In this document: piece by piece, positions 1-64,000 of the stretch
Position numbering within the stretch: position 1 is the first letter of the stretch
How the letters are laid out: every line of letters starts with the position of its first letter
DNA from: Chamaelirium japonicum
Taxonomy: Eukaryota > Streptophyta > Magnoliopsida > Liliales > Melanthiaceae
Assembly (NCBI GenBank): GCA_947650365.1
Contig: CANTAL010000027.1
Coordinates: 1,054,001 to 1,118,000, forward strand
Direction: 5' to 3'
Length of the DNA: 64,000 nt
Translations under genes and position numbers: made by a program
Notes under the pieces: generated by a model
What the model was told of the DNA's origin: nothing
The model's input: only the letters and a program-made list of their open reading frames with translations
Databases searched by the model: none

Positions 1-2814
1 ATCTTGCGAATAAATTAGAATGGATCGTACGAATGAATTAGAATGGATCGTATGAATGAATTAGAATGGATCGTGCGAATGAATTAGAATGGATCGTACG
101 AATGAATTAGAATGGATACATTTGTGCGAATAAATAAAAATGGATCGTACGAATGAGTAAGAATAGATCGTTCGAATGAAATAGAATGGATCGTACGAAT
201 AAATTAGAATGGATCGTGCTAATGAATTAGAATGGATCGTACGAATGAATTAGAATAGATTGTGCGAATGAATTAGAATGGATAGTACGAATGAATTAGA
301 ATGGATCGTATGAATAAATTAGAATGGATCGTAAAAATGATCTAGAATGGATCGTACGAATGAATTAGAATGGATATATTCGTGCGAATGAATTAGAATG
401 GATCGTACGAATGAGTAAGAAAGGATCATACGAATGAAATAGAATGGATCGTACGAATGAATTAGAATGGATCGTGCTAATGAATTAGAATGGATCGTAC
501 GAATGAATTAGAATAGATTGTGCGAATGTATTAGAATCGATCGTACGAATGAATTAGAATGGATACATTCGTGCGAATTAATTAGAATGGATGTATGAAT
601 GAATTAGAATGGATCGTATGAATGAAATAGAATAGATCGTACGAATGAATTAGAATGGATACATTCGTGCGAAAGAATTAGAAAGGATTGCATGAATGAA
701 TTAGAATGGATCGTATGAATGAATTAGAATGGATCGTGCGAATGAATTAGAATGGATCGTACGAATGAATTAGAATGGATCGTATGAATGAATTAGAATG
801 GATCGTGCGAATGAATAAGAATGGATCGTACGAATGAATTAGAATGGATCGTTTGAATGAATTAGAATGGATCGTGCGAATGAATTAGAATGGAACGTAC
901 GAATGAATTAGAATGGTTACATTCGTGCGAATGAATTAGAATGGATCGTACGAATGAGTAAGAATGGATCGTATGAATGAAATAGAATGGATCGTATGAA
1001 TGAATTAGAATGGATCGTGCTAATGAATTAGAATGGACCGTACGAATTAATTAGAATAGATTGTGCGAATGAATTAGAATGGATCGTACGAATGAATTAG
1101 AATGGATACATTCGTGCGAATGAATTAGAATAGATCGTATGAATGAATTAGACTGGATCATATGAATGAATTAGAATGGATTGTACGTATGAATTAGAAT
1201 GGATAAATTCATGGGAATGAATTAGAATGGATCGTACGAAGAAATTAGAATGGATCGTATGAAGGAATTAGAATGCATCGTACGAAGGAATTAGAATGGA
1301 TCGTACGAATGAATTAGAATGAATACATTCATGCGAATGAATTAGAATGGATCGTATGAATGAATTAGAATGAATCGTATGAATGAATTCGAATGGATCG
1401 TACGAATGAATTAGAATGGATACATTCGTGCGAATGAATTAGAATAGATCATACGAAGGAATTAGGGTGGATCATACGAATGAATTAGAATGGATACATT
1501 CGTGCAAAAGAATTAGAATAGATTATATGAATGAATTAGAATGGATCGTATGAATGAATTAAAATGGATCGTGCGAATGAATTAGAATGGATCGTACGAA
1601 TGAATTAGAATGGATCGTACGAATGAATTAGAATGGATCGTGCCAATGAATTAGAATGGATCGTACGAATGAATTAGAATGGATACATTCGTGCGAATGA
1701 ATTAGAATGGATCGTACGAATGAGTAAGAATGGATCGTACGAATGAATTAGAATGGATCGTATGAATGAATTAGAATGGATCGTACGAATGAATTAGAAT
1801 GTATCGTATGAATGAATTAGAATGGATCATGCAAATGAATTAGAATGGATCGTATGAATGAATTAATATGGATACATTCGTGCGAAAGAATTAGAATGGA
1901 TTGTATGAATTAATTACAAAAGATCTTGCAAATGAATTAGAATGGATCGTGCGAATGAATTAGAATGGATCGTACGAATGAATTAGAATAGATTGTGCGA
2001 ATGAATTAGAATGGATCGTACGAATGAATTAGAATGGATACATTCGTGCGAATGAATTAGAATGGATCGTACGAATGAATTAGAATGGATCGTACGAATG
2101 AATTAGAATGGATCGTACGAATGAATTAGAATGGATTGTGTGAAAGAATTAGAATGGATTGTATGAAAGAATTAGAATGGATCGTACGAATGAATTAGAA
2201 TGGATTGTGTGAAAGAATTTGAATGGATCGTACAAATGAATTAGAATAGATTGGGTGAATGAATTAGAATGGATCGTACGAATGAATTAGAATGGATACA
2301 TTCGTGCGAATGAATTAGAATGGATCATATGAATGAATTAGAGTGGATCGTATGAATGAATTCGAATGGATCGTACGAATGAATTAGAATGGATACATTC
2401 GTGCGAATGAATTATAATGGATCATACGAAGGAATTAGGGTGGATCGTACGAATGAATTAGAATGGATACATTCGTGCGAAAGAATTAGAATGGATTGTA
2501 TGAATGAATTAGAATGATCGTATGAATGAAATAGAATGGATCGTGCGAATGAATTAGAATAGATCGTACGAATGAATTAGAATGAATCGTATGAATGAAT
2601 TAGAATGGATCGTGCAAATGAATTAGAATGGATCGTATGAATGAATTAGAATGGATACATTCGTGTGAATGAATTAGAATAGATCGTACGAATGAGTAAG
2701 AATGGATCGTACGAATGAAATAGAATGGATCGTACGAATGAATTAGAATGGATTGTGCTAATGAATTTGAATGAATTAGAATAGATTATGGGAATGAATT
2801 AGAATAAGAATGGA
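1..2814 (+). repeat. 23-bp satellite array, plus orientation
   Basis: Uninterrupted tandem array. The monomer is GAATGAATTA followed by GAATGGATCGTAC (23 bp), mixed with a 28-bp variant in which TACATTCGTGC replaces TCGTGC. Monomers differ mainly in the TCGTACGA core (TCGTATGA, TCATACGA, TTGTGCGA) and in marked types reading GAGTAAG, GAAATAG or GTGCTAATG that recur in fixed order. The array runs off the left edge of the window. Orientation is called plus where GAATGGATCG reads on the top strand. No gene is seen. Confidence 0.97.
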
Positions 2815-5236
2815 TCCATTCTAATTCCTTCGCACGAATGTATCCATTCTAATTCGTTCGTACGATTCATTCAAATTCATTCGCACAATCTACTCTAATT
2901 CATTCGTACGATCCATTCTAATTCATTCGTATGATCCACCCTAATTCTTTCGTATGATCCATTCTAATTCATTTGTACGATCCATTCTAATTCATTCATA
3001 CGGTCCATTCTAATTCATTCGTACGATCCATTCTAATTCATTCGCACAATCTATTCAAATTCATTCGTACGATCTATTCTAATTCATTAGCACGATCCAT
3101 TCTAATTCATTCGTACGATCCATTCTTACTCATTTGTACGATCCATTCTAATTCTAATTCATTCGTACGATCCATTCTAATTCATTAGCACGATCCATTC
3201 TAATTCATTTGCACAATCAATTCTAATTCATTCGTACGATCCATTCTATTTCATTCGCATGATCCATTCTAATTCATTCGCACGATCTATTCTAATTCAT
3301 TCATATAATCCATTCGAATTCTTTCGCACGAATGTATCCATTCTAATTCTTTCGTACGATCCACCCTATTTCCTTCGTATAATCCATTCTAATTCATTCG
3401 CACGAATGTATCCATTCTAATTCATTCGTACGATCCATTCAAATTCATTTGTACGATCCATTCTAATTCATTCATACGATCCATTCTAATTCATTCGCAC
3501 GAATGTATCCATTCTAATTCATTCGTACGATCCATTTTAATTCACTCGCACAATCTATTCTAATTCATTCGTACGATCCATTCTAATTCTTTTGCACGAA
3601 TGTATCCATTCTAATTCATTCGTACGATCCATTCTAATTCCTTCGTACGATCCATTCTAATTCCTTCGTACGATCCTTTCTAATTCCTTCGTACGATCCA
3701 TTCTATTTCATTCGTATGATCCATTCTAATTCCTTCTTATGATCCATTCTAATTCATTCCCATGAATGCATCCATTCTAATTCATACGTACGATCTATTC
3801 TAATTCATTCATACGATCCAATCTAATTCATTCATACGATCCATTCTAATTCATTCGTACAATCCATTCTAATTCATTCGCACAATCTAGTCTAATTCAT
3901 TCATACGATCCATTCTAATTCATTAGCACGATCTATTCTAATTCATTCGTATGATTCATTCTATTTCATTCGTACGATCCATTCTTACTCATTCGTACGA
4001 TCCATTCTAATTCATTCGCACGAATATATCCATTCTAATTCATTCGTACGATCCATTCTAATTTATTCGCACGATCCATTCCAATTCATTTATTCGAACC
4101 ATTCTAATTCATTCGTACGATCCATTCTAATTCATTCACACGATCCATTCTAATTCATTCATACGATCCATTCTAATTCTTTCACACGATCCATTCTAAT
4201 TCTTTCACACGAATGTATCCATTCTAATTCATTCGTACGATCCACTCTAATTCCTTCGTATTATCCATTCTAATTCATTCGTACGATCCATTCTAATTCA
4301 TTCGCACGATCCATTCTAATTCATTCATACGATCCATTATAATTCATTCGTACAATCCATTCTAATTCGTTCACACAATCTATTTTAATTCATTCATACG
4401 ATCCATTCTAATTCATTAGACTATCCATTCTAATTCATTCGTACGATCCATTCTATTTCATTCGTATGATCCATTCTTACTCATTCGTACGATCCATTCT
4501 AATTCATTAGCATCATCCATTCTAATTCATTCGTACGATCCATTCTATTTCATTCGTACGATCCATTCGTACCCATTCGTACGATCGATTCTAATTCATT
4601 CGCACGAATGTATCTATTCTAATTCATTCGTACGATCCATTCTAATCCATTCGCACGATCCATTCTAATTCATTCATATGATCCATTCTAATTCATTCGC
4701 ACGATCCATTCTAATTCATTCATACAATCCATTCTAATCCATTCATACAATCCATTCTAATTCTTTCGCACGAATGTATCCATTCTAATTCATTCGTACG
4801 ATCCACCCTAATTCCTTCGTATGATCTATTCTAATTCATTCGCACGAATGTATCCATCCTAATTCATTCGTACGATCCATTCGAATTCATTCATATGATC
4901 TATTCTAATTCATTCGTACGATCTATTCTAATTCATTCATAAGATCCATTCTAATTCATTCGCACGAATGTATCCTTTCTAATTCATTCGTACGATCCAT
5001 TCTAATTCATTCGCACAATCTATTCTAATTCATACGTACGATCCATTCTAATTCATTCATACGATCCAATCTAATTCATTCATACGATCCATTCTAATTC
5101 ATTCGCAAGAATGTATCCATTCAAATTCATTCGCACGATCCATTCTAATTCATTCGTACGATCCATTCTAATTCATTCGCACGATCCATTCTAATTCATT
5201 CATATGATCCATTTTAATTCATTCGTACGATCCATT
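2815..5236 (-). repeat. 23-bp satellite array, inverted block
   Basis: Same satellite read on the bottom strand. The left junction is a palindrome, GAATGGATCCATTC, centred at 2814/2815. Marked monomers appear in reverse complement (CTTACTC, CTATTTC, ATTAGCAC). Much of this block is duplicated, with indels, at about 19.59-21.9 kb. No gene is seen. Confidence 0.96.
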
Positions 5237-5732
5237 CGTATGAATGAATTAGAAAGGATCGTACGTATGAATTAGACTGGATACAATCATGGGAATGAAT
5301 TAGAATGGATCGTACGAATGAATTTGAATGGATCCATACGTACGATCTATTCTAATTCATTCATAGCATCCATTCTAATTCATTCGCACGAATATATCCA
5401 TGGGAATGAATCCATTCTAATTCATTCGCACGATCCGTTCTAATTTATTCGTACGATCCATTCTAATACAATTGCACTATCAATTCTAATTCATTTGCAC
5501 GATCCATTCTAATTCATTCATATGATCCATTCTAATTTATTCGCACGAATGTATCCATTCTAATTCATTCGTACGATCCATTCTAATTCATTCGCACAAT
5601 CTATTCTAATTCATTCGTACGATCCATTCTAATTCATTAGCACGATCCATTCTAATTCATTCATACAATCCATTCTAATTTATTCGTATGATCCATTCTA
5701 TTTCATTCATACAATCCATTCTAATACATTCT
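5237..5732. repeat. Satellite mosaic with short strand flips
   Basis: A plus-strand island of about 95 bp (5237-5330) is followed by minus-strand monomers to about 5732. Near 5398 there is an odd junction, ATCCATGGGAATGAATCC, which recurs near 62165. No gene is seen. Confidence 0.9.
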
Positions 5733-6241
5733 AGATTGTGCGAATGAATTAGAATGGATACATTCGTGCGAAAGAATTAGAATGGATTGTATGAATTAAT
5801 TACAAAGGATCTTGCAAATGAATTAGAATGGATCGTGCGAATGAATTAGAATGGATCGTACGAATGAATTAGAATAGATTGTGCGAATGAATTAGAATGG
5901 ATCGTACGAATGAATTAGAATGGATACATTCGTGCGAATGAATTAGAATGGATCATATGAATGAATTAGAATGGATCATATGAATGAATTCGAATGGATC
6001 GTACGAATGAATTAGAATGGATACATTCATGCGAATGAATTATAATGGATCAAACGAAGGAATTAGGGTGGATCGTACGAATGAATTAGAATGGATACAT
6101 TCGTGCGAAAGAATTAGAATGGATTGTATGAATGAATTAGAATGGATCGTATGAATGAAATAGAATGGATCGTGCGAATGAATTAGAATGGATCGTACGA
6201 ATGAATTAGAATAGATCGTATGAATAAATTAGAATGGATCG
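5733..6241 (+). repeat. 23-bp satellite, plus block cut by the retrotransposon
   Basis: Plus-orientation monomers leading into the 5' LTR. Positions 5940-6200 align with 2311-2570 at an offset of about 3628 bp, sharing private variants such as GAATTATAATGG and AATTAGGGTGG. The block resumes at 19381 on the far side of the element. Confidence 0.95.
6237..6241. other. Target-site duplication, left copy (GATCG)
   Basis: The five bases GATCG immediately before the LTR start TGTTGGGG are repeated at 19381-19385 after the LTR end CGAACA. A 5-bp duplication is usual for Ty3/gypsy integrase. Removing the element and one copy restores a normal satellite monomer. Confidence 0.95.
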
Positions 6242-6370
6242 TGTTGGGGTTAGCCAGAAACCACATATCTTGGATAGCCTTGCAAAGCACATCGGAGATA
6301 GAGTTCTCGAGGAAGCCCGTCCAGGAGCTGGAACCCTCGGAAGCCGAGCGTGCCCCATTTAAGCTCGCAG

Positions 6371-6653
6371 GGAGCTCACCCTCCCAGCCCATCAGGAGCT
6401 CGCCCCCACAGGGAGCTGGATGGACACCTTGTATCTGAGTGCAGCTCGCCCCTCCCAGCCCATCAGGAGCTCGGCCCCACAGGGAGCTGGATGGACACCT
6501 TGTATCTGAGTGCAGCTCGCGCCTCCCAGCCCATCAGGAGCTCGCTCCCGCAGGGAGCTGGATCGACACCTTGTATCTGAGTGCAGCTCGCCCCTCCCAG
6601 CCCATCAGGAGCTCGCCCCTGCAGGGAGCTGGATGGACACCTTGTATCTGAGT
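6371..6653 (+). repeat. 71-bp minisatellite in the 5' LTR, four copies
   Basis: Units at 6371-6440 (70 bp), 6441-6511, 6512-6582 and 6583-6653, each ending CACCTTGTATCTGAGT. The 3' LTR has three. The copies differ by a few substitutions each. Lying in U3, they may carry promoter or enhancer elements; that is inference. Confidence 0.93.
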
Positions 6654-6759
6654 GCAGCTCGCCCCTCTTAGACCCCGCAGGAGTTCGCTCCCCCGTACTC
6701 ATCGAATCATCTTGACAGTGGAGCGAGATCCACATTGGGCTGAAGGGACCGAAGGCCAA

Positions 6760-7004
6760 GAGCTCGCTCAGGAGCTCGCCCAAGTTCACTCAGGAGCTCG
6801 CCTAGCTCGCGCACGAGCTCGCCCATGCTCGCACAGGAGCTCGCCCATGCTCGCACAGGAGCTCGCCCAGGCCAAGTTCACTCAGGAGCTCGCCTAGCTC
6901 GCTCAGGAACTCGCCTAGCTCGCACACGAGCTCGCCCATGCTCGCACAGGAGCTCGCCCATGTTCGCTCAGGAGCTCGTCTAGCTCGCTCAGGAGCTCAC
7001 CCAG
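6760..7004 (+). repeat. Short AGCTCGCC-type repeats in the 5' LTR
   Basis: Irregular tandem repeats of about 20-22 bp built on CAGGAGCTCGCC followed by CATGCTCGCA, TAGCTCGCT or AAGTTCACT. The matching stretch in the 3' LTR (18649-18865) is about 27 bp shorter. Confidence 0.85.
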
Positions 7005-7284
7005 ACCCCTGTTTATCGAAGAGGTTGCTCCCGCAAGGTCCGACTCTTGATAAATACGGACAAGGGGGCGGAGCAGTGTAGGGCGAGCTTGCCTTTGCTT
7101 ACTCCCTCAGACCGCCCAAACTCGAGCATTCCAGAATGGCCACCTGGCCACGACAAGAAAGATTCCCTCCCCCACTCAAACCGTCTGGCAGGCTTGACGA
7201 CAGAATGTCAGGGCGCGAGTACCAAGGACTGTCAGACCCACGCGAGCCAGATCGTGGGGGTCTAGAAAGCCCTGGAAGAATCTC

Positions 7285-7323
7285 CACGTGTCGGGGTACG
7301 ATAGGCCGCCGATTGCTATAAAT
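7285..7323 (+). promoter_or_regulatory. 5' LTR core promoter: G-box and TATA box
   Basis: TATAAAT lies at 7317-7323 in the context TTGCTATAAATGC, with CACGTG (G-box core) at 7285-7290, 27 bp upstream. The arrangement is unchanged in the 3' LTR at 19146-19184. Transcription would be expected to begin about 30 bp downstream, near 7350, which would mark the start of R. The start site is inferred. Confidence 0.75.
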
Positions 7324-7521
7324 GCTCACCCCCAGGCTCCATAGTACAGGTTGGAATTCCTTTTCCTACCACCTTGGTATACCGCAGCTCGCCGTTGTGC
7401 CCCCGTGACTGACTTGAGCGTCGGAGGGTCTGCGCTCCTAAGGGAGCCAGCCGTTCTCACGTTCTCTTTTCTTTGTCTTGCAGGCAGCCCGCATGGACCA
7501 GCAAAAAATCCCCCGAACATT

Positions 7522-7538
7522 TGGCACCATCTGTGGGA
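7522..7538 (+). other. Primer-binding site
   Basis: TGGCACCATCTGTGGGA starts two bases after the LTR end. The opening TGG matches the tRNA CCA end, and the sequence resembles the TGGCGCCGTCTGTGGGA-type site common in Tat-lineage elements (two differences). I do not assign the tRNA with certainty. The leader 7539-7609 before gag shows nothing else I recognise. Confidence 0.8.
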
Positions 7539-8251
7539 TCTTCGACTGGTTCCTGCGAGAACGCCCACGGCCACGCGGTTGAGCACCGTTCGCTTTTGTA
7601 ACCCCAAAGATGGCTCCGGTGACAAGGGGACGCAGGCGACCGAGGACTCGTGCCAGATCTACACGCAGCGAGCCTCCGGTCGAGACCCCTCAGCCCCCGG
7701 TCCCGCTCAGTGACCAACTCTTGTTGGAGATGTTGGTCACCCAGCGGGCGATGATGGAGGAGCTGACACGATTGCGTCAGGCTCCGGCGGCCAGCCGACG
7801 ATCTGGGCCGGCGAAGACGGCGTCTTCGGTGCGACCACCGACGTCAACATCGCGCCCTCCCACGATCGCTCCGACGCGGCAGGTTTCCCATCCGGAACCC
7901 CCAGTCGGGAGAGCGGCTACGCGAGGGGTGCCGGAAACCCCGCTCACAAGGTTGCAGAAGCTAGTCACCCAGCGATCTAGCAACCAGGCGACCTCGCGCG
8001 TGACCATCCCTTGCCGCCGTAGCCGGAGCGTTGATTCTGACGGATCGGAGGAAAGGTCTCTAGAGCAGGATCGCGACCCACGCCATCGACGACGAGGGAA
8101 AGAGCCCGTGGTGGAAATACCTTCCGAAGCTCGCGAGGCAACGGCCTCCCACAGACCAACTGACGCGTTGAAGGAATCCGCGGGTGGGCGGCAAGGAGGT
8201 CGCCGAGCGGTTGCCCCCGAGGGTCGCCGCGGGGTGGGACTGACCTCGCCA

Positions 8252-8254
8252 TAA
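8252..8254 (+). other. Nonsense codon in gag
   Basis: TAA in the frame that starts at 7610. The frame continues sensibly for another 170 bp. The next six bases are GGGAGC, not a known readthrough context, so this looks like decay. Confidence 0.75.
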
Positions 8255-8423
8255 GGGAGCGTGCGAGACCGCCTAGGACCTGCGCAGCCGCCTCTGGGAG
8301 TTCTCCCCGGGCACTGGCAGCGATCTAGTGCGCCAGTAGATTTACTTGAAGACCTCGCCGCCCACGGAGGTAGCTCGCCTTTCACCAGCGAGGTCCACCA
8401 AGGAGGTTTTCCGCACCACTGGA

Positions 8424-8431
8424 CCCCCCCC
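8424..8431 (+). other. C8 homopolymer, probable frameshift in gag
   Basis: Upstream, the recognisable gag sense lies in the frame of 7610; downstream (KFVLFDGSQDP onward) it lies one base further on. A single-base length change in this run accounts for the switch. Confidence 0.7.
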
Positions 8432-10112
8432 GAAGTTTGTATTGTTCGACGGGTCGCAGGATCCCGTTGACCATCTCTTGGCTTACAGAAAGCTCCTGTT
8501 TTTCCGGGACCAAGACCATGTCTTGTGCCGAGCATTCCCGAGCAGCTTGACCGGCTCGGCATTGAACTGGTTCCACAAGTTGCCGCCCGGCATGATCCCC
8601 GACTTTCCAACTCTCTCTAGGCTATACCTGGAGCAGTATCGCTGCAATAGGCAGCTCCCGAAGAGAATCGAGTCTCTGTTTACCTTAACCATGGGAGCCC
8701 GCGAGACACTCCGGTGCTTCGCAATGCGATTCCGAAGCGCCTACCTCGCTCTGGAAGACGCAGCGGGCCAAGATCGTACCGTGGTGAGTGCTTTCAGAAG
8801 CGCCCTCCCCGAGGGTTGCAAGCTTCATGACGCTCTAGTGATCAAGGACCCTCACACGATGGTTGAACTATTTGCCCTAGTCCAGCAACACATCAAGCTC
8901 GAAGACGCTGTGCTAGACTGGAAGGGAAAGGCAGTCGAGCAGCGACCTCCTCCGGCCCCGCGGCCGCTTGTCGTTAAGGCCGTGGAGAGAAGGGAGGTGC
9001 CCCTGGCGGTGCCTTTGCCCGGAGCGCCCGCTGTTCTTGCTGAACAGCCCGCTGAAGCCCCCGTGGCTGTCGCTGGAAGGCAGGCGAACTGGCGCCTGCC
9101 TCCAGGACCCGGGGAGCGGGACTTCACCGTGCTAACCCACTCGCCAGGACAAATCTTCCATCAGATTCGGAATGAACCTTTCTTCCAGTACCCGCCACCC
9201 CTGCAGGTCGGAGAGCCTGGCTCTACCGATAACTCGCGGTGGTGCGCTTTTCATCGAAGCCCTGGGCATCACACTAACAGATGCCGGGCTCTCAAGAACC
9301 ACCTCGAGGATTTGGTCACCCAGGGCCACTTGAATCAGTTTATTTCGCCTCCAAGGAGGTTCGAGGTGGTACCGGCACGGGCTCCTCGGGAGGGAGATCG
9401 CCCGGGGCCCGCTGAGCCCGCCCTGCCTCCGCCTTCCCCGGGAGGACCGGCGATCTGCCATACCATTAGCGGGCGGCTGAGCGGCCTGAGATCCAGTAAT
9501 GAAGCCCGCCGACGAGTCAGGGAGATGGAGCGGGCACAGAAGGTATTTTCCGTCTCGCTAACTCCTACTTTACTTCAAGCACCAAGGGTGGAAGCCAGCG
9601 ATTTTCTCTGGTTTTCGGAAGATGACATGACTGGGGTCGTTACGCCCCACAATGACCCCCTCGTCATACGCCTGATGATGGCTAACATCGAGGTGAGGCG
9701 AGCTCTGGTTGATTCGGGGAGCGCCATGGACATCCTTTTTCTGTCGCCCTACCTGCGAATGGGGTTGAGACTCGCCGACCTGTCTCCCTCGACGAGCTCC
9801 CTCAGTGGATTCACCGGCGAGGTCGCCAAAGTGGCAGGGGAAATAACCCTCACTGTGACCGCTGGCCCGGAGGCTCGCCAAGTCCGCTTCGCGGTAGTGG
9901 ATGGAAGTTCCGCATTTAATGCCATCCTTGGGCGGCCTTGGCTAAGGCAAATGAATGCGGTAGCTTCACCCAACCATCAGGCCCTCAAATTCCCGACCGC
10001 GAGCGGGGTCGTAGTAATTCGGGGTGATCAGGTAGCCGCTACCCGATGCGAGCAGGATGTCCTTCACCTCATGGACATGGAGGTCACCGAGGCCAAGAGG
10101 CCCGCGCCCTCC

Positions 10113-10121
10113 TAGCAATTA
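10113..10121 (+). promoter_or_regulatory. Possible stop-codon readthrough signal TAG-CAA-TTA
   Basis: The gag-PR frame ends in TAG followed directly by CAATTA, and the pol frame continues without a shift. UAG-CAR-YYA is the established leaky-termination context first characterised in tobacco mosaic virus. The element's other stops (8252, 10401, 10905) lack it. This stop may therefore be functional, setting the gag-PR to pol ratio, while the others are decay. This is inference from one copy. Confidence 0.55.
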
Positions 10122-10400
10122 CCGCCCGCTATGAGCGAGCTATTGGGGAGCCCGCTGGAGGCCTCCTCGCTTAAGTCCCCTACTCTACCCCCGGGTGGGA
10201 GCGGTGTGGACCTTAAGTTGGAGGAGGGAGGTCGCCCGACAACCCCCAAGAGAGGAAGTTTTCCAATTGCCGAACCACTTCAAGAGGTCGACCTTGGCGG
10301 CAAGGAAGGGCCAAGAGTTGTTAGCCTCGGGACCTCGCTAACCAAGGGCGAGGTCCTGGCCATAACCAACTTACTCAAGGAATACCGTGACGTATTCGCC

Positions 10401-10403
10401 TAG
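10401..10403 (+). other. Amber codon upstream of RT
   Basis: TAG inside the conserved stretch between EYRDVFA and SFADMPGIDPE, where relatives usually have a tryptophan codon. One G-to-A transition would explain it. The following bases are AGCTTC, with no readthrough motif. Confidence 0.8.
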
Positions 10404-10904
10404 AGCTTCGCGGACATGCCAGGGATTGACCCGGAGGTCGCCTGTCATTGTCTGCACACCATGAAGGAGTTCCCGCCGGTCAAGCAGAAAGCTCGGCACA
10501 TACCTGCTGCGAAGTCTGTTGCAGTGGCGGCGGAGATAGACAAGCTGGAGCGAGCCGGCTTCATCCGCGAGGCGTACTTCCCCAAGTGGATCTCCAATAT
10601 CGTGGCGGTGCCTAAGAAGAGCGGAGCGGTCAGGGTGTGCATTGACTTCTCTGACCTCAACAAGGCATGCCCGAAGGACGGATTTCCTCTTCCGAGAATA
10701 GGCGCACTGGTCGACGCAGCTGTCGGGTTCCAGGCCCTGTCCTTCATGGATGGATACTCTGGGTATAACCAGATACCTCTCCACGCCGACGATCAGGAGA
10801 AGACCGCCTTCTACTCTGGAGCGGGCTACCAGAAGCTGTACTGCTATCGAGTGATGCCGTTCGGACTTAAGAACGCTGGAGCGACCTACCAAAGGTTAGT
10901 CACT

Positions 10905-10907
10905 TAG
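10905..10907 (+). other. Amber codon inside RT
   Basis: TAG between TYQRLVT and MFKDQIG, in the helix after the RT motif MPFGLKNAG. It is followed by ATGTTC. It splits the polymerase domain, so this copy is unlikely to make active RT. Confidence 0.85.
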
Positions 10908-13681
10908 ATGTTCAAAGATCAGATCGGCAGAAACGTCGAAGTTTATGTAGACGACCTCCTGGTGAAGAGTCGGGAGCGAGAGGGGCATGTTGCCGATCTC
11001 CGCGAAACCTTTGAGGTACTGAGAAAGTACCAAATGAGGCTAAACCCGGCGAAGTGCGCATTCGGGGTGACTTCGGGGAAATTCCTCGGGTACCTGGTCA
11101 CCCACAGGGGGATCGAGGCCGACCCTGGGCAAATCCGAACACTTGTCGAAATGCCTGCGCCGAGGACCCGGCAGGAAGTCCAGAGATTGAGCGAGCGAAT
11201 CGCCGCGCTCAATCGGTTTATCTCCAAATCCTCAGACAACTGCCGACCTCTTTTTGAGCTGCTACGAAAAGGAGCGAGCATTTGTTGGGATGAGAAGTGC
11301 GAGCACGCCTTCCAGAAGATCAAAGACTACCTGGCGAGCCCGCCGATCTTAGCGGCACCCAAAGAGGGCGCCGAACTCGGCGTATACCTTGCGGTCACTG
11401 AGAATGCGGTGAGCGGGGTCCTGGTTGTGGAAGAAGCAAAGGTGGAGCGGCCTGTGTACTTTGTAAGCCACACAATACTCCCCACCGAGCTCCGGTATCG
11501 ACCAATCGAGAAGGTCGCATTGGCCTTGGTCCTTACCGCAAGAAAGCTCCACCCCTACTTCTTGGCCCACCCTGTCAGGGTCATCACAGAGCACCCTCTA
11601 AAGAGCGCGCTCTCCAGGCCCTCGGTAGCCGGCAGGCTCTACCGTTGGTCCGCCGAGCTCGCCGCCTATGGTTTGGAGTATATCCCTCGAGTTGCTGTCA
11701 AAGGACAGGCGCTCGCCGATTTCTTGGCGAACTTCCCCATAGAAGAACCGGTCCAGTACCGGGAGGATGAGCCAACTGAGGCACACCCTGGGAAGGCGAG
11801 GTTCTTGGACAACCAAGGCGAGCTTCCTCCAACTAAGCGTTCAGAGGAGGCAGGCTGGGAATTATTCGTCGATGGATCCTCCAACGCTTTAGGGGCTGGG
11901 ATCGGGGTCGCACTGATCGCCCAGTCGGTACTTCTGGAGAAGTCAGTCCGACTGGATTTCGCAGCTACCAACAATGAGGCGGAATATGAGGCGCTGCTGG
12001 CTGGCCTGGAGCTCGCTCAAGAGGTAGGCACCAAACGCTTGAAGGTCTTTAGCGATTCCCAGCTAATTATTTGCCAAATCAATGGGGAGTACGCCTCTCG
12101 GGATGCACGAATGGCGGGCTATGTGGATCTGGTGAAGCACAAGGCCGCGGAGTTTGAAAAGATCTCCTTCGAGCAAATTCCACGAGCCGATAATAGGCGA
12201 GCTGATGCTTTGGCAAACGCCGCCTCTTTGCTGGGAACATCAGAGGCTCGCCAGATTCTCATCGAAGTCCAAAATCAGTCTCGGCTCCAACTGATGGAGC
12301 CCGCTGTTAACCAAGTCTCCGCCGACGTACCACCCAGCGGGTGGACCGCCCCTATTTTTCGCTTTCTCCAGATAGGCGAGCTACCAGATGATAGAGAGGA
12401 AGCCCGGCGAGTGGAGAAATGCGCTGGGCGCTATCTCATTCGCTGGGATCGCCTTTTTCGAAGATCCTTTGGAGGGCCGAATCTCCGTTGCGTCGAGAGC
12501 CCAGAAACTGAAGAAGTTTTAAAGTGCATTCACTCTGGCGAGCTGGGAAACCACGCTGGTGGGCGGTCCCTTGCTGCGAAAGTACGAAGGCAAGGATACT
12601 GGTGGCCCACTCTGGAGCAAGACGCTTTGAAGGTCGCCCAGAGGTGTATCCAATGCCAGAAGCACGCCACCACGAACCATATGCCCGCAGAAGAACTGCA
12701 TCCCCTGGCGAGCCCCTGGCCTTTCCAGCAATGGGGGTTGGACATTGTGGGACCTTTCCCTGTGTCAGCCCGGCAAAGGAAATTCATCCTAGTAGCTACG
12801 GACTACTTCACCAAATGGGTGGAAGCCGTCCTGCTAGCTAAGATAGGCGAGAAGCAGGTAAAAGACTTCCTTTGGAAGAATATTTTCTGTCGGTTCGGTC
12901 TGCCTCGGGTACTTATCACCGACAATGGTCGCCAGTTCGACAATCGCTTAATCAGAAGCTTTTGTGTTGAATATGGAGTCGACCTAAGATTCTCTTTCCC
13001 AAGGTACCCTCAAAGCAACGGGCAGGCCGAAGCAACGAATCGCGTGATCTTGGACAACCTCAAGAAGAAGCTGGAAGGGAAAAAAGGATTGTGGGAGCAG
13101 GAGCTCGATGGAGTCTTGTGGGCCTATCGCACTACTCCACGTCGCTCAACTAACAAATCCCCTTTCAGTCTCACTTTTGGTTGCGAAGCCGTGCTACCCA
13201 TAGAGGCCGAGCTGCCCACTGAAAGAAGGCTTGCGTTGGCGGAGGTCGACAACGACAAACTGCTCGTCGACTCCCTTGATCAGCTCGAAGAAAGACGAGA
13301 GCGCGCCAATCTACACCTCGCCGGATACAGACAAGAGATGAAGCGCGCCTATGACAAAAGAGTCCGCCATCGGGCATTCAAGGCCGGCGATCTGGTGATG
13401 AGAAAGGTGTTTGCAAACACGCAAGAGCCTAATGCAGGAAAGCTCATGGCGAACTGGGAAGGCCCATACATAATACACGAAGCAGGAAGCTCGGGGGCTT
13501 ACCGGTTGATGACCGCTGGAGGCGACCTGTTAGAGCGACCTTGGAACGCTCTGCACCTTCGCAAGTTCTATGCCTAAGGGAATTTTTGTAAATTCTGAAG
13601 AAGTTATGAATGAACGATAGAGGTTTTCAACAATTTAACTAGGAGGCTCGGCGCAGACAGAGCCCGCATGATCTATAGTGT

Positions 13682-14105
13682 GCAGTCCGCCGTTGTGCGG
13701 ACTTAAAGCAAGACCGGGATCCTCAGAGGCAGCCAGTGGGCGACCTTGAGCTTCCCGGGGCAGTCTGCCATTGTGCGGACTTAAAGCAAAACCGGGATCC
13801 TCAGAGGCAACCAGTGGGCGACCTTGAGTTTACCGGGGCAGTCCGCCGTTGTGCGGACTTAAAGCAAGACCGGGATCCTCAGAGGCAGCCAGTGGGCGAC
13901 CTTGAGCTTCCCGGGGCAGTCCGCCGTTGTGCGGACTTAAAGCAAGACCGGGATCCTCAGAGGCAGCCAGTGGGCGACCTTGAGCTTCCCGGGGCAGTCC
14001 GCCGTTGTGCGGACTTAAAGCAAGACCGGGATCCTTAGAGGCAGCCAGTGGGCGACCTTGAGCTTCCCGGGGAAGTCCGCTGCCTAGTGGACTCTAAACC
14101 TAACC
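13682..14105 (+). repeat. 78-bp tandem repeats, each with a hairpin
   Basis: Five full units and a diverged sixth, with exact 78-bp spacing (GGGATCC at 13716, 13794, 13872, 13950, 14028). Each contains AGTCCGC, a 6-base loop, then GCGGACT, at 13684, 13762, 13840, 13918, 13996 and 14074. Because 78 is a multiple of three, the array stays open as 26-residue repeats (GDLELPGAV...) from about 13736 to 14233. I judge that to be a by-product rather than a gene, since it has no upstream start context and follows the pol stop. It lies in the 3' untranslated part of the genomic RNA. Confidence 0.93.
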
Positions 14106-14552
14106 AGGATTCTTCGCGTTCACCTGCCATGAACGGAAGCATCCTGGCGTTGGCAAACCCCTCAAAGGGCGAGCCCGCAAAACAGGATCATCGAGAGAAA
14201 TTAACCGGGCAGGGGGCAGCTAGCACTTATTAGTTTCCTTTAAAATAAAAATGGTTTAAGTCTCTGAGTGTAGGGAAGTTTTTGAAGTCTTTTGGTTCGC
14301 TTAAACGTTTTCCGGGCTCAGAGACTCGAGTTTTTGTGAGCATGCCGAGTTTTTCGTTTGCATATACTTTAAAATAAAAAGATTGAATCGAATTAGCTGC
14401 CTCGCCCGGGGTATCACTCTCGAGATCGCTGCGAACTCCTAGAGCGGGCTCATAAGTGGCACATAGAAAGAAAGAAACGCATATGCGGACTCAAAAAGAT
14501 ATAAATTTCATTGATTGACAAAAATTACAAAAGTAGTTACAAGGCAGCAAGC
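14106..14552. other. AT-rich non-coding spacer between convergent genes
   Basis: Lies between the 78-bp array and the end of the antisense gene. It has two copies of CTTTAAAATAAAAA, at about 14238 and 14368, each containing AATAAA (14244 and 14373), which could act as polyadenylation signals for plus-strand transcripts. On the minus strand AATGAAATTT, near 14505-14515, could serve the antisense gene. No other gene is seen. Confidence 0.6.
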
Positions 14553-15080
14553 TCAAGGCTTGCTTGTCTCCGCCCCACTGTCGTCCCCTCGGCGCCGCTT
14601 CTTCGACCTTTCGGTCTTGTACTTCTCCACAGCGGCCAGGGCGCCTTTCTTGAGGAGATCGTCCAGTTGGGCTTGGAGGCGACCTTGCTGAGCCCGAAGG
14701 CCGTTGGTGTGTGTCTCCTTCAAGGCCGCGATCTCCGTCTTCAGAGCAGCGACCTCGCCTTGAAGTTGTGCCGCCTCCCGCTGTGCGACCTCCCGGGCGG
14801 ACACAGCTTCGTCTCGCTCCGCCTTGGCCTTGAGGAGGGCGGTAGCGGACAGGCCTTTGGCTACCTCGGCCATGGCGAGGCCTGACGCTACGGTTTTGAC
14901 CCTGCGGTGCAGTGCCTCTGACTCCGCCCTCAGCTCCTCGGAGCCCTTGGCTCGCTGAAGCTCGTGGATGTGCTCGTCTACCTTGCGCTCGAACCCCCGA
15001 AGGGAATCATCAAACAAGGCGGCCAGTGCCTTCCCGGCCCCAGCGACCTCCGCGGCCAGCGCCTGGCTCTGCTTCTCCGC

Positions 15081-15152
15081 CTGCATAAGGAAGGTGAAAG
15101 AGTTAGCAAGAATTGAGACTAAGATTTGTACGGAGACAGGTGCGGTGAGTAC
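15081..15152 (-). other. Probable 72-bp intron in the antisense gene
   Basis: On the minus strand the donor is GAG|GTACTC and the acceptor TTATGCAG|GC. A branch-point-like GCTAAC lies about 25 bases before the acceptor, and the interior is pyrimidine-rich. It is phase 0 and 24 codons long, so the frame is open with or without removal. Removal would take out a hydrophobic stretch and start the coiled coil directly. Not proven without RNA. Confidence 0.55.
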
Positions 15153-16135
15153 CTCAGCAAGGCGTTCGCTTATGGAAGCGAAGGGAGCACGCACGAAAAC
15201 GTTGCGGCCCAGCAGCTGCCGCACGTAGTGGGGCGCCCTCCCCTCCCCCGCAGAGGAGCCCGCGCTGGGACCCCTGGGAGCTCCGGAAGGAGGGGGCACG
15301 CCAGGAGGAGTGGGGGCTATCACCTCCCCCGGGCGAGCTCCGGCTCCTAGCGGGCTCGGAGGGTCCGCCGTGGCCCCCTTGGCCTCCGACTCTGAGCTGA
15401 AGGACTCGGAGTCGGAGCCAATGTCTACAAAGCTAGGGGACCTCTAGACAGGTCCCCTAAGCCCTGCTGGGAGCCCGTTCCCTCCTGGCCTTCTGCAGGA
15501 GGCGAGGCCGGAGGGGCGGGAGCTGGAGCGGCCGCCGGTGTAGAGGCCGCGGGAGGTGGAGCCGATGCCGGCAAGGAGGTCGCAGCGACGGTGACGGATT
15601 CGCCCTGCTGGGCCCCTGCCCCGTCGGCGGGAGGTGGAAGCTCCTGCCCGCTCGGTCCCACCCCTGGTGCGGGAACTGATGGAGCTGCGGGCTTCTCCAC
15701 TTGGGCGGGAGCGACAGGCTCCGCCCGAAGAGCTTGAGGGGCGGGCTCTTCCTCCTCGGAGCCTGTTGCCTCCTCCGCAGAGTCCGTCCAACTGGGCTCC
15801 GAGTCCAAGCCCGCCTCCTCCAGCGCTTTCCGCCATTGCTCCGCCTGGACGTTAGAAGGCGCGGGCCCCGCGCGCTTGGCCTTCTTCTTCCCGCATGCCT
15901 CCATCTCCGGCGTCAGCACTGCTACACGAAGCGGCACGGTCAGATCGCCCGGGAAGTAGCCCATTAGAATTTGAGCCATCCCGGATTCGACTTCCGCCAT
16001 GGTAAGTGGGAGGTCGATGTTCGGGTCGTCGGGCTCAACCATTTGGATCTTGCGGCGGACAATTGGAGTTGGGGTGGGAGGCTGACCTGGGCCGGCGTCC
16101 GGGCGAGGAGGCTGCGGAGGAGCGAAATCTTTGCC

Positions 16136-16138
16136 CTA
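16136..16138 (-). other. Amber codon in the antisense gene
   Basis: TAG on the minus strand between TMEMLR and GKDFAPPQPPRP, with the same frame open on both sides. Confidence 0.65.
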
Positions 16139-17160
16139 GCGGAGCATCTCCATGGTGTCGGGGTCGTTGAGGCGGATGGGCGAAGCCCGCCTCCGGACCG
16201 TCTTCTTGCGGGGGTTGCCTCCCGAGCTCCCGGCCCCCTTGCTGGCCCCTTTAGAGGGAGGAGCGTTCTGCATCGGCGGAATAGCGCCGATCTCCTCCTC
16301 TTTCTTCTTCCGGACGATCTTCTGCTTCAGCAGAATGGCGCCGGTCTTCCAGTCCTTCAGCTGGAAGGCGAAGTCGGGAGTGGTGATCTTCTCCGGAGTC
16401 CGCCCACCGAGGTAGTGGAGCGATGCACTTCTTCTTCCCCGCCTTGTAGAAGGAGATCTCCCAGAAGACCGCCGTCGGGGGAACCCCGGGGTGAGCCGGG
16501 ACTCCGCTGTGCCGCCCGCGCCAGTCACCGACCGCCACGAAAGGATAGTCCTTCCAGTGGCGGTCCTTGCTCTCGATGGTGGAGAAGGGGAGCACCTCGC
16601 CAGGCCGCCCGGCGAGGTAGAAGTAGCCGCAGCCCGCGGTGCTGAAGACTGGTGAGGGCTTGAGGAGCCACTTTTTGAGCAAGTAGCTCAGTGGGATCCT
16701 CGCCTTCAGAGCGGTCTCCAGCTGGGACAGCCCATAGAGTATCCCCCAGGAGTTTCCAGAGAGTTGGGCGGGGCAAAGCTCCGTCAACTCCAGGAGCTCC
16801 CCGGCGAGATAATTCAGGGGGAACCGCAGCCCAGACCACAGCAGCCCGACGGAAGCTACTGTGCCCTGGGGCGGCCTCCCTGAGAGTGGCATCTCGGTGA
16901 CGAGGATCTCCCGAGGGAGATCGATCGCCGCCCGGATACTGTCCCCGACAGGCACCCCGACGGGGTTTTGCAGCCAAACCACCGCCCTTTCGGTGGCGGG
17001 CTCAGCAGCCTGGGCGGTGGCAGCAGCGGCAGCAACAGCAGCAGCAACGTCAGCAGCGGAAGCCATGAGAGCAGAAGAGCTAAAGCGAGCTGAAAGCGCT
17101 AGAAGCAAAGGGAGAAGGGAGAGCTGTTTTCACGCAGCGGTAAAAATCGCCCCCCGTCCC

Positions 17161-17170
17161 CTATTTATAG
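17161..17170 (-). promoter_or_regulatory. TATA box for the antisense gene
   Basis: The minus strand reads CCTATAAATAGGGG, a consensus plant TATA box, about 95 bp before the antisense ATG. A start site about 30 bp downstream would give a leader of roughly 70 bases (17067 to about 17135). Confidence 0.75.
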
Positions 17171-17278
17171 GCGAGTGAGAGACAGGCGGATCGATCCGCA
17201 GTTAATGCCCGAGCGCGCGCGGCGAGGCTACGTGACGGCGATCAAAGCGACAGCTCGCTTCTCTCCAATAGTCGAGCG

Positions 17279-17370
17279 CCACGTGGACCACGCGTGGAAA
17301 AAGCTGCGCCGGCGCCAGTACTGTCATTTACTGACAAAAGAAGAGCGAATGAGGAGGAGACACGTGTCTC
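17279..17370. promoter_or_regulatory. G-box palindromes upstream of the antisense TATA box
   Basis: Three perfect palindromes lie within 92 bp: CCACGTGG (17279-17286), CCACGCGTGG (17288-17297) and GAGACACGTGTCTC (17357-17370). Two have the CACGTG core bound by plant bZIP and bHLH factors. They lie about 110-210 bp upstream of the antisense TATA box. The spacer 17371-17512 shows nothing further. Confidence 0.6.
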
Positions 17371-17512
17371 GCACCGATCGGGATCTCATGATGAGATTCG
17401 CCGTATCAGTGTTGAGCCTCGCGCCGCATTTAAGGTGAAGCGACTGATGGAGATTTGGTGCGATACCCAAGTCACAAGATCGCTCGCGGCAGGTGCCCGC
17501 AGCTCGCTCGAG

Positions 17513-18066
17513 GCAGACCCTGACCGCATGTGACAAGCTCGCATCGGAAGGAGATCGCTCGTGGCTGATGCTCCCGGCCCGCCCAGCGTTTGTGAAATAC
17601 TGGCAGTCAAAGCTCTCGGCGCAGACCGCCTATGGCAGGCGCCCAAGCTCGCCCGAAGCAGACCCTGACCGCGTGCGACGAGCTCGCACCGGAAGGAGAT
17701 CGCTCGAGGCTGACGCTCGTGGCCCGCTTGACGTTTGTGGAGTACTGGCAGTCAAAGCTCTCGGCGTAGACCGCCTACGGCAGGCGCCCAAGCTCGCCCG
17801 AGGCAGACCCTGGCCGCACGTGACAAGCTCGCATCGGAAAGAGATCGCTCGTGGCTGACGCTCCCGGCCCGCCCAGTGTTTGAAAAGTACTGAGAGTCAA
17901 AACTCTCGACGCAGACCGCCCGCGGCAGGCGCCCAAGCTCGCCCGAAGCAGACCCTGACCGCATGTGGGGAGCTCGCATCGGAAGGAGATCGCTCGTGGC
18001 TGATGCTCGTGGCCCGCCCGGCGTTTGTGAAATACTGGCAGTCAAAGTTCTCGGCGCAGGCCGCCA
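17513..18066 (+). repeat. 145-bp tandem repeats, about 3.8 copies
   Basis: GCAGACCCTG recurs at 17513, 17658, 17803 and 17948, exactly 145 bp apart; the last unit is partial. Units contain AAGCTCGC and GGAGATCGCTCG words like those in the LTR. The array lies upstream of the antisense promoter and before the polypurine tract. The 18067-18188 stretch shows nothing I can name. Confidence 0.92.
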
Positions 18067-18188
18067 TCGCTACTATCTCCGCCCCGCCAGGAAACTGTTG
18101 CAGCAGACATTGATATCAGGCACATTACCAGGGATAGGAGCTCGCTAAGACTCCTGAGCAAGCGTTGAGTTTCCTCGATCACTCCCTC

Positions 18189-18200
18189 GGGAGGGGGTAA
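18189..18200 (+). other. Polypurine tract
   Basis: GGGAGGGGGTAA directly abuts the 3' LTR start. It is the expected primer for plus-strand DNA synthesis. Confidence 0.88.
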
Positions 18201-19380
18201 TGTTGGGGTTAGCCAGAAACCACATATCTTGGATAGCCTTGCAAAGCACATCGGAGATAGAGTTCTCGAGGAAGCCCGTCTAGGAGCTGGAACCCTCGGA
18301 AGCCGAGCGTGCCCCATTTAAGCTCGCAGGGAGCTCGCCCTCCCAGCCCATCAGGAGCTCGCCCCCACAGGGAGCTGGATGGACACCTTGTATCTGAGTG
18401 CAGCTCGCCCCTCCCAGCCCATCAGGAGCTCGCCCCCACAGGGAGCTGGATGGACACCTTGTATCTGAGTGCAGCTCGCCCCTCCCAGCCCATCAGGAGC
18501 TCGCCCCCGTAGGGAGCTGGATGGACACCTTGTATCTGAGTGCAGCTCGCCCCTCCTAGACCCCGCAGGAGTTCGCTCCCCCGTACTCATCGAATCATCT
18601 TGACAGTGGAGCGAGATCCATATTGGGCTGAAGGGACCGAAGGCCAAGAGCTCGCTCAGGAGCTCGCCCAAGTTCACTCAGGAGCTCGCCTAGCTCACGC
18701 ACGAGCTCGCCCATGCTCGCACAGGAGCTCGCCCAAGTTCACTCAGGAGCTCGCCTAGCTCGCTCAGGAACTCGCCTAGCTCGCGCACGAGCTCACCCAT
18801 GCTCGCACAGGAGCTCGCCCATGTTCGCTCAGGAGCTCGTCTAGCTCGCTCAGGAGCTCGCCCAGACCCCTGTTTATCGAAGAGGTTGCTCCTGCAAGGT
18901 CAGACTCTTGATAAATACGGACAAGTGGGCGGAGCAGTGTAGGGCGAGCTTGCCTTTGCTTCCTCCCTGAGACCGCCCAGACTCGAGCATTCCAGAATGG
19001 CCACCTGGCCACGACAAGAAAGATTCCCTCCCCCACTCAAACCGTCTGGCAGGCTTGACGACAGAATGTCAGGGCGCGAGTACCAAGGACTATCAGACCC
19101 ACACGAACCAGATCGTGGGGGTCTAGAAAGCCCTGGAAGAATCTCCACGTGTCGGGGTACGATAGGCCGCCGATTGCTATAAATGCTCACCCCCAGGCTC
19201 CATAGTACAGGTTGGAATTCCTTTTCCTACCACCTTGGTATACCGCAGCTCGCCGTTGTGCCCCCGTGACTGACTTGAGCGTCGGAGGGTCTGCGCTCCT
19301 AAGGGAGCCAGCCGTTCTCACGTTCTCTTTTCTTTGTCTTGCAGGCAGCCCGCACGGACCAGCGAAAAATCCCCCGAACA
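18201..19380 (+). repeat. 3' LTR (1180 bp)
   Basis: Near-identical to 6242-7519. It has three 71-bp units (18330-18399, 18400-18470, 18471-18541) and a shorter AGCTCGCC repeat block (18649-18865). Outside these arrays I count about 19 substitutions, about 15 of them transitions. TATAAAT is at 19178-19184 and the G-box at 19146-19151. It ends CGAACA before GATCG. Confidence 0.96.
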
Positions 19381-19385
19381 GATCG
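19381..19385. other. Target-site duplication, right copy (GATCG)
   Basis: Matches 6237-6241. The interrupted monomer resumes as TGCGAATGAATTCG. Confidence 0.95.
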
Positions 19386-19587
19386 TGCGAATGAATTCGA
19401 ATGGATCGTACGAATGAATTAAAATAGATACATTCGTGCGAATGATTTAGAATAGATCGTACGAATGAGTAAGAATGGATCATACGAATGAAATAGAATG
19501 GATCGTACGAATGAATTAGAATGGATTGTGCTAATGAATTTGAATGAATTTGAATAGATTGTGCGAATGAATTAGAATAAGAATGGA
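19386..19587 (+). repeat. Satellite, plus block resuming after the element
   Basis: Continues the 5733-6241 block. Ends at a GAATGGATCCATTC palindrome centred at 19587/19588, preceded by AATTAGAATAA exactly as at 2814. Confidence 0.95.
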
Positions 19588-22500
19588 TCCATTCTAATTC
19601 CTTCACATGAATGTATCCATTCTAATTCATTCGTACGATCCATTCAAATTCATTCGCACAATCTATTCTAATTCATTCGTACGATCCATTCTAATTCATT
19701 CATATGATCCACCCTAATTCTTTCGTATGATCTATTCTAATTCATTTGTACGATCCATTCTAATTCATTCATACGATCCATTCTAATTCATTCGTACAAT
19801 CCATTCTAATTGATTCGGATAATCTATTCTAATTCATTCGTACGATCCATTCTAATTCATTCGCATGATCCATTCTAATTCATTTGCACGATCCATTCTA
19901 ATTCATTCATACAATCCATTCGAATTCTTTCGCACGAATGTATCCATTCTAATTCTTTCGTACGATCCACCCTAATTCCTTCGTATGATCCATTCTAATT
20001 CATTCGCACGAATATATCCATTCTAATTCATTCGTACGATCCATTCAAATTCATTCATACGATCCATTCTAATTCATTCATTCGATCCATTCTAATTCAT
20101 TCGCACGAATATATCCATTGTAATTCATTCGTACGATCCATTTTAATTCATTCGCACCATCTATTCTAATTCATTCGTACGATCCATTCTAATTCATTCG
20201 CATGATGCATTCTAATTCATTTGCACGATCCATTCTAATTCATTCATACAATCCATTCTAATTCTTTTGCACGAATGTATCCATTCTAATTCATTCGTAC
20301 GATCCATTCTAATTCCTTCGTACGATCCATTCTAATTCCTTCGTACGATCCTTTCTAATTCCTTCGTACGATCCATTTTATTTCATTCGTATGATCCATT
20401 CTAATTCCTTCGTACGATCCATTCTAATTCATTCCCATGAATGTATCCATTCTAATTCATACCAATGATCTATTCTAATTCATTCATACGATCCAATCTA
20501 ATTTATTCATACGATCCATTCTAATTCATTCGTATGATCCATTCTAATTCATCCGCACAATCTAGTCTAATTCATTCGTACGATCCATTCTAATTCATTA
20601 GCACGATCTATTCTAATTCATTCGTACGATTCATTCTATTTCATTTGTACGATCCATTCTTACTCATTCGTACGATCCATTCTAATTCATTCGCACAAAT
20701 ATATCCATTCTAATTCATTCGTACGATCCATTCTAATTTATTCGCACGATCCATTCCAATTCATTTATACGAACCATTCTAATTCATTCGTATGATCCAT
20801 TCTAATTCATTCACACGATCCATTCTAATTCATTCATACGATCCATTCTAATTCATTCATACAATCCATTCTAATTCTTTCACACGAATGTATCTATTCT
20901 AATTCATTCATACGATCCACCCTAATTCCTTCATATGATCCATTCTAATTCATTCGTACGATCCATTCTAATTCATTCGCACGATCCATTCTAATTCATT
21001 CATACGATCCATTATAATTCATTCGTACAATCCATTCTAATTCGTTCGCACAATCTATTCTAATTCATTCATACGATCCATTCTAATTCATTAGCACGAT
21101 CCATTCTAATTCATTCGTACGATCCATTCTATTTCATTCGTACAATACATTCTTACTCATTCGTACGATCCATTCTAATTCATTCGCATGAATGTATCCA
21201 TTCTAATTCATTCGAACGATCCATTCTAATTCATTCGCACGATCCATTCTAATTCATTCATACGATCCATTCTAATTCATTCCTACGATCCATTCTAATT
21301 CATTCGCATGATCCATTCTAATTTATTCATACGATCTATTCTACTTTATTCATACAATCCATTCTAATTCTTTCGCACGAATGTATCCATTCTAATTCAT
21401 TCGTACGATCCACCTTAATTCCTTCGTATGATCAATTCTAATTCATTCGCACGAATGTATCCATTCTAATTCATTCGTAATGTCCATTCGAATTAATTCA
21501 TATGATCCATTCTAATTCATTCATACGATCCAATCTAATTCATTCGTATGAATGTATCCCTTCTAATTCATTCATACGATCCATTCTAATTCGTTCGCAC
21601 AATCTATTCTAATTCATTCGTACGATCCATTCTAATTCATTCGCACGATCTATTCTAATTCATTTGCACGATCCATTTAATTCATTCATACAATCCATTC
21701 TAAGTCTTTTGCACGAATGTATCCATTCTAATTCATTCGTATGATCCGTTCTAATTCCTTCGTACGATCCATTCTAATTCCTTCATACGATCCATTCTAT
21801 TTCATTCATATGATCCATTCTAATTCCTTCGTACGATACATTCTAATTCATTCCCGTGAATGTATCCATTTTAATTCATACGTACGATCCATTCTAATTC
21901 ATTCATACGATCCAATCTAATTCATTCATAAGATCCATTCTAAGTCATTCGCACGAATGTATCTATTCTAATTCATTCGTACGATCCATTCTAATTCATT
22001 CGCACAATCTATTCTAATTCATTCGTACGATCCATTCTAATTCATTAGCACGATCCATTCTAATTCATTCGTACGATCTATTCTATTTCATTCGTATGAT
22101 CCATTCTTACTCATTCGTACGATCTATTCTAATTCATTCGCACGAATGAATCCATTCTAATTCATTCGTACGATCCATTCTAATTCCTTCGCACGATCCA
22201 ATCTAATTCATTCGTACGATGTATTCTAATTCATTCGCACGATCCATTCTAATTCATTCATACGATCCATTCTAATTCATTCATACAATCCATTCTAATT
22301 CTTTCGCACGAATGTATCCATTCTAATTCATTCGTACGATCTATTCGAATTCATTCATACGATCCATTCAAATTCATTCATACGATCAATTATAATTCAT
22401 TCGCACAAATGTATCCATTCTAATTCATTCATACGATCCATTCTAATTCATTCGCACGATCCAATCTAATTAATTCGCACGATCCATTCAAATTCATTCG

Positions 22501-25500
22501 TACGATCCATTCTATTTTGTTTGTACGATCCATTCTTACTCATTCGTATGATCCATTCTAATTCATTCGCACGAATGTATCCATTCTAATTCATTCATAG
22601 GATCCATTCTAATTCATTCGCACGATCCATTCTAATTCATTCATACGATCCATTCTAATTCATTTGCACGATCTATTCTAATTCAACCATACGATCCATT
22701 CTAATTCATTCGCATGATCCATTCTAATTCATTCGCACGATCCATTCTAATTCATTCATACGATCTATTCTAATTCATTCGTACAATCCATTCTAATTCT
22801 TTCGCACGAATGTATCCATTCTAATTCATTCGTACAATCCATTCTAATTCTTTCGCACGAATGTATCCATTCTAATTCATTCGTACGATCCAACCTAATC
22901 CCTTCGTATGATCCATTCTAATTCATTCACATGAATCTATCCATTCTAATTCATTCGTACGATCCATTCGAATTCATTCATACGATCCATTCTAATTCAT
23001 TCATACGATCCATTCTAATTCATTCGCACGAATATATCCATTATAATTCATTCGTACGATCGATTCTAATTCATTCGCACAATCGATTCTAATTCATTTG
23101 TACGATCCATTCTAATTCATTCACATGATCCATTCTAATTCATTTGTCCGATCCATTCTAATTCATTCATACAATCCATTCTAATTCATTCGTACGATCC
23201 ATTCTGATTCCTTCGTACGATCCATTCTAATTCTTTCGTACGATCCATTCTAATTTCTTCGTACGATCCATTGTAATTCATTCCCATGAATGTATCCATT
23301 CTAATTCATACGTACTATCCAATCTAATTCATTCATACGATCCAATCTAATTCATTCATATGATCTATTCTAATTCATTCGCACGAATGTATCCATTCTA
23401 ATTCATTCGTACGATCCATTCTAATTCATTCGCACAATCTATTCTAATACATTCGTACATTCCATTCTAATTCATTAGCACGATCCATTCTAATTCATTC
23501 GTACGATCCATTATATTTCATTCGTACGATCCATTCTTACTCATTCGTACGATCCATTCTAATTCATTCGCATGATCCATTCTAATTCATTTGTACGATC
23601 CATTCTAATTCATTCATACAATCCATTCTAATTCTTTTGCACGAATGTATCCATTCTAATTCATTCGTACGACCCATTCTAATTCTTTTGTACGATCCAT
23701 TCTAATTTCTTCGTACGATCCATTCTAATTTATTCCCATGAATGTATCCATTCTAATTCATACGTACGATCCATTATAATTCATTCATACGATCCAATCT
23801 AATTCATTCATATGATCTATTCTAATTCATTCGCACGAATGTATCCATTCTAATTCATTCGTACGATCCATTCTAATTCATTCGCACAATCTATCCTAAT
23901 ACATTCGTACGATCCATTCTAATTCATTAGCACGATCCATTCTAATTCATTCGTACGATCTATTCTATTTCATTCATACGATCCATTCTAATTCATTCGC
24001 ACGAATGTATCCATTCTAATTCATTCTATTTCCTTCGTACGATCCATTCGTACGATACATTCTAATTCCTTCGCATGAATGTATCCATTCTAATTCATTC
24101 ATACGATCCATTCTAATTAATTCGCACAATCTATTCTAATTCATTCATATGATCCGTTCTAATTCTTTAGCACGATCCATTCTAATTCATTCGTACGATC
24201 CATTCTATTTCATTCGTACGATCCATTCTTACTCATTCGTTCGATCCATTCTAATTCATTCCAACGAATGTATCCATTCTAATTCATTCGTACGATCCAT
24301 TCTAATTCATTCGCACGACCCATTCTAATTCATTCATACGATCCATTCTAATTCATTCGCACGATCCATTCTAATTCATTCATATGATCCATTCTAATTC
24401 ATTCATACGATCCATTCTAATTTATTCGCACGAATGTATCCATTATAATTCATTCGTATAATCCATTCTAATTCATTCGCACAATCTATTCTAATTCATT
24501 CGTACGATCCATTCTAATTCATTAGCACCATCCATTCTAATTCATTCGTACGATCCATTCTATTTCATTGGTACGATCCATTCTTACTCATTCGTACGAT
24601 CCATTCTAATTCATTCGCACGAATGTATCCATATTAATTCATTCATTCGATCCATTCTAATTCATTTGCATGATCAATTTTAATTCATTCGTACGATCCA
24701 TTCTAATTCATTCGTACGATCCATTCTTACTCATTCGTATGATCCATTCTAGTTCATTCGCACGAATGTATCCATTCTAATTCATTCGTATGATCCATTC
24801 TAATTAATTCACACGATCCATTCTAATTCATTCATACGATCCATTCTATTTCATTAGCACGATCCATTCTAATTCATTCGTACGATCCATTCTATTTCAT
24901 TGGTACGATCCATTCTTACTCATTCGTACGATCCATTCTAATTCATTCGCACGAATGTATCCATATTAATTCATTCATACGATCCATTCTAATTCATTTG
25001 CATGATCCATTCTAATTCATTTGTACGATCCATTCTAATTCATTAGTACGATCCATTCTTACTCATTCGTACGATCCATTCTAATTCATTCGCACGAATG
25101 TATCCATTCTAATTCATTCGTACGATCCATTCTAATTCATTCATATGATCCAATCTAATTCATTCATATGATCCATTCTAATTCATTCGCACGAATGTAT
25201 CGATTCTAATTCATTCATACGATCCATTCTAATTTATTCATATGATCCATTCTAATTCATTCGTATGATCCATTCTAATTCATTAGCACGATCCATTCTA
25301 ATTCATTCGTACGATCCATTCTATTTTATTCGTACGATCCATTCTAATTCCTTCATTCGATCCATTCTATTTCATTCGTATGATCCATTCTAATTCCTTC
25401 GTACGATCCATTCTAATTCATTCCGATGAATGTATCCATTCTAATTCATACGTACGATCCATTCTAATTCATTCATACGATCCAATCTAATTCATTCAAA

Positions 25501-27705
25501 CGATCCATTCTAATTCATTCGTACGAATGTATCCATTCTAATTCATTCGTACGATCCATTCTAATTCATTCGCACAATCTATTCTAATTCATTCGTACGA
25601 TCCATTATAATTCATTAGCACGATCTATTCTAATTCATTCGTATGATCCATTCTATTTCATTCGTACGATGCATTCTTACTCATTCGTACGATCCATTCT
25701 AATTCATTCGCATGAATGTATCCATTCTAAATCATTCGTACGATCCATTCTAATTCATTCGCACGATCCATTCTAATCCATTCTAATTCATTCGCACGAT
25801 CCATTCTAATTCATTCGCACGATCCATTCTAATTCATTCATACAATCCATTCTAATTCTTTTGCACGAATGTATCCATTCTAATTCATATGTACGATCCA
25901 TTCTAATTCATTCATACGATGCAATCTAATTCATTCATACGATCCATTCTAATTCATTCACACGAATGTATCCATTCTAATTCATTCATACGATCCATTC
26001 TAATTCATTCGCACAATCTATTCTAATTCATTCGTAAGATCCATTCTAATTCATTAGCACGATCCATCCTGATTCATTCATACGATCCATTCTAATTCAT
26101 TCGTATGATCCATTCTAATTCATTCATACGATCCATTCTAATTCATTAGCACGATCCATTCTAACTCATTCGTACGATCCATTCGAATTCATTCATACGA
26201 TCCATTCTAATTCATTCGTACGATCCATTCTAATTCATTGCACGATCCACTCTAATTCATTCGCATAATCCATTCTAATTCTTTCGCACGAATGTATCCA
26301 TTCTAATTCATTCATATGATCCATTCTAATTCATTCGCACGAATGTATCGATTCTATTTCATTCGTACGATCCATTCTAATTCATTCGCACGTTCCACTC
26401 TAATTCATTCGTACGATCCATTCTAATTCATTCGCACAATCTATTCTAATTCATTCGTATGATCCATTCTAATTCATTATCACGATCCATTCTAATTCAT
26501 TCATACGATCCAATCTAATTCATTCATACGATCAATTCTAATTCATTCGCACGATCCATTCTAATTCATTCGCACGATCCATTCTAATTCTTTTGTACGA
26601 ATGTATCCATTCTAATTCATTTGTACGATCCATTCTAATTCATTCGCATGAATGTATCCATTCTAATTCATTCTTATGATCCATTCTAATTCTTTCGCAC
26701 GATCCAATCTAATTCATTCACACGATCCATTCTAATTCATTCGTACGATCCATTCTATTTCATTCGTACGATCCATTCTTACACATTCGTACGATCCATT
26801 CTAATTCTTTCGCACGAATGTATCCATTCTAATTCATTCGTATGATCCATTCTAATTCATTCGCACGATCCATTCTAATTCATTCATACGATCCATTCTA
26901 ATTCCTTCGTACGATCCATTCTAATTCATTCATACGATCCATTCTTATTCATTCATACGATCCATTCTAATTCATTCGCACGAATGTATCCATTCTAATT
27001 CATTTGTACGACCCATTCTAATTCATTCGCACGATCCAATCTAATTCATTCGCACGATCCATTCTAATTCATTCATACGATCTATTCTAATTCATTCGTA
27101 CGATCCATTCTAATTCATTAGCACAATCCATTCTAATTCATTCGTACAATCCATTCTATTTCATTCGTATGATCCATTCTTACTTATTTGTACGATCCAT
27201 TCTAATTCATTCGTACGATCCATTATAATTCCTTCGTACGATCCATTCCAATTCCTTCGCACGATCCATTCTAATTCCTTTATACGATCCATTCTATTTC
27301 ATTCATATGATCTATTCAAATTCTTTCGAATGAGCCATTCTAATTCATTCCCATGAATGTATCCATTCTAATTCATTCATACAATCCAATCTAATTCATT
27401 CATACGATCTATTCTAACTCATTCGCACGAATGTATCCATTATAATATATTCATACGATCCGTTCTAATTCATTCGCATAATCTTTTCTAATTCATTCGT
27501 ACGATCCGTTCTAATTCATTAGCACGATCCATTCTAATTCATTCGTACGATCAATTCTATTTCATTTGTACGATCCATTCTTACTCATTCCTACGATCCA
27601 TTCTAATTCATTCGCACGAATGTATCCATTCTAATTCATTTGTATGATCTATTTTAATCCATTCGCACAATCCATTCTATTTCATTGATACGATCCATTC
27701 TATTT
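19588..27705 (-). repeat. Satellite, longest inverted block (8.1 kb)
   Basis: Continuous minus-orientation monomers, including 28-bp variants (reverse complement GCACGAATGTATCC) and marked types. No strand flip and no insertion seen. About 19.59-21.9 kb parallels 2.8-5.2 kb. Confidence 0.95.
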
Positions 27706-28379
27706 CGTACAAATGAATTAGAATGGATCGTATGAATGAATTTGAATGGATACATTCGTGCGAATGAATTAGAATGGATCGTACGAATGAGTAAGAATAG
27801 ATCGTATGAATGAATTAGAATAGATCATGCGAATGAATTAGAATAGATCGTGTGAATGAATTAGAATGGATATATTCGTACGAATGAATTAGAATGGATC
27901 GTACGAATGAATTAGAATGGATCGTATGAATGAATTAGATTGGATCATGCGAATGAATTAGAATGGATCGTATGAATGAATTAGAATGGATACATTCGTG
28001 CGAATGAATTAGAATGGATCGTATGAATGAATTAGATTGGATCATATGAATGAATTAGAATGGATCATACAAATGAATTAGAATGGATCGTACGAATGTA
28101 TTAGAATGGATACATTCATGTGAAAGAATTAGAATGGATCATACGAAGGAATTAGGTTGGATCGTATGAATGAATTAGAATGGATAAATTCGTGCGAAAG
28201 AATTAGAATGGATCGTATGAATGAATTAGAATGGATCGTACGAATGAATTAGAATGAATCGTATGAATGAATTAGAATGGATCGTACGAATGAATTAGAA
28301 TGGATCGTATGAATGAATTAGAATGGATCGTGCGAATGAATTAGAATGGATCGTATGAATGAGTAAGAATGGATCGTTC
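27706..28379 (+). repeat. Satellite, plus block
   Basis: Switch near TATTTCGTACAAATG at the left; ends at the palindromic junction GGATCGTTCGTACGATCC. Confidence 0.93.
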
Positions 28380-30619
28380 GTACGATCCATTCTAATACAT
28401 TCATACGATCCATTCTAATTCATTCGCACGAATGTATCCATTCTAATTCATTCGTACGATCCATTCTAATTCATTCGCACAATCTATTCTAATTCATTCG
28501 TACGATCCATTCTAATTCATTCGCGTGATCCATTCGAATTCATTTGTACGATCCATTCTAATTCATTCATACAATCTATTCTAATTCTTTTGCACGAATG
28601 TATCCATTCTAATTCATTCGTATGATCCATTCTAATTCCTTCGTACGATCCATTCTAATTCCTTCGTACGATCCATTCTAATTCATTCATACGATCCATT
28701 CTAATTCATTCATAAGATCCATTCTAATTCATTCATATGATCCATTCTAATTCATTCGCACGAATGTATCCATTCTAATTCATTCGTACGATCCATTCTA
28801 ATTTATTCGCACGATCCAATCTAATTTATTCATACGATCCATTCTAATTCATTCGTACGATCCATTCTAATTCATTCTAATTACTTCGTACAATCTATTC
28901 GTATGATCCATTCTAATTCATTCGTGCTAAGGAATTCATTCGTACGATCGATTCTTATTCATTCCCATGGATTGTATGATCTAATTCATTCGTATGATCC
29001 ATTCTATTTCATTTGTACGGTCCATTCTTACTCATTCGTACGATCCATTCTAATTCATTTATACGATCCATTCTAATTCATTCGTACGATCCATTCTAAT
29101 TCATTCGCACGATCCATTCTAATTCATTTGCACGAATGTATCCATTTTAATTCATTCGTACGATCCATTCTAATTTATTCGCACGAATGTATCCATTCTT
29201 ATTCATTCGTATGATCCATTCTAATTCATTCGCACGATCCAATCTAATTCTTTCGCACGATCCATTCTAATTCGTTCGTACGATCCATTCTATTTCATTC
29301 GTACGATCCATTCTTACTCATTCGTACGATCCATTCTAATTCATTCGCACGAATGTATCCATTCTTATTCATTCTTACGATCCGTTCTAACTCATTCGCA
29401 CGATCCATTCTAATTCATTCATACGATCCATTCTAATTCCTTCGTACGATCCATTCGAATTCATTCATACGATCCATTCTAATTCATTCATACGATCCAT
29501 TCTAATTCATTCTCATGAATGTATTCATTCTAATTCATTCGTACGATCTATTCTAATTCATTCGCACGAACCAATCTAATTCATTCGCACGATCCATTCT
29601 AATTCATCATTCGCACAATCTATTCTAATTCATTCGTACGATCCTTTCTAATTCATTAGCACGATCCATTCTAATTCATTCGTACGATCCATTCTATTTT
29701 ATTCGTACGATCTATTCTAACTCATTTGTACGATCCATTCTAATTCATTCGCACGAATGTATCCATTCTAATTCATTCGTATGATCCATTCTAAGTCATT
29801 CGCACAATCCATTCTAATTCATTCATACGATCCAATCTAATTCAATCGTACGATCCATTCTAATTCATACGCACAATCTATTCTAATTCACTCGTACGAT
29901 CCATTCTAATTCATTAGCACGATCCATTCTAATTCTTTCGTACGATCCATTCTAATTCATTCGTACGATCCATTCTAATTCATTCGCACGAATGTATCCA
30001 ATCTAATTCCTTCGTACGATCCATTCTAATTCATTCTAATTCTTTCGTATGAATGTATCTATTCTAATTCATTCGTACGATCCACCCAAATTTCTTCGTA
30101 TGATCCATTCTAATTCATTCGTACAAATGTATCCATTCTAATTCATTCGAACGATCCATTTGAATACATTCATACGATCTATTCTAATTCATTTATATGA
30201 TCCATTCTAATTCATTCGCATGATCCATTCTAATTCATTCATACGATCCATTCTAATGCATTCATACAATCTATTCTAATTCTTTCACACGAATGTATCC
30301 ATTCTAATTCATTCGTACGATCCACCCAAATTCCTTCGTATGATCCATTCTAATTCTTTTGCACCAATGTATGCATTCTAATTCCTTCGTACGATCCATT
30401 CTAATTCCTTCGTACGATCCATTCTAATTCATTCGTAGGATCCACCCTAATTCCTTCGTATTATCAATTCTAATTCATTCGTATGATCCATTCTAATTCT
30501 TTGGCACGAATGCATCTATTCTAATTCATTCGTACGATCCATTCTAATTCATTCGCACGAATGTATCCATTCTAATTCATTCGCACGAATGTATCCATTC
30601 TAATTCATTCATACGAGCC
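28380..30619 (-). repeat. Satellite, inverted block with a scrambled patch
   Basis: Mostly regular minus monomers. At about 28860-28985 the periodicity breaks down (truncated and shuffled pieces such as GTGCTAAGGAATTC and CCATGGATTGTATG), suggesting several small deletions or joins. Confidence 0.92.
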
Positions 30620-32862
30620 ATGAATTAGAATGGATCGTACGAATGAATTTGAATAGATTGTGCGAATGAATTAGAATGGATCGTACAAATGAATTAGAAT
30701 GGATCGTATGAATGAATTAGCACGATCGATTCTAATTCTTTCACACGAATGTATCCATTCTAATTCATTCGTATGATCCATTCTAATTCATTCATATGAC
30801 CTATTCTAATTCATTCGTACGATCCATTCTAATTCATTTGCACGATCCATTCTAATTCATTTGCACGAATGTATCCATTCTAATTCATTCGTACGATCCA
30901 TTCTAATTCATTCGTACGATCCATTCTAATTCATTCGCACGATCCAATCTAATTCATTCGCACGATCCATTCTAATTCATTCGTACGATCCATTTTATTT
31001 CATTCGTACGATCCATTCTTACTCCTTCGTATGATCCATTCTAATTTGTTCGCACGAATGTATCCATTCTAATTCATTCGTACGATCCATTCTAATTCAT
31101 TCGCACGATCCATTCTAATTCATTCATACGATCCATTATAATTCATTCGTACGATCAATTCTAATTCATTCATACGATCCATTCTAATTCATTAGCACGA
31201 TCGATCGTATAAATGAATTAGAATGGATCATGCGAATGAATTAGAATGGATCGTACGAATGAATTAGAATGGATCGTATGAATGAATTAGAATAGATTAT
31301 GCGAATGAATTAGAATGGATCGTATGAATGAATTAGAATGGATACATTCGTGCGAATGAATTAGAATGGATTGTGTGAATGAATTAGAATGGATCGTATG
31401 AATGAATTAGAATGGATCGTGCGAATGAATTAGAATGAATTAGAATAGATACATTCGTGCGAACGAATTAGAATGGATCATACGAAGAAATTAGGGTGGA
31501 ACGTATGAACGAATTAGAATGGATCGTACGAATGAATTGGAATGGATTGTACGAATCAATTAGAATAGATCGTGCGAATGAATTAGAATGCATACGTTCG
31601 TGTGAATGAATTAGAATGGATCGTATGAATGAATTAGAATGGATCGTATGAATGAAATAGAATGGATTGTACGAATGAATTGGAATGGATACATTCGTGC
31701 GAATGAATTAGAATGGATCGTACAAATAAGTAAGAATGGATCATACGAATGAAATAGAATGGACCGTACGAATGAATTAGAATGGATCGTGCTAATGAAT
31801 TAGAATGGATCGTACGAATGAATTAGAATAGATTGTGCGAATGAATTAGAATGGATCATACGAATGAATTCGAATGGATCGTACGAATGAGTATGAATGG
31901 ATCGCACGAATGAAATAGAATGGATCGTATGAATGAATTAGAATGGATCGTACGAATGTATCCATTCTAATTCATATGATCTATTCTAATTCTTTCGTAA
32001 GAATGTATCCATTCTAATTCATTCGTACGATCCACCCTAATTCCTTCGTATGATCCATTCGAATTCATTCGTATGATCCATTCTAATTCATTCGCACAAT
32101 CTATTCTAATTCATTCTTACGATCCATTCTAATTCATTAGCACGATCTATTCTAATTCATTCGGACGATCCATTCTATTTCATTCGTACGATCCATTCTT
32201 ACTCATTAGCACAATCCATTCTAATTCATTCGCACGATCCATTCTAATTCATTTATACGATCCATTCTAATTCATTCATACAATTCATTCTAATTCTTAC
32301 TCATTCGTACGATCCATTCTAATTCATTCGCACGAATGTATCCATTCTAATTCATTCGTACGATCCATTCTAATTCATTCTCAGGATCCATTCTAATTCA
32401 TTCATACGATCCATTCTTATTCATTCGTACGATCCATTGTAATTCATTCGCACAATCTATTCTAATTCATTCATACGATCCATTCTAATTCATTCATACG
32501 ATCCATTCTAATTCATTCGCACGAATGTATTCATTCGCACAATCTATTCTAATTCATTCGTACGATCCATTCTTATTCATTAGTACGATCCATTCTAATT
32601 CATTCGTACGATCCATTCTATTTTATTCGTATGATCCAATCAAATTCATTTATACAATCCATTCTAATTCATTCGCACGAATGTATCCTTTCTAATTCAT
32701 TGTACGAATGAATTAGATCATATGAATGGATTTTACGAATGAATTAGAATGAGTAAGAATGAATTAGAATGGACCGTATGAATGAAATTAGAATGGATTT
32801 TATGAATTTGAATGGATCGTACGAATGAAATAGAATGGATCGTACGATCTATTCCTACGTTC
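30620..32862. repeat. Satellite mosaic of short alternating blocks
   Basis: Plus 30620-30720, minus 30721-31203, plus 31204-31957, minus 31958-32700, plus 32701-32845, then a minus scrap to about 32862. Boundaries are good to a few bases because the junction sequences are themselves palindromic. The stretch 32700-32862 is irregular. Confidence 0.88.
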
Positions 32863-35420
32863 GATCGTATAAATGAATTAGAATGGATCGTACTAATAAA
32901 TTAGAATAGATTGTATGAATGAATTAGAATGGATCGGACGAATGAATTAGAATGGATCGGGCGAATGAATTAGAATAGATACATTCGTGCTAATGAATTA
33001 GAATGGATCGTACGAATGAGTAAGAATGGATCGTACGAATGAAATAGAATGGATCGTACGAATGAATTAGAATGGATCGTGCTAATGAATTAGACTGGAT
33101 CATAAAAATGAATTAGAATAGATTATGCGAATGAATACATTCGTGCGAATGAATTAGAATAGATCGTATGAATGAATTAGAATGGATTGTATGAATAAAT
33201 TAGAATGGATCGTATGAATGAATTCGAATGGATCGTACAAATAAATTAGAATGGATACATTCGTGCGAATGAATTAGAATGGATCATACGAAGGAATTAG
33301 GGTGGATCGTACGAATGAATTAGAATGGATACATTCGAGCGAAAGAATTAGAATGGATTGTATAAATGAATTAGAATGGATCGTATAAATGAATTAGAAT
33401 GGATGGTGCGAATGAATTAGAATGGATTGTACGAATGAATTAGAATGGATCGTACGAAGGAATTAGAATGGATCGTGTGAAAGAATTAGAATGGATTGTA
33501 TTAATGAATTAGAATGGATACATTCGTGCGAAAGAATTTGAATGGATTATATGAATGAATTAGAATGGATATTATGAATGAATTAGAATGGATCGTGCGA
33601 ATGAATTAGAATGGATCGTACGTACGAATGAATTAGAATGGATATTTTCGTGCGAAGGAATTAGAATGGATCGTACGAATTGATCATACGAAGGAATTAG
33701 AATGAATTAGAATGGATACATTCGTGCGAATGAATTAGAATGGATCGTACGAATGAATTAGAATGGATACATTCGTGCGAATGAATTAGAATGGACCGTA
33801 TGAATGCATTAGAATGAATTAGAATGGATCTTACGTATGAAATTAGAATGGATCGTACGAATGAATTAGAATGGATTAGAATGAATTAGAATGGATCGCA
33901 CGAATGAATTAGAATGGATACATTCGTGCGAATGAATTAGAATGGATCATATGAATGAATGAGAATGGATCGTACGAATGAATTAGAATGGATCGTGCGA
34001 ATGAATTATAATGGATCGTACGAATGAATTAGAATGGATACATTCGTGCGAATGAATTAGAATGGATCGTATGAATGAATTAGAATAGATCGTACGTATG
34101 AATTAGAATGGATACATTCATGGTAATGAATTAGAATGGATCGTACGAAGGAATTAGAATGGATCATACGAATGAAATAGAATGGATCGTACAAAGGAAT
34201 TAGAATGGATCATATGTAGGAATTAGAATGGATCATACGAATGAATTTGAATGCATACATTCGTGCAAAAGAATTAGAATGGATTGTATGAATGAATTAG
34301 AATGGATCGTGCAAATGAATTAGAATGGATCGTGCGAATGAATTAGAATGGATGGTACGAATGAATTAGAATAGATTGTGCGAATGAATTAGAATGGATC
34401 GTACAAATGAATTAGAATAGATACATTCGTGCGAATAAATTAGAATGGATCGTATGAATGAATTAGAATGGATCGTATGAATGAATTTGAATGGATCGTA
34501 AGAATGAATTAGAATGGATACATTCGTGCGAATGAATTGGAATGGATCATACGAAGGAATTAGGGTGGATCATATGAATGAATTAGAATGGATACATTGG
34601 TGCGAAAGAATTAGAATGGATTGTATGAATGAAGTAGAATGGATCGTGCAAATGAATTAGAATGGATCGTGCGAATGAATTAGAATGGATCGTACGAATG
34701 AGTAAGAATGGATCGTACGAATGAAATAAACTAGATCGTACGAATGAATTAGAATGGATCGTGCAAATGAATTAGATTGGATCGTGCGAATTAATTAGAA
34801 TGGATCGTACGAATGAATTAGAATGGATACATTAGTGTGAATGAATTAGAGTGGATCATATGAATGAATTAGAATGGATCGTATGAATGAATTCAAATGG
34901 ATCGTACGAATGAATTAGAATGGATACATTCGTGCGAATGAATTAGAATGGATCATACGAAGGAATTAGGGTGGATAGTACGAATGAATTAGAATGGATC
35001 GTGTGAATGAATTAGAATGGATACATTCGTGCAAATGAATTAGAATGGATCATACGAAGGAATTAGGGTTGATCGTACGAATGAATTAGAATGGATACAT
35101 TCGTGCGAAAGAATTAGAACGGATTGTATGATTGAATTAGAATGGATCGTATGAATGAATTAGAATGGATCGTGCGAATTAATTAGAATGGATCATACGA
35201 AGGAATTAGGGTGGATCGTACGAATGAATTAGAATGGATACATTCTTGCGAAAGAATTAGAATGGATTGTATGAATGAATTAGAATGGATCGTGCAAATG
35301 AATAAGAATGGATTGTGCGAATGAATTAGAATGGATCGTACGAATGAATTAGAATAGATTGTGCGAATGAATTAGAATAGATCGTACGAATGAATTAGAA
35401 TGGATCGTATGAATGAATTA
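32863..35420 (+). repeat. Satellite, plus block
   Basis: From about 33145 this matches the block starting at 42455, with a constant 9310-bp offset at first (for example GAATTCGAATG at 33221/42531 and GATATTTTCG at 33641/42951). Confidence 0.94.
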
Positions 35421-36104
35421 GCATGATCCATTCTAATTCTTTCGCACGAATGTATCCATTCTAATTCATTCGTACGATCCACCCTAATTCCTTCGTATGA
35501 TCCATTCTAATTCATTCGCACGATCCATTCTAATTCATTCATACGATCCATTCTAAATCATTCGCACAATCTATTCTAATTCATTCGTACAATACATTCT
35601 AATTCATTCGTACGATCCATTCTAATTCATTCGTACGATCCATTCGCACGATCCAATCTAATTCATTCGCACGATCCATTCTAATTCATTCTTACGATCC
35701 ATTCTATTTCATTCATATGATCCATTCTAATTCATTCGCACGATCCATTCTAATTCATTCATACGATCCATTCTAATTCATTCGTACGATCCATTCTAAT
35801 TCATTCATACAATCCATTCTAAGTCTTTCGCACGAATGTATCCATTCTAATTCATTCGTACGATCCATTCTAATTCATTTGCACGATCCATTCTAGTTCA
35901 TTCATACGATCCATTCCAATTCATTCGTACGATCCATTCTAATTAGAATGGATCGTACTAATGAGTAAGAATTGATCTTACTCATTAGCACAATCCATTC
36001 TAATTCATTCATATGATCCATTCTAATTCATTCGCACAATCTATTCTAATTCATTCGTACGATCCTTTCTAATTCTTTCGTATGATCCATTCTAATTCAT
36101 TCCA
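35421..36104 (-). repeat. Satellite, inverted block with a 30-bp flip
   Basis: Minus monomers interrupted by a plus scrap at about 35944-35972 containing TACTAATGAGTAAGAATTGA. The same block, with the same internal flip, occurs at 44751-45433. Confidence 0.92.
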
Positions 36105-39100
36105 ATGAATGGATCGTACGAATGAGTAAGAATGGATCATACGAATGAAATAGAATGGATCGTATGAATGAATTAGAATGGATCGTGCGAATGAATTAGA
36201 ATGGATCGTACGAATGAGTAAGAATGGATCGTACGAATGAAATTGAATGGATCGTATGAATAAATTAGAATGGATCGTGCTAATGAATTAGAATGGATCG
36301 TACGAATGAATTAGAATAGATTGTGCGAATGAATTAGAATTGATCGTACGAAAGAATTAGAATGGATCGTAAGAATGAATTAGAATGGATCGTGCGAATG
36401 AATTAGAATGGATCGTACGAATGAATTAGAATGGATCGTGCGAATGAATTAGAATGGATCGTACGAATAAATTAGAATGGATACATACGAAAGAATGGAT
36501 CGTACGAATGAATTAGAATGAATCGTACGAAGGAATTAGAATGAATACATTCATGGGAATGAATTAGAATGGATCGTACGAAGGAATTAGAATGGATCAT
36601 ACGAATGAAATAGAATGGATCGTACGAAGGAATTAGAATGGATCGTACGAAGGAATTATAATGGATCGAACGAAGGAATTAGAATGGATCGTACGAATGA
36701 ATTAGAATGGATACATTCGTGCAAAAGAATTAGAATGGATTGTATGAATGAATTAGAATGGATCGTGCGAATGAATTAGAATGGATCGTATGAATGAATT
36801 AGAATGGATCGTGCGAATGAATTAGAATGGATCGTATGACTGAATTGGAATGGATACATTCGTACGAATGAATTAGAATGGATTGTACGAATGAGTAAGA
36901 ATAGATCTTACGAATGAAATAGAATGGATCGTACGAATGAATTAGAATGGATCATGCTAATGAATTAGAATGGATCGTACGAATGAATTAGAATAGATTG
37001 TCTGAATGAATACATTCGTGCGAATGAAATAGAATGGATCGTATGAATGAATTAGAATGGATCGTATGAATGAATTCGAATGGATCGTATGAATGAATTA
37101 GAATGGATACATTCGTCCGAATGAATTAGAATGGATAATATGAAGGAAATAGGGTGGATCGTACGAATGAATTAGAATGGATACATTCGTGCGAAAGAAT
37201 TAGAATGGACTGTATGAATGAATTAGAATGGATCGTATGAATGAATTAGAATGGATCGTGCGAATGAATTAAACTGGATCGTACGAATGAATTAGAATGG
37301 ATCGTATGAATGAATTAGAATGGATCGTGCGAATGAATTAGAATGGATCGTACGAATGAATTAGAATGGATCGTACGAATGAGTAAGAATGGATCGTACG
37401 AATGAAATTGAATGGATCGTATGAATGAATTAGAATGGATCGTGCTAATGAATTAGAATGGATCGTACGAATGAATTAGAATAGGTTGTGCGATTGAATT
37501 AGAATGGATCGTACGATTGAATTAGAATTGATACATTCGTGCGAATGAATAAGAATGGATCGTATGAATGAATTAGAATGGATCGTGCGAATGAATTAGA
37601 ATGGATCGTACGAATGAATTAGAATGGATACATTCGTGCGAACGAATTAGAATGGATCGTACGAATCAGTAAGAATGGATCGTACGAATGAAATAGAATG
37701 GATCGTACGAATGAGTAAGAATGGATCGTACGAATGAATTAGAATGGATCGTGTGAATTAATTAGATTGGATCGTGCGAATGAATTAGAATGGATTATTG
37801 GAATGAATTAGAATGGATACATTCATGCGAATGAATTAGTATGGATCGTATGAAAGAATTAGACTGGAACGTATGAATGAATTCGAATGGATCGTACGTA
37901 TGAATTAGAATGGATCATACGAATGAATTAGATGGATCGTATGAATGAATTAGAATGGATCTTACGAATGAATTAGAATGGATCGTACGAATGAATTAGA
38001 ATGGATACATTCGTGCAAAAGAATTAGAATGGATTGTATGAATGAATTAGATTGGATCGTACAAATGAATTAGAATGGATCGTATGAATGAATTAGAAAG
38101 GATCGTGCGAAGGAATTAGATTGGATCGTACGAATGAATTAGAATGGATACATTCGTGCGAATGAATTAGAATGGATCGTACGAATGAGTAAGAATGGAT
38201 CGTATGAATGAAATAGAATGGATCGTACGAATGAATTAGAATGGATCCTACGAATAAATATGATTGGATCGTGCGAATGAATTAGATTGGATCGTACGAA
38301 TGAGTAAGAATGGATCGTACAAATGAAATAGAATGGATCATATGAATGAATTAGAATGGATCATACGAATGAAATAGAATGAATCGTATGAATGAATTAG
38401 AATGGATCGTATAAATTAGAATAGATCGTATGAATGAATTAGAATGGATAGTGCTAATAAATTAGAATGGATCGTACGAATGAATTAGAATGGATCGTAC
38501 GAATGAATTAGTATGGATCGTATGAATGAATTAGAATGGATCGTGCGAATGAATTAGAATGGATCGTACGAATGAATTAGAATGGATCGTACGAATGAAT
38601 TAGAATGGATACATTCGTGCGAATGAATTAGAATGGATCGTACGAATGAGTATGAATGGATCGTACGAATGAAATAGAATGGATCGTACGAATGAATTAG
38701 AATGGATCGTGCTAATGAATTAGAATGGATCGTACGAATGAATTAGAATAGATTGTGCGAATGAATTAGAATGGATCGTACGAATGAATTACAATGGATC
38801 ATACGAATGAATTAGAATGGTTCGTGTGAATGAATTAGAATGGATCGTATGAATGAATTAGAATGGATTTATTCGTGCGAATGAATTAGAATGGATCGTA
38901 CGAATGAGTTAGAATAGATCATACGAATGAAATAGAATGGATCGTACGAATGAATTAGAATGGATCGTGCTATTGAATTAGAATGGGTCGTACGAATGAA
39001 TTAGAATAGATTGTGCGAATGAATATATTCGTGCGAATGAATTAGAACAGATCGTATGAATGAATTAGAATGGATCATATGAATGAATTAGAATGGATCG

Positions 39101-41455
39101 TATGAATGAATTCGAATGGATCGTACGAATGAATTAGAAAGGATACATTCGTGCGAATGAATTAGAATGGATCATACGAAAGAATTAGGGTGGATCGTAC
39201 AAAGGAATTAGAATGGATACATTCGTGCGAAAGAATTAGAATGGATTGTATGAATGAATTAGAATGGATCATATGACAGAATTAGAATGGATCGTGCAAA
39301 TGAATTAGAATGGATCGTACGAATGAATTAGAATGGATTGTATGAATGAATTAGAATGGATCATGCGAATGAATTAGAATGAATCGTACCAATAAATTAG
39401 AATAGAATGGATACATTCGTGCGAATGAATTAGAATGGATCGTACGAATAGGTAAGAATGGATCGAACGAATGAAATAGAATGGATCGTACGAATGAATT
39501 AGAATGGATCGTGCTAATGAATTAAAATGGATCGTACTAATGAATTAGAATAGATTGTGCGAATGAATTAGAATGGATCGTATGAATGAATTAGAATGGA
39601 TACATTCGTGCGAATGAATTAGAATGGATCGTATGAATGAATTAGAATGGATCGTATGAACGAATTATAATGGATACATTCGTGCGAATGAATTAGAATT
39701 GATCGTACGAATCAGTAAAAATGGATCGTACGAAAGAAATAGAATGGATCGTACGAATGAATTAGAATGGATCGTGCTAATGAATTAGAATGGATCGTAC
39801 GAATGAATTAGAATAGATTGTGCGAATGAATTAGAATGGATCGTATGAATGATTTAGAATGGATCGTATGATTAAATTAGAATGGATCGTGCGAATGAAT
39901 TAGAATGGATCGTACGAATGAATTAGAATGGATACATTCGTGCGAATGAATTAGAATGGATCGTATGAATGAGTAAGAATGGATCGTACGAATAAAATAA
40001 AATGGATCGTATAAATGAATTAGAATGGATCATACGAATGAATTAGAGTGGATCATATGAATGAATTAGAATGGATCGTGCTAATGAATTAAAATGGATC
40101 GTACGAATGAATTAGAATAGATTGTGCGAATGAATTAAAATGGATTGTACAAATGAATTAGAATGGATACATTCGTGCGAATGAATTAGAATGGATCGTA
40201 TGAATGAGTAAGAATGGATTGTACTAATGAAATAGAATGTATCGTACGAATGAATTAGAATGGATCGTGCAAATGAATTAGATTGGATCGTGCGAATGAA
40301 TTAGAATGGATCCTACGAATGATTTAGAATGGATACATTCGTGCGAATGAATTAGAATGGATCGTATGAATCAATTAGAATGGATCGTATGAATTCATTC
40401 GAATAAATCGTACGTATAAATTAGAATGGATTGTACAAATGAACTAGAATGCATCGTATGAATGAATTAGAATGGATCGTGCGAATGAATTAGAACGGAT
40501 CGTACGAATGAATTAGAATGGATACATTCGTGCGAAATATTTAGAATGGTTTGAATGAATGAATTAGAATGGATCGTACGAATGAATTAGAATGGATAGT
40601 ATGAATGAACTAGAATGGATCGTGCGAATGAATTAGAATGGATCGTACGAATGAATTAGAATGGATACATTCGTGCGAATGAATTAGAATGGATCGTACG
40701 AATGAGTAAGAATGGATCGTACGAATAAAATAGAATGGATCGTACGAATGAATTAGAATGGATCGTACGAATGAATATGATTGGATCGTTCGAATGAATT
40801 AGATTGGATCGTACGAATGCGTAAGAATAGATCGTACGAATGAAATAGAATGGATCGTATGAATGAATTAGAATGGATCATACGAATAAAATAGAATGGA
40901 TCGTATGAATGAATTAGAATGGATCATATGAATTAGAATGAATCGTATGAATGAATTAAAATGGATCGTGCTAATGAATTAGAATGGATCGTACGAATGA
41001 ATTAGAATGGATCGTACAAATGAATTAGAATGGATCGTATGAATGAATTAGAATGGATCGTGCGAATGAATTAGAAGGGATCGTACGAATGAATTAGAAT
41101 GGGTACATTCGTGCGAATGAATTATAGTGGATCGTACGAATGAGTAAGAATGGATCGTACGAATGAAATAGAATGGATCGTACGAATGAATTAGAATGGA
41201 TTGTGCGAATGAATTAGATTGGATCGTGCGAATGAATTAGAATGGAGCGTACGAATGAATTAGAATGGATACATTCGTGCGAATGAATTAGAATGGAAAC
41301 ATTCATGCGAATGAATTAGAATGGATCATGCAAATGAATTAGAATGGATCGTAGGAATGAATTAGAATGGATCGTATGAATGAATTAGAATTGATCGTAC
41401 GAATGAATTAGAATGGATACATTCGTGCGAAAGAATTAGAATGGATCGTGCTAAT
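36105..41455 (+). repeat. Satellite, plus block (5.35 kb)
   Basis: Rich in the 189-bp higher-order pattern, for example from the 28-mer at 39412 to the next at 39601. It carries rare markers (TGATTGG at 38261 and 40788) that recur at 48390 and 52638. Confidence 0.95.
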
Positions 41456-42454
41456 TCATTCATATGATCCATTCTAATTCATTCGTACGATCCATTCTAA
41501 TTCATTCGCACAATCTATTCTAATTCATTTGTACAATCCATTCTAATTCATTAGCACGATCCATTCTAATTCATTTGCACGATCCATTCTAATTCATTCA
41601 TACAATCCATTCTAATTCTTTCGCATGAATGTTTCCATTCTAATTCATTCGTACGATCCACCCAAATTCCTTCGTATGATCCATTCTAATTCAATCGTAC
41701 GATCCATTCTAATTCATTCGCACAAATGTATCCATTCTAATTCATTCGTACGATCCTTTCTAATTCATTCGCACGATCCATTCTAATTCATTCATACGAT
41801 CCATTCAAATTCATTTGTACGATCCATTCTAATTCAATCGCATGATCCATTCTAATTCATTCATACGATCCATTCTAATTCATTCATACAATCCTTCTTT
41901 ATTCTTTCGCACGAATGTATCCATTCTAATTCCTTCGTATGATCCATTCTAATTCATTCATATGATCCATTCTAATTTATTCATACGATCCATTCCAATT
42001 CATTCATCCAATCCATTCTATTTCTTTCACACGAATGAATCTATTCTAATTCATTTGTACGATTCACTCTAATTCCTTCGTATGATCCATTCTAATTCAT
42101 TCGCATGAATGTATCCATTCTAATTCATTCGTACGATCCATTCAAATTCATTCATACGATCCATTCTAATTCATTCCCACGATCCATTCTAATTCATTCA
42201 TACGATCCATTCTAATTCATTCGTACGATCCATTATAATTTATTCGCACGAACCATTCTAATTCATTCGCACGATCCATTCTAATTCATTCGTACGATCC
42301 ATTCTAATTCATTCATACGATCCATTTTATTTTATTCGTATGATCCATTCTTACTCATCCGTACGATTCATTCTAATTCATTCGCACGATCCATTCTAAT
42401 TCATTCGCACGATCCATTCTAATTCATTCGTACGATCCATTCTATTTCATTCGT
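41456..42454 (-). repeat. Satellite, inverted block
   Basis: About 1 kb. Aligns with the start of 53289-54757 at an offset near 11836, sharing the rare variant GAATGTTTCC (41631/53467). Confidence 0.94.
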
Positions 42455-44750
42455 ATAAATGAATTAGAATGGATCGTATAAATGAATTAGAATGGATCAT
42501 ATGAATGAATTAGAATGGATCGTATAAATGAATTCGAATGGATCGTACGAATGAATTAGAATGGATACATTCGTGCGAATGAATTAGAACGGATCATACG
42601 AAGGAATTAGGGTGGATCGTACGAATGAATTAGAATGGATACATTCGTGCGAAAGAATTAGAATGGATTGTATAAATGAATTAGAACGGATCGTATGAAT
42701 GAATTAGAATGGATGGTGCAAATGAATTAAAATGGATTGTACGAATGAATTAGAATGGATCGTACGAAGGAATTAGAATGGATCGTGTGAAAGAATTAGA
42801 ATGGATTGTATGAATGAATTGGAATGGATACATTCGTACGAAAGAATTAGAATGGATTGTATGAATGAATTAGAAAGGATCGTATGAATGAATTAGAATA
42901 GATCGTGTGAATGAATTAGAATGGATCGTACGTACGAATGAATTAGAATGGATATTTTCGTGCGAAGGAATTAGAATGGATCGTATGAATGGATCATACG
43001 ATGGAATTAGAATGAATTAGAATGGATACATTCGTGCGAATGAATTAGAATGGATTGTACGAATGAATTAGAATGGATATATTCGTGCGAATGAATTAGA
43101 ATGGATCGTATGAATGAATTAGAATGAATTAGAATGGATCGTATGTATGAAATTAGAATTGATCGTACGAATGAATTAGAATCGATTAGAATGAATTAGA
43201 ATGGATCGCATGAATGAATTAGAATGGATACATTCGTGCGAATGAATTAGAATGGATCGTATGAATGAATCAGAATGGATCGAACAAATGAATTAGAATG
43301 GATCGTGCGAATGAATTAGAATTGATCGTACGAATGAATTAGAATGGATATATTCATGCAAATGAATTAGAATGGATCATATGAATGAATTAGAATGGAT
43401 CGTACGTATGAATTAGAATGGATACATTCATGGTAATGAATTAGAAAGGATCGTACGAAGGAATTAGAATGGATCATACGAATAAAATAGAACGGATCGT
43501 ACGAAGGAATTAGAATGGATCATACGAAGGAATTAGAATGGATCGTACGAATGAATTTGAATGGATACATTCATGCAAAAGAATTAGATTGGATTGTATG
43601 AATGAATTAGAATGGATCGTGCAAAAGAATTAGGATGGATCGTGCGAATGAATTAGAATGGATCGTACGAATGAATTAGAATAGATTGTGCGAATGAATT
43701 AGAATGGATCGTACGAATGAATTAGAATGGATACATTCGTGCGAATGAATTAGAATGGATCGTATGAATGAATTAGAATGGATCGTATGAATGAATTCGA
43801 ATGGATCGTACGAATGAATTAGAATGGACATATTCATGCGAATGAATTAGAATAGATCATACGAAGGAATTAGGGTGGATCGTACGAATGAATTAGAATG
43901 GATACATTGGTGCGAAAGAATTAGAATGGATTGTATGAATGAATAAGAATGGATCGTGCAAATGAATTAGAATGGATCGTGCGAATGAGGATACATTCGT
44001 GCGAATGAATCAGAATGGATCGTACGAATGAGTAAGAATGGATCGTACGAATGAAATAAAATAGATCGTACGAATAAATTAGAATGGATCGTGCAAATGA
44101 ATTAAATTGGATCATGCGAATTAATTAGAATGGATCGTACGAATGAATTAGAATGGATACATTCGTGCGAATGAATTAGAGTGGATCGTATGAATGAATT
44201 AGAATGGATCGTATGAATGAATTCTAATAGATGATACGAATGAATAAGAATGGATACATTCGTGCGATTGAATTAGAATGGATCATACGAAGGAATTAGG
44301 GTGGATAGTACGAATGAATTAGAATGGATCGTACGAATGAATTAGAATGGATACATTCGTGCGAATGAATTAGAATGGATCATACGAAGGAATTTGGGTT
44401 GATCGTACGAATGAATTAGAATGGATACATTCGTGCGAAAGAATTAGAATGGATTGTATGAATGAATTAGAATGGATCGTATGAATGAATTAGAATAGAT
44501 CGTGCGAATAAATTAGAATGGATCATACGAAGGAATTAGGGTGGATCGTACGAATGAATTAGAATGGATACATTCTTGCGAAAGAATTAGAATGGATTGT
44601 ATGAATGAATTAGAATGGATCGTGCAAATGAATTAGAATCGATCGTGCGAATGAATTAGAATGGATCATACGAATGAATTAGAATATATTGTGCGAATGA
44701 ATTAGAATAGATCGTATGAATGAATAATAATGGATCGTATGAATGAATTA
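42455..44750 (+). repeat. Satellite, plus block (start of duplicate copy)
   Basis: Second copy of the block beginning near 33145. Confidence 0.94.
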
Positions 44751-45433
44751 GCACGATCCATTCTAATTCTTTCGCACGAATGTATCCATTCTAATTCATT
44801 CGTACGATCCATTCTAATTCATTCATACGATCCATTCTAATTCATTCGTACGATCCATTCTAATTCATTCGTACATCCATTCTAAATCATTCCCACAATC
44901 TATTCTAATTCATTCGTACAATACATTCTAATTCATTCGTACGATCCATTCTAATTCATTCGTACGATCCATTCGCACGATCCAATCTAATTCATTCGCA
45001 CGATCCATTCTAATTCATTCGTACGATCCATTCTATTTCATTCATACGATCCATTCTAATTCATTCGCACAATCCATTATAATTCATTCATACGATCCAT
45101 TCCAATTCATTCGTACGATCCATTCTAATTCATTCATACAATCCATTCTAATTCTTTCGCACAAATATATCCATTCTAATTCATTCATATGATCCATTCT
45201 AATTCATTCGCACGATCCATTCTAATTCATTCATACAATCCATTCTAATTCATTCGTACGATCCATTCTAATTAGAATGGATCGTACGAATGAGTAAGAA
45301 TTGATCTTACTCATTAGCACAATCCATTCTAATTCATTCATATGATCCATTCTAATTCATTCGCACAATCTATTCTAATTCATTCGTACGATCCTTTCTA
45401 ATTCTTTCGTATGATCCATTCTAATTCATTCCC
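44751..45433 (-). repeat. Satellite, inverted block (duplicate of 35421-36104)
   Basis: Has the same plus-strand scrap inside (about 45272-45301). Offset 9329-9330. Confidence 0.93.
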
Positions 45434-48400
45434 ATGAATGGATCGTACGAATGAGTAAGAATGGATCGTACGAATGAAATAGAATGGATCGTATGAATGA
45501 ATTAGAATGGATCGTGCGAATGAATTAGAATGGATCGTACGAATGAGTAAGAATGGATCGTACGAATGAAACAGAATGGATCGTGTGAATAAATTAGAAT
45601 GGATCGTGCTAACGAATTAGAACGGATCGTTCGAATGAATTAGAATAGATTGTGCGAATGAATTAGAATTGATCATACAAAAGAATTAGAATGGATCGTA
45701 AGAATGAATTAGAATGGATCGTGCGAATGAATTAGAATGGATCATACGAATGAATTAGAATGGATCGTACGAATGAATTAGAATGGATCGTGCGAATGAA
45801 TTAGAATGGATCGTACGACTAACTTAGAATGGATACATACGAAAGAATGGATCGTACGAATGAATTAGAATGAATCGTACGAAGGAATTAGAATAGATAC
45901 ATTCATGGGAATGAATTAGAATGGATCGTACGAAGGAATTAGAATAGATCATACGAATGAAATAGAATGGATAGTACGAAGGAATTAGAATGGATCGTAC
46001 GAAGGAATCATAATGGATCGTACGAAGGAATTAGAATGGATCGTACGAATGAATTAGAATGGATACATTCGTGCAAAAGAATTAGAATGGATTGTATGAA
46101 TGAATTAGAATGGATCGTGCAAATGAATTAGAATGGATCGTGCGAATGAATTAAAATGGATAGTACAAATGAGTAGGAATAGATCGTACGTATGAATTAG
46201 AATGGATACATTCATGGGAATGAATTAGAATGGATCGTACAAAGGAATTAGAATGGATCATACAAATAAAATAGAATGGATCGTACGAAGGAATTAGAAT
46301 GGATCGTACGAAGGAATTAGAATGGATCGTGCGAATGAATTACAATAGATCGTACGAATGAATTAGAATAGATCGTATGAATGAATTAGAATGGATCGTG
46401 CGAATGAATTAGAATGGATCGTATAAATGAATTCGAATGGATCGTACGAATGAATTAGAATAGAAACATTCGTGCGAATGAATTAGAATGGATCATACGA
46501 AGGAATTAGGGTGGATTGTACGAATGAATTAGAATGGATCGTATGAATGAATTAGAATGGATCGTGCGAATGAATTAGAATGGATCGTACGAATGAATTA
46601 GAATGGATCGTACGAATGAATTAGAATGGATCGTGCGAATGAATTAGAATGGGTCGTACGAATGAATTAGAATGGATACATTCATGCGAATGAATTAGAA
46701 TGGATCGTACGAATGAGTAAGAATGGATCGTACGAATAAAATAGAATGGATCGTACGAATGAATTAGAATAGATCATGCTAATGAATTAGAATGGATCAT
46801 ACGAATGAATTAGAATAAATTGTGCGAATGAATTAGAAAGGATCGTACGAATGAATTAGAATGGATCGTATGAATGAATTAGAGTGGATCATGCGAATCA
46901 GTTAGAATGGATCGTATGACTGAATTAGAATGGATACATTCGTGCGAATGAATTAGAATGGATCGTTCGAATGAGTAAGAATGGATCGTACGAATGAAAT
47001 AGAATGGATCATACGAATGAATTAGAATGGATCGTGCTAATGAGTTAGAATGGATCGTACGAATGAATTAGAATAGATTGTCCGAATGAATACATTTCGT
47101 GCGAATGAATTAGAATGGATCGTATGAATGAATTAGAATGGATCGTATGAATGATTTCGAATGGATCGTACGAATGAATTATAATGGATACATTCGTCCG
47201 AATGAATTAGAATGGATCATACGAAAGAATTAGGGTGTACCGTACGAATGAATTAGAATGGATACATTCGTGCGAAAGAATTAGAATGGATTGTATGAAT
47301 GAATTAGAATGGATCGTATGAATGAATTAGAATGGATCGTGCGAATGAATTAGAATGGATCGTACGAATGAATTAGAATGGATCGTATGAATGAATTAGA
47401 ATGGATCGTGCGAATGAAATAGAATGGATCGTACGAATGAATTAGAATAGAATGGATACATTCGTGCGAATGAATTAGAATGGATCGTACGAATGAGTAA
47501 GAATGGATGTATGAATGAAATAGAATGGATCGTACGAATGAATTAGAATGGATCGTGCTAATGAATTAGAATGGATCGTACGAATGAATTACAATAGGTT
47601 GTGCGAATGAATTAGAATTGATACATTCGTGCGAATGAATTAGAATGGATCACATGAATGAATTAGAATGGATCGTATGAATGAATTAGAATGGATCGTG
47701 CGAATGAATTAGAATGGATCGTATTAATGAATTAGAATGGATACATTCGTGCGAACGAATTATAATGGATCGTACGAATCAGTAAGAATGGATCGTACGA
47801 ATGAAATAGAATGGATCGTACGAATGAAATAGAATGGATCGTACGAATGAGTAAGAATGGATCGTACGAATGAAATAGAATGGATCGTGCCAATGAATTA
47901 GATTGGATCGTGCGAATGAATTAGAATGGATCGTACGAATGAATTAGAATGGATACAGTCGTGCGAATGAATTAGTATGGATCGTATGAATGAATTAGAC
48001 TGGATCGTATGAATCAATTCGAATTGATCGTACGTATGAATTAGAATGGATCGTACGAATGAATTAGAATGGATCGTATGAATGAATTAGAATGGATCGT
48101 GCGAATGAATTAGAATGGATCATACGAATGAATTAGAATGGTTACATTCGTGCAAAAGAATTAGAATGAATTAGAACGGATTCATTCATGCGAATGAATT
48201 AGAATGGATCGTATGAATGAATTAGAAAGGATCGTGCGAAGGAATTAGATTAGATCGTACGAATGAATTAGAATGGATACATTCGTGCGAATGAATTAGA
48301 ATGGGTCGTACGAATGAGTAAGAATGGATCGTATGAATTAAATAGAATGGATTGTACAAATGAATTAGAAAGGATCATACGAATGAATATGATTGGATCG

Positions 48401-48745
48401 TGCGAATGAATTAGATTGGATCGTACGAATGAGTAAGAATGGACCGTACGAATGAAATAGAATGGATCGTACGAATGAATTAGAATGGATTACGCGAATG
48501 AAATAGAATGGATCGTATGAATGAATTAGAATGGATCGTATAAATTAGAATAGATCGTATGAATGAATTAGAATGGATAGTGCTAATGAATTAGAATGGA
48601 TCGAACGAATGAATTAAAATGGATCGTACGAATGAATTAGAATGGATCGTATGAATGAATTAGAATGGATCGTACGAATGAATTAGAAGTGATCGTACGA
48701 ATGAATTAGAATGGATCGTGCGAATGAATTAGAAGTGATCGTACA
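45434..48745 (+). repeat. Satellite, plus block
   Basis: Parallels 36105-38.5 kb. The offset grows from 9352 to 10080 across about 46.2-46.9 kb, so this copy carries some 730 bp of extra monomers there. Confidence 0.93.
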
Positions 48746-50631
48746 AATTCATTCATACGATCCATTCTAATTCATTCGCACGATCCATTCTAATTCATTC
48801 ATACGATCCATTCTAATTCATTCGTACGATCCATTATAATTCATTTGCACGATCCATTATAATTCATTCGCACGATCCATTCTAATTCATTCGTACGATC
48901 CATTCTAATTCATTCATACGATCCATTCTATTTCATTCGTATGATCCATTCTTACTCATTCATACGATCCATTATAATTCATTCGCACGATCCATTCTAA
49001 TTCATTCGCACGATCCATTCTTACTCATTCGTATGATCCATTCTAATTCATTCGCATGAATGTATCCGTTCTAATTCATTTGTACGATCCATTCCAATTC
49101 ATTCGCACGATCCATTCTACTTCATTCATACGATCCATTCTAATTCATTCGTACGATCCATTCAAATCATTCATACAATCCATTCTAATTCTTTCGCACG
49201 AATGTATCTATTCTAATTCATTCGTACGATCCATTCTAATTCATTCGCACGATCCATTCTAATTCATTCATACGATCCATTCTAATTCATTCATACAATC
49301 CATTCTAATTCTTTCGCACAAATGTATCCATTCTAATTCATTCGTATGATCCATTCTAATTCATTCGTGCGATCCAATCTAATTCATTCGCATGATCCAT
49401 TCAAATTCATTCGCACGAATATATCCAGTCTATTCTAATTCATTCATACGATCCATTCTAATTCATTCGTATGATCCATTCTAATTCATTCGTACGAATA
49501 TATCCATTCTATTCAAATTCATTTGTACGATCCATTCTAATTCATTCGCACGATCCATTCTAATTCATTCGTACGATCCATTCTAATTCATTCGTACGAT
49601 CCATTCTAATTCATTCGCACGATCCATTCTAATTCATTCATACGATCCATTCTAATTCATTCATACAATCCATTCTAATTCTTTTGCACGAATGTATCCA
49701 TTCTAATTCATTCATTTGATCCACCCTAATTCCTTCGTATAATCCATTCTAATTCATTCGCACGAATGTATCCATTCTAATTCATTCGTACGATCCAATC
49801 TAATTCATTCATACGATCCATTCTAATTCATTCGTACGAATGTATTTATTCGCACAATCTATTCTAATTCATTCGTACGATCCGTTCTAATTCATTCGTA
49901 CGATCCATTCTAATTCATTCGTACAATCTATTCTAATTTATTCGTATGATCCATTCTAATTCATTAGCATGATCCATTCTAATTCATTCGTACGATCCAT
50001 TCTATTTCATTCGTACAATCCATTCTTACTCATTCGTACGATCCATTCTAATTCATTCGCACGAATGTATCCATTCTAATTCATTCGTACGATCCATTCT
50101 AATTCATTCGCACGATCCATTCAAATTCATTCATACGATCCATTCTTATTCATTCGTACGATTCATTGTAATTCATTCGCACGATCCATTCTAATTCATT
50201 CATACGATCCATTCTAATTCATTCATATAATCCATTCTAATTGTTTCACACGAATGTATCCATTATAATTCATTCGTATGATCCACCCTAATTTCTTCGT
50301 ATGCTCCATTCTAATTCATTCGCATGAATGTATCCATTCTAATTCATTCGTACGTCCATTCTAATTCATTCATACGATCCATTCTAATTCATTTGCACAA
50401 TCCATTCTAATTCATTCGTACGATCCATTCTAATTCATTCGCACGATCCATTCTAATTCATTCCCACGTTCCATTCTAATTCCTTCGTACGATCCATTCT
50501 ATTTCATTCGTATGATCCATTCTAATTCCTTCGTACGATCCATTCTAATTCATTTCCATGAATGTATCCATTCTAATTCATACATACGATCCATTCATAC
50601 TCATTCGTACAATCCATTCTAATTCCTACGA
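48746..50631 (-). repeat. Satellite, inverted block without counterpart in copy one
   Basis: 1.9 kb of minus monomers. Copy one has plus monomers at the corresponding place (about 38.6 kb), so this block was inserted or inverted after the duplication. Confidence 0.9.
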
Positions 50632-53288
50632 TCGTGCGAATAAAATAGAATGGATCGTATGAATGAATTGGAATAGATTGTGCGAATGAATTAGAGTGGA
50701 TACATTCATGGGAATGAATTAGAATGGATCGTACGAAGGAATTAGAATGGATCATACGAATGAAATAGAATGGATCGTACGAAGGAATTAGAATGGATCG
50801 TCTGAAGGAATTAGAATGGATCGTACGAATGAATTAGAATAGTTTGTGCGAATGTATTAGAATGGATGGTACGAATGAATTAGAATGGATACATTCATGC
50901 GAAAGAATTAGAATGGATTGTATGAATGCATTATAATAGATACATTCGTACGAAGGAATTAGAATGGATCGTATGAATGAATTAGAATGGATCGTATGAA
51001 TGAAATGCATCGTATGAATGAATTCGAATGGATCGTACGAATGAATTAGAATGGATCATACGAAGGAATTTGGATGGATCATACAAATGAATTAGAATGA
51101 ATACATATGTGCGAAAGAATTAGAATGGATTGTATGAATGAACTAGAATGGATCGTATGAAAGAATTAGAATGGATCGTGCGAATGAATTAGAATGGATC
51201 GTACGAATGAATTAGAATAGATTGTATGAATGAATTAGAATGGATCGTGCGAATGAATTAGAATGGATCGTACGAATGAATTAGAATAGAATGGATACAT
51301 TCGTGCGAATGAATTAGAATGGATCGTACGAATACGTAAGAATGGATCGTACGAATGAAATAAAATGGATCGTACGAATGAATTAGAATGGATCGTGCTA
51401 ATGAATTAGAATGGATCGTACGAATGAATTAGAATAGATTGTGCGAATGAATTAGAATGGATCGTACGAATGAATTATAATGGATACATTCGTGCGAATG
51501 AATTAGAATGGATCGTATGAATGACTTAGAATGGATCGTATGAAAGAATTAGAATGGATCGTGCGAATGAATTAGAATTGATCGTACGAATGAATTAGAA
51601 TGGATACATTCGTGCAAATGAATTAGAATGGATCGTACGAATCAGTAAGAATGGATCGTACGAAAGAAATAGAATGGATCGTACGAATGAATTAGAATGG
51701 ATCGTGCTAATGAATTAGAATGGATCGTATGAATGAATAAGAATAGATTGTGCGAATGAATTAGAATGGATCGTACGAACGAATTAGAATGGATCATATG
51801 AATGAATTAGAATGGATCGTGCGAATGAATTAGAATGGATCGTACGAATGAATTAGAATGGATACATTAGTGCGAATGAATTAGAATGGATCATACGAAT
51901 GAGTAAGAATGGATCGTAGAATGAAATAGAATGGATCGTATGAATGAATTAGATTGGATCATATGAATAAATTAGAATGGATCGTGCGAATGAATTAGAA
52001 TGGATCGTACGAATGAATTAGAATGGATACATTCGTGCGAATGAATTAGAATGGATCGTACGAATGAGTAAAAATGGATCGTACGAATGAAATAGAATAG
52101 ATCGTACGAATGAATTAGAATGGATCGTGCGAATGAATTAGATTGGATCGTCCGAATGAATTAGAATGGATCGTACGAATGAATTAGAATGGATACATTC
52201 GTGTGAATGAATTAGAATGGATCGTATGAATGAATTAGAATGGATCGTATGAATGAATTCGAATGAATCGTACGTATGAATTAGAATGGATCGTACAAAT
52301 GAATTAGAATGGATCGTATGAATGAAATAGAATGGATCGTGCGAATGAATTAGGATGGATCGTACGAATTAATTAGAATGGATAAATTCGTGCGAAAGAA
52401 TTAGAATGGATTGTATTAATGAATTAGAATGGATCGTTCGAATGAATTAGAATGGATCGTATGAATGAATTAGAATGGATCGTGCGAATGAATTAGATTG
52501 GATCGTACGAATGAATTAGAATGGATACATTCGTGCGAATGAATTAGAATGGATCGTATGAATGAGTAAGAATGGATCGTACGAATGAAATAGAATGGAT
52601 CGTACGAATAAATTAGAATGGATCGTACGAATGAATATGATTGGATCGTGCGAATGAATTAGATTGGATCGTACGAATGAGTAAGAATGGATCGTACGAA
52701 TGAAATAGAATGGATCGTATAAATGAATTAGAATGGATCATACGAATAAAATAGAATGGATCGTATGAATGAATTAGAATGGATTGTATGAATTAGAATG
52801 TACCGTATGAATGAATTAGAATGGATCGTGCTAATGAATTAGAATGGATCGTACGAATGAATTAGAATGGATCGTATGAATGAACTAGAATGGATCGTGC
52901 GAATGAATTAGAAGGGATCGTACGAATGAGCTAGAATGGGTACATTCGTGCGAATGAATTTGAATGGATCGTACGAATGAGTAAGAATAGATCATACGAA
53001 TGAAATAGAATGCATCATACGAAGGAATTAGAATGGATTGTGCGAATGAATTAGATTGGATCATTCGAATGAATTAGAATGGATCGTACGAATGAATTAG
53101 AATGGATACATTCGTGCGAATGAATTAGAATGGAAACATTCATGCGAATGAATTAAAATGGATCGTGCAAATGAATTAGAATGGATCGTAGGAATGAATT
53201 AGAATGGATCGTATGAATGAATTAGAATGGATCGTACGAATGAATTAAAATGGATACATTCGTGCGAAAGAATTAGAATGGATCATGG
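50632..53288 (+). repeat. Satellite, plus block
   Basis: Parallels about 39.4-41.45 kb at offsets 11884, 11860 and 11837, steps of about one monomer. Includes a clean 189-bp unit from 51296 to 51485. Confidence 0.94.
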
Positions 53289-54757
53289 TAATTCATTCAT
53301 ACGATCCATTCTAATTCATTTGTACGATCCATTCTAATTCATTCACACAATCTATTTTATTCATTCATATGATCCATTCTAATTCATTCGCACGATCCAC
53401 TCTAATTCATTTGCACGATCCATTCGAATTCATTAAGACAATCCATTCTAATTCTTTCGCACGAATGTTTCCATTCTAATTCATTCGTACGATCCACCCT
53501 AATTCCTTCATATGATCCATTCTAATTCATTCGTACGATCCATTCTAATTCATTAGCACGATCCATTCTAATTCATTCGCACGAACGTATCCATTCTAAT
53601 TCATCGTACGATCCATTCTAATTCATTCGCACGAATGTATCCATTCTAATTCATTCGTACGATCCATTCTAATTCATTCGCACGATCCATTCTAATTCAT
53701 TCATACGATCCATTCAAATTCAACCGTACGATCTATTCTAATTCATTCGTATGATCCATTCTAATTCATTCATACGATCCATTCTAATTCATTCATACGC
53801 TCCATTCTAATTCATTCGTATGATCCATTCTAATTCATTCATACGCTCCATTCTAATTTATTCATACGATCCATTCTAAGTCATTCATACAATCCATTCT
53901 ATTTCTTTCGCACGAATGTATCTATTCTAATTCATTTGTACGATCCACCCTAATTCCTTCGTATGATCCATTCTAATTCATTCGCACGAATCTATCCATT
54001 CTAATTCATTCGTACGATCCATTCGAATTCATTCATACGATCCATTCTAATTCATTCATACGATCTATTCTAATTCATTCAAACAAATGTATCCATTCTA
54101 ATTCATTCGTACGATCCATTCTAATTCATTCGCACGATCCAATCTAATTCATTCGCACGATCCATTCTAATTCATTCGTACGATCCATTCTAATTCATTC
54201 ATATGATCCATTCTAATTCATTCGCACAAATATATCCATTCTAATTCATTCTAATTCCTTCGTACGATCCATTCTAATTCCTTCGCACGAAAATATCCAT
54301 TCTAATTCATTCGTACGATCCATTCTAATTCATTCATACGATCCATTCTAATTCATTCGTACGATCCATTCTAATTCATTTATACGATCCATTCTAATTC
54401 CTTCTTATGATCCATTCTAATTCATTCGCACGAATGTATCCATTCTAATTCATTCGTACGATCCATTCGAATTCATTCATACGATCCATTCTATTTCATT
54501 CGGACGATCCATTCTAATTCATTCGCACGAATGTATCCATTCTAATTTATTCGTACGATCCATTCTAATTCATTCGCACGATCCAATCTAATTCTTTCGC
54601 ACGATCCATTCTAATTCATTCGTACGATCTATTATATTTCATTCGTACGATCTATTCTTACTCATTCGTACGAACCATTCTAATTCATTCGCACGAATGT
54701 ATCCATTCTAATTCATTCGTACGATCCATTCTAATTCATTCGCACGATCCATTCTAA
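53289..54757 (-). repeat. Satellite, inverted block
   Basis: Regular minus monomers; the first kilobase parallels 41456-42454. Confidence 0.94.
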
Positions 54758-55536
54758 TGATCGTGCGAATGAATTAGAATGGATCGTACGAATGAATTAG
54801 AATGGATCGTATAAATGAATCAGAATGGATCGTGCGAATGAATTAGAATTGATCGTACGAATGAATTAGAATGGACACATTCGTGCGAATGAATTAGAAT
54901 GGATCGTATGAATGAACTAGATTGAATGAATTAGAATGGATCGTACGAATAAGTAAGAATGGATCGTATGAATGAATTAGAATGGATCGTGCGAATGAAT
55001 TAGAATAGATCATGAGAATGAATTAGAATGGATCGTACGAATGAATTAGAATGGATCGTATGAATGAATTAGATTGGATCGTGTGAATGAATTAGAATGA
55101 ATCGTATGAATGAATTAGAATGGATACATTTGTGCGAATGAATTAGAATGGATCGTATGAATGAATTAGATTGGATCGTATGAATGAATTAGAATGGATC
55201 GTGCGAATGAATTAGAATGGATCGTACGAATGAATTAGAATGAATCATACGAATGAATTAAAAAGGATACATTCGTGCGAATGAATTAGAATGGATCAAA
55301 CGAAGGAATTAGGGTGGATTGTACGAAAGAAATAGAATGGATACATTCGTGCGAAAGAATTAGAAGGGATTGTATGAATGAATTACAATGGATCGTATGA
55401 ATGAATTAGAATGGATCGTATGAATGAATTAGAATGGATCATATGAATGAATTAGAATAGATCGTGTGAATGAATTAGAATGGATCGTACGAATGAGTAA
55501 GAATGGATCGTACGAATGAAATAGAATGGATCGTAC
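54758..55536 (+). repeat. Satellite, plus block
   Basis: Ends at the palindromic junction GGATCGTACGTACGATCC. Confidence 0.93.
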
Positions 55537-58500
55537 GTACGATCCATTCTAATTCATTCGCAAGAATTTATCCATTCTAATTCATTCGTACGATCCATTC
55601 TAATTAATTCGCACAATCTATTCTAATTCATTCGTACGATCCGTTCTAATTCATTCGCACGATCCATTCTAATTCATTTGTATGATCCATTCTAATTCAT
55701 TCATACAATCCATTCTAATTCTTTTGCACGAATGTATCCATTCTAATTCATTCGTACGATCCATTCTAATTCCTTCGTACAATCCATACTAATTCCTTCG
55801 TACGATCCATTCTAATTCATTCCTACGATCCATTCTAATTCATTCGTACGATCCATTCTAATTCATACGTACGATCCATTCGAATTCATTCATACGATCC
55901 ATTCTAAGTCATTCATACGATCCATTCTAATTCATTTGCATGAATGTATCCATTCTAATTCATTCGTACGATCCATTCTAATTCATTCGCACGATCCAAA
56001 CTAATTCTTTCATATGATCCATTCTAATTTATTCGTACGACCCATTCTAATTTATGAATGAGTAAGATCCATTCGTGCGAATGATTAGAATGGATCGTAC
56101 GAATGAATTAGAATGGATCGTGCTAATGAATTAGAATGGATCGCACAAAGGAATGAATTAGAATGGATACATTCGTACAATCTATTCTAATTCATTCGTA
56201 CGGTCCATTCTAATTCATTCGTACGATCCATTCTAGAATGGATCGTACGAATGAGTAAGAATAGATCGTACGAATGAAATAGAATGGATCGTACAAATGA
56301 ATTAGAATGGATCGTACGAATGAATTAGAATAGATTGTACGTATGAATTAGAATGGATCGTACGAATGAATTAGAATGGATCGTGCGAATGAATTATAAT
56401 GGATCTTACGAATAATTTAGACTGGATCGTACGAATGAATTAGAATGGATCGTACGAATGAATTAGAATGGATCCTACGAATGAATATGAATTAGAATGG
56501 ATCGTATGAATGAATTAGAATGGATCGTACGAATGAATTAGAATGGATCGTACGAATGAATTAGAATGGATTGTACGAATGTATCCATTCTAATTCATTT
56601 CTTTGTCCGATCCATTCTAATTCATTAGCACAATCCATTCTAATTCATTCGTACGATCCATTCTAATTCATTCATACGATCCATTCTAATTCATTCGTAC
56701 GATCCATTCTAATTCATTCGCACAATCTATTCTAATTCATTCATACGATCCTTTCTAATTCATTAGCACGATCTATTCTAATTCATTCGTACGATCCAAT
56801 CTAATTCATTCATATGATCCATTCTAATTCATTCACACGAATGTATCCATTCTAATTCATTTGTACGATCCATTCTAATTCATTCGCACAATCTATTCTA
56901 ATTCATTTGTACGATCCATTCTAATTCATTAGAACGATCCACTCTAATTTATTCGTACGATCCATTCTAATTCATTTGTACGATCCATTATAATTCATTC
57001 CCATGAATGTATCCATTCTAATTCATACGTGCGATCCATTCTAATTCATTCATACGATCAAATCTAATTCATTCATACGATCCATTCTAATTTATTCGTA
57101 CGATCCATTCTAATTCATTCGCACGATCCATTCTAATCCATTCATACAATCCATTCTAATCCATTCGTACGATCCATTCTAATTCATTCGTACGATCCAT
57201 TCTAATTCATTCATACGGTCCAATCTAATACATTCATACGATCCATTCTAATTTATTCGCACGAATGTATCCATTCTAATACATTCGTACGATCCATTCT
57301 AAGTCATTCGCACAATCTATTCTAATTCATTCGTACGATCCATTCTAATTCATTGACACGATCCATTCTAATTCATTTGCACGATCCATTCTAATTCATT
57401 CATATAATCCATTCTAATTCATTTACACGAATGTATCCATTCTAATTCATTCGTATGATCCATTCTAATTCCTTCATACGATCCATTCTAATTCCTTCGT
57501 ACGATTCATTGTATTTCATTCATATGATCCATTCTAATTCCTTCGTACGATCCATTCATTCATACGATCCATTCTAATTCATTCGCACAATCTATTCTAA
57601 TTCATTCGTACGATCCATTCTAATTCAATCGTACGATCCATTCTAATTTATTAGCACAATCCATTCTAATTCATTTATACGATCCATTCTAATTCGTACG
57701 ATCCATTCTATTTCATTCATACGATCCATTCTTACTCATTCGCACGAATGTATCCAATCTAATTCATTCGCACGAATGTATCCATTCTAATTCATTCGTA
57801 CGATCCTTTTATTCGTACGATCCATTCTAATTCTTTCGCACAATCTATTCTAATTCATTGTACGATCCATTCCAATTCATTCATACGATCTACTCTAATT
57901 CATTAGCATATCTATTCTAATTCATTCATACGATCCATTCTAATTCATACGAACCATTCTAATTCATTCATACGATCCATTATATTTCATTTGTATAATC
58001 CATTCTAATTCATTTGTACGATCCATTCGAATTCTTTCATACGATCCATTCTAATTCATTCGCACAATCTATTCTAATTCATTCGTACGATCCATTCTAA
58101 TTCATTAGCACGATCCATTCTAATTCATTCGTACGATCCATTCTATTTCATTCGTATGATCCATTCTTACTCATTCGTTCGATCGATTCTAATTCATTCG
58201 CATGAATGTATCCATTCTAATTCATTCGTACGATCCATTCTAATTCATTCGTACAATCCATTCTAATTCATTAGCACAATCTATTCTAATTCATTCATAC
58301 GATCCATTCTATTTCATTCGTACGATCCATTCTTACTCATTGGTACGATCCATTCTAATTCATTCGCACAATCAATTCTAATTCATTCGTACGATCCATT
58401 CTAATTCCTTCAATCTTATTCATTAGTACGATCCATTCTAATTCATTCACACAATCTATTCTAATTCATTCGTACGATCCATTCTAATTCCATCATTCTT

Positions 58501-61500
58501 ATTCATTCGTACGATCCATTCTAATTCATACGTACGATCCATTCTAATTCATTCATACGATCCAATCTAATTCATTCATACGATCCATTCGAATTCATTC
58601 GATCATACGAATGAGTAAAAATGGATCGTACGAATGAAATAGAATGGATCGTACGAATGAGTAAGAATGGATCGTACGAATGAAATAGAATGGATCGTAC
58701 GAATGAATTAGAATGGATACATTCGTGCGAATGAATTAGAATGGATCGTATGAATGAATTAGAATGGATCGTGCGAATGAATTAGAATGGATCGTACGAA
58801 TGAATTAGAATGGATCGTGCGAATGAATTAGAATGGATCGTGCGAATGAATTAGAATGGAACGTATGAATGGATTGGAATGGATACATTCATGCGAATGA
58901 ATTAGAATGGATCGTACGAATGAGTAAGAATGGATCGTACGAATGAAATAGAATGGATCATACGAAGGAATTAGAATGGATCCATTCGTGCGAATGAATT
59001 AGAATGGATCGTATGAATGAATTAGAATGGATTGTACGTATGATCCATTCTATTTCATTCGTACGATCCATTCTAATTCTTTCATACGATCAATTCTATT
59101 TCATTCGTATGATCCATTCTAATTCCTTCGTCTGATCCATTCTAATTCATTCCCATGAATGTATCCATTCTAATTCATTCGTACAAACCATTCTAATTCA
59201 TTCGCACGAATGTATCCCGTCTAATTCATTCGTACGATCCATTCTAATTCATTCGCACAATCTATTCTAATTCATTCATACGATCCATTCTAATTCATTA
59301 GCACGATCCATTCTAATTCATTCATACGATCCATTCTAATTCATTCGCACGATCTATTCTAATACATTCGTACGATCCATACGAATGAATTAGAATGGAT
59401 ACATTCATGCGAATAAATTAGAATGGATCATGCGAATGAGTAAGAATGGATCGTACGAATGAAATACAATAGATCGTATGAATGAATTAGAATGGATCAT
59501 GCTAATGAATTAGAATGGATCGTACGAATGAATTAGAATAGATCGTTTGAATAAATTCGTACGTACAAATGAATTATAATAGATTGTGCGAATGAATTAG
59601 AATGGATCGTACGAATAAATTAGAATGGATACATTCGTGCGAAAGAATTAGAATGGATTGTATGAATGAAATAGAATGGATCGTCTGAATGAATTAGAAT
59701 GGATTGTGCGAATGAATTAGAATGGATTGTACGAATGAATTAGAATGGATCATGCTAATGAATTAGAATGGATCGTACGAATGAATTAGAATAGATTGTG
59801 CGAATGAATTAGAATGGATCGTACGAATGAATTAGAATGGATCGTATGAATGAATTAGAATGGATCGTGCGAATGAATTAGAATGAATTGTACGAATGAA
59901 TTAGAATGGATACATTCGTGCGAATGAATTAGAATGGATCGTACGAATGAGTAAGAATGGATCGTACGAATGAAATAGAATGGATCGTACGAATGAATTA
60001 GAATGGATCATGCTAACAAATTAGAATGGATCATACGAATGAATTAGAATAGATTGTGCGAATGAATTAGAAAGGATCGTACGAATGAATTAGAATGGAT
60101 ACATTCGTGTGAATGAATTAGAATGGATCGTATGAATGAATTAGAATGGATCGTATGAATGAATTAGAATGGATCGTGCGAATGAATTAGAATGGATCGT
60201 ACGAATAAATTAGAATGGATCGTATGACGGAATTAGAATGGATTATATGAATGAATTAGAATGGATCATGCGAATGAATTAGAATTGATCGTACGAAGGA
60301 ATTAGAATGGATCGTACGAAGGAATTAGAATGGATACATTCATGCGAATGAATTAGAATGGATCGTACAAAGGAATTAGAATGGATCATACGAATGAAAT
60401 AGAATGAATCTTATGAAGGAATTAGAATAGATCGTACGAATGAATTAGAATGGATCACACGAATGAATTAGAATGGATCGTACGAATGAAGTAGATTGGA
60501 TCGTATGAATGAATTAGAATAGATCATACGATTGAATTAGAATGGATCGTGGGAATGAATTAGAATGGATTGTACGAATGAATTAGAATGGATCGTACGA
60601 TCCATTCTATTTCATTCGTATGATACATTCTAATTCCTTCGTACGATCCATTCTAATTCATTCGTACGATCCATTCTAATTCATTCGCACAATCTAATTT
60701 ATTCGTACGTATGAATTGGATCGTATGAATGAATTAGAATGGATCGTACGTATGAATTAGAATGGATACATTCGTGGGAATGAATTAGAATGGATCGTAC
60801 GAAGGAATTCAAATGGTTCGTACGGAGGAATTAGAATGGATCGTACGAAGGAATTAGAATGGATCGTACGAATGAATTAGAATCGATACATTCGTGCAAA
60901 AGAATTAGAATGGATTGTATGAATGAATTAGAATGGATCGTACAAATAAATTAGAATGGATCGTACGAATGAATTAGAATGGATACATTCGTGCGAATAA
61001 ATTAGAATGGATCGTATGAATGAATTAGAATGGATCGTATGAATGAATTCGAATGGATCGTACAAATGAATTAGAATGGATACATTTGTGCGAATCAATT
61101 AGAATGGATCGTACGAATGAATTAGAATGGATACATTCGTACGAAAGAATTAGAATGGATCGTACGAATGAATTAGAATGGATCGTATGAATAAATTCGA
61201 ATGGATCGTATAAATGAATAAGAATGGATCGTTCGAATGAATTAGAATGGATCGTACGAATGAATTTGAATAGATTGTGCGAATGAATTAGAATGAATCG
61301 TACGAATGAATTAGAATGGACGTATGAATGAATTAGAATGGATCGTATGAATGAATTCGAATGGATACATTCGTGCGAATGAATTAGAATGGATCGTATG
61401 AATGAATTAGAATGGATCGTATGAATGAATTCGAATGGATCGTACGAATGAATTAGAATGGATCGTACGAATGAATTAGAATGGATCATACGAAGGAATT

Positions 61501-64000
61501 AGGGTGGATCGTACGAATGAATTAGAATGGATGCATTCGTGCGAAAGAATTAGAATGGATCGTGCGAATGAATTAGAATAGATCGTACGAATGAATTAGA
61601 ATGGATTGTACAAAGGAATTAGAGTGGATCGTACGAATGAATTAGAATGGATACATTCGTGCGAAAGAATTAGAATGGATTGTATGAATGAATTAGAATG
61701 GATAGTCTGAATGAATTAGAATGGATCGTGCGAATGAATTAGAATTGATCGTACGAATGAATTAGAATGGATCGTATGAATGAATTCGAATGGATAGTAC
61801 GAATGAATTAGAATGTATACATTCGTGCGAATTAATTAGAATGGTTCATACGAAGGAATTAGAATGGATCGTACGAATGAATTAGAATGGATCCATTCTA
61901 TTCTAATTCATTCGCACGATCCATTCTAATTCATTCATACGATCCATTCTAATTCATTCATACAATCTATTCTAATTCTTTCGCACGAATGTATCCATTC
62001 TAATTCATTCATACGATGCACCCTAATTCCTTCGTATGATCCATTCTAATTCATTCGCTCGAATGTATCCATTCTAATTCATACGTACGATTCATTCTAA
62101 TTCATTCATACGATCCAATCTAATTCATTCATACTATCCATTCTAATTCATGCGCACGAATGTATCCATGGGAATGAATCCATTCTAATTCATTCGTACG
62201 ATCCATTCTAATTCATTCGTACGATCCACTCTAATTCATTTGCATGATTCATTCATACGATTCATTCTAATTCATTTGCACAATCCCTTCTAATTCATTC
62301 GCACGATTCATTTGTATGATCCATTCTAATTCATTCGTACGAATAGAATGAATTAGAATAGATACATTCGTGCGAATGAATTAGAATGGATCATATGAAT
62401 GAATTAGATTGGATCGGAATGGATCGTACGAATAAATTGGAATGGATACATTTGTGCGAATGAATTAGAAAGGATCATATGAATGAATTAGAATGGATCG
62501 TATGAAGGAATTAGAATGGATCGTACATATGAATTAGAATGTATACATTCATGTGAATGAATTAGAATGGATCGTACGAAGTAATTAGAATGGATCATAC
62601 GAATGAAATAGAATGGGTCGTACGAAGGAAATAGAATGGATCATGCGAATGAATTAGAATAGAATGGATCCATTCTAATTCATTCGTACGATCCATTCTA
62701 ATTCATTCACACAATCTATTCTAATTCATTCGTACGATCCATTCTAATTCATTTGTACGATCCATTCTAATTCGTTCGTATGATCCATTCTATTTCATTC
62801 GTATGAATGAATTAGAATGAATTATAATGGATCGTACAATCTATTCTAATCTATTCGTATGATCTATTCTAATTCATTTGCACGATCCATTCTAATTCCT
62901 TTATACGATCCATTCTAATTCAATCGTACGATCTAATTTATTCGCACGAGCCATTCTAATTCATTCATATGATCCATTCTATTTCATTCGTACAAAGGAA
63001 TTAGAATGGATCATACGACAAATGAATTAGAATAAATTAGAATGGATCGTGCGAATGTAATTAGAATGGATCGTATGAAAGAATTAGAATAAATTAGAAT
63101 GGATCGTATGAATGAATTAGAATGGATTAGAATGGATCGTATGAATGAATTAGAATGGATTAGAATGGATCGTATGAAGGAATTAGAATGGTTCGTACGA
63201 ATGAATTAGAATGAATACATTCGTGCGAATGAATTAGAATGGATCGTATGAATGAATTAGATTGGATCGTATGAATGAATTATAATGGATCGTATGAATG
63301 AATTAGAATGGATAGTACGAATGAATTAGAATGGATCGTACGAAGGAATTAGAATGCATACATTCGTACGATCCTTTCTAATTCATTCATACAATCCATT
63401 CTAATTTTTTCGCACGAATGTATCCATTCTAATTCATTCGTACGATCCACCCTAATTCCTTCGTATGATCCATTCTAATTCTTTCACACGAATGTATCCA
63501 TTATAATTCATTCGCACGATCATATGAATGAATTAGAATGGATCGTATGAATGAATTAGAATGGATCGTGCGAATGAATTAGAATGGATCGTAAGAATGA
63601 ATTCGAATGGATCATACGAATGGATTTGAATGGATACATTCATGCGTATGAATTAGAATGGATCATACGAATGGATTTCAATGGATACATTCGTGCGTAT
63701 GAATTAGAATGGATCATACGAAGGAATTAGGGTGGATCGTACGAATGAATTAGAATGGATACATTCGTGCGAAAGAATTAGAATGGATTGTATGAATGAA
63801 TTAGAATAGATCGTACAAATGTATCCATTCTAATTCCTTCGTACGATCCATTCTAATGCATTCGTACGATCCATTCTAATTCATTCCCATTCTAATTCAT
63901 TCATACGATGCAATCTAATTCATTCATACGATCCATTCTAATTCATTCACACGAATGTATCCATTCTAATTCATTCGTACGATCCATTCTAATTCATTCG
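55537..64000. repeat. Satellite mosaic with frequent strand switching
   Basis: Approximate blocks: minus to 56052; plus 56053-56176; minus to 56233; plus to 56582; minus to 58600; plus to 59040; minus to 59378; plus to 60598; minus to 60705; plus to 61891; minus to 62340; plus to 62668; minus to 62802; plus to 62835; minus to 62992; plus to 63366; minus to 63520; plus to 63822; minus to the window end. Junctions at 61891 and 62668 are GAATGGATCCATTC palindromes. No gene or other mobile element is seen, and the array runs off the right edge. Confidence 0.9.

Follow-up and report, generated by a model that had tools for sequence, protein, structure and literature searches.

The element and its coding regions

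The window, meaning the whole 64,000-nucleotide stretch of Chamaelirium japonicum DNA that was analysed, contains one LTR retrotransposon (6242-19380) set into a satellite array, with GATCG flanking both ends, which were judged by eye. The longest alignment between the two LTRs spans 1077 columns at 95.3% identity and includes 23 mismatches and 28 gap positions. The features of the element, in window coordinates, are as follows.

6242-7519, plus strand: 5′ LTR, with the GATCG target-site duplication just before it; ends by eye
7610-8423, plus strand: 5′ part of gag, starting at the first ATG; in the window copy shifted relative to the remainder by a one-base difference in a C run, and interrupted by TAA 8252
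8340-10112, plus strand: gag (Retrotrans_gag) and aspartic protease, in a frame closed by UAG; PF03732, E 4.7e-07; PF13650/PF13975, E 0.0008, under the curated cut-offs
10113-10115, plus strand: UAG stop closing gag-protease, read as leaky; window sequence and conservation among copies
10116-10121, plus strand: CAATTA, the CARYYA hexamer adjoining the stop 3′; window sequence and conservation among copies
10122-10400, plus strand: spacer of ~90 codons from stop to RT, read as translated; pN/pS 0.44, and 90 or 91 codons in 29 open-frame copies
10401-13577, plus strand: pol, with RT, RNase H, second (RVT_3-type) RNase H, and integrase; Pfam; closes at TAA 13575
16251-17066, minus strand: antisense ORF in the interval from pol to the 3′ LTR; Retand-like placement; from the ORF list, no Pfam match
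18201-19380, plus strand: 3′ LTR, with GATCG just after it; ends by eye

The gag-protease frame (8340-10115) terminates at TAG 10113-10115, and the pol frame (10116-13577) follows in the same frame (coordinates divisible by 3). The aspartic protease ahead of the stop is a weak Pfam match in the window copy, falling short of the curated cut-offs, and is slightly better in two other copies. In pol, the Pfam order is RVT_1, RT_RNaseH, RVT_3, Integrase_H2C2, and rve—that is, with the zinc-binding domain of integrase followed by its core. The window copy of pol carries two further stops, TAG 10401 and TAG 10905, the latter splitting the RT match in two, and a one-base difference in the C run at 8424-8431 puts the 5′ part of gag in another frame. 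Among the IMG/VR matches listed (at least 80 loci), identity was 27-37% and restricted to query residues ~287-460, within the second RNase H, and no plant element was recognised among them.

Several repeats accompany the element. The surrounding satellite array, made up of ~23-base units in both orientations, occupies window positions 1-6241 and those from 19381 onward, with repeat arms reaching out to ~60.3 kb. Tandem repeats of 71 bases lie within both LTRs (6308-6820 and 18267-18708), the 5′ LTR having one extra unit, and 145-base tandem repeats lie ahead of the 3′ LTR (17501-18065).

Classification of the element

The RVT_3 match is taken here to be the second RNase H by which the Tat lineage is recognised. 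With this reading, the Pfam matches in the window, the weak protease included, follow the Ty3/gypsy order GAG-PROT-RT-RH-INT with a second RNase H between RH and INT, which is the arrangement described for Tat elements of angiosperms (PMC6317226). The domain order makes the Tat lineage, named in the preliminary description, the probable one.

Antisense ORFs are found on the minus strand between pol and the 3′ LTR (14553-17066). One of them (17066-16251), together with the distance of ~4.6 kb from the end of pol at 13577 to the 3′ LTR at 18201, corresponds to a trait of Retand elements, in which this region was reported to range from 2,933 to 6,566 bp (PMC11963269). The TRP28 domain (PF04195) was described in the antisense ORF of all but 2 of 63 Retand clusters (PMC11963269), and two Pfam scans of the antisense ORF in the window copy gave no match to it; the element is therefore called Retand-like only. 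As to Ogre, the spacer appears to be coding in 29 open copies, no donor signal is shared by the 47 site-keeping copies, and this would place the element outside that group.

The stop codon and hexamer among genomic copies

The window reads CCC TCC TAG CAA TTA at the end of gag-protease. Both the sequence and the frame list bear out the preliminary description, which had placed a TAG-CAATTA at this point with pol following in frame, and had stated that the three other nonsense codons lie outside CARYYA; indeed, their hexamers are GGGAGC, AGCTTC, and ATGTTC. CARYYA comprises 8 of the 4096 hexamers, with a chance of 0.00176 at the base composition of the element, and seven such words occur in any frame among the 5177 positions of window 8400-13577. 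A hexamer match in one decaying copy is weak evidence by itself, and it is conservation among copies that is decisive.

With window 9900-10500 as the query, the source genome (1.52 Gb) yielded 1994 first-look candidates, the best 40 of which scored 98-100%, and 30 were extracted (L081-L110). These 30, the window copy among them, match the window best and are biased to close kin; small indels separate most of them from the window copy. TAG-CAATTA is present in all 30, while each of the other in-frame stops between 8400 and 12000 was found in at most two, and 14 copies have no other stop. TAG 10401 and TAG 10905 are private to the window copy, and of the 28 other close copies covering the C run, 26 lack the extra C near 8424-8431. 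From the 14 copies without another stop, eight were checked for the 5′ part of gag and six for the 3′ part of pol. TAA 8252 is absent in all eight (two of which carry some other stop there), and the terminal TAA of 13575 is kept in all six, four being open up to it and two having internal stops. Thus, three of the four nonsense codons in the window recur in none of the other copies checked, and the fourth, TAG 10113, is a trait of the family.

A wider sample was drawn independently of the stop by means of the back-translated protease motif FNAILGRPW, which was found at 1500 places genome-wide, 100 of them listed. The sample consists of the first 30 motif places on contig C1 (L111-L140) and 20 places (L141-L160) hand-picked from the other 70 listed, mostly rarer variants of the motif. 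The site region has been lost in three (L131, L151, and L153) and is kept in 47 of the 50. The 9-mer in these 47 copies is TAGCAATTA in 38, TAGCAGTTA in seven, TAGCAACTA in one, and TAGTAGTTA in one; TAG is accordingly found in 47/47 and CARYYA in 46/47 (38 CAATTA, 7 CAGTTA, and 1 CAACTA), the sole exception, L128, being one transition away from the motif. Near-identical copies of the region lie ~49 kb apart on contig C1 in two instances, L126/L127 and L113/L114, which suggests local duplication.

In 5-kb stretches around eight more-divergent copies, protease identity to the window was observed to fall to 71% (L161), 67% (L163), and 47% (L162), and TAG CAGTTA is present in all three of these. 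Frameshifts or stops beyond the site mark all three as decayed, and the coding capacity of the older families is thus only putative. TAG-CARYYA predates the divergence of subfamilies whose proteases are 47-71% identical to that of the window. When the bases before the stop and CARYTA after it were used as anchors, with the codon between them left free, TAG was found at 1396 of 1418 places genome-wide, leaving 22 without it. A separate genome-wide count, in which both the stop and CARYYA were required along with a non-T base next, gave 1367 places. All of these copies come from one genome and are related by descent, so the counts are not independent events. The comparison of copies proposed in the preliminary description, carried out here within this one genome, revealed neither a sense codon in most copies nor a freely varying hexamer; TAG-CARYYA is present in nearly every copy examined.

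Constraint at the RNA level

Diversity was scanned from protease to RT over 220 codon-phased 9-mers in 44 aligned rows, leaving out the three copies that had lost the site (L131, L151, and L153), two that are frameshifted or interrupted downstream (L136 and L142, both with TAG CAATTA), and L128 with TAGTAGTTA. TAGCARYYA showed the lowest mean diversity of all 220 (0.035, the mean being 0.223), and variation within it was confined to R (A in 37 rows, G in seven) and the first Y (T in 43, C in one); the zero diversity at the first position of the hexamer would become 1/45 with L128 included. Directly after the hexamer, the next base has a diversity of 0.68 in the 44 rows, and the sequence beyond the site diverges. 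The 9-mers ranked next start at −6 and −3 and overlap the stop, so the 5′ context of the stop may also count. The residues KRPAPS directly before the stop (window 10095-10112) are well conserved as protein across families, with variable third positions; they possibly extend the signal to the 5′ side or form a conserved C-terminus of Gag-PR.

The Leu codon of the hexamer ends in A in 47/47 copies, whereas the share of A-ending codons ranges from 0 to 0.78 at 15 other conserved Leu columns; therefore, it is the RNA that is conserved, and not the protein alone. A-ending codons make up 18% of the Leu codons in the gag-pol frame of the window (8430-13574). In the window copy, the RNA 3′ of the stop folded no better than shuffled sequences (z 0.32, with 123/200 folding as well), which is to be expected because the signal is described as consisting of the hexamer (PMC2754532, PMC2194720).

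Selection downstream of the stop codon

Among the 30 close copies, pN/pS was lowest for RT-RNase H (0.17), followed by gag-PR (0.27) and the spacer (0.50). The same ratio was obtained from 29 of the 50 wider copies, namely those whose frame runs uninterrupted from the protease motif to RT, a choice that favours open frames; for pairs with pS > 0.15, it was 0.14 for the protease end, 0.44 for the spacer, and 0.18 for the first 100 codons from DVFAW on the RT side. Protease, spacer, and RT are thus under purifying selection in copies that bear the stop. The preliminary description had presumed a product from pol, in frame past the stop, and selection on the pol side of stop-bearing copies argues for such a product. 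All 29 open copies have a spacer of 90 or 91 codons, which, given this near-constant length and the in-frame selection on it, looks to be read in the gag-protease frame.

Proposed mechanism and alternative explanations

Programmed UAG readthrough of the tobacco mosaic virus (TMV) type very probably separates Gag-PR from RT-RNase H-integrase in this Tat-type Ty3/gypsy element, and would thereby set the ratio of Gag-PR to Pol. Most ribosomes would halt at the UAG, releasing Gag-PR, and a minority would decode it—with tyrosine, if the insertion follows that made in plants with the TMV signal—since the adjoining 3′ CARYYA is predicted to weaken termination, yielding Gag-PR-Pol. The excess of Gag-PR over Pol, its size depending on the rate of readthrough, would serve particle assembly. 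The overall reading in the preliminary description, with readthrough and the protease on the Gag side, is supported by the copy survey and by selection on the pol side, from which readthrough is inferred.

Four other explanations of the stop were considered. That the TAG arose by ordinary mutational decay (from CAG at a methylated C, for instance), with the hexamer there by coincidence, could be supposed from the three other stops and the frame disruption in the window copy, as well as from the predominance of C→T and G→A changes among copies; however, the stop is present in 30/30 close copies and in all 47 site-keeping wider ones, unlike every other stop between 8400 and 12000 in the close copies, and extends to families at 47-71% protease identity, which leaves decay with a negligible probability. 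Shared descent of the close copies alone could account for a common stop if a non-autonomous master had lost pol expression through it and then multiplied by means of Pol provided in trans, with the stop as a hitchhiker. Such hitchhiking is highly unlikely, with pN/pS of pol and spacer downstream well below 1 and the hexamer kept at the RNA level across divergent subfamilies, where 46 of 47 copies vary only within CARYYA. Furthermore, the terminal TAA of pol is kept in the six copies checked, four of them open throughout that part, although all six had been pre-chosen as free of other stops.

Splicing out of the stop is suggested by its position, the same as that of the Ogre intron between protease and RT; Ogre relatives were described as having two ORFs ~274 bp apart on average and partial splicing (PMC6317226). 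Against this stand the in-frame spacer of near-constant length, under selection in the 29 open copies, and the sequence itself: the window spacer, with T at 0.19, is not T-rich, the best GT at a fixed upstream offset is shared by 41/47 copies and none by all 47, and five donor-like words are absent from the 195 bases before the stop in 39/47, with one GTRAG in window 9600-10112. Splicing would also leave the conservation of CARYYA unexplained, and is highly unlikely. Pol could instead be made separately, by reinitiation or internal initiation past the stop, and the Met of DMPGIDP (codon 99 or 100) is indeed the first in-frame AUG in 23 of the 29 open copies. A model of this kind, however, gives TAG-CARYYA no role and places the start behind a 90-codon spacer that is itself under in-frame purifying selection; no conserved AUG was found near the stop in the 29 open copies, and the model is highly unlikely. 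Decay, hitchhiking, splicing, and independent initiation were all rejected on these grounds.

Comparison with known readthrough and Gag-Pol systems

Readthrough in TMV yields the replicase, and in murine leukaemia virus the protease lies on the pol side. The signal of the element, in contrast, is situated between gag-protease and pol, with the protease on the gag side, and its readthrough is a prediction. The features shared with the TMV type I signal are the UAG, CAA or CAG and YYA directly 3′, an in-frame downstream ORF, and, in the window copy, no local RNA structure beyond chance. UAG is invariant in the 47 site-keeping copies, CARYYA holds in all except L128, and the downstream ORF is in frame and selected as protein; in TMV, the six nucleotides CAR YYA were described as essential for readthrough (PMC2754532). 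Murine leukaemia virus likewise has an in-frame UAG between gag and pol, but requires a purine-rich spacer and a pseudoknot (PMC2194720), whereas the signal here is CARYYA.

Among plant elements, RIRE2 of rice, which is of the Gypsy type and placed in Retand (PMC6317226), was cited as a candidate for readthrough (Ohtsubo et al., 1999, in PMC2754532); the likeness is drawn from the description in these citing papers. SIRE1 of soybean is also a plant LTR retrotransposon with stop codon suppression, but belongs to Ty1/copia, and its suppressed stop serves an envelope-like protein, according to a title cited in PMC2194720. Ogre, itself in Tat, shares the boundary and the two ORFs, gag-protease and RT-RH-INT, but splices an intron there (PMC6317226), whereas the spacer here looks coding. 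With RIRE2 already cited as a candidate, the present family is not the first of its sort, and it is the comparative evidence that is unusually strong. Among the listed titles and abstract openings of open-licence PubMed Central, none described a plant retrotransposon family with UAG-CARYYA at its gag-pol junction, and no priority is claimed.

Implications

Control of Pol relative to Gag, such that less Pol is made, is mostly obscure in plant Ty3/gypsy elements, for which a leaky stop would offer a concrete mechanism. Splicing was shown for Ogre, and most plant Ty3/gypsy groups were described as having one ORF (PMC6317226). In wheat, in-frame stops were counted as a measure of degeneration (PMC9744471); where the stop is not decay, counting of this kind would flag such elements as defective, which should be borne in mind in annotation.

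Of 63 Retand clusters, 37 were reported to have gag and pol joined in a single ORF, with 29% in ‘Liliaceae’ (as printed, and read here as Liliopsida, the monocots) versus 83% in eudicots, in a paper that makes no use of the word ‘readthrough’ (PMC11963269). There is perhaps an even chance that UAG-CARYYA readthrough with a Gag-side protease is an ancestral and general means of Gag-Pol control in a large monocot branch of Retand-like elements. If so, it would explain the difference between 29% and 83% in PMC11963269, and the leaky stop of the plant-virus type would be among the commonest recoding sites of plant genomes by copy number.

Other protease families in the genome

More than 1000 places in this one genome keep a leaky stop of the plant-virus type, and families of the same genome in which the motif was not found offer the natural comparison. 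A second pattern, YNxILGR..W, gave 772 places, 100 of them listed, from which 12 stretches of 700 bases were hand-picked. A stop followed by CARYYA was found in none of the 12 in any sense-strand frame, most of the stretches ending short of RT, so that a later stop is possible. Nine of the 12 belong to a different family, YN[IT]ILGRPWL, which is Tat-like by eye only, and in three of the 12 (L169, L178, and L180) no stop interrupts the 233 codons read. In the YNIILGRPW family (L169, L177, L178, L179, and L180), the protease is followed by a long repetitive spacer with repeats like KTDLSVERKELTVSGDL.
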